64,000 nt of DNA from Periplaneta americana. Lineage: Eukaryota > Arthropoda > Insecta > Blattodea > Blattidae. This document shows, in pieces, positions 1 through 64,000 of the stretch. Location: assembly GCF_040183065.1 (NCBI RefSeq), contig NC_091117.1:108740001-108804000 (forward strand), given 5' to 3'. The notes under the pieces were generated by a model that worked only from the letters and a program-made list of their open reading frames with translations, had not been told where the DNA came from and did no database searches. The first letter of the stretch is position 1. Each line of letters begins with the position of its first letter. The position numbers and the translations under genes were made by a program.

Positions 1-430
1 ATTCCATTATGGTTTGAAAACATTCTAGCAATGGCTCCTTCTTCTCATGAACATCATTTACTGTTCTTATTTTAAAACTCCATCTTGTTGCCCCAGCTGT
101 TGGAATTGTCTTTAAAACACATTAATCTAATACAGACTGAGTGGAGATCGAGAGAAGAAAGCAGGGATACTGGGTAAATTAGCAAAAAATATGCGAGCTT
201 TGTACGCTATTTCGTTTAGCGGCTCTTACCATTATGGCATTCCACTGATGGGCACTTAATTTCACAATTCTCCTGAATTGTTAAGGTTCTGAATTGAATA
301 GACTGTAAATATTGTACAGAATGAAACATTGTTGCACTTGTTATACTCACAACATTAAACAAAATGTATTTAAAACTGCGCGTACTGACAAACTGCTGCA
401 AATTTTGCAGCGCCTGGATTCATGGCGTGG
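1..430 (-). mobile_element. hAT transposon fragment, runs off window edge
   Basis: This stretch is nearly identical to 56,080-56,540, where the minus strand still shows the central part of a hAT transposase of the ZMYM/ZNF862-like type. The shared part includes the 'FF-SRSP' block and a degenerate counterpart of the 'PTRWNF' block of that family. No open frame survives here, so it is a fossil. Sequence homology ends near 430. From 430 to 585 there is no gene; a short direct repeat (GGGAGGAAGTG) occurs near 500 and 559. The family assignment depends on the better copy at 55-56.5 kb. Confidence 0.55.
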
Positions 431-653
431 GGCAGCAGGGGGATGGGTAAAGGGTAAAACTAACGCCCAAAGCATCCGAGACGAAACTGACAGCTCTAGG
501 GGAGGAAGTGGCTTCACCAATCCGTCCTTGTCTCTCGTTTCGCTCTGGCAGCACCAAGGGAGGAAGTGACTTCACTAAGGATACGGCCACACGAGCTACA
601 TTTGTAGCAAGTTTTCTGCTACAAATGAAGCTGCCGTAATTGTCGCAAAATGG

Positions 654-742
654 GTGGCCACACGGGCGCTACAATTACTGCCAGTTTCTGCGTTAAATGT
701 CGCTACGTGTGGCCACATGACATGCCACACGTAGCGACATTT
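654..742. repeat. Nested foldback with 19-bp perfect hairpin
   Basis: GTGGCCACACG at 654 is mirrored by GTGTGGCCAC ending at 716. Overlapping it, 695-713 and 724-742 form perfect 19-bp inverted arms around a 10-base loop. The same motif family makes the ends of the surrounding element, so this is probably a miniature relative inserted into, or duplicated at, the element's end. Confidence 0.7.
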
Positions 743-802
743 GTAGCTAGTTCTTTTGCGTTTTGCAGCACTCAGCCGTAGTAGTGGAAGCTTTCTTCCG
801 AG

Positions 803-1102
803 ATGGATTATGAAGCCAAAGTCGCTTTGTGTGTGTTGTTAGTGTATATTATTACGGTGACACAAAATTGTAATGCGCATGAGAAGAAAATTTATAGCAG
901 TGCCATAAAGTTAACTTTTATTCCTGTGTCGATTTTACAACAGGCAATATTGTTCGTCAGTAACAATCGGAAGTACGGTGTGGGTGAATGGTTTGCTGAA
1001 AGGCTGTATGAAGACCTAATTTCTCGTGGTTCTGTAGAAGGGTCATTGGGATTGTACGACAGATTAGACATGCTCTTCCCTTTTCAATACATGAATTTCT
1101 GA
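803..1102 (+). pseudogene. Harbinger-nuclease-like N-terminal fragment
   Basis: A 99-codon frame. Its second half (around residues 57-99) has the pattern RKYGVGEWF ... LYDRLDML...FQYMNF, similar to the N-terminal region of Harbinger-type nucleases, where a W..PW-like block is followed by an acidic leucine-rich segment and F..Y/NFLRM. The frame stops at 1,102 exactly where the family would continue with a leucine, and no DDE catalytic core follows. It lies inside the GGCCACACG-ended element. The first half (residues 1-50) is hydrophobic and not recognised. The assignment is by eye; an unrelated chance frame is possible. Confidence 0.35.
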
Positions 1103-1109
1103 AGCATCT

Positions 1110-1675
1110 CCAAGTAAAAAAGAGTTTTAAACATGACCCAAAACACAACTCAAAGAGGCAAATTGTTTGTAACATATTTGAGAGATCTGTCTTGTAAAAG
1201 AATTGTGTTCTTTCTTTTTTACCAAATGAAGTCGCTGTGAAGGGTTTACTGGAACGCTATTGTATAGATTTTATTATTAAAGGAAACCTTAGGTCGAAAA
1301 TGAAAGAAAAAAATGTGTACTCTCAAAGAACGGTATTTTGAAAAGAGTATAAGTGAACACATCTATAATAAAAGTTCTCTTTTTCTTGGTTTTGCAGAAT
1401 GCTTATTGGACGTTGCGGCAATTTAAACTTGATCCTTATATCCCAAAATACAACTCAAAGTGGAAATGTCTTTATAAACAATACTGATTTGTGTCCTGAA
1501 AAAGAATTGTACGTTTTTTTACGAAACAAAATTGCTGTGAAGGGTTTGCTAGAACGCTTTTGTATACATTTTATTATTGAAGAATTCTTTAGGTCGAAAT
1601 TGAAAGAAGAAAAATGTATGTACTTTTTAAAGAAAGATATTTTGAAGAGAGTTAAACAATAAGTCAACTCAGCTG
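1110..1675 (+). repeat. Diverged tandem pair, ~330 bp apart, with coding-like frame
   Basis: The segment 1,133-1,350 recurs at 1,441-1,672 in diverged form: both contain an ACAACTCAAAG block, a GCTGTGAAGGGTTT block and an AGGTCGAAA block in the same order. The second unit keeps an open frame (1,399-1,662, 87 codons) containing AVKGLLERFC; the first has lost it to stops. The product is not recognised. The pair could be duplicated exons or a duplicated part of the surrounding transposon. Confidence 0.55.
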
Positions 1676-2227
1676 GACTATACATAAGCGAAGTAATATT
1701 TATTGGCATCGTATTGTTAGTAACAAAATATGTCATATAGGTCTATATGGGCATCGTATTGTTATAAATCTGTCATGATAATAATTTCCCATCTAAAAGT
1801 CAATCTCCCTCTCTACTTCACTCCCTGATAAACACAAGTTAATTCTGTTGTTATGATTACATATACATACTGAGAATTTAACCATTAAAAAAAACGGGTT
1901 TTCCTTCAAATTTGAGAATGCCTTTCTCCCATTGTAGGCCTACATCTTATCCAATAGAAAAAGAGTTTACGTTCTCTTAAACATGATAGATCACGTTTCT
2001 CAGATTATTAAATTTCGGGGGAGGGGGAAACTGAAATGTGAATCTTAGGGTATGTTACAGTTTCATGTCTCATAAAGTTTTTTTACCAACAAAAGACAAT
2101 TTTAACGCTAAAAGATAAGCGGGGTGGTACAAATTGCGATATCTTATAGCTAATTCGAGAGACTAATTTCACTCCACTCATCAATGTCACTTGTTTTATT
2201 TTTAAATACATTAGGCCTGAATAAAAT

Positions 2228-2410
2228 GCCAAAGTGTTGAATGCCTGGCTGCAAATTCAATTACCAGAAGGGAACTTATTGGCGATATTTACTTTTCCTT
2301 CTGGTGAAGTAACAAAAAACAGGAGTAAGATTAAGAAAATAGTATTTAAAATTAGCTTACGCGTGTATCCATACGCATTTGTAAACTTACATTGCGCTAA
2401 ATTATTGTAA
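2228..2410 (+). pseudogene. Relic THAP zinc-finger N-terminus
   Basis: Translation from 2,228 gives MPKC, a stop, then MPGCKFNYQKG; after a frame change it continues FTFPSGEVTKNRSK. This is the start of a THAP domain (M-P-x2-C-x4-C-x2-N-Y, then an F-P block), with the second half gone or unrecognisable. It could belong to a lost P-like transposase or a lost THAP gene. It sits in the right half of the Harbinger-like relic. Seen directly: the C-x4-C start and FPSGE block. The domain name is from family knowledge. Confidence 0.45.
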
Positions 2411-2884
2411 TTCTCTACTGTAAAATGAATAACTTTGATTTGTTATTTCACTCTTTTTAAAGTCTTAATCTGTGTGTCCTTTACATGACATTTGATTTTC
2501 GCTTTCTATCTCATTCCTAAAAAATTAAAGCATAACCATTCATTTTACACGGTTGTTTGTACTTTTATTACAATATTTTTGTTTTCTTTTGCATGATATT
2601 TATTCTTAGTTTATTGTCAGTTAGTAGATAAAGTCTTTTGACATGTATATTCTTTGACTCGCTGAGTCTACTTTGGTAATTACTAAAGCGGAAATAAATA
2701 TTAATATAAATTTAAAGTTTAAAAATATGGATTTTATAATAAGAAATTCCCAGTAACTAACAACAATGTTAATTCGTTTAAGGTGGAACATTATTGGTCA
2801 CAAATAGACCTAACATATCAGACGGCTCCAAACTTGCTACACTTACTGCTCCGTGTGGCCGCTTCCATTTAACTCAATGCTGCC

Positions 2885-2960
2885 CATAATTCCAGCTACA
2901 TTTGTCGCAGAAAACTTGCTACAAATGAAGCTGCCGTAATTGTCGCGTGCATGTCAATGA
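2885..2960 (+). repeat. Direct-repeat partner of 600-646
   Basis: A 29-bp block from GCTACAAATGAAGC to ATTGTCGC occurs identically at 618-646 and near 2,919-2,947. It is preceded in both places by related ACATTTGT and TTTTCTGC/GAAAACTTGC stretches. The two copies flank the Harbinger-like relic as direct repeats, so this may be a separate small element or a large duplication at the ends. Confidence 0.65.
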
Positions 2961-3794
2961 AAGCGACATTTTTTTTTTAATTCGAGCCGCTAAATAGAGA
3001 CTGTATAATAAATGTATTTCACGACATAAAACGAGACAAGAGCCACAAATGTCTGGTGGTGGTGCTGCAGCTCCGCAGCCCCCCTTCTAAAGCCGCCCTG
3101 AGAACTAGCATTGAAGGACCAATTACACAGGACAAGGACACGACACATCATGCCACACATGCGTCTTAGCAATATGGTTTGTAGATAGCTGCTTATATCA
3201 CCACTCCTGCGTGTACTAAAGGCAGATGTATTCAACAGTTGTTCAGAGATTCATTGCCTGAAGTCCTGACATCCCATTTCTTTGCAAGCTGCTAGTCAAT
3301 CAATCGGCTTATCGCTTTGACTGAGCATTAATGTTGGACACGTTCAACTTGTCATTGAGTGTATTTTAGTCAATGGGAATTCAAAATAAGACGCTAGTGA
3401 AATAAATAAGAAGCTTCATTAGAATATTTTGCCAGCAAAATTGACCGGCGAAAAAGGAAACTTGTTCAAAGCAAATGCAAGCAGAACCATATAAATCACA
3501 CTTTAGCTATCCCCTCACCTAACCCATTCAAACTTTCTCACTGTCCTCGGCCTCCTGTCAATTAGCCTATTCGGCTTTCAGATATTGCCAATACGGTTAC
3601 TGTCACTACATTGTGATATATAATGGAGTACGCATATTTTTCATTCAATTAAGTGTCCATTTCAACACACCTTAGAATCTGCATGTCTGGCTATTTTAAA
3701 GTTTTTCGTGCTTACTGCTCCAACCTTTAATATACCCTTTAACTGTCCAATTACTAGGCTATGTCTGTAAACATGGTAACAGCTCGCCACTTAC
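2961..3794. other. No gene seen; downstream flank of coiled-coil gene
   Basis: AT-rich sequence with a poly-T run near 2,970. No open frame with recognisable content. Further 3' exons of the minus-strand coiled-coil gene would lie here or to the left, but I cannot identify any. Confidence 0.5.
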
Positions 3795-3857
3795 CTTTTC
3801 CTGCTGGAGCCGCAACTCGTGCTGTTCTTCATATTTCTGCCTCAGTTCTACTTTCTC
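3795..3857 (-). CDS. Coiled-coil gene, internal exon (21 codons)
   Basis: On the minus strand a canonical acceptor (TTTGTGATTACAG) precedes a 63-bp phase-0 exon ending in a strong donor (AAG|GTAAGT). It encodes EKVELRQKYEEQHELRLQQEK-type sequence, a charged heptad-rich coiled coil. It continues in frame from the larger exon at 4,166-4,439 across a 308-bp intron. Product not recognised. Because both splice sites and phase agree, this is the best candidate in the window for an ordinary host gene. Confidence 0.6.
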
Positions 3858-4165
3858 CTGTAATCACAAAGGAATCAGGTTCAGAAGTAGCCCAGTCAGT
3901 AAGGTGGCAGTACGGTGAGAAACAGAATAACACACAACTATTGAATGTACTGTCATCTACTAAACAATACGACTTTCTAATATTATCTTCACATTTTGTA
4001 CTTGGTTGGGTATACAGATTGGTCTTAACTCTTCTTCATTTTCCCACTCACCCATTTCGTGAATGTCTGGTATGAGCAAATACTTCTGTGGAATAAAGCC
4101 TTAACTGTGACCCAAAGTAAGGTGTTCAGCAGTAACTGTAAATATGACAACAGCAGATCTCTTAC

Positions 4166-4439
4166 CCTTTCAGATTGTTCTTTCAACTTTTCCAGTTCAG
4201 CTTGCGTCTGTCTCAATTCCCTCTCTTTCTGCTTCAATCTCTCTTGCAGCTCCTTAAGGTCGTTGCTGCTCCATACGTTATCTTCTTCCTTCTTTGCCTC
4301 CAGACCATGCAGGGACCGCGAGTCCATCCTCTCTTTGAGGACTCTCACCTCCTCTATGAGAGGAAGCAGCAGTCGTACCTGTCCCTCCAGGGTCTTCACC
4401 CGTTGTTTGAGGTCGGGTATTGGGTTGGATTTTGCCATC
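4166..4439 (-). CDS. Coiled-coil protein, exon with possible start codon
   Basis: The minus-strand exon lies between an acceptor (CTGGTGTGTAG) and a donor (AGG|GTAAGAG). From the ATG at 4,438 it gives 91 codons starting MAKSNPIPDLKQRVKTLEGQ and continuing with a leucine-heptad region (about residues 10-40), a short acidic linker (about 48-60) and a second long coil rich in E, K and Q (about 62-91). The donor leaves phase 0, matching the exon at 3,795-3,857. The ATG follows a splice acceptor, so either the 5' UTR is spliced or this is an internal exon and the methionine is not the start. I do not recognise the protein; the LEGQVRLL...VLKERM style recalls scaffold or adaptor coiled coils. Other exons are not visible in the window. 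Confidence 0.6.
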
Positions 4440-5700
4440 CTACACACCAGAAAGTAAGAATAACAGAAGCCACTAGTGACCTTCCGTTAACAGCTAATTC
4501 ATCTATCTTAAGGAACGGTAACTGATGTGTGGGATTACAGGTTTCAAGGTAATTTCTGTGCATCAAGTACTTAGCTTTGGTCAAATATGTTACCAAGTAC
4601 GTAAAACTTCGCTCTCAAAGTTGCACCGGAATAATACATCTTCACTCTGCTGACTAATATCAAGGGCTAGCTCCAGAATATCATATTTCTGGGGATACAT
4701 TATATACCTTCCCTTATTTAGATAAATCGTCTCTAGGTTACCTTAACATTTATTTCTGATTTTCTTTTATTTGTAATTCAGTACAATATTTGACAAGTAA
4801 AAACTTGCAACAACTTTACAAGTTCGTGACCGTGGGAACCTACAGTTGCTCTGTAACACATTTTGGGATATCAGCAGTGCTAGAACAATACCATAACCAC
4901 CAGGGTCTGGACGTTGCTAGCATGTCATATTTTATTTCAGAAGCTGCAGACATTGTTAATATATACATAAACTAGTCATAGATTTCTGGCTGCAAAACAC
5001 ACAGTTTGAAGATAAATTTTACAATTTGGACTTCTTTCGTTTTCAGTTAATTTTTGTAGTTTTGATACATTTTTAACCATTTGTTTATATTTTTGTTTTC
5101 ATCTTAATTTTTGTTTTGTTTTTTAGTTAAATTTAATAAAATTGTATTTTATTTTGTTTTGTGGTTGCTTCATCCTCTCCATTTACAGTAAAGGTAGGAT
5201 GGAATTTATTTTTCATGGAAGAGGAATCCAACAACAGAGAGTAAGCGTGGCCCACAGAAGAATGCCAAGGCTTTAGAGAGAGAAAGCTGCAGAAACCGAT
5301 CAACTGTTCCTCACTTTACAAATACAACAAAAAACCAACATAATGTTTTAAGATTTTCCGGGTTTGAGTCAGATGTGACACTGAAGAAATATCTTCTTCA
5401 CTTTCTAAGATTCTATACAGAGAGCAGTTTATCTTGGTAACTTTTATTTCCACATTCCCCACCCTAGAGTCAAATACCAAACTGTCGCGAATGGTTCCAA
5501 AGAGAAATGATCAGCAAGAACAGTACTGTTAACGCGAACTACACCCAGTCACAGTAAATCATCTCAGAATATAGATGTTTAGCGAAACAATGTATCTCAT
5601 TTTTTTTATCCACGAATTCATTGTGCTTGAGAATGGAAGATCTGCAGCCATCACCAAACTGTTACCTGATGTTAATTTTGCTTAAAATAAACTTATTTCA
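4440..5700. other. No gene seen
   Basis: AT-rich sequence upstream of the coiled-coil exon. An upstream exon or promoter of that gene may lie here, but no splice-bounded open segment stands out. A T-rich low-complexity stretch runs through 5,030-5,160. Confidence 0.4.
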
Positions 5701-5701
5701 C

Positions 5702-5958
5702 AGCCGCCAGTGGTGCCCAGACGGTAGCACGTTTTCCTGTTATCCAGAGTTTCCCTCGGAAGTGAGTTCGATTCTCGCTTGGTCTGATTACCTGCTTGGC
5801 TTTCTTCAGAGATTTATTCAAACGTAAGGGGAATGTCATGTAATCTATGGCGAAAACTTGGCCTCATCTCGCCAAATACCATCTCACTATCAACAATTTC
5901 ATCGACGCTAAAAAACCAGTAGTTGAAACGGAGTCATTTAGTAACCAAGTTAAAAAAC
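5702..5958 (+). mobile_element. tRNA-derived SINE with GACGC...GTCATTTAGTAAC tail
   Basis: The head has an A-box-like GTGGTGCCCAGACGG and a B-box-like GAGTTCGATTCTC, the internal RNA polymerase III promoter of a tRNA. The body runs through TCTCGCCAAATACC to a tail with CGACGCTAAA and GAGTCATTTAGTAACC, the diverged form of a tail also seen in the SINEs at 11.8 kb and 55.7 kb. It is moderately diverged, so an old copy. Confidence 0.7.
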
Positions 5959-6357
5959 TTCTTTCACTCTCTATAATAAATGTAATTTTGAGGTGGCATG
6001 CTTCCTATATATATATATATTTTGCAAAAGTTTCAAGTCTTTGATACCGTTCTTCGCCAGCACACGCACAGTATTTTATAGCGGTAGCACACGCGTTGGG
6101 TATTTTTTACCCCAAAATAAATAAAGTGTTGCTAAAAACAAAATATAATTAATACTGAAATGCTATAATTTTATAATTGTTAGGAATATTTTAAAGTAAT
6201 TTGAACACCTCTTTTTAATTTAACAATTAATCATATGGATACTGACTTTGAGTGAAAGTCTTCCACAGAAAAACACCACAATATTATATTTTTTATCTCA
6301 GTGCTAACACAAATGTAAAAATGAAATAAAAAGTATTTATGGGCATCATTCGTCCAC

Positions 6358-8110
6358 TCACTCACTATCACCACTTCCGGTATCAGCACACTTCTCACAA
6401 AAAGGCACCGAATGTTCTTTACAAGTTATCTTGTTGCACCTATGGCATGAAGTATTAGTTTTACGATCCTTCTTCCTAGGACATACCTCACATCGACTTC
6501 AGGACATCTTCATTCGTTTCCGTGTTGGTTGGGTTAGTTCCTCCACACCATTCATTCTTCGAATAGTGGATCTGATTTCCAAAGGCAAATTCTTCAATGT
6601 CAAGCGATGAGCCAAATAATTTTTCACCAATCCAAGAGCCAGTTCCTTCAGAAATGATCGGCGGATGATTGGTCCTCGTGAAGTAGCATTGTGAGTTTTA
6701 TAAATAACTAAAGCATTAATTGCTGTGATGTTGAGAAGACCAAAAAACACGGTAAGTGGCCAACGTCGGGATTTCCTGGAGACGTTGTATGTAATGCATA
6801 GTTCATCCACTACATCAATGCCTCCTTTAGTAGCATTGTAAAAGGTTATTATTTCCGGTTTCTTTTCCTCTCTGGTGTCTGGATCAATTGCATCATCATA
6901 ATGCATAGTGGAAGCTACTAGAACAACTTTTCCTGGTTTTGGAACATAGGAAGTGAGAGTCAGTCTATCCTGGAATCCAAAAATACTGGAAAATTGTTCA
7001 CGCCTTTTCTGCACAAATTCAGGAGGAATTTCACGTTTATTTAGTCTTACAGTTCCAACATATGTTAAGTTGTGATCACTGAGAAGTTCTTTGGCAAGTG
7101 GCACACTCATAAACCAGTTATCAAACGTAACATTTCTTCCAGTTCCACTAATAGGAGTAATCAGCCGTTTGACCACATCAGATGGAGAATTTGATTGACG
7201 GTATTGGCCTTCTGGTTGCATACCACAGTATATTTTCAAGTTCAACACATAGAAAGTGCGGGAATCAGTTAGTCCAAATATTTTTATGCTATATTTGGCT
7301 GGTTTGCTTTTGATATACTGTCTGAATAAGCAGTGTCCTCGGAAGGGCTCGAATTTTTCATCGATAGTGCAATATTCAGCAACTGTATAACTTTTCTGGA
7401 AGTTTTTTTTATGATAGAGTCAAAAATACTTCTTATTGGAGCGAGTCTATCAGTCGCTTTTCTAATTTCTCTTGTAATAATGTCGTCGAAACGAAGGCAC
7501 CGCAAAAGAAAGAAGACTCTGTTTATTCCCATTGTTGCTAGAAACAAAGGAATTTATATTCCATCAGTTGTCCACAAATCTTTAGCGTTGAGTTTAGCTG
7601 ACCTCAGTGCACCAGAAAAATATAACAGACCAAAAAGTGTTTTTATCTCAGTCTGATCAGTTATCGAAGCATCACGTTCGCGAACGAAGTTGTTCTGGAT
7701 AGATCTGATGTAAATATTTGTGTACTTGACAATATCATCTATGATGTTATCATCTATTAGACACGACCAGGTTTCTAGTGGTGACTTTGCTTGGCGAGCT
7801 TGTTCCTTACAGACCGGAAGGTGAGTAACTATATTGCACGCTCTGGTCTTAACATTTCGAGGTGGTACACTCTTCCTCCAAGAAGCCCGTCTTTACCTTT
7901 GTAAGTAGCAAACTGAGATAGTGGAGCGTTGTCGTCACAGTCATCACTACTCTCTGCTTCCTATTCCTGTTCGTGCTCTGTATCGGTATTATGTTCACTT
8001 TCCGAAATATGATCATCTTCATCTTCCGATTCACCTTGAATAATTTCTTGTTCGTCTTCTTCATCCAGCCAGCCTACTATTTGACGACTTTGTCTAGACT
8101 CTAAGTCCAT
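6358..8110 (-). pseudogene. piggyBac transposase pseudogene
   Basis: Reading minus from an ATG at 8,110: an acidic N-terminus (DEEDEQEIIQGESEDEDD) with an in-frame stop, then the conserved domain with PLETWSCLIDDNIIDDIVKY and TDQTEIKTLFGLLYFSG, then LATMGINRVFFLLRCLRFDD, DRLAPIRSIFD, the first catalytic Asp region CTIDEKFEPFRG, FDNWFMSVPLAKEL with the second Asp, and GGIDVVDELC near the third. The C-terminus is a cysteine-rich zinc finger (RCEVCPRKKD ... CHRCNKITCKEHSVPFCEKC) ending at 6,358, but a TGA at about 6,499 splits it from the catalytic domain. At least one frameshift separates the blocks near 7,370-7,550 and another lies near 7,850. Length and order match a full transposase of about 580 residues; this copy cannot make it. 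Confidence 0.85.
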
Positions 8111-8352
8111 TTTGAAAATGTAAAATACAAATGGAACACTATCAAAATTATTCGCTACTACTGCTTCTTAAGCACACGCGCGGGGTATTTCTTACCCGGT
8201 CTTTATATAAAGATGTGTAAACTTGTGCAGCCACAAGAAAACTCACTCAATCATACGTACAACAATGCACAAAGATCTGAAAGAAAGATACTGAAAACGC
8301 GGGATGAATTTAAAATTGATGGACAGTGTTGACAACAAATAAAATAACGCCT

Positions 8353-8386
8353 GGGTATTTTTTACCCCAGCGCGTGTGCTTACGGG
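8353..8386 (-). repeat. piggyBac right terminal inverted repeat
   Basis: It contains CCCGTAAGCACACGCG plus an internal palindrome of GGGTA / TACCC around T6. It matches 6,081-6,114 and the internal copy at 8,168-8,198, and it is bordered by TTAA on the outside. Confidence 0.8.
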
Positions 8387-8390
8387 TTAA

Positions 8391-11300
8391 ATCACGTGTC
8401 ATCACCACCAAACAAGATTCAGGATAAACAAAACAACACGTCTTTATTTTGTACCGCAAATCCAGCCCCAATTTTCATAAATGAATTTTATTAAGAGCTC
8501 TATTGTAAGTTCTACATTTGTCGCTGAAAGTTTATTTTACCTGTAATTCTGATTTCTGAAAGTCTAACCCCTCTGCTAAAAGTAACCTATGACCTCATTG
8601 CATAAAAGTTTTTTGTGATTTTTTTTTCATTATTTATTTAATTTTGAACCTCAACACACATTGGCAATCACTTTGAAACAAGATTTTCACTCATAGGTCT
8701 AACTGAATCAAATGAAAAAAAAACATAGTTGGTCACTCCATTGATATTTGTTAATTAAATCTAAATGCCAGTTTATCGCTTAATAGTAAAATTCGGCTTC
8801 AGTCTTGAGTATCTCACAAAGAAACTGGCTAAAGAAACATGCAGTGACCTCCGATTACCTAAGTGGCGGTAAACCTTTATTTATGACCAGTGGCGTCATT
8901 AAGAGGGACGGGGGTGAAAATTGAGACCCCCCCCCCCACGAAGTTAAAAAAAAAACAATTAAGTACTAATGCTATAAACGCTTGATAAATAAAGGACGAA
9001 CTAGTCAATGGTTTTCCTTAATTGAAACAAAGGCGTTACTCTTTGCTACATTAGTGGTTCTTATCTATTGTAAATAATTCATTAATTAATGGAATGCTCA
9101 CAACATTGAATTTTCCACGTCATTTGTTTTCTAAGATGTCAGTAAACGTCTGCGATGTCATTAACACTTTTATCTGAAATGTTGATAGCTTTGCAGTTCA
9201 TTCTGTGCTACAAATTCATAGCTGAATCTTCTACTCTCCACAGGACACGGTTTGGAGATGTTTAAATTCCAATTCTACAGAGATGCGCTGCCAGACAGTC
9301 ATGTCCAGTTATTGGTCTGAAGAAAGCCACTGCTGTTATTATGGGGGAATTAGGACTTAAATATTTATGTTTTTTTATGTCTGATCAGAATTTTATTTTC
9401 ACTGAACTTTTTTTTTATTATTTAATACTTTCCGTTTATAATTTTTCTGTATTAATAATTTTGCTGCATAATGCGAAAAACTCAGAATAAAATCTTTGTT
9501 GGATTGTTATTTGTTTCTTGCTCAATGTTTCAATTTTCATTTCCTTCCAATCCACATATATGAGAAAACAGACTATTCATTGTAAAGCAACTATTTTTGT
9601 CTGTTTTTCTACAAATCTAAACGATCAATTTCTATGTGGTTATAATATGTGATTATGAAGAAGAAGCTGATGTTATATAGCCAGAACTTACCTGTGAGTT
9701 GAAAATGAAGTTATGTTAACACTGAGCGAAACGAAGAACGGTGCTACCAACAGTGACGGAGTTCTTGTGAATTCCGAACACAATCGTCCACAGACTTTGT
9801 ACACGGAGAGAAAAGTGAAGAAGTTCGAACCAAAAACTACTTCGTTGAAAACGAGAATGAGTAGTGATGCACGCCTGCTTCTGAGGAGTTACATAGTGCC
9901 TTATCTAATATTAACAAATATCCAGATAAAGGTGTCAGATAGCTTACACAAGCAAGGAAAAGGAGATCATACAAATGGCGCTTAAAGACAGGCAATAGGA
10001 GAAAGAATTGTTATTAAATAAAGTTAAAACGTAACGGTAAGATAAAGCAGTGAATTTCATTTTAAAATAAATATTAATAAGATAATAGAATAGATAAATC
10101 ACGTGACTGGTATACCACAAGTCAAGAGCTTTTTATCGTGTTCAGAGGTTGCACAACAATCCACTTACCGTGTGATAATGATTCTGTCTTTCTTAAATAC
10201 CGTATAAAATCTCATTCCTATCGACACATTTTCCTCCGCTTCCAAGAGTTGAAAATAATCCTGTAGTAAAAGTTTCTTGTGGTATTCCATAGAGAAGAAT
10301 ATCACGGCCACTCATCACTTTTAGTTGGTTTCGACATTGCATTGTCATATTTGTTCATTCATCGATGGTGTTTTGTGAAAAGAGCTCTATCAACAAAATC
10401 AAGAGATCGAAAAAATTGTTTAAGATCCATAATTTCATAAAATGTGTTACTTACGTTATGTTAGTATTTTCATATTTTTTCATACATCAAGGAAATGAGT
10501 TGATATAAAAATGATTTATAACCATTTATTAACGTAAAATCACAAAATTATTGATAACGCTGTTCTTAAAGAACGCCATCGATATGAAGACAATGCTAAT
10601 ACGATTCTGGCAAATCCGGGCTGTATGTTGAGAGGTACAGAATTTAGCTATCCCTCTACAGTTATGTGTGGAGACACGTTTATAATCAGATCATGCTTTG
10701 TCGAAATGGAAAGATAGAAAACTTGATTACTGCAACATAACACTTAGCATTTAAAATAAATGTTTTCAATAAACATTTGAGATACGATTTGCCATTGGAC
10801 TTGTTTGGCGTAACTAGCATTACGAGCCCCACAGAGTAAGTAATCATGCAAATCTTGAAGATGTTATACAGGATGGACCACCAAGAAATCTGCTTATAAA
10901 CTACACTAAATGAAACACATTACGCTACATAGCAAATAAAGAGTCCGTGTAAACTACAGCAAGAATCTATAGGAAAACAGACAATGTTACAAAATAGGCT
11001 CACAGAAATCTTCATGTGGTAACAGTTGCCAGGGTTCTTCAGAAATCCCTCAATTATTTTTAATAACGTTATAACGCACGTAAAATCATAACTTTGTTAA
11101 TAAAAGAATGAAGCGCAACATCACGGTCTTGTTTCAGCTGTTTTCTTTCGGTTGCTCTGGCAACGTGTAGGCTTATCTGAAGATACAAGAATAGAAATCA
11201 TCTCGTAGGGAATCCTTTACTCCCACAGTCTTATTTATTGTCCTGTAGCCAGTACGCCCTATCACTATCTTCCTTAATAATTCCTTTCAGGCACTCCAAC

Positions 11301-11688
11301 TGCTCGTGTTTATATTTTTGTAGGGCGATCATGCAATACGATTTGAAATTGTATCTGTTGTACTGCGAACATCTTCATTAAGTGAATTTATTTCTTTATG
11401 GTACAGTATAGAACTTCTAAAACATATTATTTAAATAATTTCTCAGTCTTGAAGTTACTTATAGATATGAAAAATGTCATGTTTTTAGATTAATTAATAC
11501 TTCCATGCGATTTGTTTTCCCTATGAACGACTCCCTTGTGTGGGTTGCCTATCGTTCAGGCTTAAGATGAAGGTCTTTGTACTGTAACAGTTAATAAACA
11601 ATTCAACGTTATCAGAACATAAACGCGTTTTGTGATACCTTTTACATGAACACAAGAAATTTAATTCATTGTTTATTTTGTACAATGT
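8391..11688. other. No gene recognised; AT-rich with simple runs
   Basis: A C12 run at about 8,927-8,938 follows a CAGTGGCGTCATTAAGAGGG phrase that looks like the edge of an old repeat. A 90-codon frame at 9,713-9,985 is open (N-terminus MLTLSETKNGATNSDG), but I recognise no domain and its codon use is not distinctive, so I do not call it a gene. The rest is AT-rich with no coding signal. Confidence 0.4.
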
Positions 11689-11689
11689 T

Positions 11690-12058
11690 GTTGTTGTTGT
11701 TTAGTCAACTGTCCGAAGAGAGGTCTGAACCTTACAAGTGATACCATCAAGGCACCACTTATCAGGCAACTATTCCAGCAGACAATGGGGTTAAAATTAC
11801 AGATTTTAGTGGGTTATTTTACGACGCTGTATCAATATCTCTGCTTATTTAGCGTCTGAATGAAACGAAGGTAAGAATGCCGGTGAAATGAGTCCGGGGT
11901 CCAGCACCGATAGTTACCCAGCATTTGTTCATATTGGGTTGAATTAAAAGCACCGGAAAAAACGTCAACCAGGTAACTTGTTCTGACTGGGATTCTAACT
12001 CGAGTTACATGGTTTCGTGGTCAGACACGGTAAACGTTACTCCACAGGTGCGGACTAG
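11690..12058 (-). mobile_element. Repeat plus tRNA-derived SINE (minus strand)
   Basis: On the minus strand from 12,058 there is an A-box-like CCTGTGGAGTAACG and a B-box-like GAGTTAGAATCCC, then a body (CAAGTTACCTGGTTGACG ... GCTGGACCCCGGACTC) ending with GACGCTAAATAA and GCGTCGTAAAATAAC at about 11,800. That tail is shared with the other two SINE types in the window. The adjoining 11,690-11,790, beginning (TTG)n TTTAGTCAACTGTCCGAAG, is a separate short repeat of unknown type. Confidence 0.65.
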
Positions 12059-12608
12059 AATATCAAGCACAGCCTACATTTTTATTCTGATAAAGTTGTT
12101 AGAGCGCAATGAAACAAAAGCATGAAATGTAATGTTATCTAAATTAACGATATTTTTAAGAAGGTTTTATAAACAGTTTGGCATTCTCTTTTAAGAAGAA
12201 TTTGGTGTGATAAATCGATTTTTGGATATATGTTTTTCGTAATCTACATAGTGTAATTATTTAAATTGTGTATGACTTTTATAGCTATAGAAGGTCTGGA
12301 AGTATATTAAAAACGTTTAAATGTTAAACTCTGCACTACCACGAATTCTTTTAAAGTTTCGGTGCATTTCTTTTGAATATATATTTTTCTATGATGTAAA
12401 GACTTTTCTCAAAAACTATAAATCACAGTGCTATGATTTTTTAGGAGTTTTTCATTGCATATTGCAGAACATTTAGAACCACAATTATATTAATTCATTA
12501 CTTAAATTTTTATTTTTAGGGTATTATATGAAGAAAGAAAATATTTTTGCAACACTAAGTTCAAAATTTTACAAATAAAAAACTAATATGCATATCGTAT
12601 TTATCAGT
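12059..12608. other. No gene seen
   Basis: AT-rich sequence with no coding or repeat structure I can support. Confidence 0.4.
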
Positions 12609-12912
12609 ATAAGGTGCTTAGGAAAATATTTGGGGGTAAGAGGGATTAAGTTATAGGATAATTAAAAAAGTCACACAATGCAAAACTGTCCGCATTGTAT
12701 TCTTCACCTGACGTAATTAGGAACATTAAATCCAGACGTTTGAGATAGGCAGGGCATGTAGCACGTAAGGGCGAATCCAGACGTAGATTTGAAGAAAGTG
12801 GGATATGATGATAGAGACTGGATTAATTTTGTTCACGTTAGATACTGATAGCGGGCTTAAGTGAAGGCGGCAATGAACCTCTAAGTTCTTTAAAAACTAT
12901 TTGTAAGGAAGT
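12609..12912 (+). mobile_element. 5'-truncated RTE-like LINE tail, diverged
   Basis: It aligns with 16,528-16,915: the same AAGGTGCTTAGGAAAATATTTGG start and GGGCGAATCCAGA...GATAGAGACTGGATTAA blocks, with an internal deletion of about 70 bp and many substitutions. It ends with a short GTAAGGAAGTAA tail. It encodes the last part of a LINE reverse-transcriptase protein but keeps no open frame. Confidence 0.75.
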
Positions 12913-12937
12913 AATCTTATAGCAGTATTAGCTTCAT

Positions 12938-13125
12938 ACAGACCGAGCGAGGTGGCACTTGCGATCCGGACTCGCATTTGGGAGGTCCGCGGATCGATCC
13001 CAGGACCGTCCAACCCGATTGTGTTTTTTTCGGTGATTTTCCACAGTTACTTACACAAATGCCGGTTTGGAATTTTCATTTCCACGGTACATTTCCTGTG
13101 CCCTACCGTGTAGAAAAATAATTTA
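12938..13125 (+). mobile_element. tRNA-derived SINE head and body
   Basis: GACCGAGCGAGGTGGCAC resembles an A box, and GGATCGATCCCAGG about 45 bases later resembles a B box, so this is a pol III type SINE. The following body (CCGATTGTG ... CCTACCGTG) has the CCGGTTTGG phrase of insect SINEs. Its 3' end is unclear. The segment 13,160-13,440 is unexplained but moderately GC-rich, with a 70-codon frame of no recognised content. Confidence 0.65.
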
Positions 13126-13447
13126 GATATCATGTTATTCATCTTCATCTCATTCCATAGACATATTCAGGTCAAGACGCATGTCTTCGTCCGCTTACGG
13201 GAGAGGGCGTCCTATCTGCAATCGTCCCTGGGTTCCCAGCATTCCGCAATATTTCTACCAAGATTCATCCCCTAAGAGTATCTCCAAGGGCGCTTCGACA
13301 TCTTGGAAGGACAATTGGAATGGATCGTTGGCTGCTTGGTCACCTTGGCATTATGAACATAGAGCGGGAGGTAGGGGGGCCTCCATTGGATGAACGAGTG
13401 AGGAGTCACATGCGACCGGTGGCCTAACCCGTCCCTAGCAACCGTTA

Positions 13448-13470
13448 CCTAACCTAACCTCACCTAGCTA
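13448..13470 (+). repeat. Short telomere-like CCTAA repeat
   Basis: Two to three units of CCTAA (the insect telomere repeat TTAGG on the other strand) occur in TTACCTAACCTAACCTCACC. It is too short to call an interstitial telomere. From 13,470 to 14,255 I see no gene. Confidence 0.4.
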
Positions 13471-14255
13471 TATACAGTAAAAATTTCAAATTAATTGCAT
13501 AATTAGGATTCATATTATGGCTTTTTCACACACAAAGCGTACAACTATTAAATATTTGTAACATACTTATGCGTATATCTTACACTTATGTATTAGATTG
13601 TATTTTCTTTCCATTGAATACAGTTCTTTGTCTTTACGAATAAAAGATTTCATGCCTTTAAATTAAAAACTATGCTGGTAATGATTTTTAAAAAAGTTGT
13701 ATTTCCAATGAAATCTTCCATGAAACTGACACGAGAAGAAAATAAAATCGCCTTTCAAATATTGTTACTGAAATAAAAGAAACACAGAAAATCAAATAAT
13801 CTCTCAAATATTGTCAACAGAAGTTAATATTTTCTTAACTGGCGAAGAATTTGTTTTAGAAAAGTGGTGTTACCTTACGAAACGAAATATGTTTCGTGCC
13901 GTCCACGATCCTCGATCCGAGGAAGAACAGAGCAAGTCTTTGGTGCACAGCAACGAATATCAGTCTAATTGTAAGCCCGCTATTTGTAAATCGTAGCCAA
14001 TAGAGCTCCCTTGCCACGATTGCTGATTCTCTTGCTGTTCTCTACATTAAATGAATATCGACTAATTCAGCATCTGTGAATCCTCTCATTACGTCGAATG
14101 TTGGCAAGCCAGGTTTCTACCAGGTCAATGACCGTTTACTGACGAAGTAGAACATATGATTGCAAGACGTGCGTATAGTCTAAACTGACAGGCGTTCCAT
14201 AGTACGTTTACGATCACGTCTGATCTGAGTTTCGTTATGAGTTTTATGTGTTAAA

Positions 14256-14511
14256 TCGAGGGCTTAATGTGAAATTAACGTAATTACAAAAATATTATAT
14301 TTTCAGATTTTTACACCAATCGATAATAATTCGTTCTTCTATTTGGTCACAAAATCGCAACTCAGTTCCGAACAGTCTTGTATGGAATAGAAATCATAAC
14401 TACAAAACATGATTCTATAGTTCACGTGAAATAAGCGTATAACCTGTTAGGTAATTTTGTTGTGACTAAAACATCGATTGTGGGTATGTTAGTTCCACAT
14501 TAAGCCCTCGA
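14256..14511. mobile_element. Small inverted-repeat element (MITE-like), ~256 bp
   Basis: TCGAGGGCTTAATGTG at 14,256-14,271 is perfectly inverted at 14,496-14,511, and the similarity continues inwards (AAATTAACGTA versus GAACTAACATA on the other arm). No coding capacity and no certain target duplication. Confidence 0.65.
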
Positions 14512-14766
14512 AATTAGGGAATAGCTAAGTGACGACGGGTCGAGGTATGTGCATATGTTTGAATGATGTAAAATGCATCTTCTCTCCCGTGTGTAGTGTG
14601 GAGGGATATCGAAGTTTCACATACAGAATGTTTCTAAATTAGACTGACAAACTTTTGGATCTGATATCCCAGTTAGTTTACTCCATCAGCGGAGTATCAT
14701 TCCTCGACCGCGTTTGTTTATTGCCTGAGCTCGGTATCATGTATTAATCCAATTTGATTACTACTA

Positions 14767-17700
14767 ATGGTTTATGAAGATCTTGCAACACTCAATGTCT
14801 GGGCAGTAGCTGAAATTAGGGAAATGCTTGGCCTGGCCGAATATTTGTTCGTAGAAATGCAAGCAAGTCTTCATAAATGTCTCTTAGCAGTTATTTATAA
14901 GCCTCCCAAAGCTGGACATTCATCTGATTTAGAAAGCCCGTTAGCCGATCTTTTACCGCAATATGAACATGTCTTAGTTATGGGGGATTTCACTATTAAT
15001 CTTGTGGCTGTCAGATCAAATGGGACTAATCAACTCCGTAATTTGTTCGAAACTTTCAATCTAACAATTCTTCCACTCAATCCTACCCACCACACACCTA
15101 CTTCCGATACTTTAATTGACCTAATCATTACGAATAATTCTGATATAATTCTAACTTCAGGACAGTTACCAGTTCCGGGAATATCTGGTCATGATCTTAT
15201 TTTTGCCGAGTACTCTCTTCAGTGCCAAAAAAATGCAGCTAAGGTAATTACTTACAGAGATCTAAAAGGCATTGACAACGACCAACTAACTTCTGACACC
15301 CTACAAATGCCATGTCATACTATTTTTAATTTAATCACAGTTAACGAAAAAGTTGCAACCTTTAATGACATGGTAATACAATTATTCGACAAACACGCGT
15401 CACCCACCGACCCGCCTCATGGCTAAATGACAATATTCGTAATCTTATGACGTCACGTGACGCTGCTTTCCGGAAGTACAGACACAACAAATCTGCCGAA
15501 AACTTTAACAACTACAAAAAACTTAGAAACAGAACCACACAAAGCATTAGGAATGCTAAACGCCGTCACGCCCTGAGTCTCGTCGACCCGTCCATTCCCC
15601 TGCTGTGTCTTTGGAATAACTTACGTGATATGGGAGTAGGGAAGACAGCATCAGAAGCTGAAGTTATAAACATACCACTTGATAAACTCAATGTATACTT
15701 TACCTCACCTCCCACTATACCACCTGAAAAACAGTCAAAACTAAATACAATTAATACTCTCCTAGCTAATCCTCCTCCTTCTCGCGATAAATTTTTCTTC
15801 TCGCACATTACTGATTCTGAAGTAATAAGGGCTCCTAAAAGCATTAAATGTAAAGCACAAGGCACTGATAACATAAGCATAGTCTTTATCAATAAGTTAG
15901 TCGGTGTCGTGCTTCCCGTAATAACCCATATTTTCAATTCTTCGATTATCACGTCTGTTTATCCGCAACTCTGTAAAACAGCTTTGGTACGCCCACTTCC
16001 TAAAGTAAATTCACCTACTTCTGCAAAAGACTATAGGCTAATCTCCAGTCTTCCTGTTTTATCTAAAGCCCTGGAACGCATCATTCATAAGCAGTTGTCA
16101 GACTACCTAATAGAATTTAATCTTTTAGATCCTTTACAATCAGGATTCAGAAATGGCCATAGCACTTCTACTGCTTGCTTGAATGTTACTGAGGACATAC
16201 GAACAGCCATGGATAAACTACAGGCTACTGGACTATAGCAAAGCCTTTGATTCTGTTGACTTCGATCTACTATTGACTAAACTACAAACGCTACATCTTT
16301 CTGATAGTGCTACCACCTGGATGTACTCCTACCTTACTGGCCGCCAGCAGGGTGTCATATCTAATAATCGTTTCTCAACCTGGTGTACTGTAGACACAGG
16401 AGTTCCTCAGGGATCAGTATTAGGTCCCTTGCTCTTCTCTATTTATATAAATGGAATTTATAAATCATTTAAGCATTACAGATATCAAATATAAGAGGAA
16501 CATAGGTTAAGGGTGTTTGAGAATAAGGTGCTTAGGAAAATATTTGGGGCTAAGCGGGATGAAGTTACAGGAGAATGGAGAAAGTCACACAACACAGAAC
16601 TGCACGCATTGTATTCTTCACCTAACATAATTAGGAACTTAAAATCCAGACGTTTGAGATGAGCAGGGCATGTAACACGTATGGGCGAATCCAGAAATGC
16701 ATATAGAATGTTAATTGGGAGATCGGAGGGAAAAAGACCTTTAGGGAGGCCGAGACGTAGATGGGAGGATAATATTAAAATGTATTTGAGGGAGGTGGGG
16801 TGTGATGATAGAGACTGGATTAATCTTGCACAGAATAGGGACCGATGGCGGGCTTATGTGAGGGCGGCAATGAACCTTCGGGTTCCTTAAAAGCCATTTG
16901 TAAGTAAGTAAATAAGTAAGTAAGATATCAAATATATGCAGACGATGTTCAATTGTATATTTCAGCCCGTCCTGTGCACTAAATGATAGCATTAATAGTC
17001 TTAATGAAGATCTTGATTCCATCTCTTCCTGGTCTCAACAATTTGGGCTTAACCTAAACGCATGTAAATCACAGGCTATTCTGTTCGCGAACCGTAGATT
17101 AATTCCTGATGTCAACGACCTGAATATTCCACCTGTGAAACTGAATAAAACAATGATCCCGTTTAGCTCTACCGTAAAAAATCTCGGAGTGCATTTCGAA
17201 TCTAATCTCAATTGGGATACGCATATTAAATATAAATGTAAGAAGGCATTCTCTATTCTCCATTCACTAAAAAGATTGTATCATTATCCATCCAAATTAA
17301 AACAAACGCTGGTACAGACACTCATTCTACCTCACTTCGATTATTGCGACGTTTTGTTCAGCAATCTCAGGATTGATTCCGCTCAAAAACTACAGCGTGT
17401 TCATAACGCGTGCGTCCGCTTCATTTGTAATGTTTGATACTACGATCATATCTCACCTTCTTTCGAGAAGTTATCATGGCTTAGGTTACATGAGAGGAGA
17501 AATCTGCACTCACTTTCTCTCTTATATCGAATTATGCACACTTCATCCCCCTCTTATTTATTCGCTCGTTTTCATACTCTCTCTCTCGCTATCATAATAT
17601 TAATACTCGATCACAACGCGATAACACGCTAGAAATTCCACTTCACACATCAGCTCTGTATTCCTCATCGTTCACTGTTGCTACCTCTCGTCACTGGAAC

Positions 17701-17800
17701 TCTCTGCCGCCTGAAGTCAAGGGCTGCCGAACATTGAAATCTTTCAAATCCAAGTTAGAAAATTATCTTATGACGAGTTGCCAAACTAACTTACTATTAT
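14767..17800 (+). pseudogene. LINE endonuclease/reverse transcriptase pseudogene
   Basis: The endonuclease part (14,767-15,426) has VLVMGDFTINL (GDFN-like), LIDLIITNNS and SGHDLIFAEY, the place of the catalytic SDH. A frameshift near 15,390 joins the linker and RT (15,447-16,238) with LVRPLPKVNSPTSAKDYR, LQSGFRNGHST and, after another frame change at about 16,225, LDYSKAFDSVDFD (first RT Asp) and TGVPQGSVLGPLLFS. The YADD motif (YADDVQLYIS) comes only after the inserted element, at about 16,934. The C-terminal part has FSSTVKNLGVHFESNLNWD, LVQTLILPHFDYCD and a WNSLPPEV block near 17,700. Several frameshifts make this inactive, but the catalytic blocks themselves are recognisable and mostly intact. 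Confidence 0.85.
16494..16922 (+). mobile_element. 5'-truncated RTE-like LINE insertion with 14-bp TSD
   Basis: The insertion is flanked by identical AGATATCAAATATA (16,480-16,493 and 16,923-16,936). It encodes the C-terminus of another LINE protein: LRVFENKVLRKIFGAKRDEV, SRRLR then a TGA where W is expected, AGHVTRMGESRNAYRMLIG, GKRPLGRPRRRWEDNIK and DWINLAQNRDRWRAYVRAA. The last 69 codons (16,681-16,890) are open and end at the natural stop. The tail is a run of GTAAGTAAGTAAATAAG, a short tetranucleotide repeat typical of RTE-like ends. It inserted just before the host LINE's YADD motif. Confidence 0.9.
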
Positions 17801-17935
17801 GACAAGTGTTGTATTGCATGTTTCCACGTATTCACATTTTTTTAAATGTTCTAGTAATATTTAACTTATTTTATATTTTTGTTTTCATATTTTCCCATAA
17901 TGGTATATCTATAATGTGATAAGTTGAGCTATATA

Positions 17936-18097
17936 TAATCATAATTTTCCTTACTGTGTGTACTTAAAAGTATTGTATTCATTGTATGCTTTGTACTGCA
18001 CTATTTTATTACTACTATTAGTATTATTATAATCATAATTTTCCTTACTGTGTGTACTTAAAAGTATTGTATTCATTGTATGCTTTGTACCGAACTA

Positions 18098-18123
<26 letters not shown>
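17936..18123 (+). repeat. 94-bp tandem duplication in LINE 3' UTR
   Basis: TAATCATAATTTTCCTTACTG starts two consecutive, almost identical units at about 17,936 and 18,030. The second runs into (ATT)n. This suggests slippage or unequal exchange at the microsatellite. Confidence 0.85.
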
Positions 18124-18145
<22 letters not shown>

Positions 18146-18276
18146 CAATAATTGTCTTATTTTTTATACTTTGTACGTCTCATTTATTTTGACCCGCTGT
18201 TCACATTTTATTATGCTTTCTTCTTTCTTTCTGTATGTTATATATTATGTCTGATTTCTACTTACTTTGGTTTAAA

Positions 18277-18336
<60 letters not shown>

Positions 18337-18463
18337 CTTATTCAGTTTTGTGTGTAAAATTGTAGTGTACTTTGTAAATTTGTAGTGTTTTTGTAAAGCA
18401 TTCTTTACTCCTGGTTGAGTGTTAGAGAAGGCCGTATGGCCTTAACTCTGCCAAGTTAAATAA

Positions 18464-18503
<40 letters not shown>

Positions 18504-18505
18504 CA

Positions 18506-19839
18506 TCATCTTTGAAAGGGTACGACAAAATATGGCACGTGGATGCAATGCATGTCTGGAAGTCAATGGAGTGTGTTCCAGCACTTCAGATTAGACAATG
18601 AAGCAATGGATCCATCCTGCTAATTTAACACTAAAGTGAGTGTTTTTCCTTTACATTCGCTTTGTTTTGTTTTGTGTTTTTTCTGTATTTTGGATCAATA
18701 AATTGTGCCTGTAACATTAATGATTTGTTGATTCACTTTTCACGTAACTAATTATTTCAATCCCTTCCTGTACGATGGAACCACGTAATGACATAAACCC
18801 TTCTTGCTTTGAAAGAAAGTGTCGCATCCCATGGGTACCTTAACAAAAACTGCTTGAAAGAAGGTCATCTATCGAACCCAAAATTTGTCGGTATAATTTA
18901 GAAGCACCCTGTGTATTCATATCGCCGGATTCGGTTTCCGCGGCTTCAGTTGTCGGTAGTTTACGATGTCCTAAATATTATATGGAAAATTCCAGAAACA
19001 AATGATTCATATGTTTCAAAATGCACATCGTTCTGAGTGCCATGGTGAAAACTTCATTGCTCCATAAAAATAAATAGAATAACGTACAATGTATATTATT
19101 ATTGAAAAATATTAATAATACAAATTAAGTTAATTGTCTACAACGACTCACCATCGATTTATTAGTTTTGCCATTTTTAGATGGATTACGTGTTTAATTG
19201 TGACTTTTTGTATGTGTTGACTGTTTTTCTGTGTTAACTAGTTACAATAGGCCTATAGGGCCTAGTTTAATTTTAATGTTTTAGGTATGATGTCATATCA
19301 CTTAAATAACCCCCTCAACTAATCCAATACAGTGCAGTACAGTGCAGTGCGCATGATCTGAGGACGAGCGACCTGGTTCACAAGAGAATGACTAGTTGAG
19401 GTAATAAAATTAATTTTCTTTCGTTATTTATCCAATCTTTGTTTCTTTCTGGGACTTACAAAGTATCTACGCGACAAAACTTCTTTCTGAGACTGTATGT
19501 AAACGACGAACTTTTTGTATACAGTATACGCTGCTATCCACTATAGGCCTTAGAACGTATCACCCGTGAATACAGGGAGGCTTATTGTCTGTGTCTGCTT
19601 AAAAAAAAATCCAGATGCCGCCACTGCTAGATCCTTTTAAAAGTAATTATATCAGAGTACGCAATTCGAATTAGTCTGATATTTTTACATTTTAATTTAC
19701 TGGATTAATTCTAAAATTAAAATTTAGGGCTTAATTATTAAAAATCTTGACAACATACCGTCTACATATGGTTTTCAAAAACTAACTGCTTTGTTTTTTT
19801 CTTTAATTGGTGGCACTTTATTAGAATTAGAATTAGCCC
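18506..19839. other. No gene seen
   Basis: Unique-looking AT-rich sequence between two LINEs. No coding signal and no paired repeats that I can support. Confidence 0.4.
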
Positions 19840-20690
19840 GTACAATCCCTGTAGGGCAAGGGCCTTTTGGCTGGCAAGGTGATTATTCTGGCATTCTCGC
19901 GTAGCCAGTTCGGGAAAGATCCTCATTCTTATGATACTGCATCTGTCAGTAGTCTCCACTCTCGGCCTTGGTTTTGTAGTGCCGTCAAAATTGGGAAATG
20001 CTCAACACAGTCGAATGCTTTCTTGAAATCTATGAACGCTAGGTATAGTTCTAAGTTGAACTCTTGAGCTTTTTCCATTACTTGAGTTACTGTTTGTATG
20101 TGGTCTATTGTTGAGAAGCCCGCTCTGAAACCTGCTTGTTCGACGGGCTGGTTCTCGTTCAGGCATCGATTTATTCTTCTTGTTATTATAGTCGAAAAGA
20201 GCTTGTACAATGTTGACATTAAGCTGATTGAACGATAGTTGTTTACATTGCTTTTTGATCCCTTCTTGTGCAGTAAGATGATGCTGTTGGTTTGCCATCA
20301 CTTTGGTATTTCTTCTGTTACGATGATTTTGTTGAAGCAGTCTGTCAGTGCTTCTACTAGTTCGTCTTCTCCAGCTTTCAGGTATTCATTTATGATTCCA
20401 TCTTCGCCTGGTGATTTCTGGTTCTTCAGGTCTCTTATGGCTTTCCTAACTTCGCTTCGTATTATTGGCGGGATAGGTGGAACTTCCTCTTGTGGTTTTG
20501 CCGTGAACTGAGCCATGGAGTATTCCAGGTTTTGTGTGGAGCTTTAGTAGAGGTCGCTGTAGAAGTCTGTTGCTGTTTGGCTGTGTGGAGCTTTAGTAGA
20601 GGTCGCTGTAGAAGTCTGTTGCTGTTTGGACTATGTCCTTTCTTGATATTTTAGTTTGCTGGCACTTTATATGTCTGTTTAAATAAGTTC
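19840..20690 (-). pseudogene. RTE-like reverse transcriptase fragment
   Basis: Minus-strand frames give, in order, SEVRKAIRDLKNQKSPGEDG and LKAGEDELVEALTDCFNKI (20,298-20,516), then, after a frame change, LLHKKGSK, YRSISLMSTLYKLFSTII, VEQAGFRAGFSTIDHIQTV and LYLAFIDFKKAFDCVEH (19,929-20,301). These are RT blocks up to the first catalytic Asp of RTE-clade LINEs; the YADD block and 3' end are missing. Upstream, 20,530-20,629 holds a 50-bp direct duplication. The start and end of the fragment are approximate. Confidence 0.8.
20530..20629. repeat. 50-bp tandem duplication
   Basis: The block TGTGTGGAGCTTTAGTAGAG...TGCTGTTTGG is present twice head to tail with no visible difference, so the duplication is recent compared with the decay of the surrounding LINE. 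Confidence 0.9.
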
Positions 20691-20832
20691 CAGGTCTCTT
20701 ATGGACCCTTGCTTTTCGCAGTCGTATGGAGAAATATGATTAATGTGACACTGACGTTTTCATCTTCCTTTTACCTTCATCAGTGATGGAGATAGGTGAG
20801 GTGAGTGTAGCCAGTGGAGGGTGATCACTGAG

Positions 20833-23440
20833 TTAATTCTTGCATGACGGGGTTGATATGAGTATGTAGCTTTTCCAGATAATTTTTCCATAATGTTCGA
20901 ACGTAGTCACTAAATAAACTGATGTTGAGGTCACTGTACAATTGGGTATTTCAGATGTGGTAATCTGCTCCAGTGATGGTTCTGCATACTGCGCGTTGGA
21001 TACCGTCAAGTCTTCGAAGAGGGCGGGGGTGGGCGTGAGACCATGTTTCACATGCATACAACATGAGTGATCTGATGACGGATATGTACAGTTGTAATTT
21101 TTTTTATTGGTATTGAGCTCTTGAAGATGGGATACAGGAACATGAATCTTTGAAAAGCTCTATTTCTCACGGAATGAATATGGTATCTGAACGTTAGTCT
21201 CTTGTCAAGGAGGACTCCAAGATATTTTGCTCATGAACTAAAGGGGACGGCTTGATTTTGAATATGAAGTGGCTCATTTATACGGGGAAACGTCTTGTGA
21301 ATATGACTACCTCTGATTTGGTGTTATCTATTTTAAGCCGCCATCTCGTTGACCATTGCGTTAATTTGTCGAGAGCTTCTTGCATATGTTTGCAGGCATA
21401 CTGTATGTATGTTAAAATGCTTCGTATATATGACTGTATCATCTGCATAGATAGCATGTTGGCATTTTGAATGTGAAGGGATATCTTGAACGTAAGCTGA
21501 ATATAGAATTGGACTTAATATGGAACCTTGAGGTACTCCTGCATGAATTGGTTTGGAGGTGGAAGTTTGTTTGTGATAACGAACTTGAAATTTTCTTTCT
21601 TCCAGAAAGTTTGCTATTAGATGAATGTATACATCAGAGATTGAGAGTTTTTGTAACTTATACAGAAGTCCATCATGCCAGATAGTATCGAATGCCTGCT
21701 CTATATCTAAAATGTAGCAAAGGTATGTTGAGATAAGAATTCTGTCTCTATGAAGTGCGTTAGCCTGACCAATGGTTCCCGAGTGCTGTGTTCAGATTTT
21801 AATCAAAATTGTTCATTTTGGATTACATTTGGAGCAGTTGAAGATTGGACGTAGTCGTGATAGCAGAAGTTTTTCCAGTATCTTTCCTAGGAAGTTAAGT
21901 AAATTGATGTAAGTCTGTATCTTGTATGAAGTGTGGGGTCCTTTCCTGGTTTGTGGATTGCAATAATTATGGCTCCTTTCCATGCTTGTGGGAAGTAAAT
22001 GAATTTGAAACAGGCATTGTAGATCTTCGTTAGGTGTATTATGGAGCGTCGAGCTAATTTCTTCAATGCTTGTGGAGGAATGTTGTCTGCACCAGCTGCT
22101 TTCTGGAGTGGAATTTTACAGATTATGTTTTGTACTTCTCGTGGGGTCGTGACTGGTAGAGTATGTCTTGGAGGCTGTTGTAGTATACTCTTCACAATTT
22201 GCGTGACTTCCTCTGTGAATTTAGGTTGGGATGGCTCTTCATGTGGTTCAAAACGATGTTGAAACGAATCTGCAAGAATTTCAGCTTATTTTCGAGAATC
22301 ATAGGCTATATCATTTGGTGGTTGGTATTTTGTATGGCTGTGTTATTTCAGGTATTTGTTTTACCTAATAGTTTTTTGTTAATTTCCAAAAATCTTTTTT
22401 AGTTGGTGGTCAATTTTCTATTTTGTGGCGAAGGCGTTTATTTTGTATATTTGATGTTTTCTTCGTATGGCCCTTTGATATCTGTAAAATGCTCTCTTGG
22501 CTTGTGGATCCCGGAATTCCTGCCATCTTTTCCTTGCTTTAGCTTTGGCTGTAAGGAATGGTTTCAGGTCTGGAAATTCGTTGAGTGATGTAGGTATTGG
22601 TGATGTAGTAGTGACAGAGTTGTAGGTTGCGATAAAGGTGTCTGTAAATAATTGTAGTGCTGTATCTATATCCGATGGTTAAAAAATACGGAGATTTACT
22701 GTTATTGACTCGTGGAGTTATTTTGTATAGTCGTCCCAATTTGTTGTCTTTGCTATTACATTTTTTTATTTCATATTTTGTGATCGGTTTGTTTATTATA
22801 ATTAGGACTGGAATATGATCGGAATCCAACGCTGTAAGACATTTCTGATTGGTTGGGATAGTATTGGTTTTATATAAACAGATGTCTAGAACATCTGGTT
22901 TATGTATTTGTGACCACGTGTATCGAGTTGGCATTAATGTGCCTGCAATCGCATAATGATGTTTTATAAAATAGTCCAATAGAAATTCACCTTTTGGTGT
23001 AGTGATACGGGAATTCCAGGCTGTATTCTTTGCGTTAAAATCACCACAGCAGACGAAATTGTTATGGACGGAAACTAATGAGGTCATATCAGGTTCGTTC
23101 ATTTGCAGATACGGTGGATGGTAAACAGATGTCACTAATAATTCAGTATTATCGAAATTAATGTAAACTCCAGTGGCTTCTAATATGTTGAATTGTGGTA
23201 ATATTGCTCGTCTATGAGGTATATTGGATTTTATAATTATAGCGTTCCTCCACCATTTCTCTGATGTCTATCTGTACGATGGATTTTATAGTTGCAGGTT
23301 TTAAATTTCGTATTTGGTGGTAAGTGTGTTCCAGTGATGCATGCTATATCTATATCATATTTGTTTAGTAGTTGTTGTAGTTCGTAGGTTTGATTTTTTA
23401 CTCCATTTGCATTAAAATTAAATAATAACAGATTTTGTGT
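20833..23440 (-). pseudogene. Jockey ORF2 endonuclease/RT pseudogene
   Basis: It starts near 23,440 with LLLFNFNANGVKNQTYELQQ and CITGTHLPPNTKFKTCNYKI. The endonuclease continues in 22,539-23,135 with VCCGDFNAKNTAWNSR, DVLDICLYKTN and ALDSDHIPVLIII, so the GDFN and SDH motifs are intact. The RT N-terminal part is in 21,887-22,195 (VQNIICKIPLQKAAGADNIP, FPQAWKGAIIIAIHKPGKDP). Beyond that only fragments of the fingers, palm and C-terminus are visible, such as LGVLLDKRLTFRYHI-like sequence near 21,200 and RSLMLYACETWSHA near 21,050. Multiple frameshifts and stops. Confidence 0.8.
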
Positions 23441-23452
23441 GCTACCATTGGT

Positions 23453-24615
23453 TTAAGATCCATCGACAGTGGAGTTCATATTTGTGAATAGAGTAAATCC
23501 ATCTAGTAGAACCATTATTTTAGACAAAGGGTCAGGTGTCGCTTTGAGGCGTTGTATTATTATATTAATTGTACGAATAATTCCCTTTATGTTTATTCCT
23601 CGGAGAAGAGCAATGATATCTTTTAATGAATCGGCAAGAGATTCAGGAACAGATTGTGAATGTGCTGAAGATGAGGCGAAAGTGTTTTCGAAAAGTGACA
23701 AATTTCTCGAACTTGGTTGTCACAGTGTAGGAAAGTCATCTTGTATTGGTATTGGTAGATGTCTACTTGCTGTGGAGTTTATGTTTTGTTTGTTTCTCAG
23801 TTTCTGTCGCAGCAATTCTCGTTGTTCTTGTTGAATTGGGCACTGTCCATAACTGGCAGTATGTGATCCTTGGCAGTTGGTGCATTTAGCTGATTATTTG
23901 ATTCCTTTCGAAGGGCAGTCTACAAATAAATGATCGTTTCCTCATTTTACGCAATGAGTTTCTAGATTGCAACGTTTTGATGTGTGTCCAACCCCCTGAT
24001 ATTTGTGACATTATGTTACGTGAGGAGTTGGTCAGTAGGCTTCAATAGTTGCCAAGTGGTTGTTGATGTCGTGTAATTGATAAATGGTTGCAGAAAATTC
24101 AATGTTTGGAAGTGTTATAACCCAGACTGGAATTGGGTGTCGCTAAGTGGATCCGTCTGGTGTATGATATTGCTTCGTCATTTACAGCACATGTTCTATT
24201 GCATAGCCTAGTTTTTCTAATTTTTCCTTTACAACAGCTGAATCAACAGATGCGGGGAGTCGTTTTAGTACTACTTGTATGAGTTTGTTTTCTCGTGGTT
24301 CATGGGAATAAAATTGAAGTTTTTCATTTTGTAAGATATTATAGTGTGTCATAGTCAGCTGCATGAGGTGTAGTATTTTATACCGTCAGATGTGTAACTA
24401 ATTTTTATGGGTTGACTCAGCCTACTTTGTATTGTCGTGTTTTGTTCAAAGAAATTTCCATCTGGTAATTTTTTTAAAACTATTGGTGGCATTTTAATTA
24501 TTTTAGTAGTATTATCTGGGGTAGTAGATTGCTTATTGTTGTCATCTATGGGTTCGTAAATATGTTCTTGGTCCATTTCTTGTTCGAGAGGAGAAAATGA
24601 ATTACTTAATGGCAT
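23453..24615 (-). pseudogene. Jockey ORF1 (gag-like) pseudogene
   Basis: From 24,615 downwards: an N-terminal low-complexity part, PPIVLKKLPDGNFFEQNTTI, YTSDGIKYYT, then VVLKRLPASVDSAVVKEKLE, which together form the PRE_C2HC region found before gag zinc knuckles. The knuckles follow at about 24,010-23,850. The first reads C-H-K-Y...GHTSKRC with the second Cys changed to Tyr; the second has its second Cys turned into a TGA; the third (CTNCQGSHTASYGQC) is intact. The last 82 codons (23,453-23,701) are a serine-rich tail. In Jockey elements this protein binds RNA and takes it to the nucleus. It is not functional here. Confidence 0.8.
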
Positions 24616-24691
24616 ACTTGGGTGTATATTTGACTGCCAATGTTCGTTTCCCTCTTGGTTTAATTTTTGTTTCTTTGTCTCCTTCAGGCCG

Positions 24692-25933
24692 GTGGAGAGA
24701 AAGGACTCATTTTTACGCAGCGGAGAAATGGTTAGAACAATGTGCTGTGAGTTGGAGTTGTACCGGGCAAGGATAGGCAGCTGGGCGGCAAGGTCAAGGA
24801 TGCAGCGGGGCGTGAAAGGGATAGCTTTGGCAGGTCTGTCTGAGTGTCTCTTCTTTCACATAGTGATCGCGATACTACTAATTATTGGTGGTACCGAAGT
24901 GAATCCAGGACCTGCAAGCGGCAACGAGGCAACCAATGTCAAGTGTTGGAGCTGCAGAAAGAATTTACGAGTAGGTGTGCTGTGCAATCAGTGCGAGACG
25001 TGGTTCCATTTTATTTGTCAGAAGATCAAGCGGGAACAGATAGTAGAAGAAACGTGGCTGTGCAAGGACTACGGGAACGAGGCAGGCAATAGGGAGCTCA
25101 TCGGTCTTCGGAACGAGGTGAAGAAGCTACGCGAGAAGCTAGAGACGGCGGAGCAACGGATCAAGTATTTGGAGGAAGAAAATAAGATGTTGGGACGAGA
25201 AAAGGAAAATGGCGAAGAGAGGGAGAAGAAGAAGCATGGTGCGGCAAGTGTTATCATCGGAGACTCCATCATTCGACATGTAGGAAATCTTCAACCGGAG
25301 CTGGCGACAGAGTGTTATCCTGGGATTAGAGTGAAAGAGATGAAAAGCGTGATCGAGAATCAGGAACGAGGGAACATGGAAAACATCGTCCTTCAAGTAG
25401 GAACAAACGATTTGCGAAGAGGTGTTGATTATATCATGGCAGATGTATATGACTTGGTGATGGAAACGAAGAAGAAATATCCGCCACCTGGGATCGTCAT
25501 CAGTGAATTCGTCAGACGGAGGGACGTGAACTGGAGAAAAGTGGGTCGTGTAAATAAAGCTTTCGAGTGGGTAGCGGAGTATCTTGGTGCACGTTTCGTC
25601 GATCCAAATTCCTGGGTAGATGACAGATGCTTCGGAAGAGACGGAATCCACCTAAATCGGAGGGGAGCTGCAGACATGGGATCCCTCTTCGCGCGGGTAG
25701 TTACTACAACATGGGGCGGCGAAATCGTGGACCCATTATCGGGCAGCAGGACCGAAGGACCATCAGCGGACGGCGGGGGCGAGGGACTACCGACGGTCGC
25801 GGGGGTGAGGGTCTACCAGCGGTCGGAGGGGTCGAGGGACTACCAGCGGGCTGTGCGGTCGAAGACCTATCAGCGGGCGGCGGAGACCAGCAGTGACGAC
25901 GAGTTGCCACGGAGATTCAGAATGTTCAAGTAA
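24692..25933 (+). CDS. LINE ORF1: 2A-like motif, PHD finger, coiled coil, SGNH esterase
   Basis: 413 codons, uninterrupted. After a hydrophobic stretch (about residues 52-66) comes GGTEVNPGP (about 67-75), which resembles the ribosome-skipping 2A signature D-x-E-x-N-P-G-P with the Asp changed to Gly. A PHD-type finger follows (about 84-128: CWSCRKN, CNQCETWFHFIC, ETWLCKD), with one expected cysteine unclear. A coiled coil spans about 135-175 (LRNEVKKLREKLETAEQRI). An SGNH-hydrolase domain spans about 185-340, with VIIGDSIIRHVG (nucleophile Ser), LQVGTNDL and DGIHLNRRG (Asp/His). The tail is rich in GGGEGLP-type and VYQRSEGSRDYQRA repeats. PHD plus esterase ORF1 is known from CR1-like LINEs (Kapitonov and Jurka 2003). 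The start is the first ATG of the open frame; a start at residue 11 or 37 is possible. Note that ORF2 of this copy is dead although ORF1 is intact. Confidence 0.8.
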   Translation: MERKDSFLRSGEMVRTMCCELELYRARIGSWAARSRMQRGVKGIALAGLSECLFFHIVIAILLIIGGTEVNPGPASGNEATNVKCWSCRKNLRVGVLCNQCETWFHFICQKIKREQIVEETWLCKDYGNEAGNRELIGLRNEVKKLREKLETAEQRIKYLEEENKMLGREKENGEEREKKKHGAASVIIGDSIIRHVGNLQPELATECYPGIRVKEMKSVIENQERGNMENIVLQVGTNDLRRGVDYIMADVYDLVMETKKKYPPPGIVISEFVRRRDVNWRKVGRVNKAFEWVAEYLGARFVDPNSWVDDRCFGRDGIHLNRRGAADMGSLFARVVTTTWGGEIVDPLSGSRTEGPSADGGGEGLPTVAGVRVYQRSEGSRDYQRAVRSKTYQRAAETSSDDELPRRFRMFK

Positions 25934-25939
25934 GGACAG

Positions 25940-27109
25940 GCCTATTAAGACTACTGCAGGTTAATTGCCGAAGTATTAGAAATAAACTTATTCCGTTCTG
26001 GAACTTGGTCGATGTTTATAATCCAGATGTAATGATTGGGACGGAATCATGGCTTAGGGAAGACATAAATGACTCGGAAATTTTTAGGTCGGATTATAGA
26101 GTCTTCAGAAAGGATAGAAGTGAGAAGGGAGGGGGAGTTTTCGTTTGTACTAAGATTGAAATAAGTAGCAGTCTTATGTGGATACATGAGGAAGTTGAAA
26201 TATTGAAATGGGCAGGACACCTTAGGTGTAATAGCATGTTACAGACCACCCAGTGAATTAAACAATTTAACTTTGCACAAACTAAATGAATATCTTAATA
26301 CAGTATCAGAAGACTGAAACGTAGTAATTGCTGGGGATCTAAACCTCCCGAAAATTAACTGGAACGGGATTTCAGGTACAAATTCAGATGCACAGACCCT
26401 TGTTAATGAATTGATCTGGCGTAAAGATTTCACACAGGTAGTAAATGGCCCGACGCGTGACAATGTCCTCTTAGATGTTTACCTACTAAGATCTGTCTCT
26501 CTCTTTGTCAACTCTGAAAGTCTTCATAAAATAAGTAATCACAATAGCGTCTTATTAGAAATCTTCTGGGAAAACACAGTAAATCCGAGGTCAAGTCCAG
26601 TGTCTGTCTGGAACTTCAACAAAACCGATGTCCATGAATTACAAGCGTTTCTACGACAAAAGCATGATGACTTTCTAAGGACTGAAGGAAATATGGAAAA
26701 TGAGTGGCATAAATTTAACAGTATAATTTTCGAGGCATTAGTAAAATGTGTACCTTCGAAAATAATTAAGAAAAATCCGGATCCAGAATATTACACTAAT
26801 TATATTCGCTACTTAAAGAAAAAGACAAGGCGCGCATTCAGTAAACGTAAGCGAAGCCATGAGCATTGGGATAAATATGTCGAATTAATTAAGAAACATG
26901 AGTGTGAAAAAAGGATAGCTCAGGAAATTTTTCTAAAAACCATTTTAAAAGAACATGAAAGTAACAATTGGAGACAGTTTTCTAATTATGTACGCTGAAG
27001 AAAAGGAAAAAATGAAGGAGTAGTGCTTTTACGAAATCAAAACGGAGAAAGAATAACTGGTGACAAAGAAAAGGCCGACTTATTAAATTCCTATTTCATT
27101 TCGGTTTTC

Positions 27110-27166
<57 letters not shown>

Positions 27167-28727
27167 CCCGCTGATAGGAGTGGTTGTGTCACAGACCGTG
27201 AATGTGAACCAAATTCGACTTTCAAAATAACTTCCAAAGGGGTTAGAGAGAGAATAACGAAATTAAAAAATCGGAAGTCTCGAGGACCAGATAGTATTGC
27301 TACAGAGATTCTTAAATTAGGTTCCGAGGCCATAATTCCATATTTAATGCGTATATTTCATGTTTCCATAAACAATGCAGCTATTCCATGTGACTGGAAA
27401 TCAGCTATAGTGGTACCCATACATAAAGGTGGAAATAAATTAGATGTCGGAAACTACAGACCGATTAGCCTTACATCTGTCGTATGTAAAGTCCTGGAGC
27501 ATTTGATATCGGATTATATTCGTCATGTTCTAAATGCGAAAGACTGGTTTTACAACCGCCAGCATGGTTTTAGGGAAGGCTTCTCATGTGATAGTCAAAT
27601 TACGTCGCTGGTTCAGGATCTAGCTGAAGAGGTAGATAGAGGCGGAAGAATCGATGCAGTTGCGATTGATTTTTCGAAAGCATTTGATTTGGTGCCACAT
27701 GACATATTAATAGATAAGTTAAGTAGGCTAGGAATATATAAAAGAGTGGTGCTATGGATCCAAGAATTCTTAAAGGGTAGAACTCAGAGAGTTAGAGTAG
27801 GTCATGAAATATCGGAAATTGGAAATGTAAATTCAGGGGTGCCACATGGCAGCATTCTGGGTCCATTACTCTTCATAACATACGTAAATGACTTATGCCA
27901 GAATATTACATCAAATGTGAGGCTATTTGCACACGATTGCATTATCTATAGAAAGATTAGAAATAATTCAGATGTGGATGCTATTCAAACAGACTTGAAT
28001 AAAATTTATAACTGGGCGTTAATGCATAGGATGAAAATAAATGGTTCTAAAAGTAAATCTATAACATTTTGTAGAACCCGAGAGGAAACTAGTCTTAATT
28101 ACGAATTCAGTGGTGTTATAATTCCGCAAGAACAATGTTGTAAAATGCCTAGGAGTGTATTTAAACTCCAAACTTTCTTGGGGAGAGCATGTTGATAATG
28201 TTACGGGTAAAGCATGGAGGGCACTTCACTTTATTATGAGAATCTTGAGAAAGGCTAGCCCCAAATCGAGGGAAATAGCATATCTAACGTTAGTGCGACC
28301 GTTAATGGAATACGGAACTACATGTAGGGATCCCTACAGAATATATCAGATAAATTCCTTAGAAAGAATCCAGTATAGGGCAGCTAAATTTGTTGAAGGT
28401 AAGAGAGAAGATGGAAACGATACGATAAAAGAACTTAAATGGGAAACTTTGGAAAACAGACGTAGGAAAACTAGAATAATATCATTGTATAGAGCACATA
28501 TAGGTCAGAAAGCATGGGTAGACATAACGGTTCGGTTATAAAAGCCAACGTACTATGGTAGGAACGATCATGATTTTAAAATCAAATGTAGGAAACAGAA
28601 AACGGATGTGGGTAAATTCTTATTTTTAAATAGAACTATAAATGATTGGAATGACCTACCTGCAGCGGTCTTTGAGGGCTGTCCTTCCTTAAGGAGATTC
28701 AAGAATAACTTAAAAAGTTGTGTATAA
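25940..28727 (+). pseudogene. CR1-type LINE ORF2, catalytic residues lost
   Basis: The endonuclease (25,950-26,600) reads LLQVNCRSIRNKLIPFWNL, MIGTESWL and GDLNLPKINW, then ISNHNSVLLEI where SDH is expected, with a stop near 26,317 and a frameshift near 26,200. The RT (27,023-28,195) reads LKNRKSRGPDSIATEILKLG, IHKGGNKLDVGNYRPISL, HGFREGFSCDSQ, VAIDFSKAFDLVPHD, SGVPHGSILGPLLF (Q to H) and LFAHDCIIY, where the YADD-type box has lost its first Asp to His. After a frameshift near 28,160, VYLNSKLSWGEHVDNV and the C-terminal domain run to about 28,540, and on past a stop to NDWNDLPAAVFEGCPSLRRF. An (AAT)n array inside the frame encodes a run of Asn. Inactive. Confidence 0.85.
27109..27167 (+). repeat. 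(AAT)n microsatellite inside RT frame
   Basis: About 19 AAT units encode consecutive asparagines between SYFISVF and PADRSGCV. They keep the frame open because the period is three. Confidence 0.97.
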
Positions 28728-28865
28728 AGTGCAAATTAAAATTAAGGTGACATTTAACATTTAATTTTTAAGATGACATGTATTTATTTAACCTGACGAG
28801 TTACTTCCTCGGTTTGAATTGTAAATTATTTAAAAATAGCGTGTAAGAGGGCCTTAGACTATAAA

Positions 28866-29043
28866 GGCCGTATTCATAGACATTTTTAGCGCGGGCTTTT
28901 GGTGGATTATCAGCGTTTTTCTTATTCATAAACCAATGTTAGCGATAGGATATGATTTGAATTCTGTTCTAGTAACCAGTGGATAGCCGGGGCTAGTTTA
29001 GTATTCTCGTAGCGCGTGCTGCGAAATGTCTATGAATAGCACC
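28866..29043. mobile_element. Small inverted-repeat element (178 bp)
   Basis: GGCCGTATTCATAGACATTT at the left is inverted at the right as AAATGTCTATGAATAGCACC, 17 of 20 positions pairing. Inner sequence also pairs loosely (TAGCGCGGGC versus GTAGCGCGTGC). No coding sequence; the target duplication is unclear. It interrupts the 3' UTR of the CR1-type LINE. Confidence 0.75.
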
Positions 29044-29705
29044 CGAAATGTTTAGTTTAAATGCAATTCTGTTTATGAGTATGGATAAGGGTGTAATTAT
29101 TTGACTTATTTGAACTGTTGTATCAGTGAAACGAGGTGAGTCAGTGAAGTTATGGTTTTACAGTGCAGTGAATAGTTCCGATCAGTGATAATTTATAGCG
29201 TCAATGAAATGTGTTCTATAGTGTCAGTGAAATGTGTTATAGAGTGTCAGTGAATTGTGTCCTAAAGTGTCAGTGAAATGCGTCATAGTGCCACTACAGT
29301 GAGTGAGATGAGAGTAAAGTGAAAGACTATCTAAACTTATGTATGGCCTATACATAATTATGTAGGTTGTATTGTAAAATAAGGTATTTTATTTATGTTT
29401 TATTATTGTGTTAAATTGCATTATGTATTCTTATTGTATTGTGTATAAAATTGTATTGTGTATTGTGTATTGTAAATTTTATTGTGTATTGTTTAACATT
29501 TTATTGTGTATTGTTTATATTGTGTATACCACTGCCACTGGGTGCTTGCCCACTTGCAGTGTAAATAAATACATACATTTCCGTTTGTTTAGGTTCTCTC
29601 TTTGAAGAGGAAGCTGAAGAAATGTTTATTGTCGGTGTCATTGTTGATGTGAGACTTGTACTTACAGTTTTGTTGCTGTTTCTTACTGTTGTTGTTGGCG
29701 ATGTT

Positions 29706-30334
29706 TTAGGGTACGTACACGTTGGAGCGATGATAAACGATAAAAGAAGCAGCGATGCTATATCAGGGAGACTTGAAGCATGCATTGTCATTGAGGTGTG
29801 CATTTTGGAGTAACGATAAAAGCGAAGAAACACGATAAAAGCGACGAAAAAGAAAAGTACCATTTTCTTCGCTCTTTTCGTTTATATGATCTCTGATTAA
29901 GATAATATTAATCTGTATAATTACCGGTGGTTGCCAATATATCCGAATATTAATCGATGTATTATTATTTCGGCATATTAAATTAATTATTGTAGATATT
30001 GGCAAATTGATCAGTCGTGTATTTATTGGTCATATGTTATGTGATCACAAAAACCAATCACAACACAACGAATTTATACTATCTTTGGGATGAGAAACTG
30101 GTTTAATTTTTTTCGTATTTAACTTATATTAACCTTGAACTAAGCAGCTGATATTTCCTATATATCTTCTTTCATTAAGTGAATGCATAGAATATCATCT
30201 ACTGATAAATCAAAATGTTCGCTTCCAGCGTCCTCGTTGCTCCGATATGAACACTTGATTCTTTGATAATACCAAAGCGTCGCTAGCTCATTTCTTTTAT
30301 CGTTTATCGTTGCTCCAACGTGTACGTACCCTAA
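29706..30334. mobile_element. Inverted-repeat element, 629 bp, no transposase
   Basis: TTAGGGTACGTACACGTTGG at 29,706 is inverted perfectly at 30,315-30,334; the arms continue to about 43 bp with few differences (AACGATAAACGATAAAAGAA). Inside are GATAAAAGCGA repeats near 29,815-29,850. There is no open frame of transposase type. A clean direct target duplication is not visible on either side. Confidence 0.8.
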
Positions 30335-30553
30335 CTCGCAGTCACGATAGTGAATACTCCTGGTTGACTTTCAATGATGCTCAGGTTTTCCTTTGGTCGT
30401 CTGTAAACTCGTACGGGTGTAGAAGCTGTTCCTTCGACAGAATCAGATGATTGTGTAGTAGATTCGTGTTCCATGTTGTCACGTTGAGTCGAATTGGCCA
30501 TGTTGTGAGAACCCTCTATCGGGATTCCACTTATGAAGATATTTTGCTGATAT
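30335..30553 (-). CDS. Candidate exon cut by an inverted-repeat element
   Basis: The minus-strand open segment follows an acceptor-like TTGTGTTGGCAG and encodes YQQNIFISGIPIEGS, MANSTQRDNMEHESTTQS, SVEGTASTPVRVYRRPKENL and SIIESQPGVFTIVTAS. It is then cut by the end of the element at 29,706-30,334. It has ordinary, non-repetitive composition and no transposon motif. On the far side of the element, 29,705 down to 29,667 stays open (SPTTTVRNSNKT) up to a donor-like GTAAGT, but simply joining the two sides does not keep the frame. Product unknown; it could be a chance frame. Confidence 0.25.
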
Positions 30554-30602
30554 TCTGCCAACACAAGTTTTACGTTTTATAATCACTAATAGTTCAATTA
30601 TG

Positions 30603-30605
<3 letters not shown>

Positions 30606-30665
<60 letters not shown>
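30606..30665. repeat. (TA)n microsatellite
   Basis: About 29 uninterrupted TA units. Frames predicted across it are artefacts. From 30,670 to 31,317 I see no gene. Confidence 0.97.
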
Positions 30666-30672
<7 letters not shown>

Positions 30673-31319
30673 AAAGTAGCACTAAATAAGACAACACGAA
30701 AATAGTTCTAATACACTAAGTTTTCTTCAATGACTTGCTCGTAAGAAGTAGCGTCAAAAAACACGTCCTTTCACCAGCAGTGTCTATCGAAGTCTAAACT
30801 AAATGCACACCACATGTCTTTATCTTTCCTGCTTTTACAGCTAGATAGCAGCTATATGCAGCAAATGGCATACATTATAAAATATCTTTTACGTCATAAA
30901 ACAGGGTCACCTGGTATTAATAAAGAAATGAACCCATACCCAAATATGTCTTGGAACGATTGCGACATTCCTGTGCGTCCTGTTGGACTATTCTCTTTAC
31001 AGACATTCCTGCACAAACAAGATGCATTATGGTCCAGATTAAGACAAATATAATATGAATATGTAACCTCCCGTCCTACAACGAACATCTTAACACTTTC
31101 AATCCTTTTAATGTAAACTCCCTTAGTAAATACATAGATATTCCGGATTGTTAATTTGTTTTGGTTGTACAGATAAGTTACATATTATAATGTATTAATG
31201 AGAAGTCATTTGAACGCATTTTCTACTTGATTAACAACCTGCTCAGCGTTCATATCGAATTTCCTCTGAAACTACATTACATTCTACTTATCCAATATTC
31301 TTAAGCATCTATTAACATA

Positions 31320-32614
31320 CGAGGCGCATCCAGAAAGTAAGTTTCCCGATTTTTTCCCCTTGAAAGTAAACGTAATTAGCCGTGTCAATTGCGCATGCGT
31401 AAAAGATCTATGACGTATTAATCATATGCCAGCCGGACAGATCCCGCCTGGTGCCAGTAGCGTGGCAGCAGTGGTCCGAAATGGAAGCCTGCGAGGTTCG
31501 GTCTGTGATAAAGTTCTTTAATGCACAAAGCATTGCGCCAATTGAAATTCATCGGCAGCTCTGTCAGGTCTATGGGCCGAACATCATGAGTAAGCAGATG
31601 GTACGTCGCTGGTGTAGGCAGTTTTCCGAAGGTCGTCAAAGTGTCCATGATGAAGAGCGCAGTGGGCGACCGTCCCTCATCAATGATGATCGTGTTGAGC
31701 TGGTGCGGCAGTGCATCATGGAGAACAGTCGCTTCACGATTACGGAGCTGAGCAGCCATTTTCCGCAGATAACGCGATCCTTGTTGCATGAGATTGTCAC
31801 TAAACACCTGCTGTTCAAAAAAGTGTGTGCCAGGTGGGTGCCGAAAAACCTGACACCCGAACACAAAATGCAACGTTTAGGAACAGCACTGACATTTCTG
31901 CAACTGTATCACGATGATGGCGACGAGTTCCTCGACAGGATGAGACTTGGATTTCGCACTTCACCCCGGAAACCAAGCAGCAGTCAATGCATTGGCGGCA
32001 TAGTGGATCTCCGGTCAGGACGAAATTCAAACAGACGCTGTCAGTACGGAAAGTGATGTGCACGGTGTTCTGGGACAGGTAGGGCATTCTGCTCATTGAC
32101 ATCCTTCCAAGAGGTGAAACAGTGAACGCTGACCGTTACTGTGAAACACTGCGAAAATTGAGACGTGCCATTCAAAACAAGAGGCGTGGAATGCTTACTG
32201 CAGGTGTTGTGCTCCTCCATGACAATGCTCGTCCACATACGGCTCGGCGCACAGCAGCTGTTTTGACAGAATTTGGCTGGGAGTTGTTTGATCACCCACC
32301 CTACAGTCCTGATCTTGCTCCCAGCGATTTTCACGTTTTCTTGCACCTCAAGAAATTCCTGTCCTCCGATGAGCGTTTTGGCAACGACGAAGATCTAAAG
32401 ACGTCTGTCACACGCTGGTTCCATTCACAGGCGGCAGAGTTCTACGACAGAGGGATACAAAAGTTGATCCCACGATACCACAAGTGTCTGAATTCTGATG
32501 GTGGCTATGTTGAAAAATAGCTGAAACATTGCTGTACCTGTTGCCAATAAATGTTTTCCTGAAATTGTGTGTTCTTTAAAAAAATAGGGAAACTTACTTT
32601 CTGGATGCGCCTCG
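31320..32614 (+). mobile_element. mariner element (DD34D), TA target duplication
   Basis: The ends CGAGGCGCATCCAGAAAGTA (31,320) and TACTTTCTGGATGCGCCTCG (ending 32,614) are perfect inverted repeats. They continue to AGTTTCCC and are flanked by TA on both sides (31,318-31,319; 32,615-32,616). At 1,295 bp it has the standard mariner length. The transposase is disrupted. Confidence 0.97.
31481..32520 (+). pseudogene. mariner transposase pseudogene
   Basis: The N-terminal helix-turn-helix region is intact (EVRSVIKFFNAQSIAPIEIH, MVRRWCRQFSEGR, HDEERSGRPSLINDD, WVPKNLTPEHKMQRL). At about 31,940 a deletion of roughly 13 bases removes the IVTGD block with the first catalytic Asp and shifts the frame (FLDR then MRLGFRTS instead of DETWISHFTPE). 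After the shift the protein resumes (VMCTVFWDR, a TAG stop near 32,080, GILLIDILPRGETVNADRYC), with VLLHDNARPHTARR (second Asp), YSPDLAPSDFHVF (third Asp, 34 residues apart) and the normal C-terminus at 32,520. Close to full length (about 345 residues) but inactive. Confidence 0.95.
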
Positions 32615-32897
32615 TAATTCCAGTTCCAAATTAAAGTCCATTAAAGCACTTAATATACAAGGTGTGCCGTTTATTTTCCGGCACTCTGTTTTCTGTATTG
32701 ATTTCTTTTCTCCTTTCCTTACTTCCTTGTTTTAGTTTCTATTTTTTTTAATAGATGGCGTTTTCTTATCCGCCATTTTCTGTCCAATTTCTTTATTGTA
32801 TAAAGAGCGAGTTTATTTCTTTTATGAACTATTTTTTAATTGGTCATTAATCCTATCTTGTTCCTCATTGGTCATGGATGATTTAAAAAATTTTATC

Positions 32898-33060
32898 TGT
32901 TACGGTCGTCTTCCCGGACGCACGGGATGCGGAGCTTGAGTTCAGTGACTGACTGGCGCCCGAACGAGAAACTTGGTATCCAGCCTGAGGGAGACGGCTG
33001 CAGCGCCGAGTTATCTGGATACCGACATTACAACCTGGCATAGTGACTTGGTATGGACAG
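32898..33060 (+). promoter_or_regulatory. Possible LTR-retroelement primer-binding site and leader
   Basis: TGGCGCCCGAACGAGAAAC at 32,954 looks like a primer-binding site for a tRNA-Lys-type primer. It follows TTCA (possible LTR end at 32,944) and a TATAAAGAGCG box about 150 bases upstream. After it, GGTATCCAG and CTGGATACC form a 9-bp stem about 40 bases apart. No gag or second LTR follows. An LTR start is uncertain (TGTTACGG at about 32,898, or further upstream). This would be the remnant of an LTR element's 5' end; chance similarity cannot be excluded. Confidence 0.35.
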
Positions 33061-33645
33061 GCGCGGCCTGATCCAAGGATTTTGAACTCTTTGTACTACT
33101 GCCTGACGCAAAGACGTTTTATGGTTTAATCTAGACCAAGAGGAGTAGAATAGAAGAGAGGGGCTCAAGAGGCGGATTAAGTGTAATCTGTCAAGAAGCT
33201 TCTTTTTACCAGCAGTGGAGCGCCACATGCACAAAAATGGCGGTATTTTCAAACGACTTCCTGCACCGAAAATAGCGGCAATTTCAAAATACTTCTTTGC
33301 ACATTCCCATTACATTCATATTAACATGAATGTTTGAAATGTAACCATCCCTATTACAATTCCCTTCTTTTTTTTTAAGATCTTTAGCCAGAAACCTTTT
33401 TTGTAAATTACAATACCATAAGTGTTTTCAGAACGAGATATCTCATGAAGTAGAATAGTAGACGTAGGAAACGGACTGTGAAATTGGAAATGATTTAGAC
33501 ATGACCAAGCAAATCTGTTATGTTGGAATGTATCAGATTTATTTATTAACAATATTTCATTTTGTACATAAACACAAAGGTCTTTATTGAAATTAACTGT
33601 TTGATGTTTTACTGTAATAGAGAAAAGATCGTGAGCTCACGATAG

Positions 33646-33648
<3 letters not shown>
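33061..33648. other. No gene seen
   Basis: No recognisable coding sequence. A poly-T stretch lies at about 33,368. Confidence 0.4.

Positions 33649-33692
<44 letters not shown>
33649..33692. repeat. (TA)n microsatellite
   Basis: About 22 uninterrupted AT/TA units. From 33,700 to 35,105 there is AT-rich sequence without a recognised gene. Two stretches (about 33,960-34,100 and 34,215-34,440) share phrases such as AATGACATTATG(T/C)CAGTTTGT and TGTGGGGAATATT, so they are diverged direct repeats of each other. Confidence 0.9.
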
Positions 33693-33703
<11 letters not shown>

Positions 33704-35109
33704 CATAGTAGTAAATGTTACACAAAGAAAAAAATCATACCTAAACATTCTTAACACTCTACATATTTATTAATGAAGTAATCTCTGCTCTTTGAAGTCA
33801 GCTAACCGCTTAATTTCCTGATATTTTCAGATATACTACCATAAGTTATTATGGAAAATAATTTCAAATCACCCTTAGTAGAAATTGGAGTCTACAATGC
33901 TGTGTTCTTATTGTCTCCAAATAAGTAGCTATAATGTGTAAAGTCTTCTGGTTACATTGAAGGCAATCATGCACAAATATTTTTTTAAGATTAACACTTA
34001 ATGACATTATGTCAGTTTGTTCATGAACTTCTACATTACATTTTGGACTATATGTGGGGAATATTGGAAAATATTGTATTCACTAGTGTAACTTTGTGTT
34101 CAAACATTACGAACATTAGTGTTGTAGTTAGTTAATTTAAGTTCCATTTCTCTGAGAAACACAAATATAACAAACTGAAGACATAAAATCATACACAGTA
34201 CATGATAAACATAAAATTAAAACAATAAAAATTAATATTTAATGACATTATGCCAGTTTGTCTGTAAACTTCAACATGAAATTTTAAGCTGTCTGTGGGG
34301 AATATTAGAGAGTAGAGTAAGAGAGTTAATGGGTTTATTGCCAAAAACTCAGCATTTGTTGATTTCAGTTAAATTGTACAGGTTTAAGAATTCCAACGTA
34401 CATGTAGCACCTACTACTGTATTTATTTCCTCAATGGCATAATTTGTCATTTAATATGAAAATATTCTAAATGCTAGTGCAGAATACAATAACTTTATGT
34501 TCCAACATTGCGATTATGGTAAATAGAGTCTACAGTACATTTCACAGGCTTTGTTGAAATATGCCAACAACATAGGTCCTGTGTTTGATATTATGATGTT
34601 ATTTCAAGAAAAAAAATATATATTATTGCCTTGAGTTACTTCGTATTGTAGTTAATTTAGGTTCCTTTTGTTTGAGAAAAATACCAAATCATAACAAGAA
34701 ACATAATGTAACAAAAATACAAGAACAATACAAAATAGCAATAAATAGCAACTAAAATTATACATGCAAAAATCTTAAATCAAAAATACACAAAGAAAAC
34801 ATAGTCATTTGGCCATAATACCACAGTATCAGTAAATGTGCACATCACTTTTCTGCATCCAGTTTCACAAGCACATTAGGTGCAAAACTTCTCACATCTG
34901 CAGTTCTCGTTGACATGAAGAAGAGGAGTGCCAGCGAAGATAAAGTTGTATTTGAAAAGTAATGTTAATATTATTTTACATATACAATCCTGCAGACAAT
35001 CCTCTCGTTCATGATTTGTACAGGAATGTCCCTGGTTAACAGAATTCAAATGTAAAGCCCTTAATATCTACTTACACAGTACAAGTGAAACAGAATTGTT
35101 AGAAAATTA

Positions 35110-35460
35110 TTGAGTATTCCTTGTAAAGCCACTCTTCTACGAAAGTTTGCCTTATATACAAATGATGTTGGGTTTTGTGAGAAAATACTGGATAAGCTAA
35201 AATATGCTTGTGACAAAATGAGTGACATAGATGAGCTGTGCTGTCTCATATGCGATGAAATACCACTAAAATCAGCTTGGCTTGTAACAATAATGATGAT
35301 TTTGTTGATGGGTTTCAAAGATTTGAAAAACACTTGTCAGGTAAACCTGCAAATCAGATGCTTGTGTCTATGGTGAGTAGTCTATGTCTTTATTACAAGC
35401 AGGTAATGAATTACTTCTTAGCAAATTCTGCTACTCCTGATATATGTTCAATAGTGCAAC
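35110..35460 (+). pseudogene. P-transposase-like fragment, plus strand (family 2)
   Basis: The plus strand encodes IPCKATLLRKFALYTNDVGF, ILDKLKYACDKMSDIDELCC and LICDEIPLK (catalytic DE of the P-element transposase core). After a frame change it reads DDFVDGFQRFEKHLSGKPAN and QMLVSMVSSLCLYYKQVMNY, the ANHxLVFMVRGL...W.QP.xYF block of THAP9/P transposases. It ends at about 35,460, where the inverted partner begins. This family differs clearly from copies A-C. Confidence 0.65.
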
Positions 35461-35975
35461 ACGGACATTAAACCATTTAGTTGCTGCAGACATTTATTGC
35501 TTGTCAACACTGCTTTTAAAGATATTTCATCCCACATAAGGCAACCTACTTTGTCAGTGTGAGTCATCTTACTACAGGCATTCCTTAGTATGTCGAATAA
35601 TTTGTCACTAAAACCAACATCAGTGGTATACTTTCGCAAAACTCTAAGCAATGTAGCCTTAGAAGGGAAATTTAATAACTTCCTAATCATTCTATAGGCA
35701 CTTGGGCTCTGTTAATAAATATTAAGAGCCTTTGCTTTCAATTCCGGTGACCACCGAACTCTCTGTACATACCTTGCATTTGAGGAGACACAATTTTTTA
35801 CCAATTCATATAATGGCCCGGGAACCTTCTTCCTTAAAGTTGCAAGGGCAATGTCAATCTTCAGATCTCTCTGTGTAGTCTTGAGGACTCTTCCTCTAAG
35901 ATGATGCAGTTGTACTCGAAGACTGCAAATTTTCCTCCTCTTCAGTGTTACTATCGGTGTGGCCGTGGTTTGCAT
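35460..35975 (-). pseudogene. P-transposase-like fragment, minus strand (family 2)
   Basis: The minus strand from 35,975 encodes a basic coiled-coil segment (KRRKICSLRVQLHHLRGRVL), VPGPLYELVKNCVSSNAR, RWSPELKAKALNIY, a stop, PSAYRMIRKLLNFPSKATLL, TDVGFSDKLFDILRN and LMWDEISLK, all in P-element/THAP9 transposase order. The THAP finger itself is not seen upstream: 35,976-36,060 is a GC-richer, G-run sequence. It meets the plus-strand fragment tail to tail at about 35,460. The two share the K-A-T-L-L, T-x-D-V-G-F and W/CDEI-LK motifs but are diverged, so this is not a recent inverted duplication. Confidence 0.65.
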
Positions 35976-37651
35976 TCTTGGGGGCTCCCCAGCCTCTTCT
36001 CACTGCCTCTCCTCTCTTGGGGGGGTCACCAGCCTCTCTGGCGGGGGTCCTCTGTTTCTTCCCGTACAAAATAAAACAACCAAAAGGTTACAATTATGAA
36101 CTGACAGCAAGAGTAAGTAGTCCTGTACCACCAAGGATAGAGGTTACAATTGAAGCGTTGGGCCGAATAATGGTTTATGTTACAATTTTTGCCATTATAC
36201 TTTATCTTAGAATGTTATCAAGTTATTTCGTTTCAGGAACAGATTTGCGGAAATTCTTTCAAGATGTGCTCACAGCTTGCTCTTGATGTCAGAAAGGAAC
36301 AGTTTAAAATGTGTTACTCTCTTATAGTCAACATTTAAAAACTGTGTTTGTCATTGTCTTCATTATTATTCTGTTCATAATGTTACAAACTTCTCCGATG
36401 TGTAATATGACTTTCAGTAACATACAATCTATACTTTGCTTAGTGTACAAAACATATTGATGGAATAACGGTGTATGTTGCCCGTCCAATAGTAAATTAT
36501 TTATGAGTGGAATGACGATGTAACATTTTCGTTCCTCCTGCCCAGTTAGCAGATTGCAATACAGACCATTATTCGCCCCAAAGCTTTAATTATGGGATCT
36601 ACTTAGCCTGATACTTCACTATTTGTGTGAATGGCTTTTCTTTATGTATTCATTCACAATTTGCAATTACGACAGAATTTATAGGTATAGATATGAAGCA
36701 CTGAAATTGCATAATATAAAAGGCTTGCAGTTACTTAGGTAAGTTACCTTGACCATTGGAGATAGCTTCAACTTTGCAAGGTATGGCTCCCGAAAGCTGT
36801 TGTGCAGTTTGTTGGGCTCTTTAACCATCAGATCTTATATGCCCAATGCTTCTAGGCATGCCTTGCATCTGAAAAAAATTTAAATAAAGTGTAAAATAAA
36901 TATAAATTATGAGCACAGGAAAACAATTTCATGGCACTTAATAAAATCACTTTGAGAACCAAGAAAAATTAAAATAAACACCTCCAGTCAGCTTCACGTT
37001 AAAATACTAATTATCTCACCATTTCTATTTTAGGCCTAATTTTGGTCCAGGAAAAAATTCATGTTTAAAGACAACATTTGTAAAAATACAATGTAGGCGA
37101 AACAAAAAATAAAATAAAATATAGGTGGATAAAATATGTCATAAAATGGTTTAAATATAAGCTACATAATCATAGCTCACTGCAGCTGTTCCCTTTCACT
37201 TTATAGGCTATTAGAGTGATTTTATAAAGTGCCACGAAGTCATGTTCCTGTGCTTACGGTAATTTCATACACATATACAGTATAGCCTATATAACATTTA
37301 ATTATATCATAAATAGACTTGTATTATTATTATCACTATTATTATTATTGCAATTTATTATTATAAATATTACTATTATTTTTATAATAAATGTTATAAA
37401 TATGTAAAGGTCTCAAGTAATAATACCACGCGAGGAATATTCAAGGAAAGGGTCTATTACTCAATTTTTTTCTATTGGAATATTGAAACTCCGGTACCAA
37501 GCTGCACACGACACGACGTGGTTTGCTGCAATTTTATTGGTTATATTCAGTGTTTGAAATAACTTTTTTTCTCCCGTGTGTGGTGCGCAAAACAGCAAAG
37601 TTTCTCCTGCACTGTATAAAAAGCTTCGAAAATAAAAACAAAAAATGCATC

Positions 37652-37655
<4 letters not shown>
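35976..37655. other. No gene recognised
   Basis: 36,281-37,500 is AT-rich with no coding motif. Near 37,320-37,390 a degenerate (ATT)n stretch occurs. A 113-codon open frame at 35,945-36,286 is not convincing. Confidence 0.4.

Positions 37656-37728
<73 letters not shown>
37656..37728. repeat. (TA)n microsatellite
   Basis: About 36 TA units. The tyrosine/isoleucine frames across it are artefacts. Confidence 0.97.
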
Positions 37729-37729
<1 letters not shown>

Positions 37730-38615
37730 TATCAATAAAAATAATAATAAAAGTCTGTTAATATGTAACTAGATGTTACAAATTCTGTATATGTGTGTAT
37801 GAATTAATATCTGATAACCTAACCTATATAATTTAAAATGATGCACGTGGCTAGCAAAATTTACAAGTATATCAAATTAGTTATAAGTGATAACATTGCT
37901 ACATATTGTAAATGATAACTCACCTCGTCACTATCCCAGGTATTTTGAAGAAACATTTCGAGTGGTGACTACTCTTCTTACTTCCGCAGTACGGATATTC
38001 GCATTTAATTCGTCCAGCCATCCTTCCCTCGCCTAGGCAAGAAAATTCAATATGTCTTCTTCTTCAGTTCTTGAAATACGGCAAGAAATTGTTCCAGGAC
38101 TAACAACTTAAACCAAGAGCACGCAAGTTCATTCTCCATTTCCAGGAGTCTAAAATCAGTGACGGAATGTTGGTAAGAGGCGATGTTAGCGCTCATCGTG
38201 GCAGTGCCATAGAATTAACAGCGATTAACCAGGACCTCCTATATTACCGGACCTGACACTGGCATCCAAGATGGCGGCCGGAAGAGGGATTTCGTAGATT
38301 GCAATGAGTTAAAATAAATACGGCATTGATAAGATTATTTTAACAAAATTCTCAATGAAACAATTAATAATAAAGTTCCTTACCTACATAAATGAACATA
38401 GGTATAAACTCCAGAATATGGATTGCACCCTTTCCCTCTTACTTCAAAATTCCAACTTCGTGCACACAAAATAAATTATTGGCACTGAAAAGTGCCTTTT
38501 CGTAAATACAATGATGTGCATTAGACAAACCCAGACAAATCTGCTCTTTTTAGTATTTTAAGACATAATTTGGTAGTTGCAATCCATGTTCTAAAATTTT
38601 CCCCTTCAATACGTT

Positions 38616-38902
38616 TGTAAAACGCGCCAGGGCGAGTGCCTGCTGTTTCCAACAGGTGGCAGCACGCACAAGGCGCGAAGGAGTCGGGCATCGGATGGAC
38701 GGCAGGTGGCAGCAGGAAGGGGGCACGCGGAGAAGTGGCGGGCATCGTCTCGTCCACTTGGTTGAGAGGTGTGCTCGCAGGAAGGTGTGATTGGGAGACA
38801 AGAGCAAGGGGAAGCACGACTATACTCGTGGAGATTAGAAACAGCCAAGTATTGCGTGTGATAGAAAATAAACTACAGGCGTGTTTTAAAGGTGTACTAA
38901 CA
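38616..38902 (+). repeat. 5' LTR
   Basis: Begins TGTAAAACGCGCCAGGGCG and ends GGTGTACTAACA. About 98% identical to the 3' copy, so the insertion is recent compared with the other elements here. Confidence 0.93.
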
Positions 38903-39023
38903 ATTCAGAAGTGGGATATATCTGCGTGTCAGTCAAAGAAAAGCTACTAGGTGAGTTAGCTAAAGGCGATACTAACACGTGGTAATCTCGTTCTTTGGTG
39001 AAATCTCTAAGGTGCTGTAAGAG

Positions 39024-40000
39024 ATGGCGAGTAATCTAAACCAGGTTGAGGATAGCGTGCTGGATTACGAAATGGAGGTCGGGGACCGAGAATCGAGCCC
39101 CGATTCCGTGGCGTTTTCGTCATCTGGCACGTGCAGGGACCACGTGGACCGGAGCGTCGCGTCTCTGGAAGACGACGCACCGGCAGCGGATCCGGTCCAA
39201 TTGGCGGTGGCCCACATCCTCAACCAAGGGGATGTTGCCAGGGCGATTCAGAGCATGATGCAAGAGCAGGCGGCCCGTATCCTCAAGGAGGTAGAGGAAC
39301 GGGCGCAGGCTACCTTGCGTCATGTGACTGTTCGCCAACCTGAGGCTGGAGGCGCCAGCAAAGGGGCAGCAAAGAAGAGGAGTCCCGGAAGGCCAAACAG
39401 TAGCGCACGTGGGCGGTGCTGTAGAGAGAGCACCTCGTGTGGAAGTGCGGCCAGCAGCTCTAGGGGGTCATCGCGCCCTACGGCGAGAGCAGGGGGAGAA
39501 CTTGTCGATGCTTTCGATCCAGACGATTGTGAGTGTAACGTCGATCGTTGGCTCAACAATATCGACCAGCTGGGCCGCATCCATGACTGGAGCGATTATG
39601 AGAGGGCGTTCTTCATGCAGGCGAAACTCCGAGGTGGGGCGAAGGCCTGGTATAATCGCCTGGATGATTACGACATCTCGTGGCCCGAGTGGAAGAAGGC
39701 ATTGAGGCGCGCCTTTCCACGGCAGCATGACTTCGGCGAGTCATTGGAGGAACTGGTAGCGAGGCGCAAGCTACCAGATGAGACCATGACGAAATATTAC
39801 CACGCCAAGCTTGCTCTGTGCGAGAGGTGCGCATCAAGGGCGAGGATGCCATCTCCTGCATCATCAGGGGACTTCCGCTAGAGCTCCAGGGGAACGCGCG
39901 TGCTTACAAGTGTAAGACTCCAGACGAACTCTACTCTGGCTTCCTGAGTACGATGGACAGCTACCGGGAGAGTGGACGATCCCAAGGAGAGGCGAAGAGG
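39024..40000 (+). pseudogene. gag of the LTR element, frameshifted
   Basis: From ATG 39,024: an acidic N-terminus, an Arg/Ser-rich linker (about residues 115-160), then the capsid-like retrotransposon gag domain with FDPDDCECNVDRWLNNIDQL, ERAFFMQAKLRGGAKAWYNR, LDDYDISWPEWKKALRRAFP and LPDETMTKYYHAKLALCER. A frameshift near 39,830 moves it to another frame (IKGEDAISCIIRGLPLELQG, DELYSGFLSTMDSYRE), which ends at the deletion junction near 40,000. No zinc knuckle remains. Confidence 0.88.
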
Positions 40001-40002
40001 CG

Positions 40003-40638
40003 GTGCACGGAGACTGGGGTGTGCGGCATGTGCTGAATGCTATTGCCACACCCAGGGCGAATGGTCAGGTGGAAAGACAGAATCGCACTATACTCAATGC
40101 GATTGGGGCGAGCACAGAGTGTGAATCACGGTGGGATGAGAAGCTAAGTGAGATTGTGTGGGGCATGAACCGCTGTGTCAACAGCAGTACTGTTTTTCTC
40201 CTGCACAGCTCATGTTTTCTCACCAAGGCGGACCTGTCTGGTGGAGTACAGGAAGTCAATATGGCAGAAGAGGGCGAAACATTTGAGGACATTCAGCAGG
40301 CGGTCCTCAGGCGTAGGGACAAGGCGGCAGAGAACCTGACCAAGGTGGAAAGGGCGATGAAAGCGCGCTATGACCGAGGGCGGAAGGTCGCAAATCAGTA
40401 TCAGGTAGGTGATCTGGTGCTATGGCGAGAGGCGAACACGTGTTCTGGCGAAAAGGGAGTCAAACTCAAGTTGTTGAACAAGTATGGTGGTCCGTACAGG
40501 GTTTCCAAGGTGCTAGGAAATGACAGGTATCAGGTGAGTGCTGTCAAAGACATGCGGGGATACCGCAACTTTTCAGGCGGTATCACAGCTCAGTTCCTGG
40601 AGGTGAACCAGGAGACAATGGTGACGAGGAGACTTTGA
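40003..40638 (+). pseudogene. Integrase C-terminal remnant of the LTR element
   Basis: It starts within the integrase core at WGVRHVLNAIATPRANGQVE (the ATPRANGQVER block before the catalytic Glu), then WDEKLSEIVWGMNRCVNSST, the helical KVERAMKARYDRGRK part and the chromatin-side YQVGDLVLWRE...LLNKYGGPYRVSKVLGNDRY domain. The open frame lasts 211 codons because the deletion joined gag and integrase near 40,000. There is no start context; it could only be expressed as a read-through. Confidence 0.88.
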
Positions 40639-40713
40639 CTGACAGACAGGACTTGATTGACCTGCTGGAGAGTTGAGAATTAATGGGGACATTAATTTTG
40701 CAGGATGGCCGAA

Positions 40714-40999
40714 TGTAAAACGCGCCAGGGCGAGTGCCTGCTGTTTCCAACAGGTGGCAGCACGCACAAGGCGCGAAGGAGTCGGGCATCGGATGGACGG
40801 CAGGTGGCAGCAGGAGGGGGTACGCGGAGAAGTGGCGGGCATCGTCTCGTCCACTTGGTTGAGAGGTGTGCTCGCAGGAAGGTGTGATTAGGAGACAAGA
40901 GCAAGGGGAAGCAGGACTATACTCGTGGAGATTAGAGACAGCCAAGTATTGCGTGTGATAGAAAATAAACTACAGGCGTGTTTTAAAGGTGTACTAACA
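40714..40999 (+). repeat. 3' LTR
   Basis: Same start and end as the 5' LTR. Differences include one single-base indel in the AGGAAGGGGG stretch and about four substitutions. A polypurine tract before it is weak (CAGGATGGCCGAA). Confidence 0.93.
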
Positions 41000-41225
41000 C
41001 GTTATTGTATTATTCAGATTTGTGAGGAAATAGAAGACAGTAATACAATACTGAATAGCTGCTACTTCAGGATTTAGGAAATCTTACCTGGATTATACAA
41101 ATAGATTTCATCAGCAACTGGAAATTATATAATATGGAGTCCTGTCTTCCTAGTCACTAAACTTTGTCACTGTATTCACTGAGAGTGGTTAAAATAAAAC
41201 TAGATATTCACTACCTACAGTTTAA

Positions 41226-41900
41226 CACTGTGCCCACTGATGTTTATTTAGAATGCAATGGCACTATTCACTATATCCACTGATGTTGATTCAGAATGAA
41301 ATGACACTATTCACTGTAGTTTCTCACTATATCCACTGATGTTGATTCAGAATGAAATGACATTATTCACTGTAGTTTCTCACTGTATCCACTGATGCTG
41401 ATTCGGAATGAAATGGCACTATTCACTGTAGTTTCTCACTATATCCACTGATGTCGATTCAGAATGAAATGACACTATTCACTGTAGTTTCTCACTGTAT
41501 CCACTGATGTTGATTCAGAATGAAATGACACTAATCACTGTAGTTTCTCACTATATCCACTGATGTCGATTCAGAATGAAATGACACTATTCACTGTAAT
41601 TTCTCACTATATATCCACTGATGTTGATTCAGAATGAAATGACACTATTCACTGTAGTTTCTCACTGTATCCACTGATGCTGATTCAGAATGAAATGACA
41701 CTATTCACTATAGCTTATCACTGTAATATCCACTTATACATAGGCCTACACAAGGGATTAGACAGGCTGAAAACTAAAAACGATGAAGAATTCACAGCTT
41801 GGAGAGCACAGCACTGTAATTTATTTCTCACTGTATCCACTAATGTTGATTCAGAATGAAATGACACTATTCACTATAGCTTATCACTGTAATATCCACT
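41226..41900. repeat. 56-bp minisatellite, copy A (~10 units)
   Basis: Units contain TCACTGTAGTTTCTCACTAT and ATCCACTGATGTTGATTCAG and end in GAATGAAATGACACTAT. About 10 units occur, the last separated by a local duplication of about 155 bp (41,705-41,815 repeated at 41,866-41,980). ATCCACTTAT motifs lie at both boundaries of that duplication. Confidence 0.9.
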
Positions 41901-41979
41901 TATACATACACAAGGGATCAGATAGGCTGTACCTGTACAACTAAAAACGATGAAGAATTCACGGCTTGGAGAGCACAGC

Positions 41980-42290
41980 AGCCTATTTTTTGAACTTGGA
42001 ACACTTTCGTTGGGTTTTATTTTTGTTTTTCAATGCCTGCTTTTCATTTTGGACCTTGCAGTAATTATTAATAAATAAGTTGGCCAAAACCTTGCTGCAC
42101 TTCACTGCTAGTTTTCTTACCACTGAGTTGTTGGGTTGGGGTAAAATATTCACGATGAATGCTTCTTGTCCACTTATCCCTTAAATCTATATCTTTTGGA
42201 AACAAAAATACATGTACAAACGGACTTTCTTTATTGTAATTCGATTTGCAACCTGGGACACTACACGTGTGAGGCGTTTTAAGATTAACA
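41980..42290 (-). pseudogene. Copy A: THAP start fused by deletion to transposase C-terminus
   Basis: On the minus strand the THAP segment starts at 42,276, where the ATG of copy B is ACG, so the start codon is lost. It keeps CSVPGCKSN and FVHVFLFPKD, then breaks after NNSV (about 42,106) and joins sequence encoding RKLAVKCSKVLAN and the lysine-rich end KCSKFKK. Relative to copy B, about 49,973 to 52,573 is missing. The C-x2-H half of the zinc site is lost, and a 1-bp insertion shifts the frame just before the junction. No product expected. Confidence 0.85.
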
Positions 42291-42542
42291 ATATAACACT
42301 TTCAAGCTTTGATCTCTACGAAAACAATGTACATTAATTATAATGTCACAATTCTATTATTATATACTAACTTATAAACCCTTCAACGATTATACTACAG
42401 GCAAACGATACAAGAAACACAATAAACATTCACATCAAGTACGTATACTTTCACAGTTGCGTTAACCACTCTATTGTCCACCATGTTTGTTTACTTCCGC
42501 TTACAGTGTCAGGTCCGGTAATTTAGGAGGTCCTGGATTAAC

Positions 42543-44240
42543 AGGGAATATATGCGATTGACCCCCTCTCTTCTATTTCTACTCCTCTTGATCTAGACTC
42601 ACTACGAGCTCTGTTCCTCGACCCAAAATTGAACACTTTCGCGCATTGCCATCTTGAGGTGAAGAGATATGTGACTACTGTATGTTTACATCACGATCCC
42701 GTCGATTTCAAATAACATAGAATATTACTTAATGATATTTAATATTATTTAATGTGTTAGGAGTAAGTATGTATTAATTTAATCAATAGAGCGTGTGTAT
42801 ACAGTGTTTATATAGTTTATTGTAATCGTTGTTTTGCGTTATATGTGAAATTGTGGTGTACACTTTAGCTGTATATAACTGTACAAATAGTCTTTATACA
42901 TGATAGTTTATTTTAATCGGACTTCTATGTTAAAGTGTGTGATCTTATGCTGCATACAAATGCACAAAAAGTGTTTATATAGTTTATTTTCATTGTACTT
43001 AAGTTGAGTATGTGAAATCATGTTATATTCTAGTGCTGCATGGCCTACAACTGGACGAATAGTGTTTAGGCTATATAATTTATTTTCTTTGTAATACTGT
43101 GTAAAACTCCGTAATTGGAATCATATTACATTGTTGTGCTGCATATAACTACGAATCGACGTAAGAAGGATTCGGGAATATCTTTTCACAAGTAAGTTGG
43201 TTACATACTGTACATTGTAGGCCTATAAGGATATTATAAAATGACTGACAACGATTTTTACATTTTTATTGTGATAATAAAAGGAGGTGTTTTGTAGGAA
43301 TAAGCGCAAACTTGGAAATTATTTTTATATATCCACTGCAAAATCCTGAGCTCTCAGTAAATGGTTATATACTGTTAAACGCGACAAATTTATACCATAG
43401 GCTTTGCTCTTTTCATTTCATAGAATTGTGTTTCTGCAATTCTAATTATTGTAAAAAGTTACTGAAAATGTGACGCAATTTCATAAGTTTTTAATTTTCC
43501 AACACATATCATAAAGGTAATCATAAAACATGATCTAAAGTATCACAGGCCTACTCTAATTAGAATTTCAACACTTTGAAATAATTATATATTCTATGTT
43601 TATTTATTAATATATATTTAAGTACGGTATTGAAAGTTATTTATAACAGATATATATTTTGAAATTCGTCATCATAACTAAAATGTTCATAAGTGAATGT
43701 TTTTGAAAGTGATGAAATCTATCTCCAAATTCAGCATTCTTACCACTTCTAATGGTATATTAATATGGTACAAGGTTGGGAAGTGCTTTTTACAAAATCG
43801 AGGAATGGTTTGAAGAACAAACAGACCGAGTTTTTCAATTTCAGAGATTTTGTAAATACACTTCACAAACGTGTATTGTATAACATTTTTTGTGCGATCG
43901 TATTTTTTAAATTTCGAACATTTATAGTAATATTATTCTAAAGCCTTTGCAAAACTGCAATGTAATGGTAACTAAGTAACAATAAGTGCCCTGTAATCAG
44001 TCTATTTTAGTATATTTGTATGTTATGAAGAATGGTTTCCCTAGCAACAAGTACATGTGGGAATTCTAACTTTCAAGACCTAACGACAATAGCTGTAAAT
44101 ACAACAAAAAACACGATCGTGCAAAAAGTATTGTTTCAAATTGAACCACCACACTGCAGAGTATTAAAGAGATCATTAGAATCAGATAATCATGAAACAA
44201 AAAAGTAACAGTAGTACTATATTAATAAATACTACAGCTC
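42543..44240. other. No gene seen
   Basis: AT-rich sequence containing loose repeats of GTGTTTATATAGTTTATTTT-like phrases (about 42,800, 42,890, 42,970, 43,070), probably an old tandem series. No coding signal. Confidence 0.4.
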
Positions 44241-44447
44241 TATGCCCTTAGCCCTAATTCGCAAAGATGACGAGGATTACTGACAGTTTCAGCCTTACAT
44301 CTTTAATTATTTGCTGTATACTACAGGAATGCAGGTGATTACGTTTTACTATTTATATTTGATTTTATACTTGTTAATCTTTTAGCTCATGTTTGATTGT
44401 TTTTATTATTTATAGTCAGGGTGCGAGAATACCATACGTAGGCTACA

Positions 44448-44448
<1 letters not shown>

Positions 44449-44516
<68 letters not shown>
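44449..44516. repeat. (ATT)n microsatellite
   Basis: About 22 units. Asparagine frames across it are artefacts. Confidence 0.97.
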
Positions 44517-46679
44517 GCCCTGATGAAATGTAAACATTGAAAGTAAGAATAAAAAAGTAATAATTATATTTTGTGAGGGGGTAGAAGTTGTCCCTAACTG
44601 GTATGTTAATATGAATTTATGATAAGGGGGATAACTTTCCAACAGGGGGGAAATCCCCCCGTTAATTCGCACCCTGTTTACAATAATAAATCACAGTCTA
44701 CTATATACAGTCACGAAGCTTGGGATGATTATTTACCAACGAGTTGCATTTCTCGCGATAGTTGCTAGCCGCTTAGAGCGCTGTGAGTACTACGAACAAT
44801 AGACTGTGTCACTGCCATCGTGATCTACAGGCCGTAAGGAAGATCATGTGACTCGCTTAACCCGATCACGAAGGGCGGCGTTTCAACCATATAAATTAAT
44901 TTGAATGCATAAAGACTAACATATATTTCTCTAAAATGTAGTGTAATTGCATTAATAAAATTCAAAACAATGATTAGGGGACACTTCAGACATAAATCCT
45001 TGCGAGTTAAGGTGTAATATTATTTTTGGTGTGAAAATTACGTTGTTCGTATGTGTAATACGTGCCTTTATTTCGATTAAATATTGCGAAATTCTTATAC
45101 ATTCATTTATGCACGATTCAATAATTTTCAGTTGCACCGCACGAATAGGGATATCTTATGCGAAGTTTTAACGTTAGATGGCAGAAGCGTTCCATGCGGC
45201 ACTACATGTTGTAGAGCTATATTATGTCATATGCTACAGCTGATTACGTTCTGCCGCTTGTTTGTTTTCTGTGCGTGTCAAAATTATATGTATAATTATA
45301 TTGTATAACCTCGTATAATTTAATATAATTCATTATATTCTTACACCATAATTTAATTTAATTTCCAATAAATAATAGCGTAAACTTGTGTAATACTGAG
45401 CGATTCCTCTTAAGAGATGGATGGGAAAATCTGCAGTATGTAGAATATAGGTACGTGTAAATTGAACCTAAACGAGAACTTTGAGAACGAGATGCACAAA
45501 TAAAATAAATAAATAAAATAGGAACTTGGTCGAAGTTGAATATTACCTCTTTAATAATTAGTATTGTATCTACCGTACTCTAAAAACAGGATATGCAGCC
45601 ACCAATGTGTGTTTTTTTTTTATAGGGAAGGACTATCGACACTGAATTCCTCGTATTTTTTTCTCTAGTTGCGGAAAGATCAAATGCAATGTTTGTTAAG
45701 ATGATATATGATCGTAGTAGTATCACGATTATTCCTGTGTATTGTAGGTTAAAGACATGCAGTTTTGAATACTATGTAGGCTGATTTTGAAAATTTGAAG
45801 TAAAAACATGGTTTTAATAATTAGGCTACATCACATTAAAAACATTATTCACGAAATGGATTTCACTATGGATCATCCTGGATAATAAACGTCCCAGTTA
45901 ATCGAGAGTTTACTGAAGGCGTAAAATGCTGGCGACTCCTAGGCTAGAAGTACTTAATATAATCTAAGCTAACACAGCTTGCTGTCGAGGTTGCATATGC
46001 TTTTATTAATTTTTCTTTTCCCTCTTCCAAAATGAAACTGTAGCCAGCAATTCCTTACTTGAAGTAGTTATTTTTGTTTAATATCGAGGCGCAATATAAT
46101 TACTTACATTTCTTTAAGGTTTAAAGCATATATTCAGAATATTTCGGGACCTGAATGAAGACAAAAAGCTTTCCCTAGTTTTTACAAATAGGAACGTAAC
46201 AAAAATTTGGCATTTGAGTTGTTTTTAATAGTATTTAATGTATTAATACACTACGTAAATCCTTAATGTTTATATATCGGAAAACAAATGCACACGCAAA
46301 GCGCATCCCTCAAAGTTGGTGCTAGTTCAGGATATCCCTATATTTAGATATGTTGAAATTATAGATTATGTTTACTGAACCAGTTGCTCCTTCCTGTCTA
46401 ATTTTAGTGGTCTCCAATGCCCTGTCATTACATAGGCTATGTATGTTATGTTGTTGCGTGTATGTCATTTCTTTCGTGCCCGTGCGGATTCTTTAGGTCT
46501 CGTGTTTTCAAGTGTTCATACCAGCCCCTCGCTACTCTCTCTCCCTCGTCTTATGTTCGTTACTACCCAGGCACTCCCGTTATCCCTCTCCAATATTCTC
46601 AGTAATGACAACAGCACGTCTTCAAGTTGGCTTCAGCCAGAGTCACAGGGCCAAAAACGGCAATATTCTAGAGTTTCTC

Positions 46680-46990
46680 ATAGACACTCCCGTTTCCCCT
46701 GCCCACGAATAGGAGAAGGACACTGATTATTTCAAATAAACAACTATATCTGTACCAACGTATTTTCTTCCTACGTCATCGTATAAACCTCCCCCACAAA
46801 ATTCGTCACTCCCTCTCCTTCACTCCCGTTTCCCCTCTCTTCACCTGATATCACAGCAAGCAGAAGAACGTCCACGCAGACCGAAGCAAAACCCCTATAT
46901 CGTAACATCACCCTTCCCCACACACTTCAGCTCCCCTTGTCACGTCACTCCCGTTTCCCCTATCTACACCTGGGACAGTCATCAGCAGAG
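46680..46990 (+). repeat. Three dispersed CACTCCCGTTTCCCCT blocks
   Basis: CACTCCCGTTTCCCCT occurs at about 46,685, 46,823 and 46,947. Two are followed by similar text (TCTTCACCTG / TCTACACCTGG, then CAGCA...ACGTC). This looks like a degenerate tandem repeat of about 125-bp period. The open frames over 46,417-46,726 are not convincing as genes. Confidence 0.55.
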
Positions 46991-48449
46991 GGACGTCAGC
47001 AGGAGGCCGACTCACGACAATGTCATATGGAAATTATAAGTTATGTTTACTATATTTAACTTATATTCCTATATTCGCAATTATACATTATAATTAAACA
47101 TAATGTCATGTATGACACCCGTCACATTCTATTTGTCTGTATTTTAATATTACAATTGAGTACTGAATTATTGTATTTATCTACTACCTAAGAGACGAAG
47201 TAACACAATCGTACGTACACTAATTTCATAGGAGTGGTATGGTAAATTTTCTGTCTACAATTAAGGAAGGTAGATGTGCTAAATTAAAATCACAATATAA
47301 ATTCGTTTTTACTGAACCTCAAAATAGCTTCCATTCTAAACTTACAATGTTGATGCGAACAGATTATATTAACACGTAAAATTCTCTTCACATTAAAATA
47401 ACACAGTTTTGTAATTATTTCTGCAACATATTATGCAACAAGAAGTAAACGGAACTTATGGACACATTACACTAAATAAAGCTTAGCAATGATACGCAAT
47501 AAAGTTATAATACTGTATACTATTTCACTGAGCTCCATACACTGATATAGAAAACCCGAACAAACATTACGGCCTGGTCTAGATCGAAAAGGCATTGACT
47601 GTGCCGTATTTCGCTTTGTTGTGAACAGTTGTGTAAACTGTGAAATGTTCGTTATCGGTTGTAATAGCTGTAAATGGCTAAAATACAATAATTTGAATAA
47701 TATTATGGGACAAGGAGACGTTTATGGTACTATAAATATTGTAAGAAAAAGAGGTCAGAGTTATCCTTCTTCCGAAAGATCCAGGAAGGGGAGTTTATAA
47801 AACATAATATATACTTTATGAAAATAATATATAAACCTTATGTATTTCACATTTCAATAGTGGAAGGAAGGTGTTAATTTTTTCAAAAGAATACGATATC
47901 GAAAGTACAATACATTTTATCGTCTGCTGGGGAAAGGGTCTGTGATGAGACGATAGTAGCGATCCTGGTGGTGAGCAACTATCTATGTTTGCATATTTAG
48001 TAAGTATTGAGCTTCGTGACTGTATATATTAGACTGTGAATAAATCCTAGTGTGTTTTGTGATTGCGTTCTATCAGCATTGCTTTTCGTCCGCTATTGTC
48101 ACGATCGCAAGATGCACACAATGTGCAAGATTAAGTTAAAATTTTCACTCGGTTATTGATATATTTCAGGAAGCCCATTTTACGGATAATGAATTATGCA
48201 CATGCAGTATGAATAGGCCTAATTCATAAAGTTGATGAGGATTGCAGACTGACAGTTTCAGCATAACATTTTTAATTATTTACAGGAATGCTGGTGTAGT
48301 TACCTATTTATAGCCGTATTTATTTTTCTCGTTGTTCTTTAGCTTATGTTTGGTTGTTCTTATGATACACAGTAATAAATCCTGGTGTGTTTTACGATTG
48401 CGTTCTATCAGCATAGCGTTTCGTCCGCTATCGTTATGACCTCAAGATG

Positions 48450-49540
48450 GCGGCGAGCGATCGCTTCTATTTGGGTTCAGTCATATCTTCTGCGCAGCAG
48501 GTACTGTGGGGACTTGGCCTGACGACGTCGTTTTCGGTTGTGGTGTGTCCAACCGATACGATGTAAAGGGAATTTGCTTCGTGACGCGCACAAGGAAGAC
48601 GAGTTTAAGTTGAGCTGGAGACTGCCCTGCCGGTAATTATAAGTTGGATCCGGCCATTTGTGAGATTATTATTCATCAATATAATAATTATATATTCTGT
48701 TTTTTCTAAATTTCATTTTCTTTAACTTTCCTTTGTCTAGAAATTTGCGCTGACACTCGTCAGTTTAATATTATCTGATACTTATTCCTTCTTTCATTTT
48801 GTGCAACTTTATTCTAGATGGCAGAATTAATCATTAATTAAACTTAATATTATATTTGTGTAAAATCTGTTGCTTTACATTGTTATTTGTGATGGCGGAT
48901 GTCAGTGAGGTCTATATGACTTGGCAAGTCAGTTTCCGGAGGGATAGTAGTTTAATAGTAGATTGATAGGCTATTCTGGTTTTGTCTGGCTCTAGTGCAG
49001 ATTGTTTTTCTTGGGACGTTCCTTTTTCTAAGTATATTTATAATCTAGTCACGTTATTTATATTTACTGTTTTTATATCATATAAAGATTTACATTTCTA
49101 ATTTTCTTGTTGTTTTTTTAATATAGTTTATAGCGGTTATTGCGTGATTTTTATTTAATAAATGTTATCAGGTAAATTTTAATTTTTAAGGTGTTTATTT
49201 AATTTTCCCTCACCCAACGAGATATTCAACCTTATCCAACAATTTACGGCGGGGATAGCCAGGAGGCTCCTTTACAAAGGAAAGTGACGTAACAATCTAA
49301 TCGTAATTCAAACTCAAGTCTCAAATGCGAACTATGTTCTCCTGTTTAATACATTTCTCAAGTTATGAATCAGGACTTTACCCTACTTTAAATCAATTTC
49401 CTATTTCAGTCGTAACACATTGTCCTCGAGGGATTTGCAACACATATTTCGATCTACAGAGAAAGAAATCTAGAATTGTGACTCACCGCGTCGAACGCAG
49501 GACCCACCGCACACGACTCGCGTCGCCGCCTGACTAAACA
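48450..49540. other. No gene; possible old LTR-like segment
   Basis: A GC-richer part at 48,445-48,660 (ATGGCGGCGAGCGATCGC) is followed by AT-rich sequence and CAACAATTTACGGCGGGGAT at 49,238, which has the look of an LTR/leader border. No partner LTR or gag is seen, so I do not call an element. Confidence 0.3.
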
Positions 49541-49807
49541 GAGGCAATAGCAGGACCTCCTATATTACCGGACCTGACACTGTGAGCGGAAGTAAACAAA
49601 CATGGTGGACAATAGGGTGGTAACGCAAGTGTGAAAGTATACGTACTTCATGTGAAAGTTTATTGTATTTCTTGTATCATTTGCCTCTAGTATAATCGTT
49701 GAAGGGTTTATAAGTTAGTATATAATAATATAATTGTGACATTATAATTAATATAAATTGTTTTCGTAGAGAAAGCTTGAAAGTGTTGTTATGTTGTTAA
49801 GGTTAAA

Positions 49808-52710
49808 ATGCCTCGCACGTGTAGTGTACCAGGTTGCAAATCGAATTACGATAAAGAAAGTCCGTTTGTACATGTATTTTTGTTTCCAAAAGATAAAGAT
49901 TTAAGGGATAAGTGGACAAGAAGCATTCATCGTGAACATTTTATCCCAACAAACAACTCAGTGGTTTGCATAAAACATTTTGATTCTGATTTTTATATCA
50001 GAGAAGATAAATTTCCATGTGCGGATGGTTCGTTTATAACTGTGCCTAGAAAAAAGTTGAAACTTCAAGAGGGAGCATATCCTACAATTTTTGAAAATCT
50101 ACCTTCTTATTTAACTAAGCAATTGCCACAGAAAAGAAAAGACCCCAGTCAACGTTTAGCTACTGTCGTAGCACGTGACAAACAGCAGTTCGAAGAATGG
50201 AATGAAAGGGACAACATAATTGAATATCAAGAATTTAAGAGTCAGGTGAGCAACAGAAATATTTCCCCCTTCATTTTTATAGATAAAGAAGATTATGTAC
50301 TATTATGCAAAATTGAGGACAACTGCTTTACAGAAGTACCAAAAGTAGCTGTTTCCATTAAGATTTCATCATCTCTGAAAGTCCAGGTTTTTCATAATAA
50401 CATGAGCCTTCCCAACACTAAGTTTCATTGGTGTCTAGGCCATGAAGGAATGTGTGATAAATGGAGCAAATTTGATTGCCTGTTGAGCCATTTAAAATCT
50501 TTTAAATTTGAAGATATGGGCACTAAGGAAAAGTTGTCTGTTTTATCAAGTTGCTTTCAAAATATTGACGTAGACACTTTTGAACAAAAAGGTCAGAATA
50601 AACTGAAATTTTTGCAAGAACAGTTAGAGCTAGCATTAACTACACAGCCGAGGTATTCGTCGCAGACTTTGGTGTGGGCATCTACATTTTTTTATTCTTT
50701 TCCTGGTGCATACCATTTTGTGCAATCAAGTAAGATGTTAACACTGCCACATCCTTCCTATTTAAGAAGACTTTTGTGTAAAATGGGGACAAATAACTCT
50801 GGGATAAATTCTTTCCAAGTTTCATACTTACGAGAAAAATGTAAATTGCTTGAGGAACATGAGAAGATAGTTACCATAATGTTAGACGAAATTTATGTAA
50901 CACCTAAACTGAGCTACAAGGGTGGTAAAATAGAAGGACTTGCAGTAAATGAAGGCAAGGAACTTGACATTGCCTCTACAATTCAAGTTTTTATGATATC
51001 TTCACCTTTGTCCAGTAATGCAGATGTCATTGCCCTCTTTCCGGTAAAGAATTTAACTAGTGTGTCGTTGTATAACATGACTTGTGAAGTTTAGAATGTA
51101 CTGGAAAATTGTGGTTACATATCTCTGTGCCTTAGGCATATATCAGACAACAATCGCGTGAACAAAGGTATGTTTCAGCATATGTGTGGAGGCTCTTTGA
51201 AAACTAGTGTAAAGAATCCAGCAAATAATGAAAGGGGTCTCTTTTTACTATTCGATTCTGTGCATTTGTTAAAATGTATTAGAAATAATTGGTTGAATAC
51301 CCAAAGCCAGGTATTCCATATTCCAGAGATAGACCATAATCTGTCAGTAGTTCCAGCAGGTTGGATAACCGAACCCAGTAGTGAGTGTCCTACATCATCC
51401 TTCTCTTGTACCTATTTTACAAAAAAAGCTAGCTTCAATGATCTGATAAAGCTTTATTAATCGGAGCAAAGTTCTTTAATCAAAGAAGCCCCTGCACAAC
51501 AAGAAAAGCTCTCTATCCATTATCGTTTGAAAAGCAGAATGTGTCCTTGGCATTAAAAGTATTCAATGAGAAGAACATTGTTGCCCTAGAACAAAAGAAG
51601 GCAGAAATTTGCTGCTCCGATGGAACAATAAATTTTATAAAGCTCATTCTTCGGTGGTGGAAAGTTGTCAATGTTAAGAACCCATTTAAAGGGAAGCACT
51701 TAAGGGATTCCGATTGTGATCCTATTCAGGGACCTGAGGATCCAAAAGTTAGATTTTTAGAGCAGTTTTTACTGTTTTTAAAGTTTTGGCAATCTTCAGC
51801 AATGAATGGGAAGCTCTCAAATGACACTCATACTGCACTGGCACACACAGTCGAGAGTTTAATTTACATGTGTAAATACATATTCCATGAAATGAAATGG
51901 AAGTATGTACTGCTGGGAAAATTTCAGACAGACAAGTTGGAGGGCAGATTTGGACAGTACCGTCAGATGAGTGGTGGTAATTATCATGTTTCAGCAGAGC
52001 AGGTTCTAGAATCAGAAAGAAAATTGAAACTTTATAGTGTTCTAAGGATGAAATCAGCATCATTAGGAGAACTGTCAATAACATCCTTTGTATCAGCTTG
52101 TTCAGATATGAATACCCGTGCTGTCCAAAATGTACCAGACAGTGTCTTGAATAAGTTTGATGGTGCATTAGAACATCTACATACAGTTGAAATTGACAGA
52201 AGTACACAGGAAATTCTAATATGCATTGGTGGCTATGTTGCTCATAGTGTAATTAACTCGTTAGGATCGAATACAGAAAAGTGTGTATCATGCGTGTCAA
52301 CTTTGTCTACAGCCAGGGACTTGATAATTGAAAACAATACAAAATATTCTTATTTTGATGCCTTAAACTGTGGTGGTCTGAAATGCCCTTCTGATTTTGT
52401 TGTTAGTTTATGTACACTTGTGTATAAACTATTTAACATTTTACTAAGCGAAACATTTGAAAATGACTTCTTACAGTTGAACTGTCAGAGGAAGCTTATC
52501 ATCAATTTAGCAATGGATTTCTTTGAATTGAATACCACAGATTTTGATGTAATGTGTAAATGTGAAATGACTTTAAGAAAACTAGCAGTGAAGTGCAGCA
52601 AGGTATTGGCCAACATATTTATTAATGATTACTGCAAGGTTCAAAATGAAAAGCAGGCATTGAAAGACAAAAATAAAACCCACCGAAAGTGTTCCAAATT
52701 CAAAAAATAG
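49808..52710 (+). pseudogene. THAP/P-element transposase, two stops and one frameshift
   Basis: THAP zinc finger at residues 1-80: C5 and C10 (CSVPGC), C54 and H57 (CIKHF), with FLFPKDKDLRDKWTRSI between. Then a basic linker, a central region with TLVWASTFFYSFPGAYHFVQ, the RNase H-like core with IMLDEIYVTPKLSYKGGKIE (first Asp near residue 359), FDSVHLLKCIRNNWLN (second conserved Asp) and, in the C-terminal part, GKFQTDKLEGRFGQYRQMSG and VSAEQVLESERKLK. The end is lysine-rich (KTHRKCSKFKK). Lesions: TAG at 51,092-51,094, TAA at 51,458-51,460 and a frameshift near 51,500 before TRKALYPLSFEKQNV. Without them it would be about 960 residues, similar to THAP9-type transposases. The start at 49,808 is supported by the same start in copy C. 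The role would be cut-and-paste transposition by binding the element ends through the THAP finger. Confidence 0.93.
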
Positions 52711-52799
52711 GCTGCTGTGCTCTCCAAGCTGTGAATTCTTCATCGTTTTTAGTTGAACAGCCTATCTAATCCCTTGTGTATGTATAAGTGGATATTACA

Positions 52800-53075
52800 G
52801 TGATAAGCTATAGTGAAGGGTGTCATTTCATTCTGAATCAACATTAGTGGATGCAGTGAGAAATTACAGTGAATAGTGTCATTTCATTCTGAATCAACAT
52901 CAATGGATACAGTGAGAAATGACAGTGAATAGTGCCATTTCATTCTGAATCAGCATCAGTGGATACAGTGAGAAATTACAGTGAATAGTGTAATTTCATT
53001 CTGAATCAGCATCAGTGGATACAGTGAGAAACTACAGGGAATAGTGCCATTTCATTCTAAATCAACATCAGTGGG
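52800..53075. repeat. 56-bp minisatellite, copy B (~5 units)
   Basis: Read on the minus strand the unit is the same as in copies A and C (TCTCACTGTATCCACTGATG, GATTCAGAATGAAATG, CACTATTCACTG). It lies between the transposase stop and the 3' terminal repeat. An ATCCACTTAT motif stands at the gene-proximal edge (about 52,785-52,796, minus strand). Confidence 0.92.
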
Positions 53076-53877
53076 CACAGTGTTAAACTGTACGTAGTGA
53101 ATAGCTAGTTTTATTTTCAACTAATCTCAGTGAATACAGTGACAAAGTTTAGTGACTAGGAAGACAGGACTCCATATTATATAATTTCCAGTTGCTGATG
53201 AAATCTATTTGTATAATCCAGGTAAGATTTCCTAAATCCTGAAGTAGTAGCTATTCAGTATTGTATTAATTACTGCCTTCTATTTCCTCACATATCTGAA
53301 TTTTACAAGAGTTAATTGGGCAATTGCCAATATTCATATATAAAAACATATAGGCCTAGGCCTAATAAAATAACATATTGAAGCTTTTAATCAGTTGTTT
53401 TATTTATTATGTAGGCATATTTTTATGTTACTGAATGTACTATATGTTCATTTATGTAAGTAGGGAACTTTATTATTTAATGATTCATTGAGAATTTTGT
53501 TAAAATAATCTCATCGATGCCGTATTTATTTTAACTCATTGCAGTCTACGAAATCCCTCTTCCGGCCGCCATCTTGGATGCCAGTGTCAGGTCCGGTAAT
53601 ATAGGAGGTCCTGGCAATAGCGCTCAGATTCCAACCACAACCGGCAGAGTGCAGTTATGTATCAGGAGTAATTCAGCCAATGAGAATGTACACAGTAACT
53701 TTTTTCCTTAGATTATGTTTAATAATTGTACGAAATACAGGATCACACAAAAATAAACAAATGTGCATATTTTCATAAATTATAACAATTACAGAATGGG
53801 GAATGCGTCCCAATTATGTACGTCTTTTTATTTCTAAAAAATGTTCAATACATGGGCCCAATTCATTTCCCTTCCAC

Positions 53878-54300
53878 AGAGGACAGAGAGTGGACTCAGA
53901 AGACATTGAGTGGACAGCTGAGAGGACAGAGAGTGGACTCAGAAGAGATAGAGTGGAGTGTGAGGACAGAGAATAGACTGAGAGGACATAGAGCGGACTC
54001 AGAGGACTTAGATTGAATTGAGAGGACAGAGAGTGGACTGAGAGGACATAGATTGGGCCGAGAGGACAGAGAGTGGACCGAGAGGACATAGAGTGGACTG
54101 AGGACAGAGACTGGCCTGAGAGGACATAGAGTGGACTGGGAGGACATAGAATGAGCACATAGAGTGGACTGAGAGGACACAGAGTGAACTGAGAGGACAG
54201 AGATTGGATTCAGAGGACAGAGTGAACTGAGAAGACATAGAGTTGACGGAGAGGACATAGAGTGGATTGAGAGGACAGAGAGTGGACTAGGAAGACATAT
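53878..54300. repeat. 20-bp minisatellite (AGAGTGGACTGAGAGGACAT)
   Basis: About 20 imperfect units. Because 20 is not a multiple of three and the unit lacks stops on the minus strand, all three minus frames stay open and translate as serine/leucine/proline-rich text; none is a gene. Between 53,621 and 53,877 I see no gene. Confidence 0.93.
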
Positions 54301-54301
54301 G

Positions 54302-54600
54302 CCCGTGTGCATCATTCTCGATTAAAATTTGACCATGGTTAAGTCGGCACTTGACCATCTTCAACGCCAATTTGCGGAGTATCAATCGCGATCAAAGTTA
54401 AACAAGCGAGTTGATGATGATCAAATTTGATCACGGTTGTGGGACCGATTATCTTGATTTGAACATGGTCAAGTCGAGAAAACCAAAATGGCGGCACGAT
54501 TTGACGTACTTGATGGAATTTAAGATGAAATGATGTATCTTGAACACGCAAATCACTGCGGAAATAACAGAATTGGTGTTATTGTAGAAAGAGTAAGTTT
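54302..54600 (+). mobile_element. Possible 5' end and first exon of a Harbinger-like element
   Basis: GCCCGTGTGCATCATTCTCG begins a segment rich in GATCAAATTTGA/TTGACCATGGTCAAG inverted phrases, followed by ATGGCGGCACGATTTGAC. That frame reads MAARFDVLDGI, a stop, DEMMYLEHANHCGNNRIGVI, then VER with a donor-like AGA|GTAAGT. The arrangement recalls Harbinger-type elements with a short first exon. No other end is found. From 54,610 to 55,040 I see no gene. Confidence 0.25.
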
Positions 54601-55043
54601 GTAGATGAATAATAAAAATGATTTTTTTTCTCAAAATAGACTAATGTTTTATATATGTTTCTGCTTTGGAAGATCGGGACTTTACTTGAGGACAAAATAT
54701 TATTTAGGCCTAACTGTCCAATTTTGTTAACATAATAACAAAGTAGTTATATTCTATGCCGGTAATAATATAGTAAAACTAAATGACCATTTTGTAGAAT
54801 GCGAGACTATCACTTATTAGCTATAGATTTGCCGTTTGAAATTATTAGGACCTACATGACGTTTTGGACAATTAGGCTATTTACGATTGAATTAAGAGAA
54901 ATTACACCTTCCTTTTCCTCTTACTCCAAAATTCCAACCTTGTGAACACAAAATAAATGGATAAATTCAGTGGCGGCTCGTGGGTATTGAATTCAGGGGG
55001 GCTGCATACAAAAATAAACCAAACAACTTACCTTATTTAAAGA

Positions 55044-55643
55044 TTAGTTCCATGCGCCTTGTCTTGTAGGTTGCAAACTTTTTATCATCTTATTAAAATC
55101 CGATATGTCGTTTAACATAGTCTTTACAATTGAAAACATTGCTAATACCGTCAGTCCCTCTTCTCTTATCGTATTTCTGAGATAGGATTTTACTCTTTTC
55201 AAACACGAAAAGCAACGTTCTGGTTCGGAAGTTGTCATTGGTATGGTGATAGCTATGCGTAGTAGTTCCATAACTTCTGAAAATGAGGCCTGCAAGTTCT
55301 CAGATAGAAGAAACTGCAAGAGCTTGACTGCGTCACTGATACTTCTGAATTCTTGTCTCTGATACAACACAGTGAGTTCCGTTTTTAGTTTGTCTTTATC
55401 GAACATTGGAAAAAGCTTCACACATACATTTAGGTTATTTTCAGGAAATGAGGTTTTGTAGCATTCAAATTTTTGTTGACACAGAAGAGAAGATAATATC
55501 AGATGATCTATGAACTCAAATCGGGTGTTAGCTTGTGTGAAAATGAAGTCACACACTTCCTTGGCTGCCGCAACCCTTGTCTGAATCCCTTCGACCTTAA
55601 GACACTTTTTAGGGTTTTCATTTTCACAGATCTCGCTGCTCAA
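55044..55643 (-). pseudogene. hAT transposase C-terminus with dimerisation domain
   Basis: 199 open codons from the first ATG. The region LQASFSEVMELLRIAITIPM, TTSEPERCFSCLKRVKSYLR, NTIREEGLTVLAMFSIVKTM is the hATC dimerisation domain (S/E-R-x-F-S-x-L-K-R-x-K-x-x-L-R). Upstream it continues through VNAIQTIRNSAQLSSEICEN to the point where the SINE interrupts the frame at 55,697; skipping the SINE and one target copy keeps the frame. Farther upstream, stops occur, so the protein is dead. Confidence 0.85.
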
Positions 55644-55696
55644 CTGTGCACTGTTCCGTATTGTCTGTATGGCATTAACAAAGCTTGATATGCAGA

Positions 55697-55901
55697 GTCG
55701 GCCTCGGTAGCATAGTCGGTTGTGAGTTCGATCCCGGCCCAGGTCGATGACATTTAAGTGTGTTTAAATGAGACAGACTCATGTCAGTAGATTTACTGGT
55801 ATTTAAAATAATCCTGTGGGACAAAATTCCGGCACACCGGCGACGCTGATATAACCCCTGCAGTTGCGAGTGTCGTGAAATAAACCATAATTTAATTTTT
55901 T
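55697..55901 (+). mobile_element. tRNA-derived SINE inserted in hAT, 9-bp TSD
   Basis: Flanked by ATATGCAGA (55,688-55,696 and 55,902-55,910). The head has GCCTCGGTAGCATAGTCGG (A box) and GAGTTCGATCCCGG (B box), here closer together than a tRNA requires, so part of the head is deleted. The body includes ATTCCGGCACACCGGCGACG and ends GTGTCGTGAAATAAA, the GCGTCGTTAAATAA-type tail. Confidence 0.9.
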
Positions 55902-56540
55902 ATATGCAGATTTGAGCCTTAGAAGTATCTAACTGGCGATGTTGTAGTTGGTTGTATAATATATCTACATGATACATCAGTAAATGAAAAAACTGAGCCA
56001 GAAATTGAATTCAGGATCTTCCAAAGTACGCACCAGGGCGTTTGTCTCATTTATTGTGATGTTGTTAGATGTTTCAGAGTCCATTATGGTTTGAAAATAT
56101 TCTAGCAATGGATCCTTCTTCTCATGATCAACATTTACTTTACTCTTCTTATTTTAAAACTCCATCTTGTTGCCCCAGCTGATGGAATTGTCTTTGAAAC
56201 ACATTAATCTAATACAGACTGTTTGGAGATCGAGAGAAGAAAGCAGGGATACCGGATAAATTAGCAAAAAATATGCGAGCTTTATAGGCTATTTTGTTTA
56301 GCTGCTTTTTCCATTATGAGATTCAACTGATACTTAACTTCACATTTCTTCTGAATTGTTAAGGTACTGAACTGAAAAGACTGTAAATATTGTACAGAAT
56401 TAAAGATTGTTGCACTTGTTACACTCACAAGATTAAAGAAAATGTATTTAAAACAGCGTGCTACTGACAAATTGCTGCAAATTTTGCAGCGCCTGGAAAC
56501 TCTGGATTCACGGCGAGGGCATAGACAAATAACAGATAGA

Positions 56541-58127
56541 TATGCAGCTCAATGCTAAAACAATGCCAACATAGGCTGCCAGGACGACCGTAGAGCCATC
56601 TGTAGTCTTTTGTAAACGAAACGGTAGCAGCATTTATACCACCCACCTCTACTGCTGTGTCGGTAACTACGTTCACTACTATACCAAGCCATTCTATTTA
56701 CTAGTACAGAATGAATTATTTCTTTTAAAACATTTCACTTTTGGTGGAAATGTTTGAATGCAATTTTTTTTATTGTATAATATACAATATTGCATATATA
56801 TCTTGTAAAAGGCGAAGGTCTATTTGAAAAAAAATCACTACAATGTACAGAACTATTTATATTGCATTTTGATTATAATTTTATCCTCCTTTCCCAGCCC
56901 ACCTGCGTGTAACAACAATCAATAGTTCTCAGCTTGGTATTTCAGTTTGGGAAGGTATGGAAAGGGAACTTTTAGGGATTTAAATTTCCTTCTCCATTTT
57001 TTAAGCTAGCGACTTAATTTCTGTATTCAGGAACCTCTTGTTATTAGTATTAATGTCCGTAAGTTCCAGAAGTACCAGGTGAAAACTTTAGAGTTTATTA
57101 TTATTTTATTTTCACCTATTTTAAAACATATCTATTCCCACAAAATATGTTACTGCTATGACAAAAAATGGACATGCATATGTCTATTATGCATATAATT
57201 TAACAACAGATCCATAATTTGAATTTCGAATGCAGAGAGTTAAAAATCTTTAATTCAATTTTTGTGTCTGACTAAATATTTCACATATTAATTTTGAAAA
57301 TATTTATTTTACCCAAAAAAAGTATCAGCAGTTTTGTTAACCATACTTGTCAGAATATGCTGTAAAAATGTCAACTTTTTAGCATGAAATCTGTTGAAGC
57401 TTATATTATTTGAATCAGGAAATGGAGTAAAAGTAAAATGCGAGAATGACTACCATCACAAAAATCTGTTTGTAATTGTGAAACTAAACTATACCATGAA
57501 TTTTGAGAAAGATGATGGTTATAAACTTGCCCCACATAAAAATGAAAAGTCACGGATAATTTTAATTCTGCAAATTGCATTTTTCTCGAAACCTAACCAA
57601 AATTTCACTCATCTCCCTCCACACATCCATACTACCCTCATATTTCACACAGCCGCCTCCTCCTCTACAGCACAATATGGATCGAGCAGAGCAAGCGTAG
57701 TTACAAATGAACACAATAGACACAATAGTGTTCCAGAAATATTTATTTGTAAAGTAACATAAAAGAATGTGGAAGAAGCACAAAGAACACAAAATATATT
57801 GTACAGGTATTATTACTAAATTATCAAAATAATAAGGAACAACTCTCAGTGATCATTATTACTATTATTATGCATTCGTCTGGCTTTTAAAAGCCACTTT
57901 ATTCATGCACTAACAGGGCACACTCTGTGAGTCTCGGTAGTGATTCTTTTACATTTACATACTTCTATTAATATCAGAAATACGCAGTACATTGCCATTT
58001 GTAAGTAAAAATTGTTTAAATTCGTATACTATGCAAGTGTTCAAGATTATAAACCATTTTAACATATCTTTCTCAGCAAAGTACAATGTTTATTGTGAGG
58101 AAATGAGATATTTATGTCGAAGAATGT
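56541..58127. other. No gene recognised
   Basis: AT-rich sequence. A 122-codon frame at 57,394-57,762 (starts MKLILFESGNGVKVKC) has no motif I know and sits in AT-rich context. It is left unassigned. Confidence 0.4.
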
Positions 58128-58602
58128 TTATTTATGTGCTACTTCTGTAATTTCACTAGAAAACAAACTGATACAATGACATGCTATATGAAAACAGTAA
58201 TATATGTCTGGTGTTGGTGGGACTGGAATGTGTTCTTTGGCAAAGGAGGAGGGACACAGGCCTGTGGACTTTCTTTGATATGTTTTTGAGGGTTGTAGGA
58301 ATTTGAGGTCTTTTTGAGGAGACAATTGGGTAAGTTCATTTTCTGGTAAAAGTCGTATAGTTGATAGAATGGATGAAGGATAAGAAAGTTGTGCGGATGA
58401 AGGGTAATTCGATTGTGAGTCTGAATGTGCGCTTGTGATTGATCCATCCAAAGATGGAACTGCCGACCAGTTGAGACCTTTTCTCTCTTTTGTTTTAAAA
58501 TCGGTCTCTGAAAAGTGACGACTGCATACTACTCTGTTGAACAGTGTCGTAGCAGTATGTTCGGTATAGGTTACACCTATACTTTCTGCCCAATGTACAG
58601 CC
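58128..58602 (-). CDS. THAP-domain gene, exon 2 (second half of THAP finger)
   Basis: After a TTTTACAG acceptor (58,603), the minus strand encodes AVHWAESIGVTYTEHTATTL, FNRVVCSRHFSETDFKTKER and GLNWSAVPSL: the W, C-x2-H, F and AVPSL hallmarks of the second half of a THAP finger. A Ser/Pro/Gln-rich tail of about 110 residues follows (YPSSAQLSYPSSILS, STGLCPSSFAKEHIPVPPTP) to a stop near 58,128. It pairs with exon 1 at 59,703-59,811. The residues line up well, but the reading phase of the most obvious donor and acceptor differs by one base, so an unseen alternative site or a pseudogene is possible. No transposase core is nearby, so a host THAP protein is favoured. Confidence 0.5.
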
Positions 58603-59702
58603 CTGTAAAATGTAGAAGTATTAATTAGAATTACCAGTAAATAGAATAGGCCTACTCTAGTATCATACAACCTTGGGTCTATTGTATATTCTGAGGCATT
58701 TAAGAACTACGAATTTTATGATACTGTTCGAAACTCTAAGCTCGTATATCATACAGATCGAGTCTCTTTCTAGTTCTATGATTATGTAACTAGCAAAATA
58801 TGCAATTAGGTAGTTACTTTGTAGAATTTCTAGGCATTTTTGACAATGCCGGCTTTGTTTCCAACAACAATTTGTGAAACGGGATTAGTCCAAGTTTGTA
58901 CATGCAAATGCAAAAAGACTGTTGCGCATTCTCAGATACTTTCATTTCAAGTAGGGTTGTCTAGTGACAGTACTAAATAAGAACCTTTTCTTTTGATCCA
59001 TTTTTATATTTAATAGGTATTTTTCCTGAAAAGCTACACCAAAAGAGACACAGTTTCCTCTTGTTTCACTGGATTCTGTGTGATTTATATAGTCATAAAC
59101 ATGTGATTTTAGTTTCCACGCACAAATAATTTCAAAATAAAAATCCTATGACATCTCTTTATACTTATGTATTGTTGTAGCTCCTCCCGTATTTGTTACA
59201 ATGTTACTAATTTATTACCAACATAACATGTGAAAGGCCAGACTTAATTAGGTTACTAGGGAAATTGTCTATTTCTCTAGTATTGCGTTCTTAAACTCTC
59301 TAGTGTTATACTTGTAAGAAGTGGAGAGACGGGCTATAACAATGCATTAGAATATACCGTAGAGGTAAGCATTAAACGATTTTTATGCTGAAAGTATTTG
59401 TGGCTGCAAAATAAAACCACGTGTTTTACATTATACTATATAAATCTCACAGAAACCTGTGAAGCAATAGAAGATTGCACTTTATTTGGTGTAGCTGATC
59501 TGGGCAACTACTACTGATATTTTTATTATTACAAAACATGTTTGGCTACTGCAATATTGCACAGCTAATCACGTGCTTAAATGTTAGGTTAGGTTTTAGC
59601 ATATAAAAATGGACTCGCCTAAAAAAACATTGCTGTATTACTCTCTGTAGGTACAAATACAAGAGTAATTTAAAGGAATATAGATTAAGTAATCAATATT
59701 AC

Positions 59703-59811
59703 TAACCTCAACATTTTTCGGGAAGTGGAAAAATGGTAAGTCCGAATCCCTTCTATTTGACCCCAGACAACCAGGCACAGAGCAAGTTTTTACCCAGGTT
59801 TTCTGGGACAT
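59703..59811 (-). CDS. THAP-domain gene, exon 1
   Basis: Minus strand from ATG at 59,811: MSQKTWVKTCSVPGCLGSNR then RDSDLPFFHFPKNVEV, the first half of a THAP finger with C-x4-C (C10, C15) and the FHFPKN block. Splice donors near the end are GAG|GTTAGT (59,708) or GTTA|GTAATA (59,702). An intron of about 1.1 kb leads to exon 2. All four zinc ligands of the finger are present across the two exons. No relation to the P-like copies beyond the domain is visible. Confidence 0.55.
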
Positions 59812-60190
59812 GCTGGAATGACAGACAATACTAGTGATTTTTCTTACATCCCTAATAAGTAATTAAATAATAAATACATATTATGTTAATCAATCAATTA
59901 AGTTAATTAAACATATTATGTGTTTAATTCTTGCATTGTTTGCTTGAAACGTATCAATCATGTCACCTCACAATAACTTCAATCACAACTACCAGGGGCG
60001 AAGCTGAAGGGTAATCTGTGAGCCTTAGAATACTCATGGGATTTTCAAGAAATAAGAGCATTTTCATTTTCCTGTTTCCATTGGTAGAAGTAAATGAAAT
60101 CTCTAGTTTTCGGTATTATGCTCTCTAGTTACGGAAGGATTGACGCCAGCTCCTCGGCGCGGGACCAGCGCACAACTACATTATGGCTAC
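59812..60190. other. Upstream of THAP gene; no further gene seen
   Basis: Contains AT-rich sequence and the left flank of P-like copy C. A promoter for the THAP gene would be expected here; I see no clear core motif. Confidence 0.35.
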
Positions 60191-60709
60191 CAGGACCTCC
60201 TATATTACCGGACCTGACACTGGCATCCAAGATGGCGGCCGGAAGAGGGCTTTCGTAGATTGCAATGAGTTAAAATAAATACGGCATCGATGAGATTATT
60301 TTAACAAAATTCTCAATTAAACAATAAATATTAAAGTTCCTTACACTACATAAATGAACATAGTACATTCAGTAACATAAAAATATACCTACATATACAC
60401 CAATAATAAAAGAAAACAACTAATTAAAAGCTTCAATATGTTACTATTATATTAGGCTTAGGCCTATATGTTTTTATATATGAATATTGGCAATTGACCA
60501 ATTAACTCTTGTAAAATTCAGATTTGTGAGGAAATAGAAGGTAGTAATATAATACTGAATAGCTGCTACTTCAGGATTTAGGAAATCTTACCTGGATTAT
60601 ACAAATCGATTTCATCAGCAACTGGAAATTATATAATATGGAGTCCTGTCTTCCTAATCAGTAAACTTTGTCACTGTATTCACTGAGATTGGTTGAAAAT
60701 AGAGCTAGC

Positions 60710-61500
60710 TATTCACTAAACTTTGCCCACTGATGTTGATTTAGAATGAAATGGTACTATTCACTGTAATTTCTCACTGTATCCACTGATGCTGATTTAG
60801 AATGAAATGGTACTATTCACTGTAGTTTCTCACTTTATCCACTGATGCTGATTCAGAATGAAATGACACTATTCACTGTAATTTCTCACTATATTCACTG
60901 ATGCTGATTCAGAATGAAATGACACTATTCACTGTAATTTCTCACTATATCCACTGATGCTGATTCAGAATGAAATGACACTATTCACTGTAATTTCTCA
61001 CTATATCCACTGATGCTGATTCAGAATGAAATTGCACTATTCACTGTAATTTCTCACTTTATCCACTGATGCTGATTCAGAATGAAATGACACTATTCAC
61101 TGTAATTTCTCACTATATTCACTGATGCTGATTCAGAATGAAATGACGCTATTCACTGTAGTTTCTCACTATATTCACTGATGTTGATTCAGAATGAAAT
61201 GACACTATTCACTGTAATTTCTCACTGTATCCACTGATGCTGATTCAGAATGAAATGACACTATTCACTGTAATTTCTCACTATATTCACTGATGCTGAT
61301 TCAGAATGAAATGGCACTATTCACAGTAATTTCTCATTGTATCCACTGATGTTGATTCAGAATGAAATGACACTATTCACTGTAATTTCTCATTGTATCC
61401 ACTGATGCTGATTCAGAATGAAATGACACTATTCACTGTAATTTCTCACGTATCCACTAATGTTGATTCAGAATGAAATGACACTATTCACTGTAGCTTA
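60710..61500. repeat. 56-bp minisatellite, copy C (~14 units)
   Basis: About 14 head-to-tail units of the same 56-bp sequence as in copies A and B, with unit variants (GATGCTG/GATGTTG, AATTT/AGTTT, ATATTC/ATATCC). ATCCACTTAT follows at about 61,511. Each unit has four CACT words in one orientation. Confidence 0.95.
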
Positions 61501-61593
61501 TCACTGTAATATCCACTTATACATACACAAGTGATTAGATAGGCTGTACAACTAAAAATGATGAGGAATTCACAGCTTGGAGAGCACAGCAGC

Positions 61594-62146
61594 CTATTTT
61601 TTGAACTTGGAACACTTTCGATGGGTTTTATTTTTGTCTTTCAATATATGCTTTTCATTTTGAACCTTGCAGTAATTATTAATAAATATTTTGGCCAATA
61701 CTTGCTGCACTTCACTTAAAGTCACATCACATTTACATATTACATCAAAATCTGTGGTATTTAATTCAAAGAAAGCCATTGCTACTGTAAATTGATGACA
61801 AGCTTCCTCTGACAGTTCAACTGTAAGAAGTCATTTTAAAATGTTTCGCTTCGTAAAATGTTAAATAGTTTATACACAGGTGTACACAAACTAACCACAA
61901 AATCGGAAGGGCATTTCAGACCACCACGGTTTAAGGCATTAAAATAAGAAAATGTTGTATTGTTTTCAATTATCAAGTCCCTGGCTGTAGACAAAGTTGA
62001 CACACATGATACACACTTTTCTGTATTCGATCCTAACGAGTTAAGTACACTATTAGAAACATAGCCACCAATGCAGATTAGAATTTCCAGTGTACTTCTG
62101 TCAATTTCAACTGTATGTAGATGCTCTAATGCACCATCAAACTTAT
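61594..62146 (-). pseudogene. Copy C transposase C-terminal remnant
   Basis: The minus strand continues after the junction with VLNKFDGALEHLHTVEIDRS, LICIGGYVSNSVLNSLGSNT, KCVSCVSTLSTARDLIIENN and FVVSLCTPVYKLFNILRSET, breaks near 61,840 and resumes as FFELNTTDFDVICKCDVTLS to KTHRKCSKFKK (stop 61,594). It is out of frame with the THAP part and has a small deletion near 61,710 compared with copy B. Confidence 0.88.
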
Positions 62147-62389
62147 TCAAGACACAGTTATAAACGAACCGTCCGCACATGGAAATTTATCTTCTCTGAT
62201 AACGAAATCAGAATCAAAATGTTTTATGCAAACCACTGAGTTGTTTGTTGGGGTAAAATGTTCACAGTGAATGCTTCTTGTCCACTTATCCCTTAAATCT
62301 TTATCTTTTGGAAACAAAAATACATGTACAAACGGACTTTCTTTATCGTAATTCGATTTGCAACTTGGGACACTACACGTGCAAGGCAT
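62147..62389 (-). CDS. THAP-only 80-residue protein from deleted P-like copy C
   Basis: An intact frame from the same start codon as copy B: CSVPSCKSNYDKESPFVHVF, FPKDKDLRDKWTRSI, NNSVVCIKHFDSDF and FPCADGSFITVS, then TGA. C5, C10, C54 and H57, the four zinc ligands, are kept. The deletion joins GTG (codon 79) directly to TCTTGA from the C-terminal region, so the product ends one residue after the junction. It would be a bare DNA-binding finger without the dimerisation or catalytic parts. By analogy with Drosophila KP elements such a product could compete for transposase binding sites; that is inference. The 5' inverted repeat and any promoter beyond 62,526 are missing, so expression is uncertain. 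Confidence 0.6.
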   Translation of the reverse strand: MPCTCSVPSCKSNYDKESPFVHVFLFPKDKDLRDKWTRSIHCEHFTPTNNSVVCIKHFDSDFVIREDKFPCADGSFITVS

Positions 62390-62526
62390 TTTAAGGTTAA
62401 GTCAGGTAACAACATAACAACAAACTTCCAAGCTTTGTTCTCTACGAAAACAATTTATATTAATTATAATATCAAAATTCTATTATTATATACTAACTTA
62501 TAAACCCTTCAACGATTATACTAGAG

Positions 62527-64000
62527 GTACTCACCAATGAGTTATACACTCACTGAATGAGGAGACTGCTTCAAATCAGGCTCGCTGCAGCTGATAGAGA
62601 AAGCATATGCGCATGCGCCAAGCGGAGTGCTTGCATACGTCACTAATGCTAAACCGTGTACTGTGAAGTCTGGAAAGAGCCTAGACTCTGGACATGCTCC
62701 GGACGTGTCATTCAGCGTTACCAACCTTAATACTAGTGAGTCTGCTACAAAGGTCCGAAATTCAGTTACAAATACCAAAATGAAGCAACACACATTCACA
62801 GAGTAATAACCAGAATCTATGACCTATGCTATAGTTACAATGTTCGAAGGCGGATGTGTTGGATATGTCATGCATTAATTTAGGGCCAGTTCATTTTTGT
62901 TGCATAGTCGACTCCCAATAAAGACACTGTCAGGTGTCGGCGAATTCACCAATCCAGGAATTGACCATTAAAGCAATGGGCGCAATTCACATAACAGGAA
63001 AAGAAAACTGAAAATAATAAAGTTTTCCTTGCCATAAATAATGGTCGCAGTGTCCGGAATTCAGTCCTAACTTAAATTTTTTATTATGTTTTCGTAATTT
63101 TTTTGAGGAAGCGAGAATCTTCTTATGGTTATTAGAGTGTGAGAAAATAAAATTTGATAGAAGAACGTGTTTACAAATAAAATCGAATATTCACAAATGA
63201 TCATTCGATCGAATCTCATTCGGCTACACTTTGCCATTCGACTACGACCATTCTGCTAAAAGCTACGTTTAGCCGAATTCGGCCACGGTTGGCAAAGCTG
63301 CAGTCTGTCAGTGTGTGAGAAATTATGGTATAAAAAAGTATCGCAGATCTTTTTGGCCCCTGAAATTTTAAATGTTAAACAAAGAAGCGAGTCACTGTCC
63401 AATTTGTATGTCTCCCAACCAGCTGCAACCCCCTACAGACACCATCCTGCCAAACGCCGTGACAGTAGAAGTACACTCAGAACTCGTGTAAATAGTCCTA
63501 TAATGCCAATAAGTTAAGAAAACCAAATCTAATAAAACGTTACAGACTGTGAGTTTATTGTTATTGTTAGAAATTTTTTCCACAACACTATCACTACTGC
63601 TTTCATTGTATTATGTTATTATTATGATCTCCATTTGTCAAAGTCGTCAATATCAATAGCGGTCTTTTATAGACATGAAAAACACGAGAAACGCATAAGA
63701 TCCCTTTTTTTATCTTGTCACTACAAATTCCATCAAATGAAATCTTTCCCTCAAAAAGAGAACAGGCTATTGTTCTTTTAAAATTGTCTTGGTTAAGAAA
63801 ACTCCTCTGTCGAGAGGGGCTTGAATCTGCACAACTGTGGTCACACCACTCGTTATTGGCTGGTGAACACTGTCCAGTTCCCAGCACCACTGTAAATGTT
63901 GTTGGATAAAAAAAAAAGACTATCTATAATCTGACTTGAGGCGATGGCCCCTATCATATTCATTTTAAATAAAAATAACTGCTCTGCAAATGGGAGTGAA
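62527..64000. other. No gene recognised
   Basis: 62,527-62,810 has a GC-richer stretch with an 85-codon minus frame of no known content. Near 63,180-63,290 a series of ATTCGNNC/GAATNN phrases (CATTCGATCGAATCTCATTC, CCATTCGACTACGACCATTC) looks like a short degenerate repeat. The frames at 63,311-63,517 and 63,603-63,890 are unrecognised. Confidence 0.35.

Follow-up and report, generated by a model that had tools for sequence, protein, structure and literature searches.

A dead P-superfamily transposon with a 7-bp target-site duplication in the American cockroach genome

Does the window (the whole 64,000-nt stretch of Periplaneta americana DNA analysed here) hold a full-length P-superfamily transposon, and if so, which branch of that superfamily does the element resemble? 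A first-pass annotation had proposed a near-complete element at 49551..53613 with both ends, a target duplication of 7-8 bp and an intronless THAP transposase gene of about 2.9 kb with three lesions. We found the coordinates to be exact and the element, termed copy A, to be bounded by perfect 32-bp terminal inverted repeats (TIRs). Copy A is almost certainly a dead full-length cut-and-paste transposon of the P superfamily, a reading that rests on the TIRs and the 7-bp duplication, the Pfam domains, a profile match in the PDB, a Foldseek comparison and the recurrence of the ends elsewhere. Its features, in window coordinates, are:

49551..53613: transposon copy A, 4,063 bp, both ends present
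49544..49550: left target-site duplication GCAATAG, same 7 bp at 53614-53620
49551..49582, + strand: left TIR, 32 bp, beginning with CA, 100% complementary to 53582-53613
49808..52710, + strand: transposase pseudogene, single exon interrupted by two in-frame stops plus a frame change, ATG at 49808, stop at 52708-52710
49820..50092, + strand: THAP zinc-finger DNA-binding domain with a match to the C2CH pattern, Pfam PF05485 (E 1.9e-15, exceeding the cut-off)
50522..50770, + strand: P-type helix-turn-helix region, Pfam PF12017, E 2.1e-4
50795..51085, + strand: RNase H-like catalytic domain, N-terminal part, Pfam PF21787, E 6.1e-7, above cut-off
50885-50887, + strand: first catalytic Asp, opposite D230 of Drosophila P transposase via the profile
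51092..51094, + strand: lesion 1, in-frame stop; no stop there in 8 of 8 spanning loci (6 copies)
51146..51148, + strand: second catalytic Asp, SDNN motif, opposite D303 of 6p5a via the profile
51458..51460, + strand: lesion 2, in-frame stop; absent from 5 of 5 spanning loci (4 copies)
within about 100 bp after 51458-51460, + strand: lesion 3, frame change; absent from 5 of 5 spanning loci (4 copies)
51940..51942, + strand: third catalytic acid, Glu, DKLEGRFG motif, opposite E531 of 6p5a via the profile
52796..53082, + strand: 56-bp tandem array of 5.1 units (TRF), between the gene and the 3' end
53582..53613, - strand: right TIR, ending with TG, pairing with the left 32-bp TIR
53614..53620: right target-site duplication GCAATAG, identical to the left copy

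As a general rule TIRs of the P superfamily begin with CA and end with TG, and the 32-nt TIRs of copy A, 100% complementary and spaced by 3,999 nt, fit this rule. The TIRs of the zebrafish element Pdre2 likewise begin with CA and end with TG (passage of PMC10983969). Allowing up to three mismatches, the window contains five matches to the terminal 23 bases of the element, whereas 100 shuffled versions gave 0.00 on average. Comparison of the 5' subterminal region with the inverted 3' region gave six 11-bp matches with at most one mismatch; as 20 shuffles averaged 6.25, these two regions share no motifs beyond chance level. Scans of the window for tRNAs and Rfam families yielded no match.

The transposase gene, about 2.9 kb long, shows homology that runs unbroken across one exon without introns, as had been proposed, and its three lesions occur in none of the other copies compared at the loci listed above. 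While the THAP and RNase H-like domains exceed their Pfam cut-offs, the helix-turn-helix match, at 22.1 bits, falls just short of its cut-off of 23, and for the last 422 residues of the transposase no Pfam family was found at E < 0.1.

Three cockroach families with resolved ends, copy A's among them, have a protein identity of 31-37%, and each has a 7-bp duplication, one family being represented by a single copy with one mismatch. The two sister families have TIRs of 24 and 31 bp. One sister family, with about 32% protein identity, contains an open single-frame gene of 961 codons without introns, and judged from its sequence this sister element is apparently intact. The suggestion that intact relatives might exist elsewhere in the genome thus holds for the sister family, while no intact copy of the same family was found among the scored candidates in the Periplaneta americana assembly. 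For the L043/L046/L047 family no end pair with a duplication was found, the homology reaching, in each comparison, the border of one or more of the loci. Outside the host genome, tblastn searches of both long open stretches against viral_contigs and of the last one against genome_contigs detected no relative, and the exact 23-base end does not occur in viral_contigs.

Assignment to the P superfamily is supported at the level of profiles and structure. A PDB search with a ten-row profile, built from four cockroach families and consisting mostly of sister-family sequence, gave the Drosophila P transposase structures 6p5a/6pe2 as best match (E 5.9e-16), these two Drosophila complexes being the only P-type transposase entries in our PDB searches. 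In the alignment to 6p5a the catalytic residues D230, D303 and E531 (numbering of PMC7776569, in the passage cited) face conserved acids, all three of which are kept in copy A. The sister protein alone matched 6p5a with E 2.3e-4, with no single stretch being significant by itself. The AlphaFold prediction for the intact sister protein, of low confidence with a mean pLDDT of 55.8, had 6pe2 (E 2.3e-14) and 6p5a (E 3.8e-14) as top Foldseek matches. The profile alignment with 6p5a passes through the region in which P transposases have a GTP-binding domain inserted into the RNase H fold; no Pfam family matches there, and the sister-protein model is of low confidence overall. Against the P-superfamily reading we count the 7-bp duplication, the sub-threshold helix-turn-helix match, the C-terminal residues without a Pfam family, the weak single-sequence match, the predominance of sister families in the profile and the low confidence of the structure model.

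The proposed multi-copy family was confirmed within the window, which contains two further copies, one of them with a nested element:

38230..42535, - strand: copy B, deletion derivative D1 (element positions 1-415 joined to 3024-4063), both ends present, 7-bp duplication GATTAAC
38616-40999: LTR retroelement nested in copy B
60191..about 62527, - strand: copy C, another deletion derivative (positions about 510 and 2589 fused), complete at its 3' end but truncated by ~133 bp at its 5' end, 56-bp array of 13.8 units

The 5' 150 bp of the element were found at no fewer than 40 genomic places including copy A with an identity of 94-100%, a lower bound as 40 of 200 candidates were scored, and the ends recur around the same core at fetched genomic loci. 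We fetched 20 of the 39 non-window places from the top of the list, skipping one, so that copies with similar 5' ends are over-represented; the D1 junction is identical in 19 of these loci, the 20th not being D1. The number of core units in the 56-bp array varies from 5 to 26 across 21 copies. Among 15 core D1 copies, a set picked after viewing the identity table, which omits L014, L026 and L027 (4.0-7.5% from the core copies), L028 lying outside that alignment, the mean pairwise divergence is 1.2%, and 68 variable sites are singletons and 7 are shared, a near-star pattern. Near-full-length copies, on the other hand, are broken, and their pN/pS values mostly lie at about 0.4 to 1.1 in 44 comparisons, two of which gave zero because the loci were overlapping stretches of one copy. 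The recent activity suggested by the first-pass annotation is therefore borne out by D1, but not by the full-length copies.

The annotation had left the duplication at 7-8 bp and predicted 8 bp in other copies, which is not what we observed. The duplication of copy A is exactly 7 bp, extension to 8 bp resulting in six mismatches. Among 20 two-ended copies (18 of the 20 fetched loci plus window copies A and B; L024 and L028 have a single end in the fetched stretch and were excluded) 17 have an exact 7-bp duplication, one a mismatched 7-bp duplication, one an 8-bp duplication and one none, and in the sister family the duplication is 7 bp in 8/8 copies, corresponding to 6/6 independent insertions. 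At 18 target sites G or C, followed by T, is enriched at the duplication ends.

Two features of canonical P elements, an 8-bp duplication rule and an intron-containing gene, are absent from the cockroach element, whereas it has the 7-bp duplication and the intronless gene of Galileo, without long, internally repetitive TIRs. Drosophila P generates 8-bp duplications and has TIRs of about 31 bp (passage of PMC7776569); it resembles the cockroach element in TIR length and in combining a THAP with an RNase H-like domain, the D/D/E residues being aligned, but the cockroach element differs by its 7-bp duplication, lack of introns and internal 56-bp array, and the sequence kinship is clear at the profile level only. 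The zebrafish Pdre2/THAP9 system resembles the cockroach element in its P-type transposase with a THAP domain and in its internally deleted relatives, but Pdre2 carries 12-bp subterminal repeats and has shorter TIRs (13 bp) and longer duplications (8 bp) than those found here (PMC10983969, same passage). Anopheles gambiae harbours several divergent P families with 27-31-bp TIRs, amplified short derivatives and 8-bp duplications (passage of PMC1562414); the multiplicity of families per genome, TIRs of similar length and the amplified derivatives recur in the cockroach, whereas the duplication length differs, and the centres of the P-MITEs are unrelated to P while D1 is a simple internal deletion. 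The surprise at a P element outside Diptera implied by the annotation is weakened as a survey, in the part cited, lists the P superfamily among the DNA transposons of all arthropod species it examined (PMC6327564).

Membership in, or close kinship with, the Galileo/1360 branch rather than the canonical P branch is possible but, in our view, unlikely. Galileo makes 7-bp duplications (GTANTAC), rarely 8 bp (passages of PMC4168063 and PMC2775673), is intronless in contrast to P, for which introns are implied (passage of PMC10990002), and has tandem repeats within its TIRs (passage of PMC3688188). The cockroach element parallels these published features with its 17 exact and one mismatched 7-bp duplications out of 20 and the rare 8-bp case, its lack of introns, its abundant non-autonomous copies, its internal tandem repeats and the enrichment of G or C, then T, at the duplication ends. 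Its TIRs, however, measure 32 bp where those of Galileo are very long, its array is located at a single end, and its target motif is weaker: only 5 of 18 duplications begin with GT, and mirrored positions are complementary in just 3 to 9 of 18, which fails to recover the palindrome of the Galileo motif.

THAP domains are found outside the P superfamily too, which would allow for another THAP-bearing superfamily, e.g. of the Kolobok or Harbinger type; with the P-type RNase H_N Pfam match, the 7-bp duplication and a PDB profile that matches P transposase up to the catalytic Glu, we regard this as extremely improbable. That copy A is a domesticated THAP9-like host gene has next to no probability: the P-type domain order within one gene is as in THAP9 (PMC7776569, same passage), but perfect TIRs, a target duplication, three gene-breaking lesions and many copies argue otherwise, and lesions and copy number refute it. 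The amplified derivatives are most unlikely to act as KP-like repressors that encode a truncated THAP protein. KP is a repressor-type deletion derivative, and in favour of such a role D2 places match THAP residues about 1-100 adjoining C-terminal residues 232-422. Of the 22 places matching residues ~1-100 (79-84% identity), however, 20 contain one TGA and one TAG, one contains two TGA and one TAG, and one a TGA, so that an intact THAP domain is hardly encoded; in D1 the cut at element position 415 falls inside this domain. We thus rejected a KP-like role.

For the P-superfamily element we propose that an intact transposase would, by homology to Drosophila P, bind near the element ends via its THAP domain, pair them and excise the element by means of its RNase H-fold D/D/E site, the cleavage chemistry and any GTP requirement being likewise taken from Drosophila P. 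Joining to the target at positions 7 bp apart would produce the 7-bp duplications. The near-star pattern of D1 and the loss of most of its gene suggest that it was mobilised in trans more recently, by a transposase source not found among the scored candidates in the assembly.

The analysis contributes well-resolved families of the P superfamily from an insect outside the Diptera, among them a sister element that is apparently intact, and documents 7-bp duplications in three cockroach families that are divergent from one another. The amplified derivatives, with their array of 5 to 26 56-bp units, are a clean example of a minisatellite contained in a DNA transposon. Comparison of 7-bp and 8-bp P-type transposases could reveal the determinant of strand-transfer spacing. 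Tentatively, and below an even chance, the families may represent an old, diverse cockroach P-superfamily lineage with a common 7-bp strand-transfer spacing. If so, 7 bp would be a deep heritable trait of one major insect P-type branch, of which Galileo would be a dipteran remnant, the 8-bp P elements forming the other branch.

Copy A, the transposon at 49551-53613, terminates in 32-nt inverted repeats with 100% complementarity, and five matches to its 23-base end (three mismatches or fewer) lie in the window, compared with a mean of 0.00 over 100 shuffles. The transposase gene is located between these repeats, and the three lesions seen in the first-pass annotation were confirmed as two in-frame stops and one frame change. 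A target duplication of 7-8 bp had also been proposed; it is exactly 7 bp (GCAATAG), comparison of 8 bp giving six mismatches. The features referred to here are:

49808 (ATG) to 52708-52710 (stop): transposase gene of copy A
51092-51094 and 51458-51460: in-frame stops of copy A, the frame change lying 3' of the second
38230-42535, minus strand: copy B, of deletion type D1, with a nested LTR retroelement inside
38616-40999: this retroelement, with LTRs at 38616-38902 and 40714-40999 (98.3% identical) and flank CGTT
60191-62527, minus strand: copy C, of deletion type D2
6502-7419: piggyBac-like transposase remains (DDE_Tnp_1_7, E 5e-50)
31403-32053: Mos1-type transposase remains (HTH_48)
55047-55763: hAT-type transposase remains (Dimer_Tnp_hAT)
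58131-58706, minus strand: partial THAP domain (Pfam E 4e-6) separate from copy A, which may be left over from a further THAP gene or element
53878-54299: 20-bp tandem array of 21.5 units, beginning 265 bp past the right end of copy A

The first open stretch of the copy A gene (437 aa) matched Pfam THAP (E 1.9e-15) and the P-type RNase H N-terminal domain (E 6.1e-7), with a P-type HTH match slightly under the Pfam cut-off (E 2.1e-4); the middle stretch (121 aa) matched no Pfam family and the last (422 aa) none at E <0.1. L044, an element of a sister P family with CAAGGC ends in the same genome, has one uninterrupted 961-codon frame from an ATG, with THAP and RNase H_N. Searched alone against the PDB, its protein gave Drosophila P transposase at E 2.3e-4 with no stretch passing individually. 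A profile of ten aligned rows from four cockroach families (A2) gave the same transposase (6p5a/6pe2) as top match at E 5.9e-16, the remaining three matches being THAP-domain proteins. The catalytic acids reported for Drosophila P transposase, D230, D303 and E531 (PMC7776569), align with conserved D, D and E in this profile match, and copy A retains all three, one per open stretch. An AlphaFold model of the L044 protein was poor (mean pLDDT 55.8); Foldseek with this low-confidence model placed 6pe2 (E 2.3e-14) and 6p5a (E 3.8e-14) on top at 16% identity, with the ISCth4, Hermes and Mos1 transposases ranking below. These domain and catalytic comparisons of sequence place the cockroach element in the P superfamily. 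The near-complete P-superfamily transposon of the first-pass annotation is borne out by the inverted repeats, the duplication and the same tests; the observation was correct, its interpretation mostly so.

The four cockroach P families share 31-37% protein identity. Comparison of the three loci of the fourth family (L043, L046, L047) did not identify terminal ends; L043 contains a 950-aa frame, with diverged repeats (about 70-75%) close to both sides.

Duplications were counted in the twenty copies that retain the two ends (A, B and 18 loci elsewhere), and 17 have an exact 7-bp duplication. The exceptions are L026 (7 bp with one mismatch), L022 (no duplication) and L021, whose 8-bp duplication is the only one of the length that the first-pass annotation had predicted. 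The sister family has exact 7-bp duplications in 8/8 copies. Three of these (L044, L049 and L050, on contigs C23, C9 and C12) are duplicates of one insertion since their flanks are 99.7-100% identical across 349 bp, and the eight copies therefore represent six independent insertions; the three stem from a recent segmental duplication, and the whole gene is open in the C23 copy alone. For the third family (L048, CACGGC ends) one copy was examined, and its 7-bp duplication contains a single mismatch. Target preference was analyzed on 18 seven-base sites with both strands counted (36). T occupies duplication position 2 in 22/36 (p 3.1e-4, or 0.017 once the 56 position-base tests are corrected for), G or C position 1 in 25/36 (p 4.5e-5, uncorrected) and G the second base outside the duplication in 18/36 (p 1.2e-5, uncorrected). 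Two observations speak against a strictly palindromic target: mirrored positions are complementary in just 3 to 9 of the 18 sites, and only 5/18 duplications start with GT.

A 5' 150-bp query matched at 94-100% identity in all 40 places scored, copy A included, and the family has at least 40 places in the genome, a lower bound because 40 of 200 candidates were scored. Of the scored places 39 lie outside the window, and we retrieved 20 of them. D1, in which element positions 1-415 are joined to 3024-4063, was found in 19 of these 20 with an identical junction; the twentieth, L024, matches element 1-1903. D2 joins about 510 to 2589 in copy C, and neighbouring matches to both gene ends suggest its presence at many further genomic places. 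The 15 core D1 copies diverge by 1.18% on average, a figure that omits L014, L026 and L027 (4.0-7.5% from the core), and their variable sites, of which 68 are singletons and 7 are shared, follow the pattern of a single burst. Copy A is 3.65% from these copies on average. Both ends are retained in D1, together with about 380 bp on the 5' side and about 1 kb on the 3' side, and this is evidently enough for it to be mobilised in trans. The retroelement in copy B has 287-bp LTRs and weak gag and Tf2-like SH3 matches under Pfam cut-offs.

The element also carries a 56-bp array with 5 to 26 core units across 21 copies. Unit number differs between insertions (L027; window 60727-61495; L009-L026), and most D1 copies have an additional larger spacing of about 162 bp. 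L044 has no such array, and motifs common to the 5' end and the 3' region of the element were not above chance.

Intact relatives elsewhere had been considered possible. Copies without the three lesions do exist: lesion 1 was found in 0/8 compared loci (6 copies), and neither lesion 2 nor lesion 3 in five compared loci (4 copies). An intact same-family gene was not found among the candidates scored: besides copy A, the first 437 residues were stop-free in none of 96 scored of 3,538, and the last 422 in none of 99 scored of 1,139. Nearest to intact is a place on C10, open over residues 86-437 and lacking element positions of about 351-489. In 44 coding-stretch comparisons pN/pS was 0.39-1.09, except for 1.38, 1.59, 1.83 and two zeros, which arise because both sides are one copy; synonymous differences were 1.4-11.2%. 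The lack of a stop-free copy among scored candidates and these values lead us to read the full-length copies seen as relics in decay, which retain no more than weak signs of earlier constraint. D1 moved later than the full-length copies, and its transposase source was not found among the scored candidates.

Most likely the THAP domain of the transposase would bind close to the element ends and the RNase H-like domain would perform cutting and joining, both by analogy with Drosophila P, with strand transfer at sites 7 bp apart, a spacing shown by the duplications themselves. Duplications of 8 bp are reported for Drosophila P (PMC7776569), Anopheles P (PMC1562414) and zebrafish Pdre2 (PMC10983969). 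Galileo, also of the P superfamily, is described with 7-bp duplications of consensus GTANTAC, 8 bp being rare (PMC4168063, PMC2775673), without the introns of P (PMC10990002), and with THAP-domain binding sites within the tandem repeats that its long ends contain (PMC3688188). The cockroach element departs from canonical P in two features, the 8-bp duplication and introns, and shares the 7-bp duplication and intron absence with Galileo, whereas it lacks Galileo's long inverted repeats.

A P element in a cockroach is expected because, in one survey, the DNA transposons present in every species examined include the P superfamily (PMC6327564). In cockroach-directed literature searches, whose scope left out subscription journals, supplements and Repbase, the term 'P element' came up only in this survey and in a trehalose review, and it is absent from the main text of the Blattella germanica genome paper (PMC6482461). 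The element is a modest addition to a known superfamily; its 7-bp duplication ties it to Galileo by behaviour but so far not by descent.
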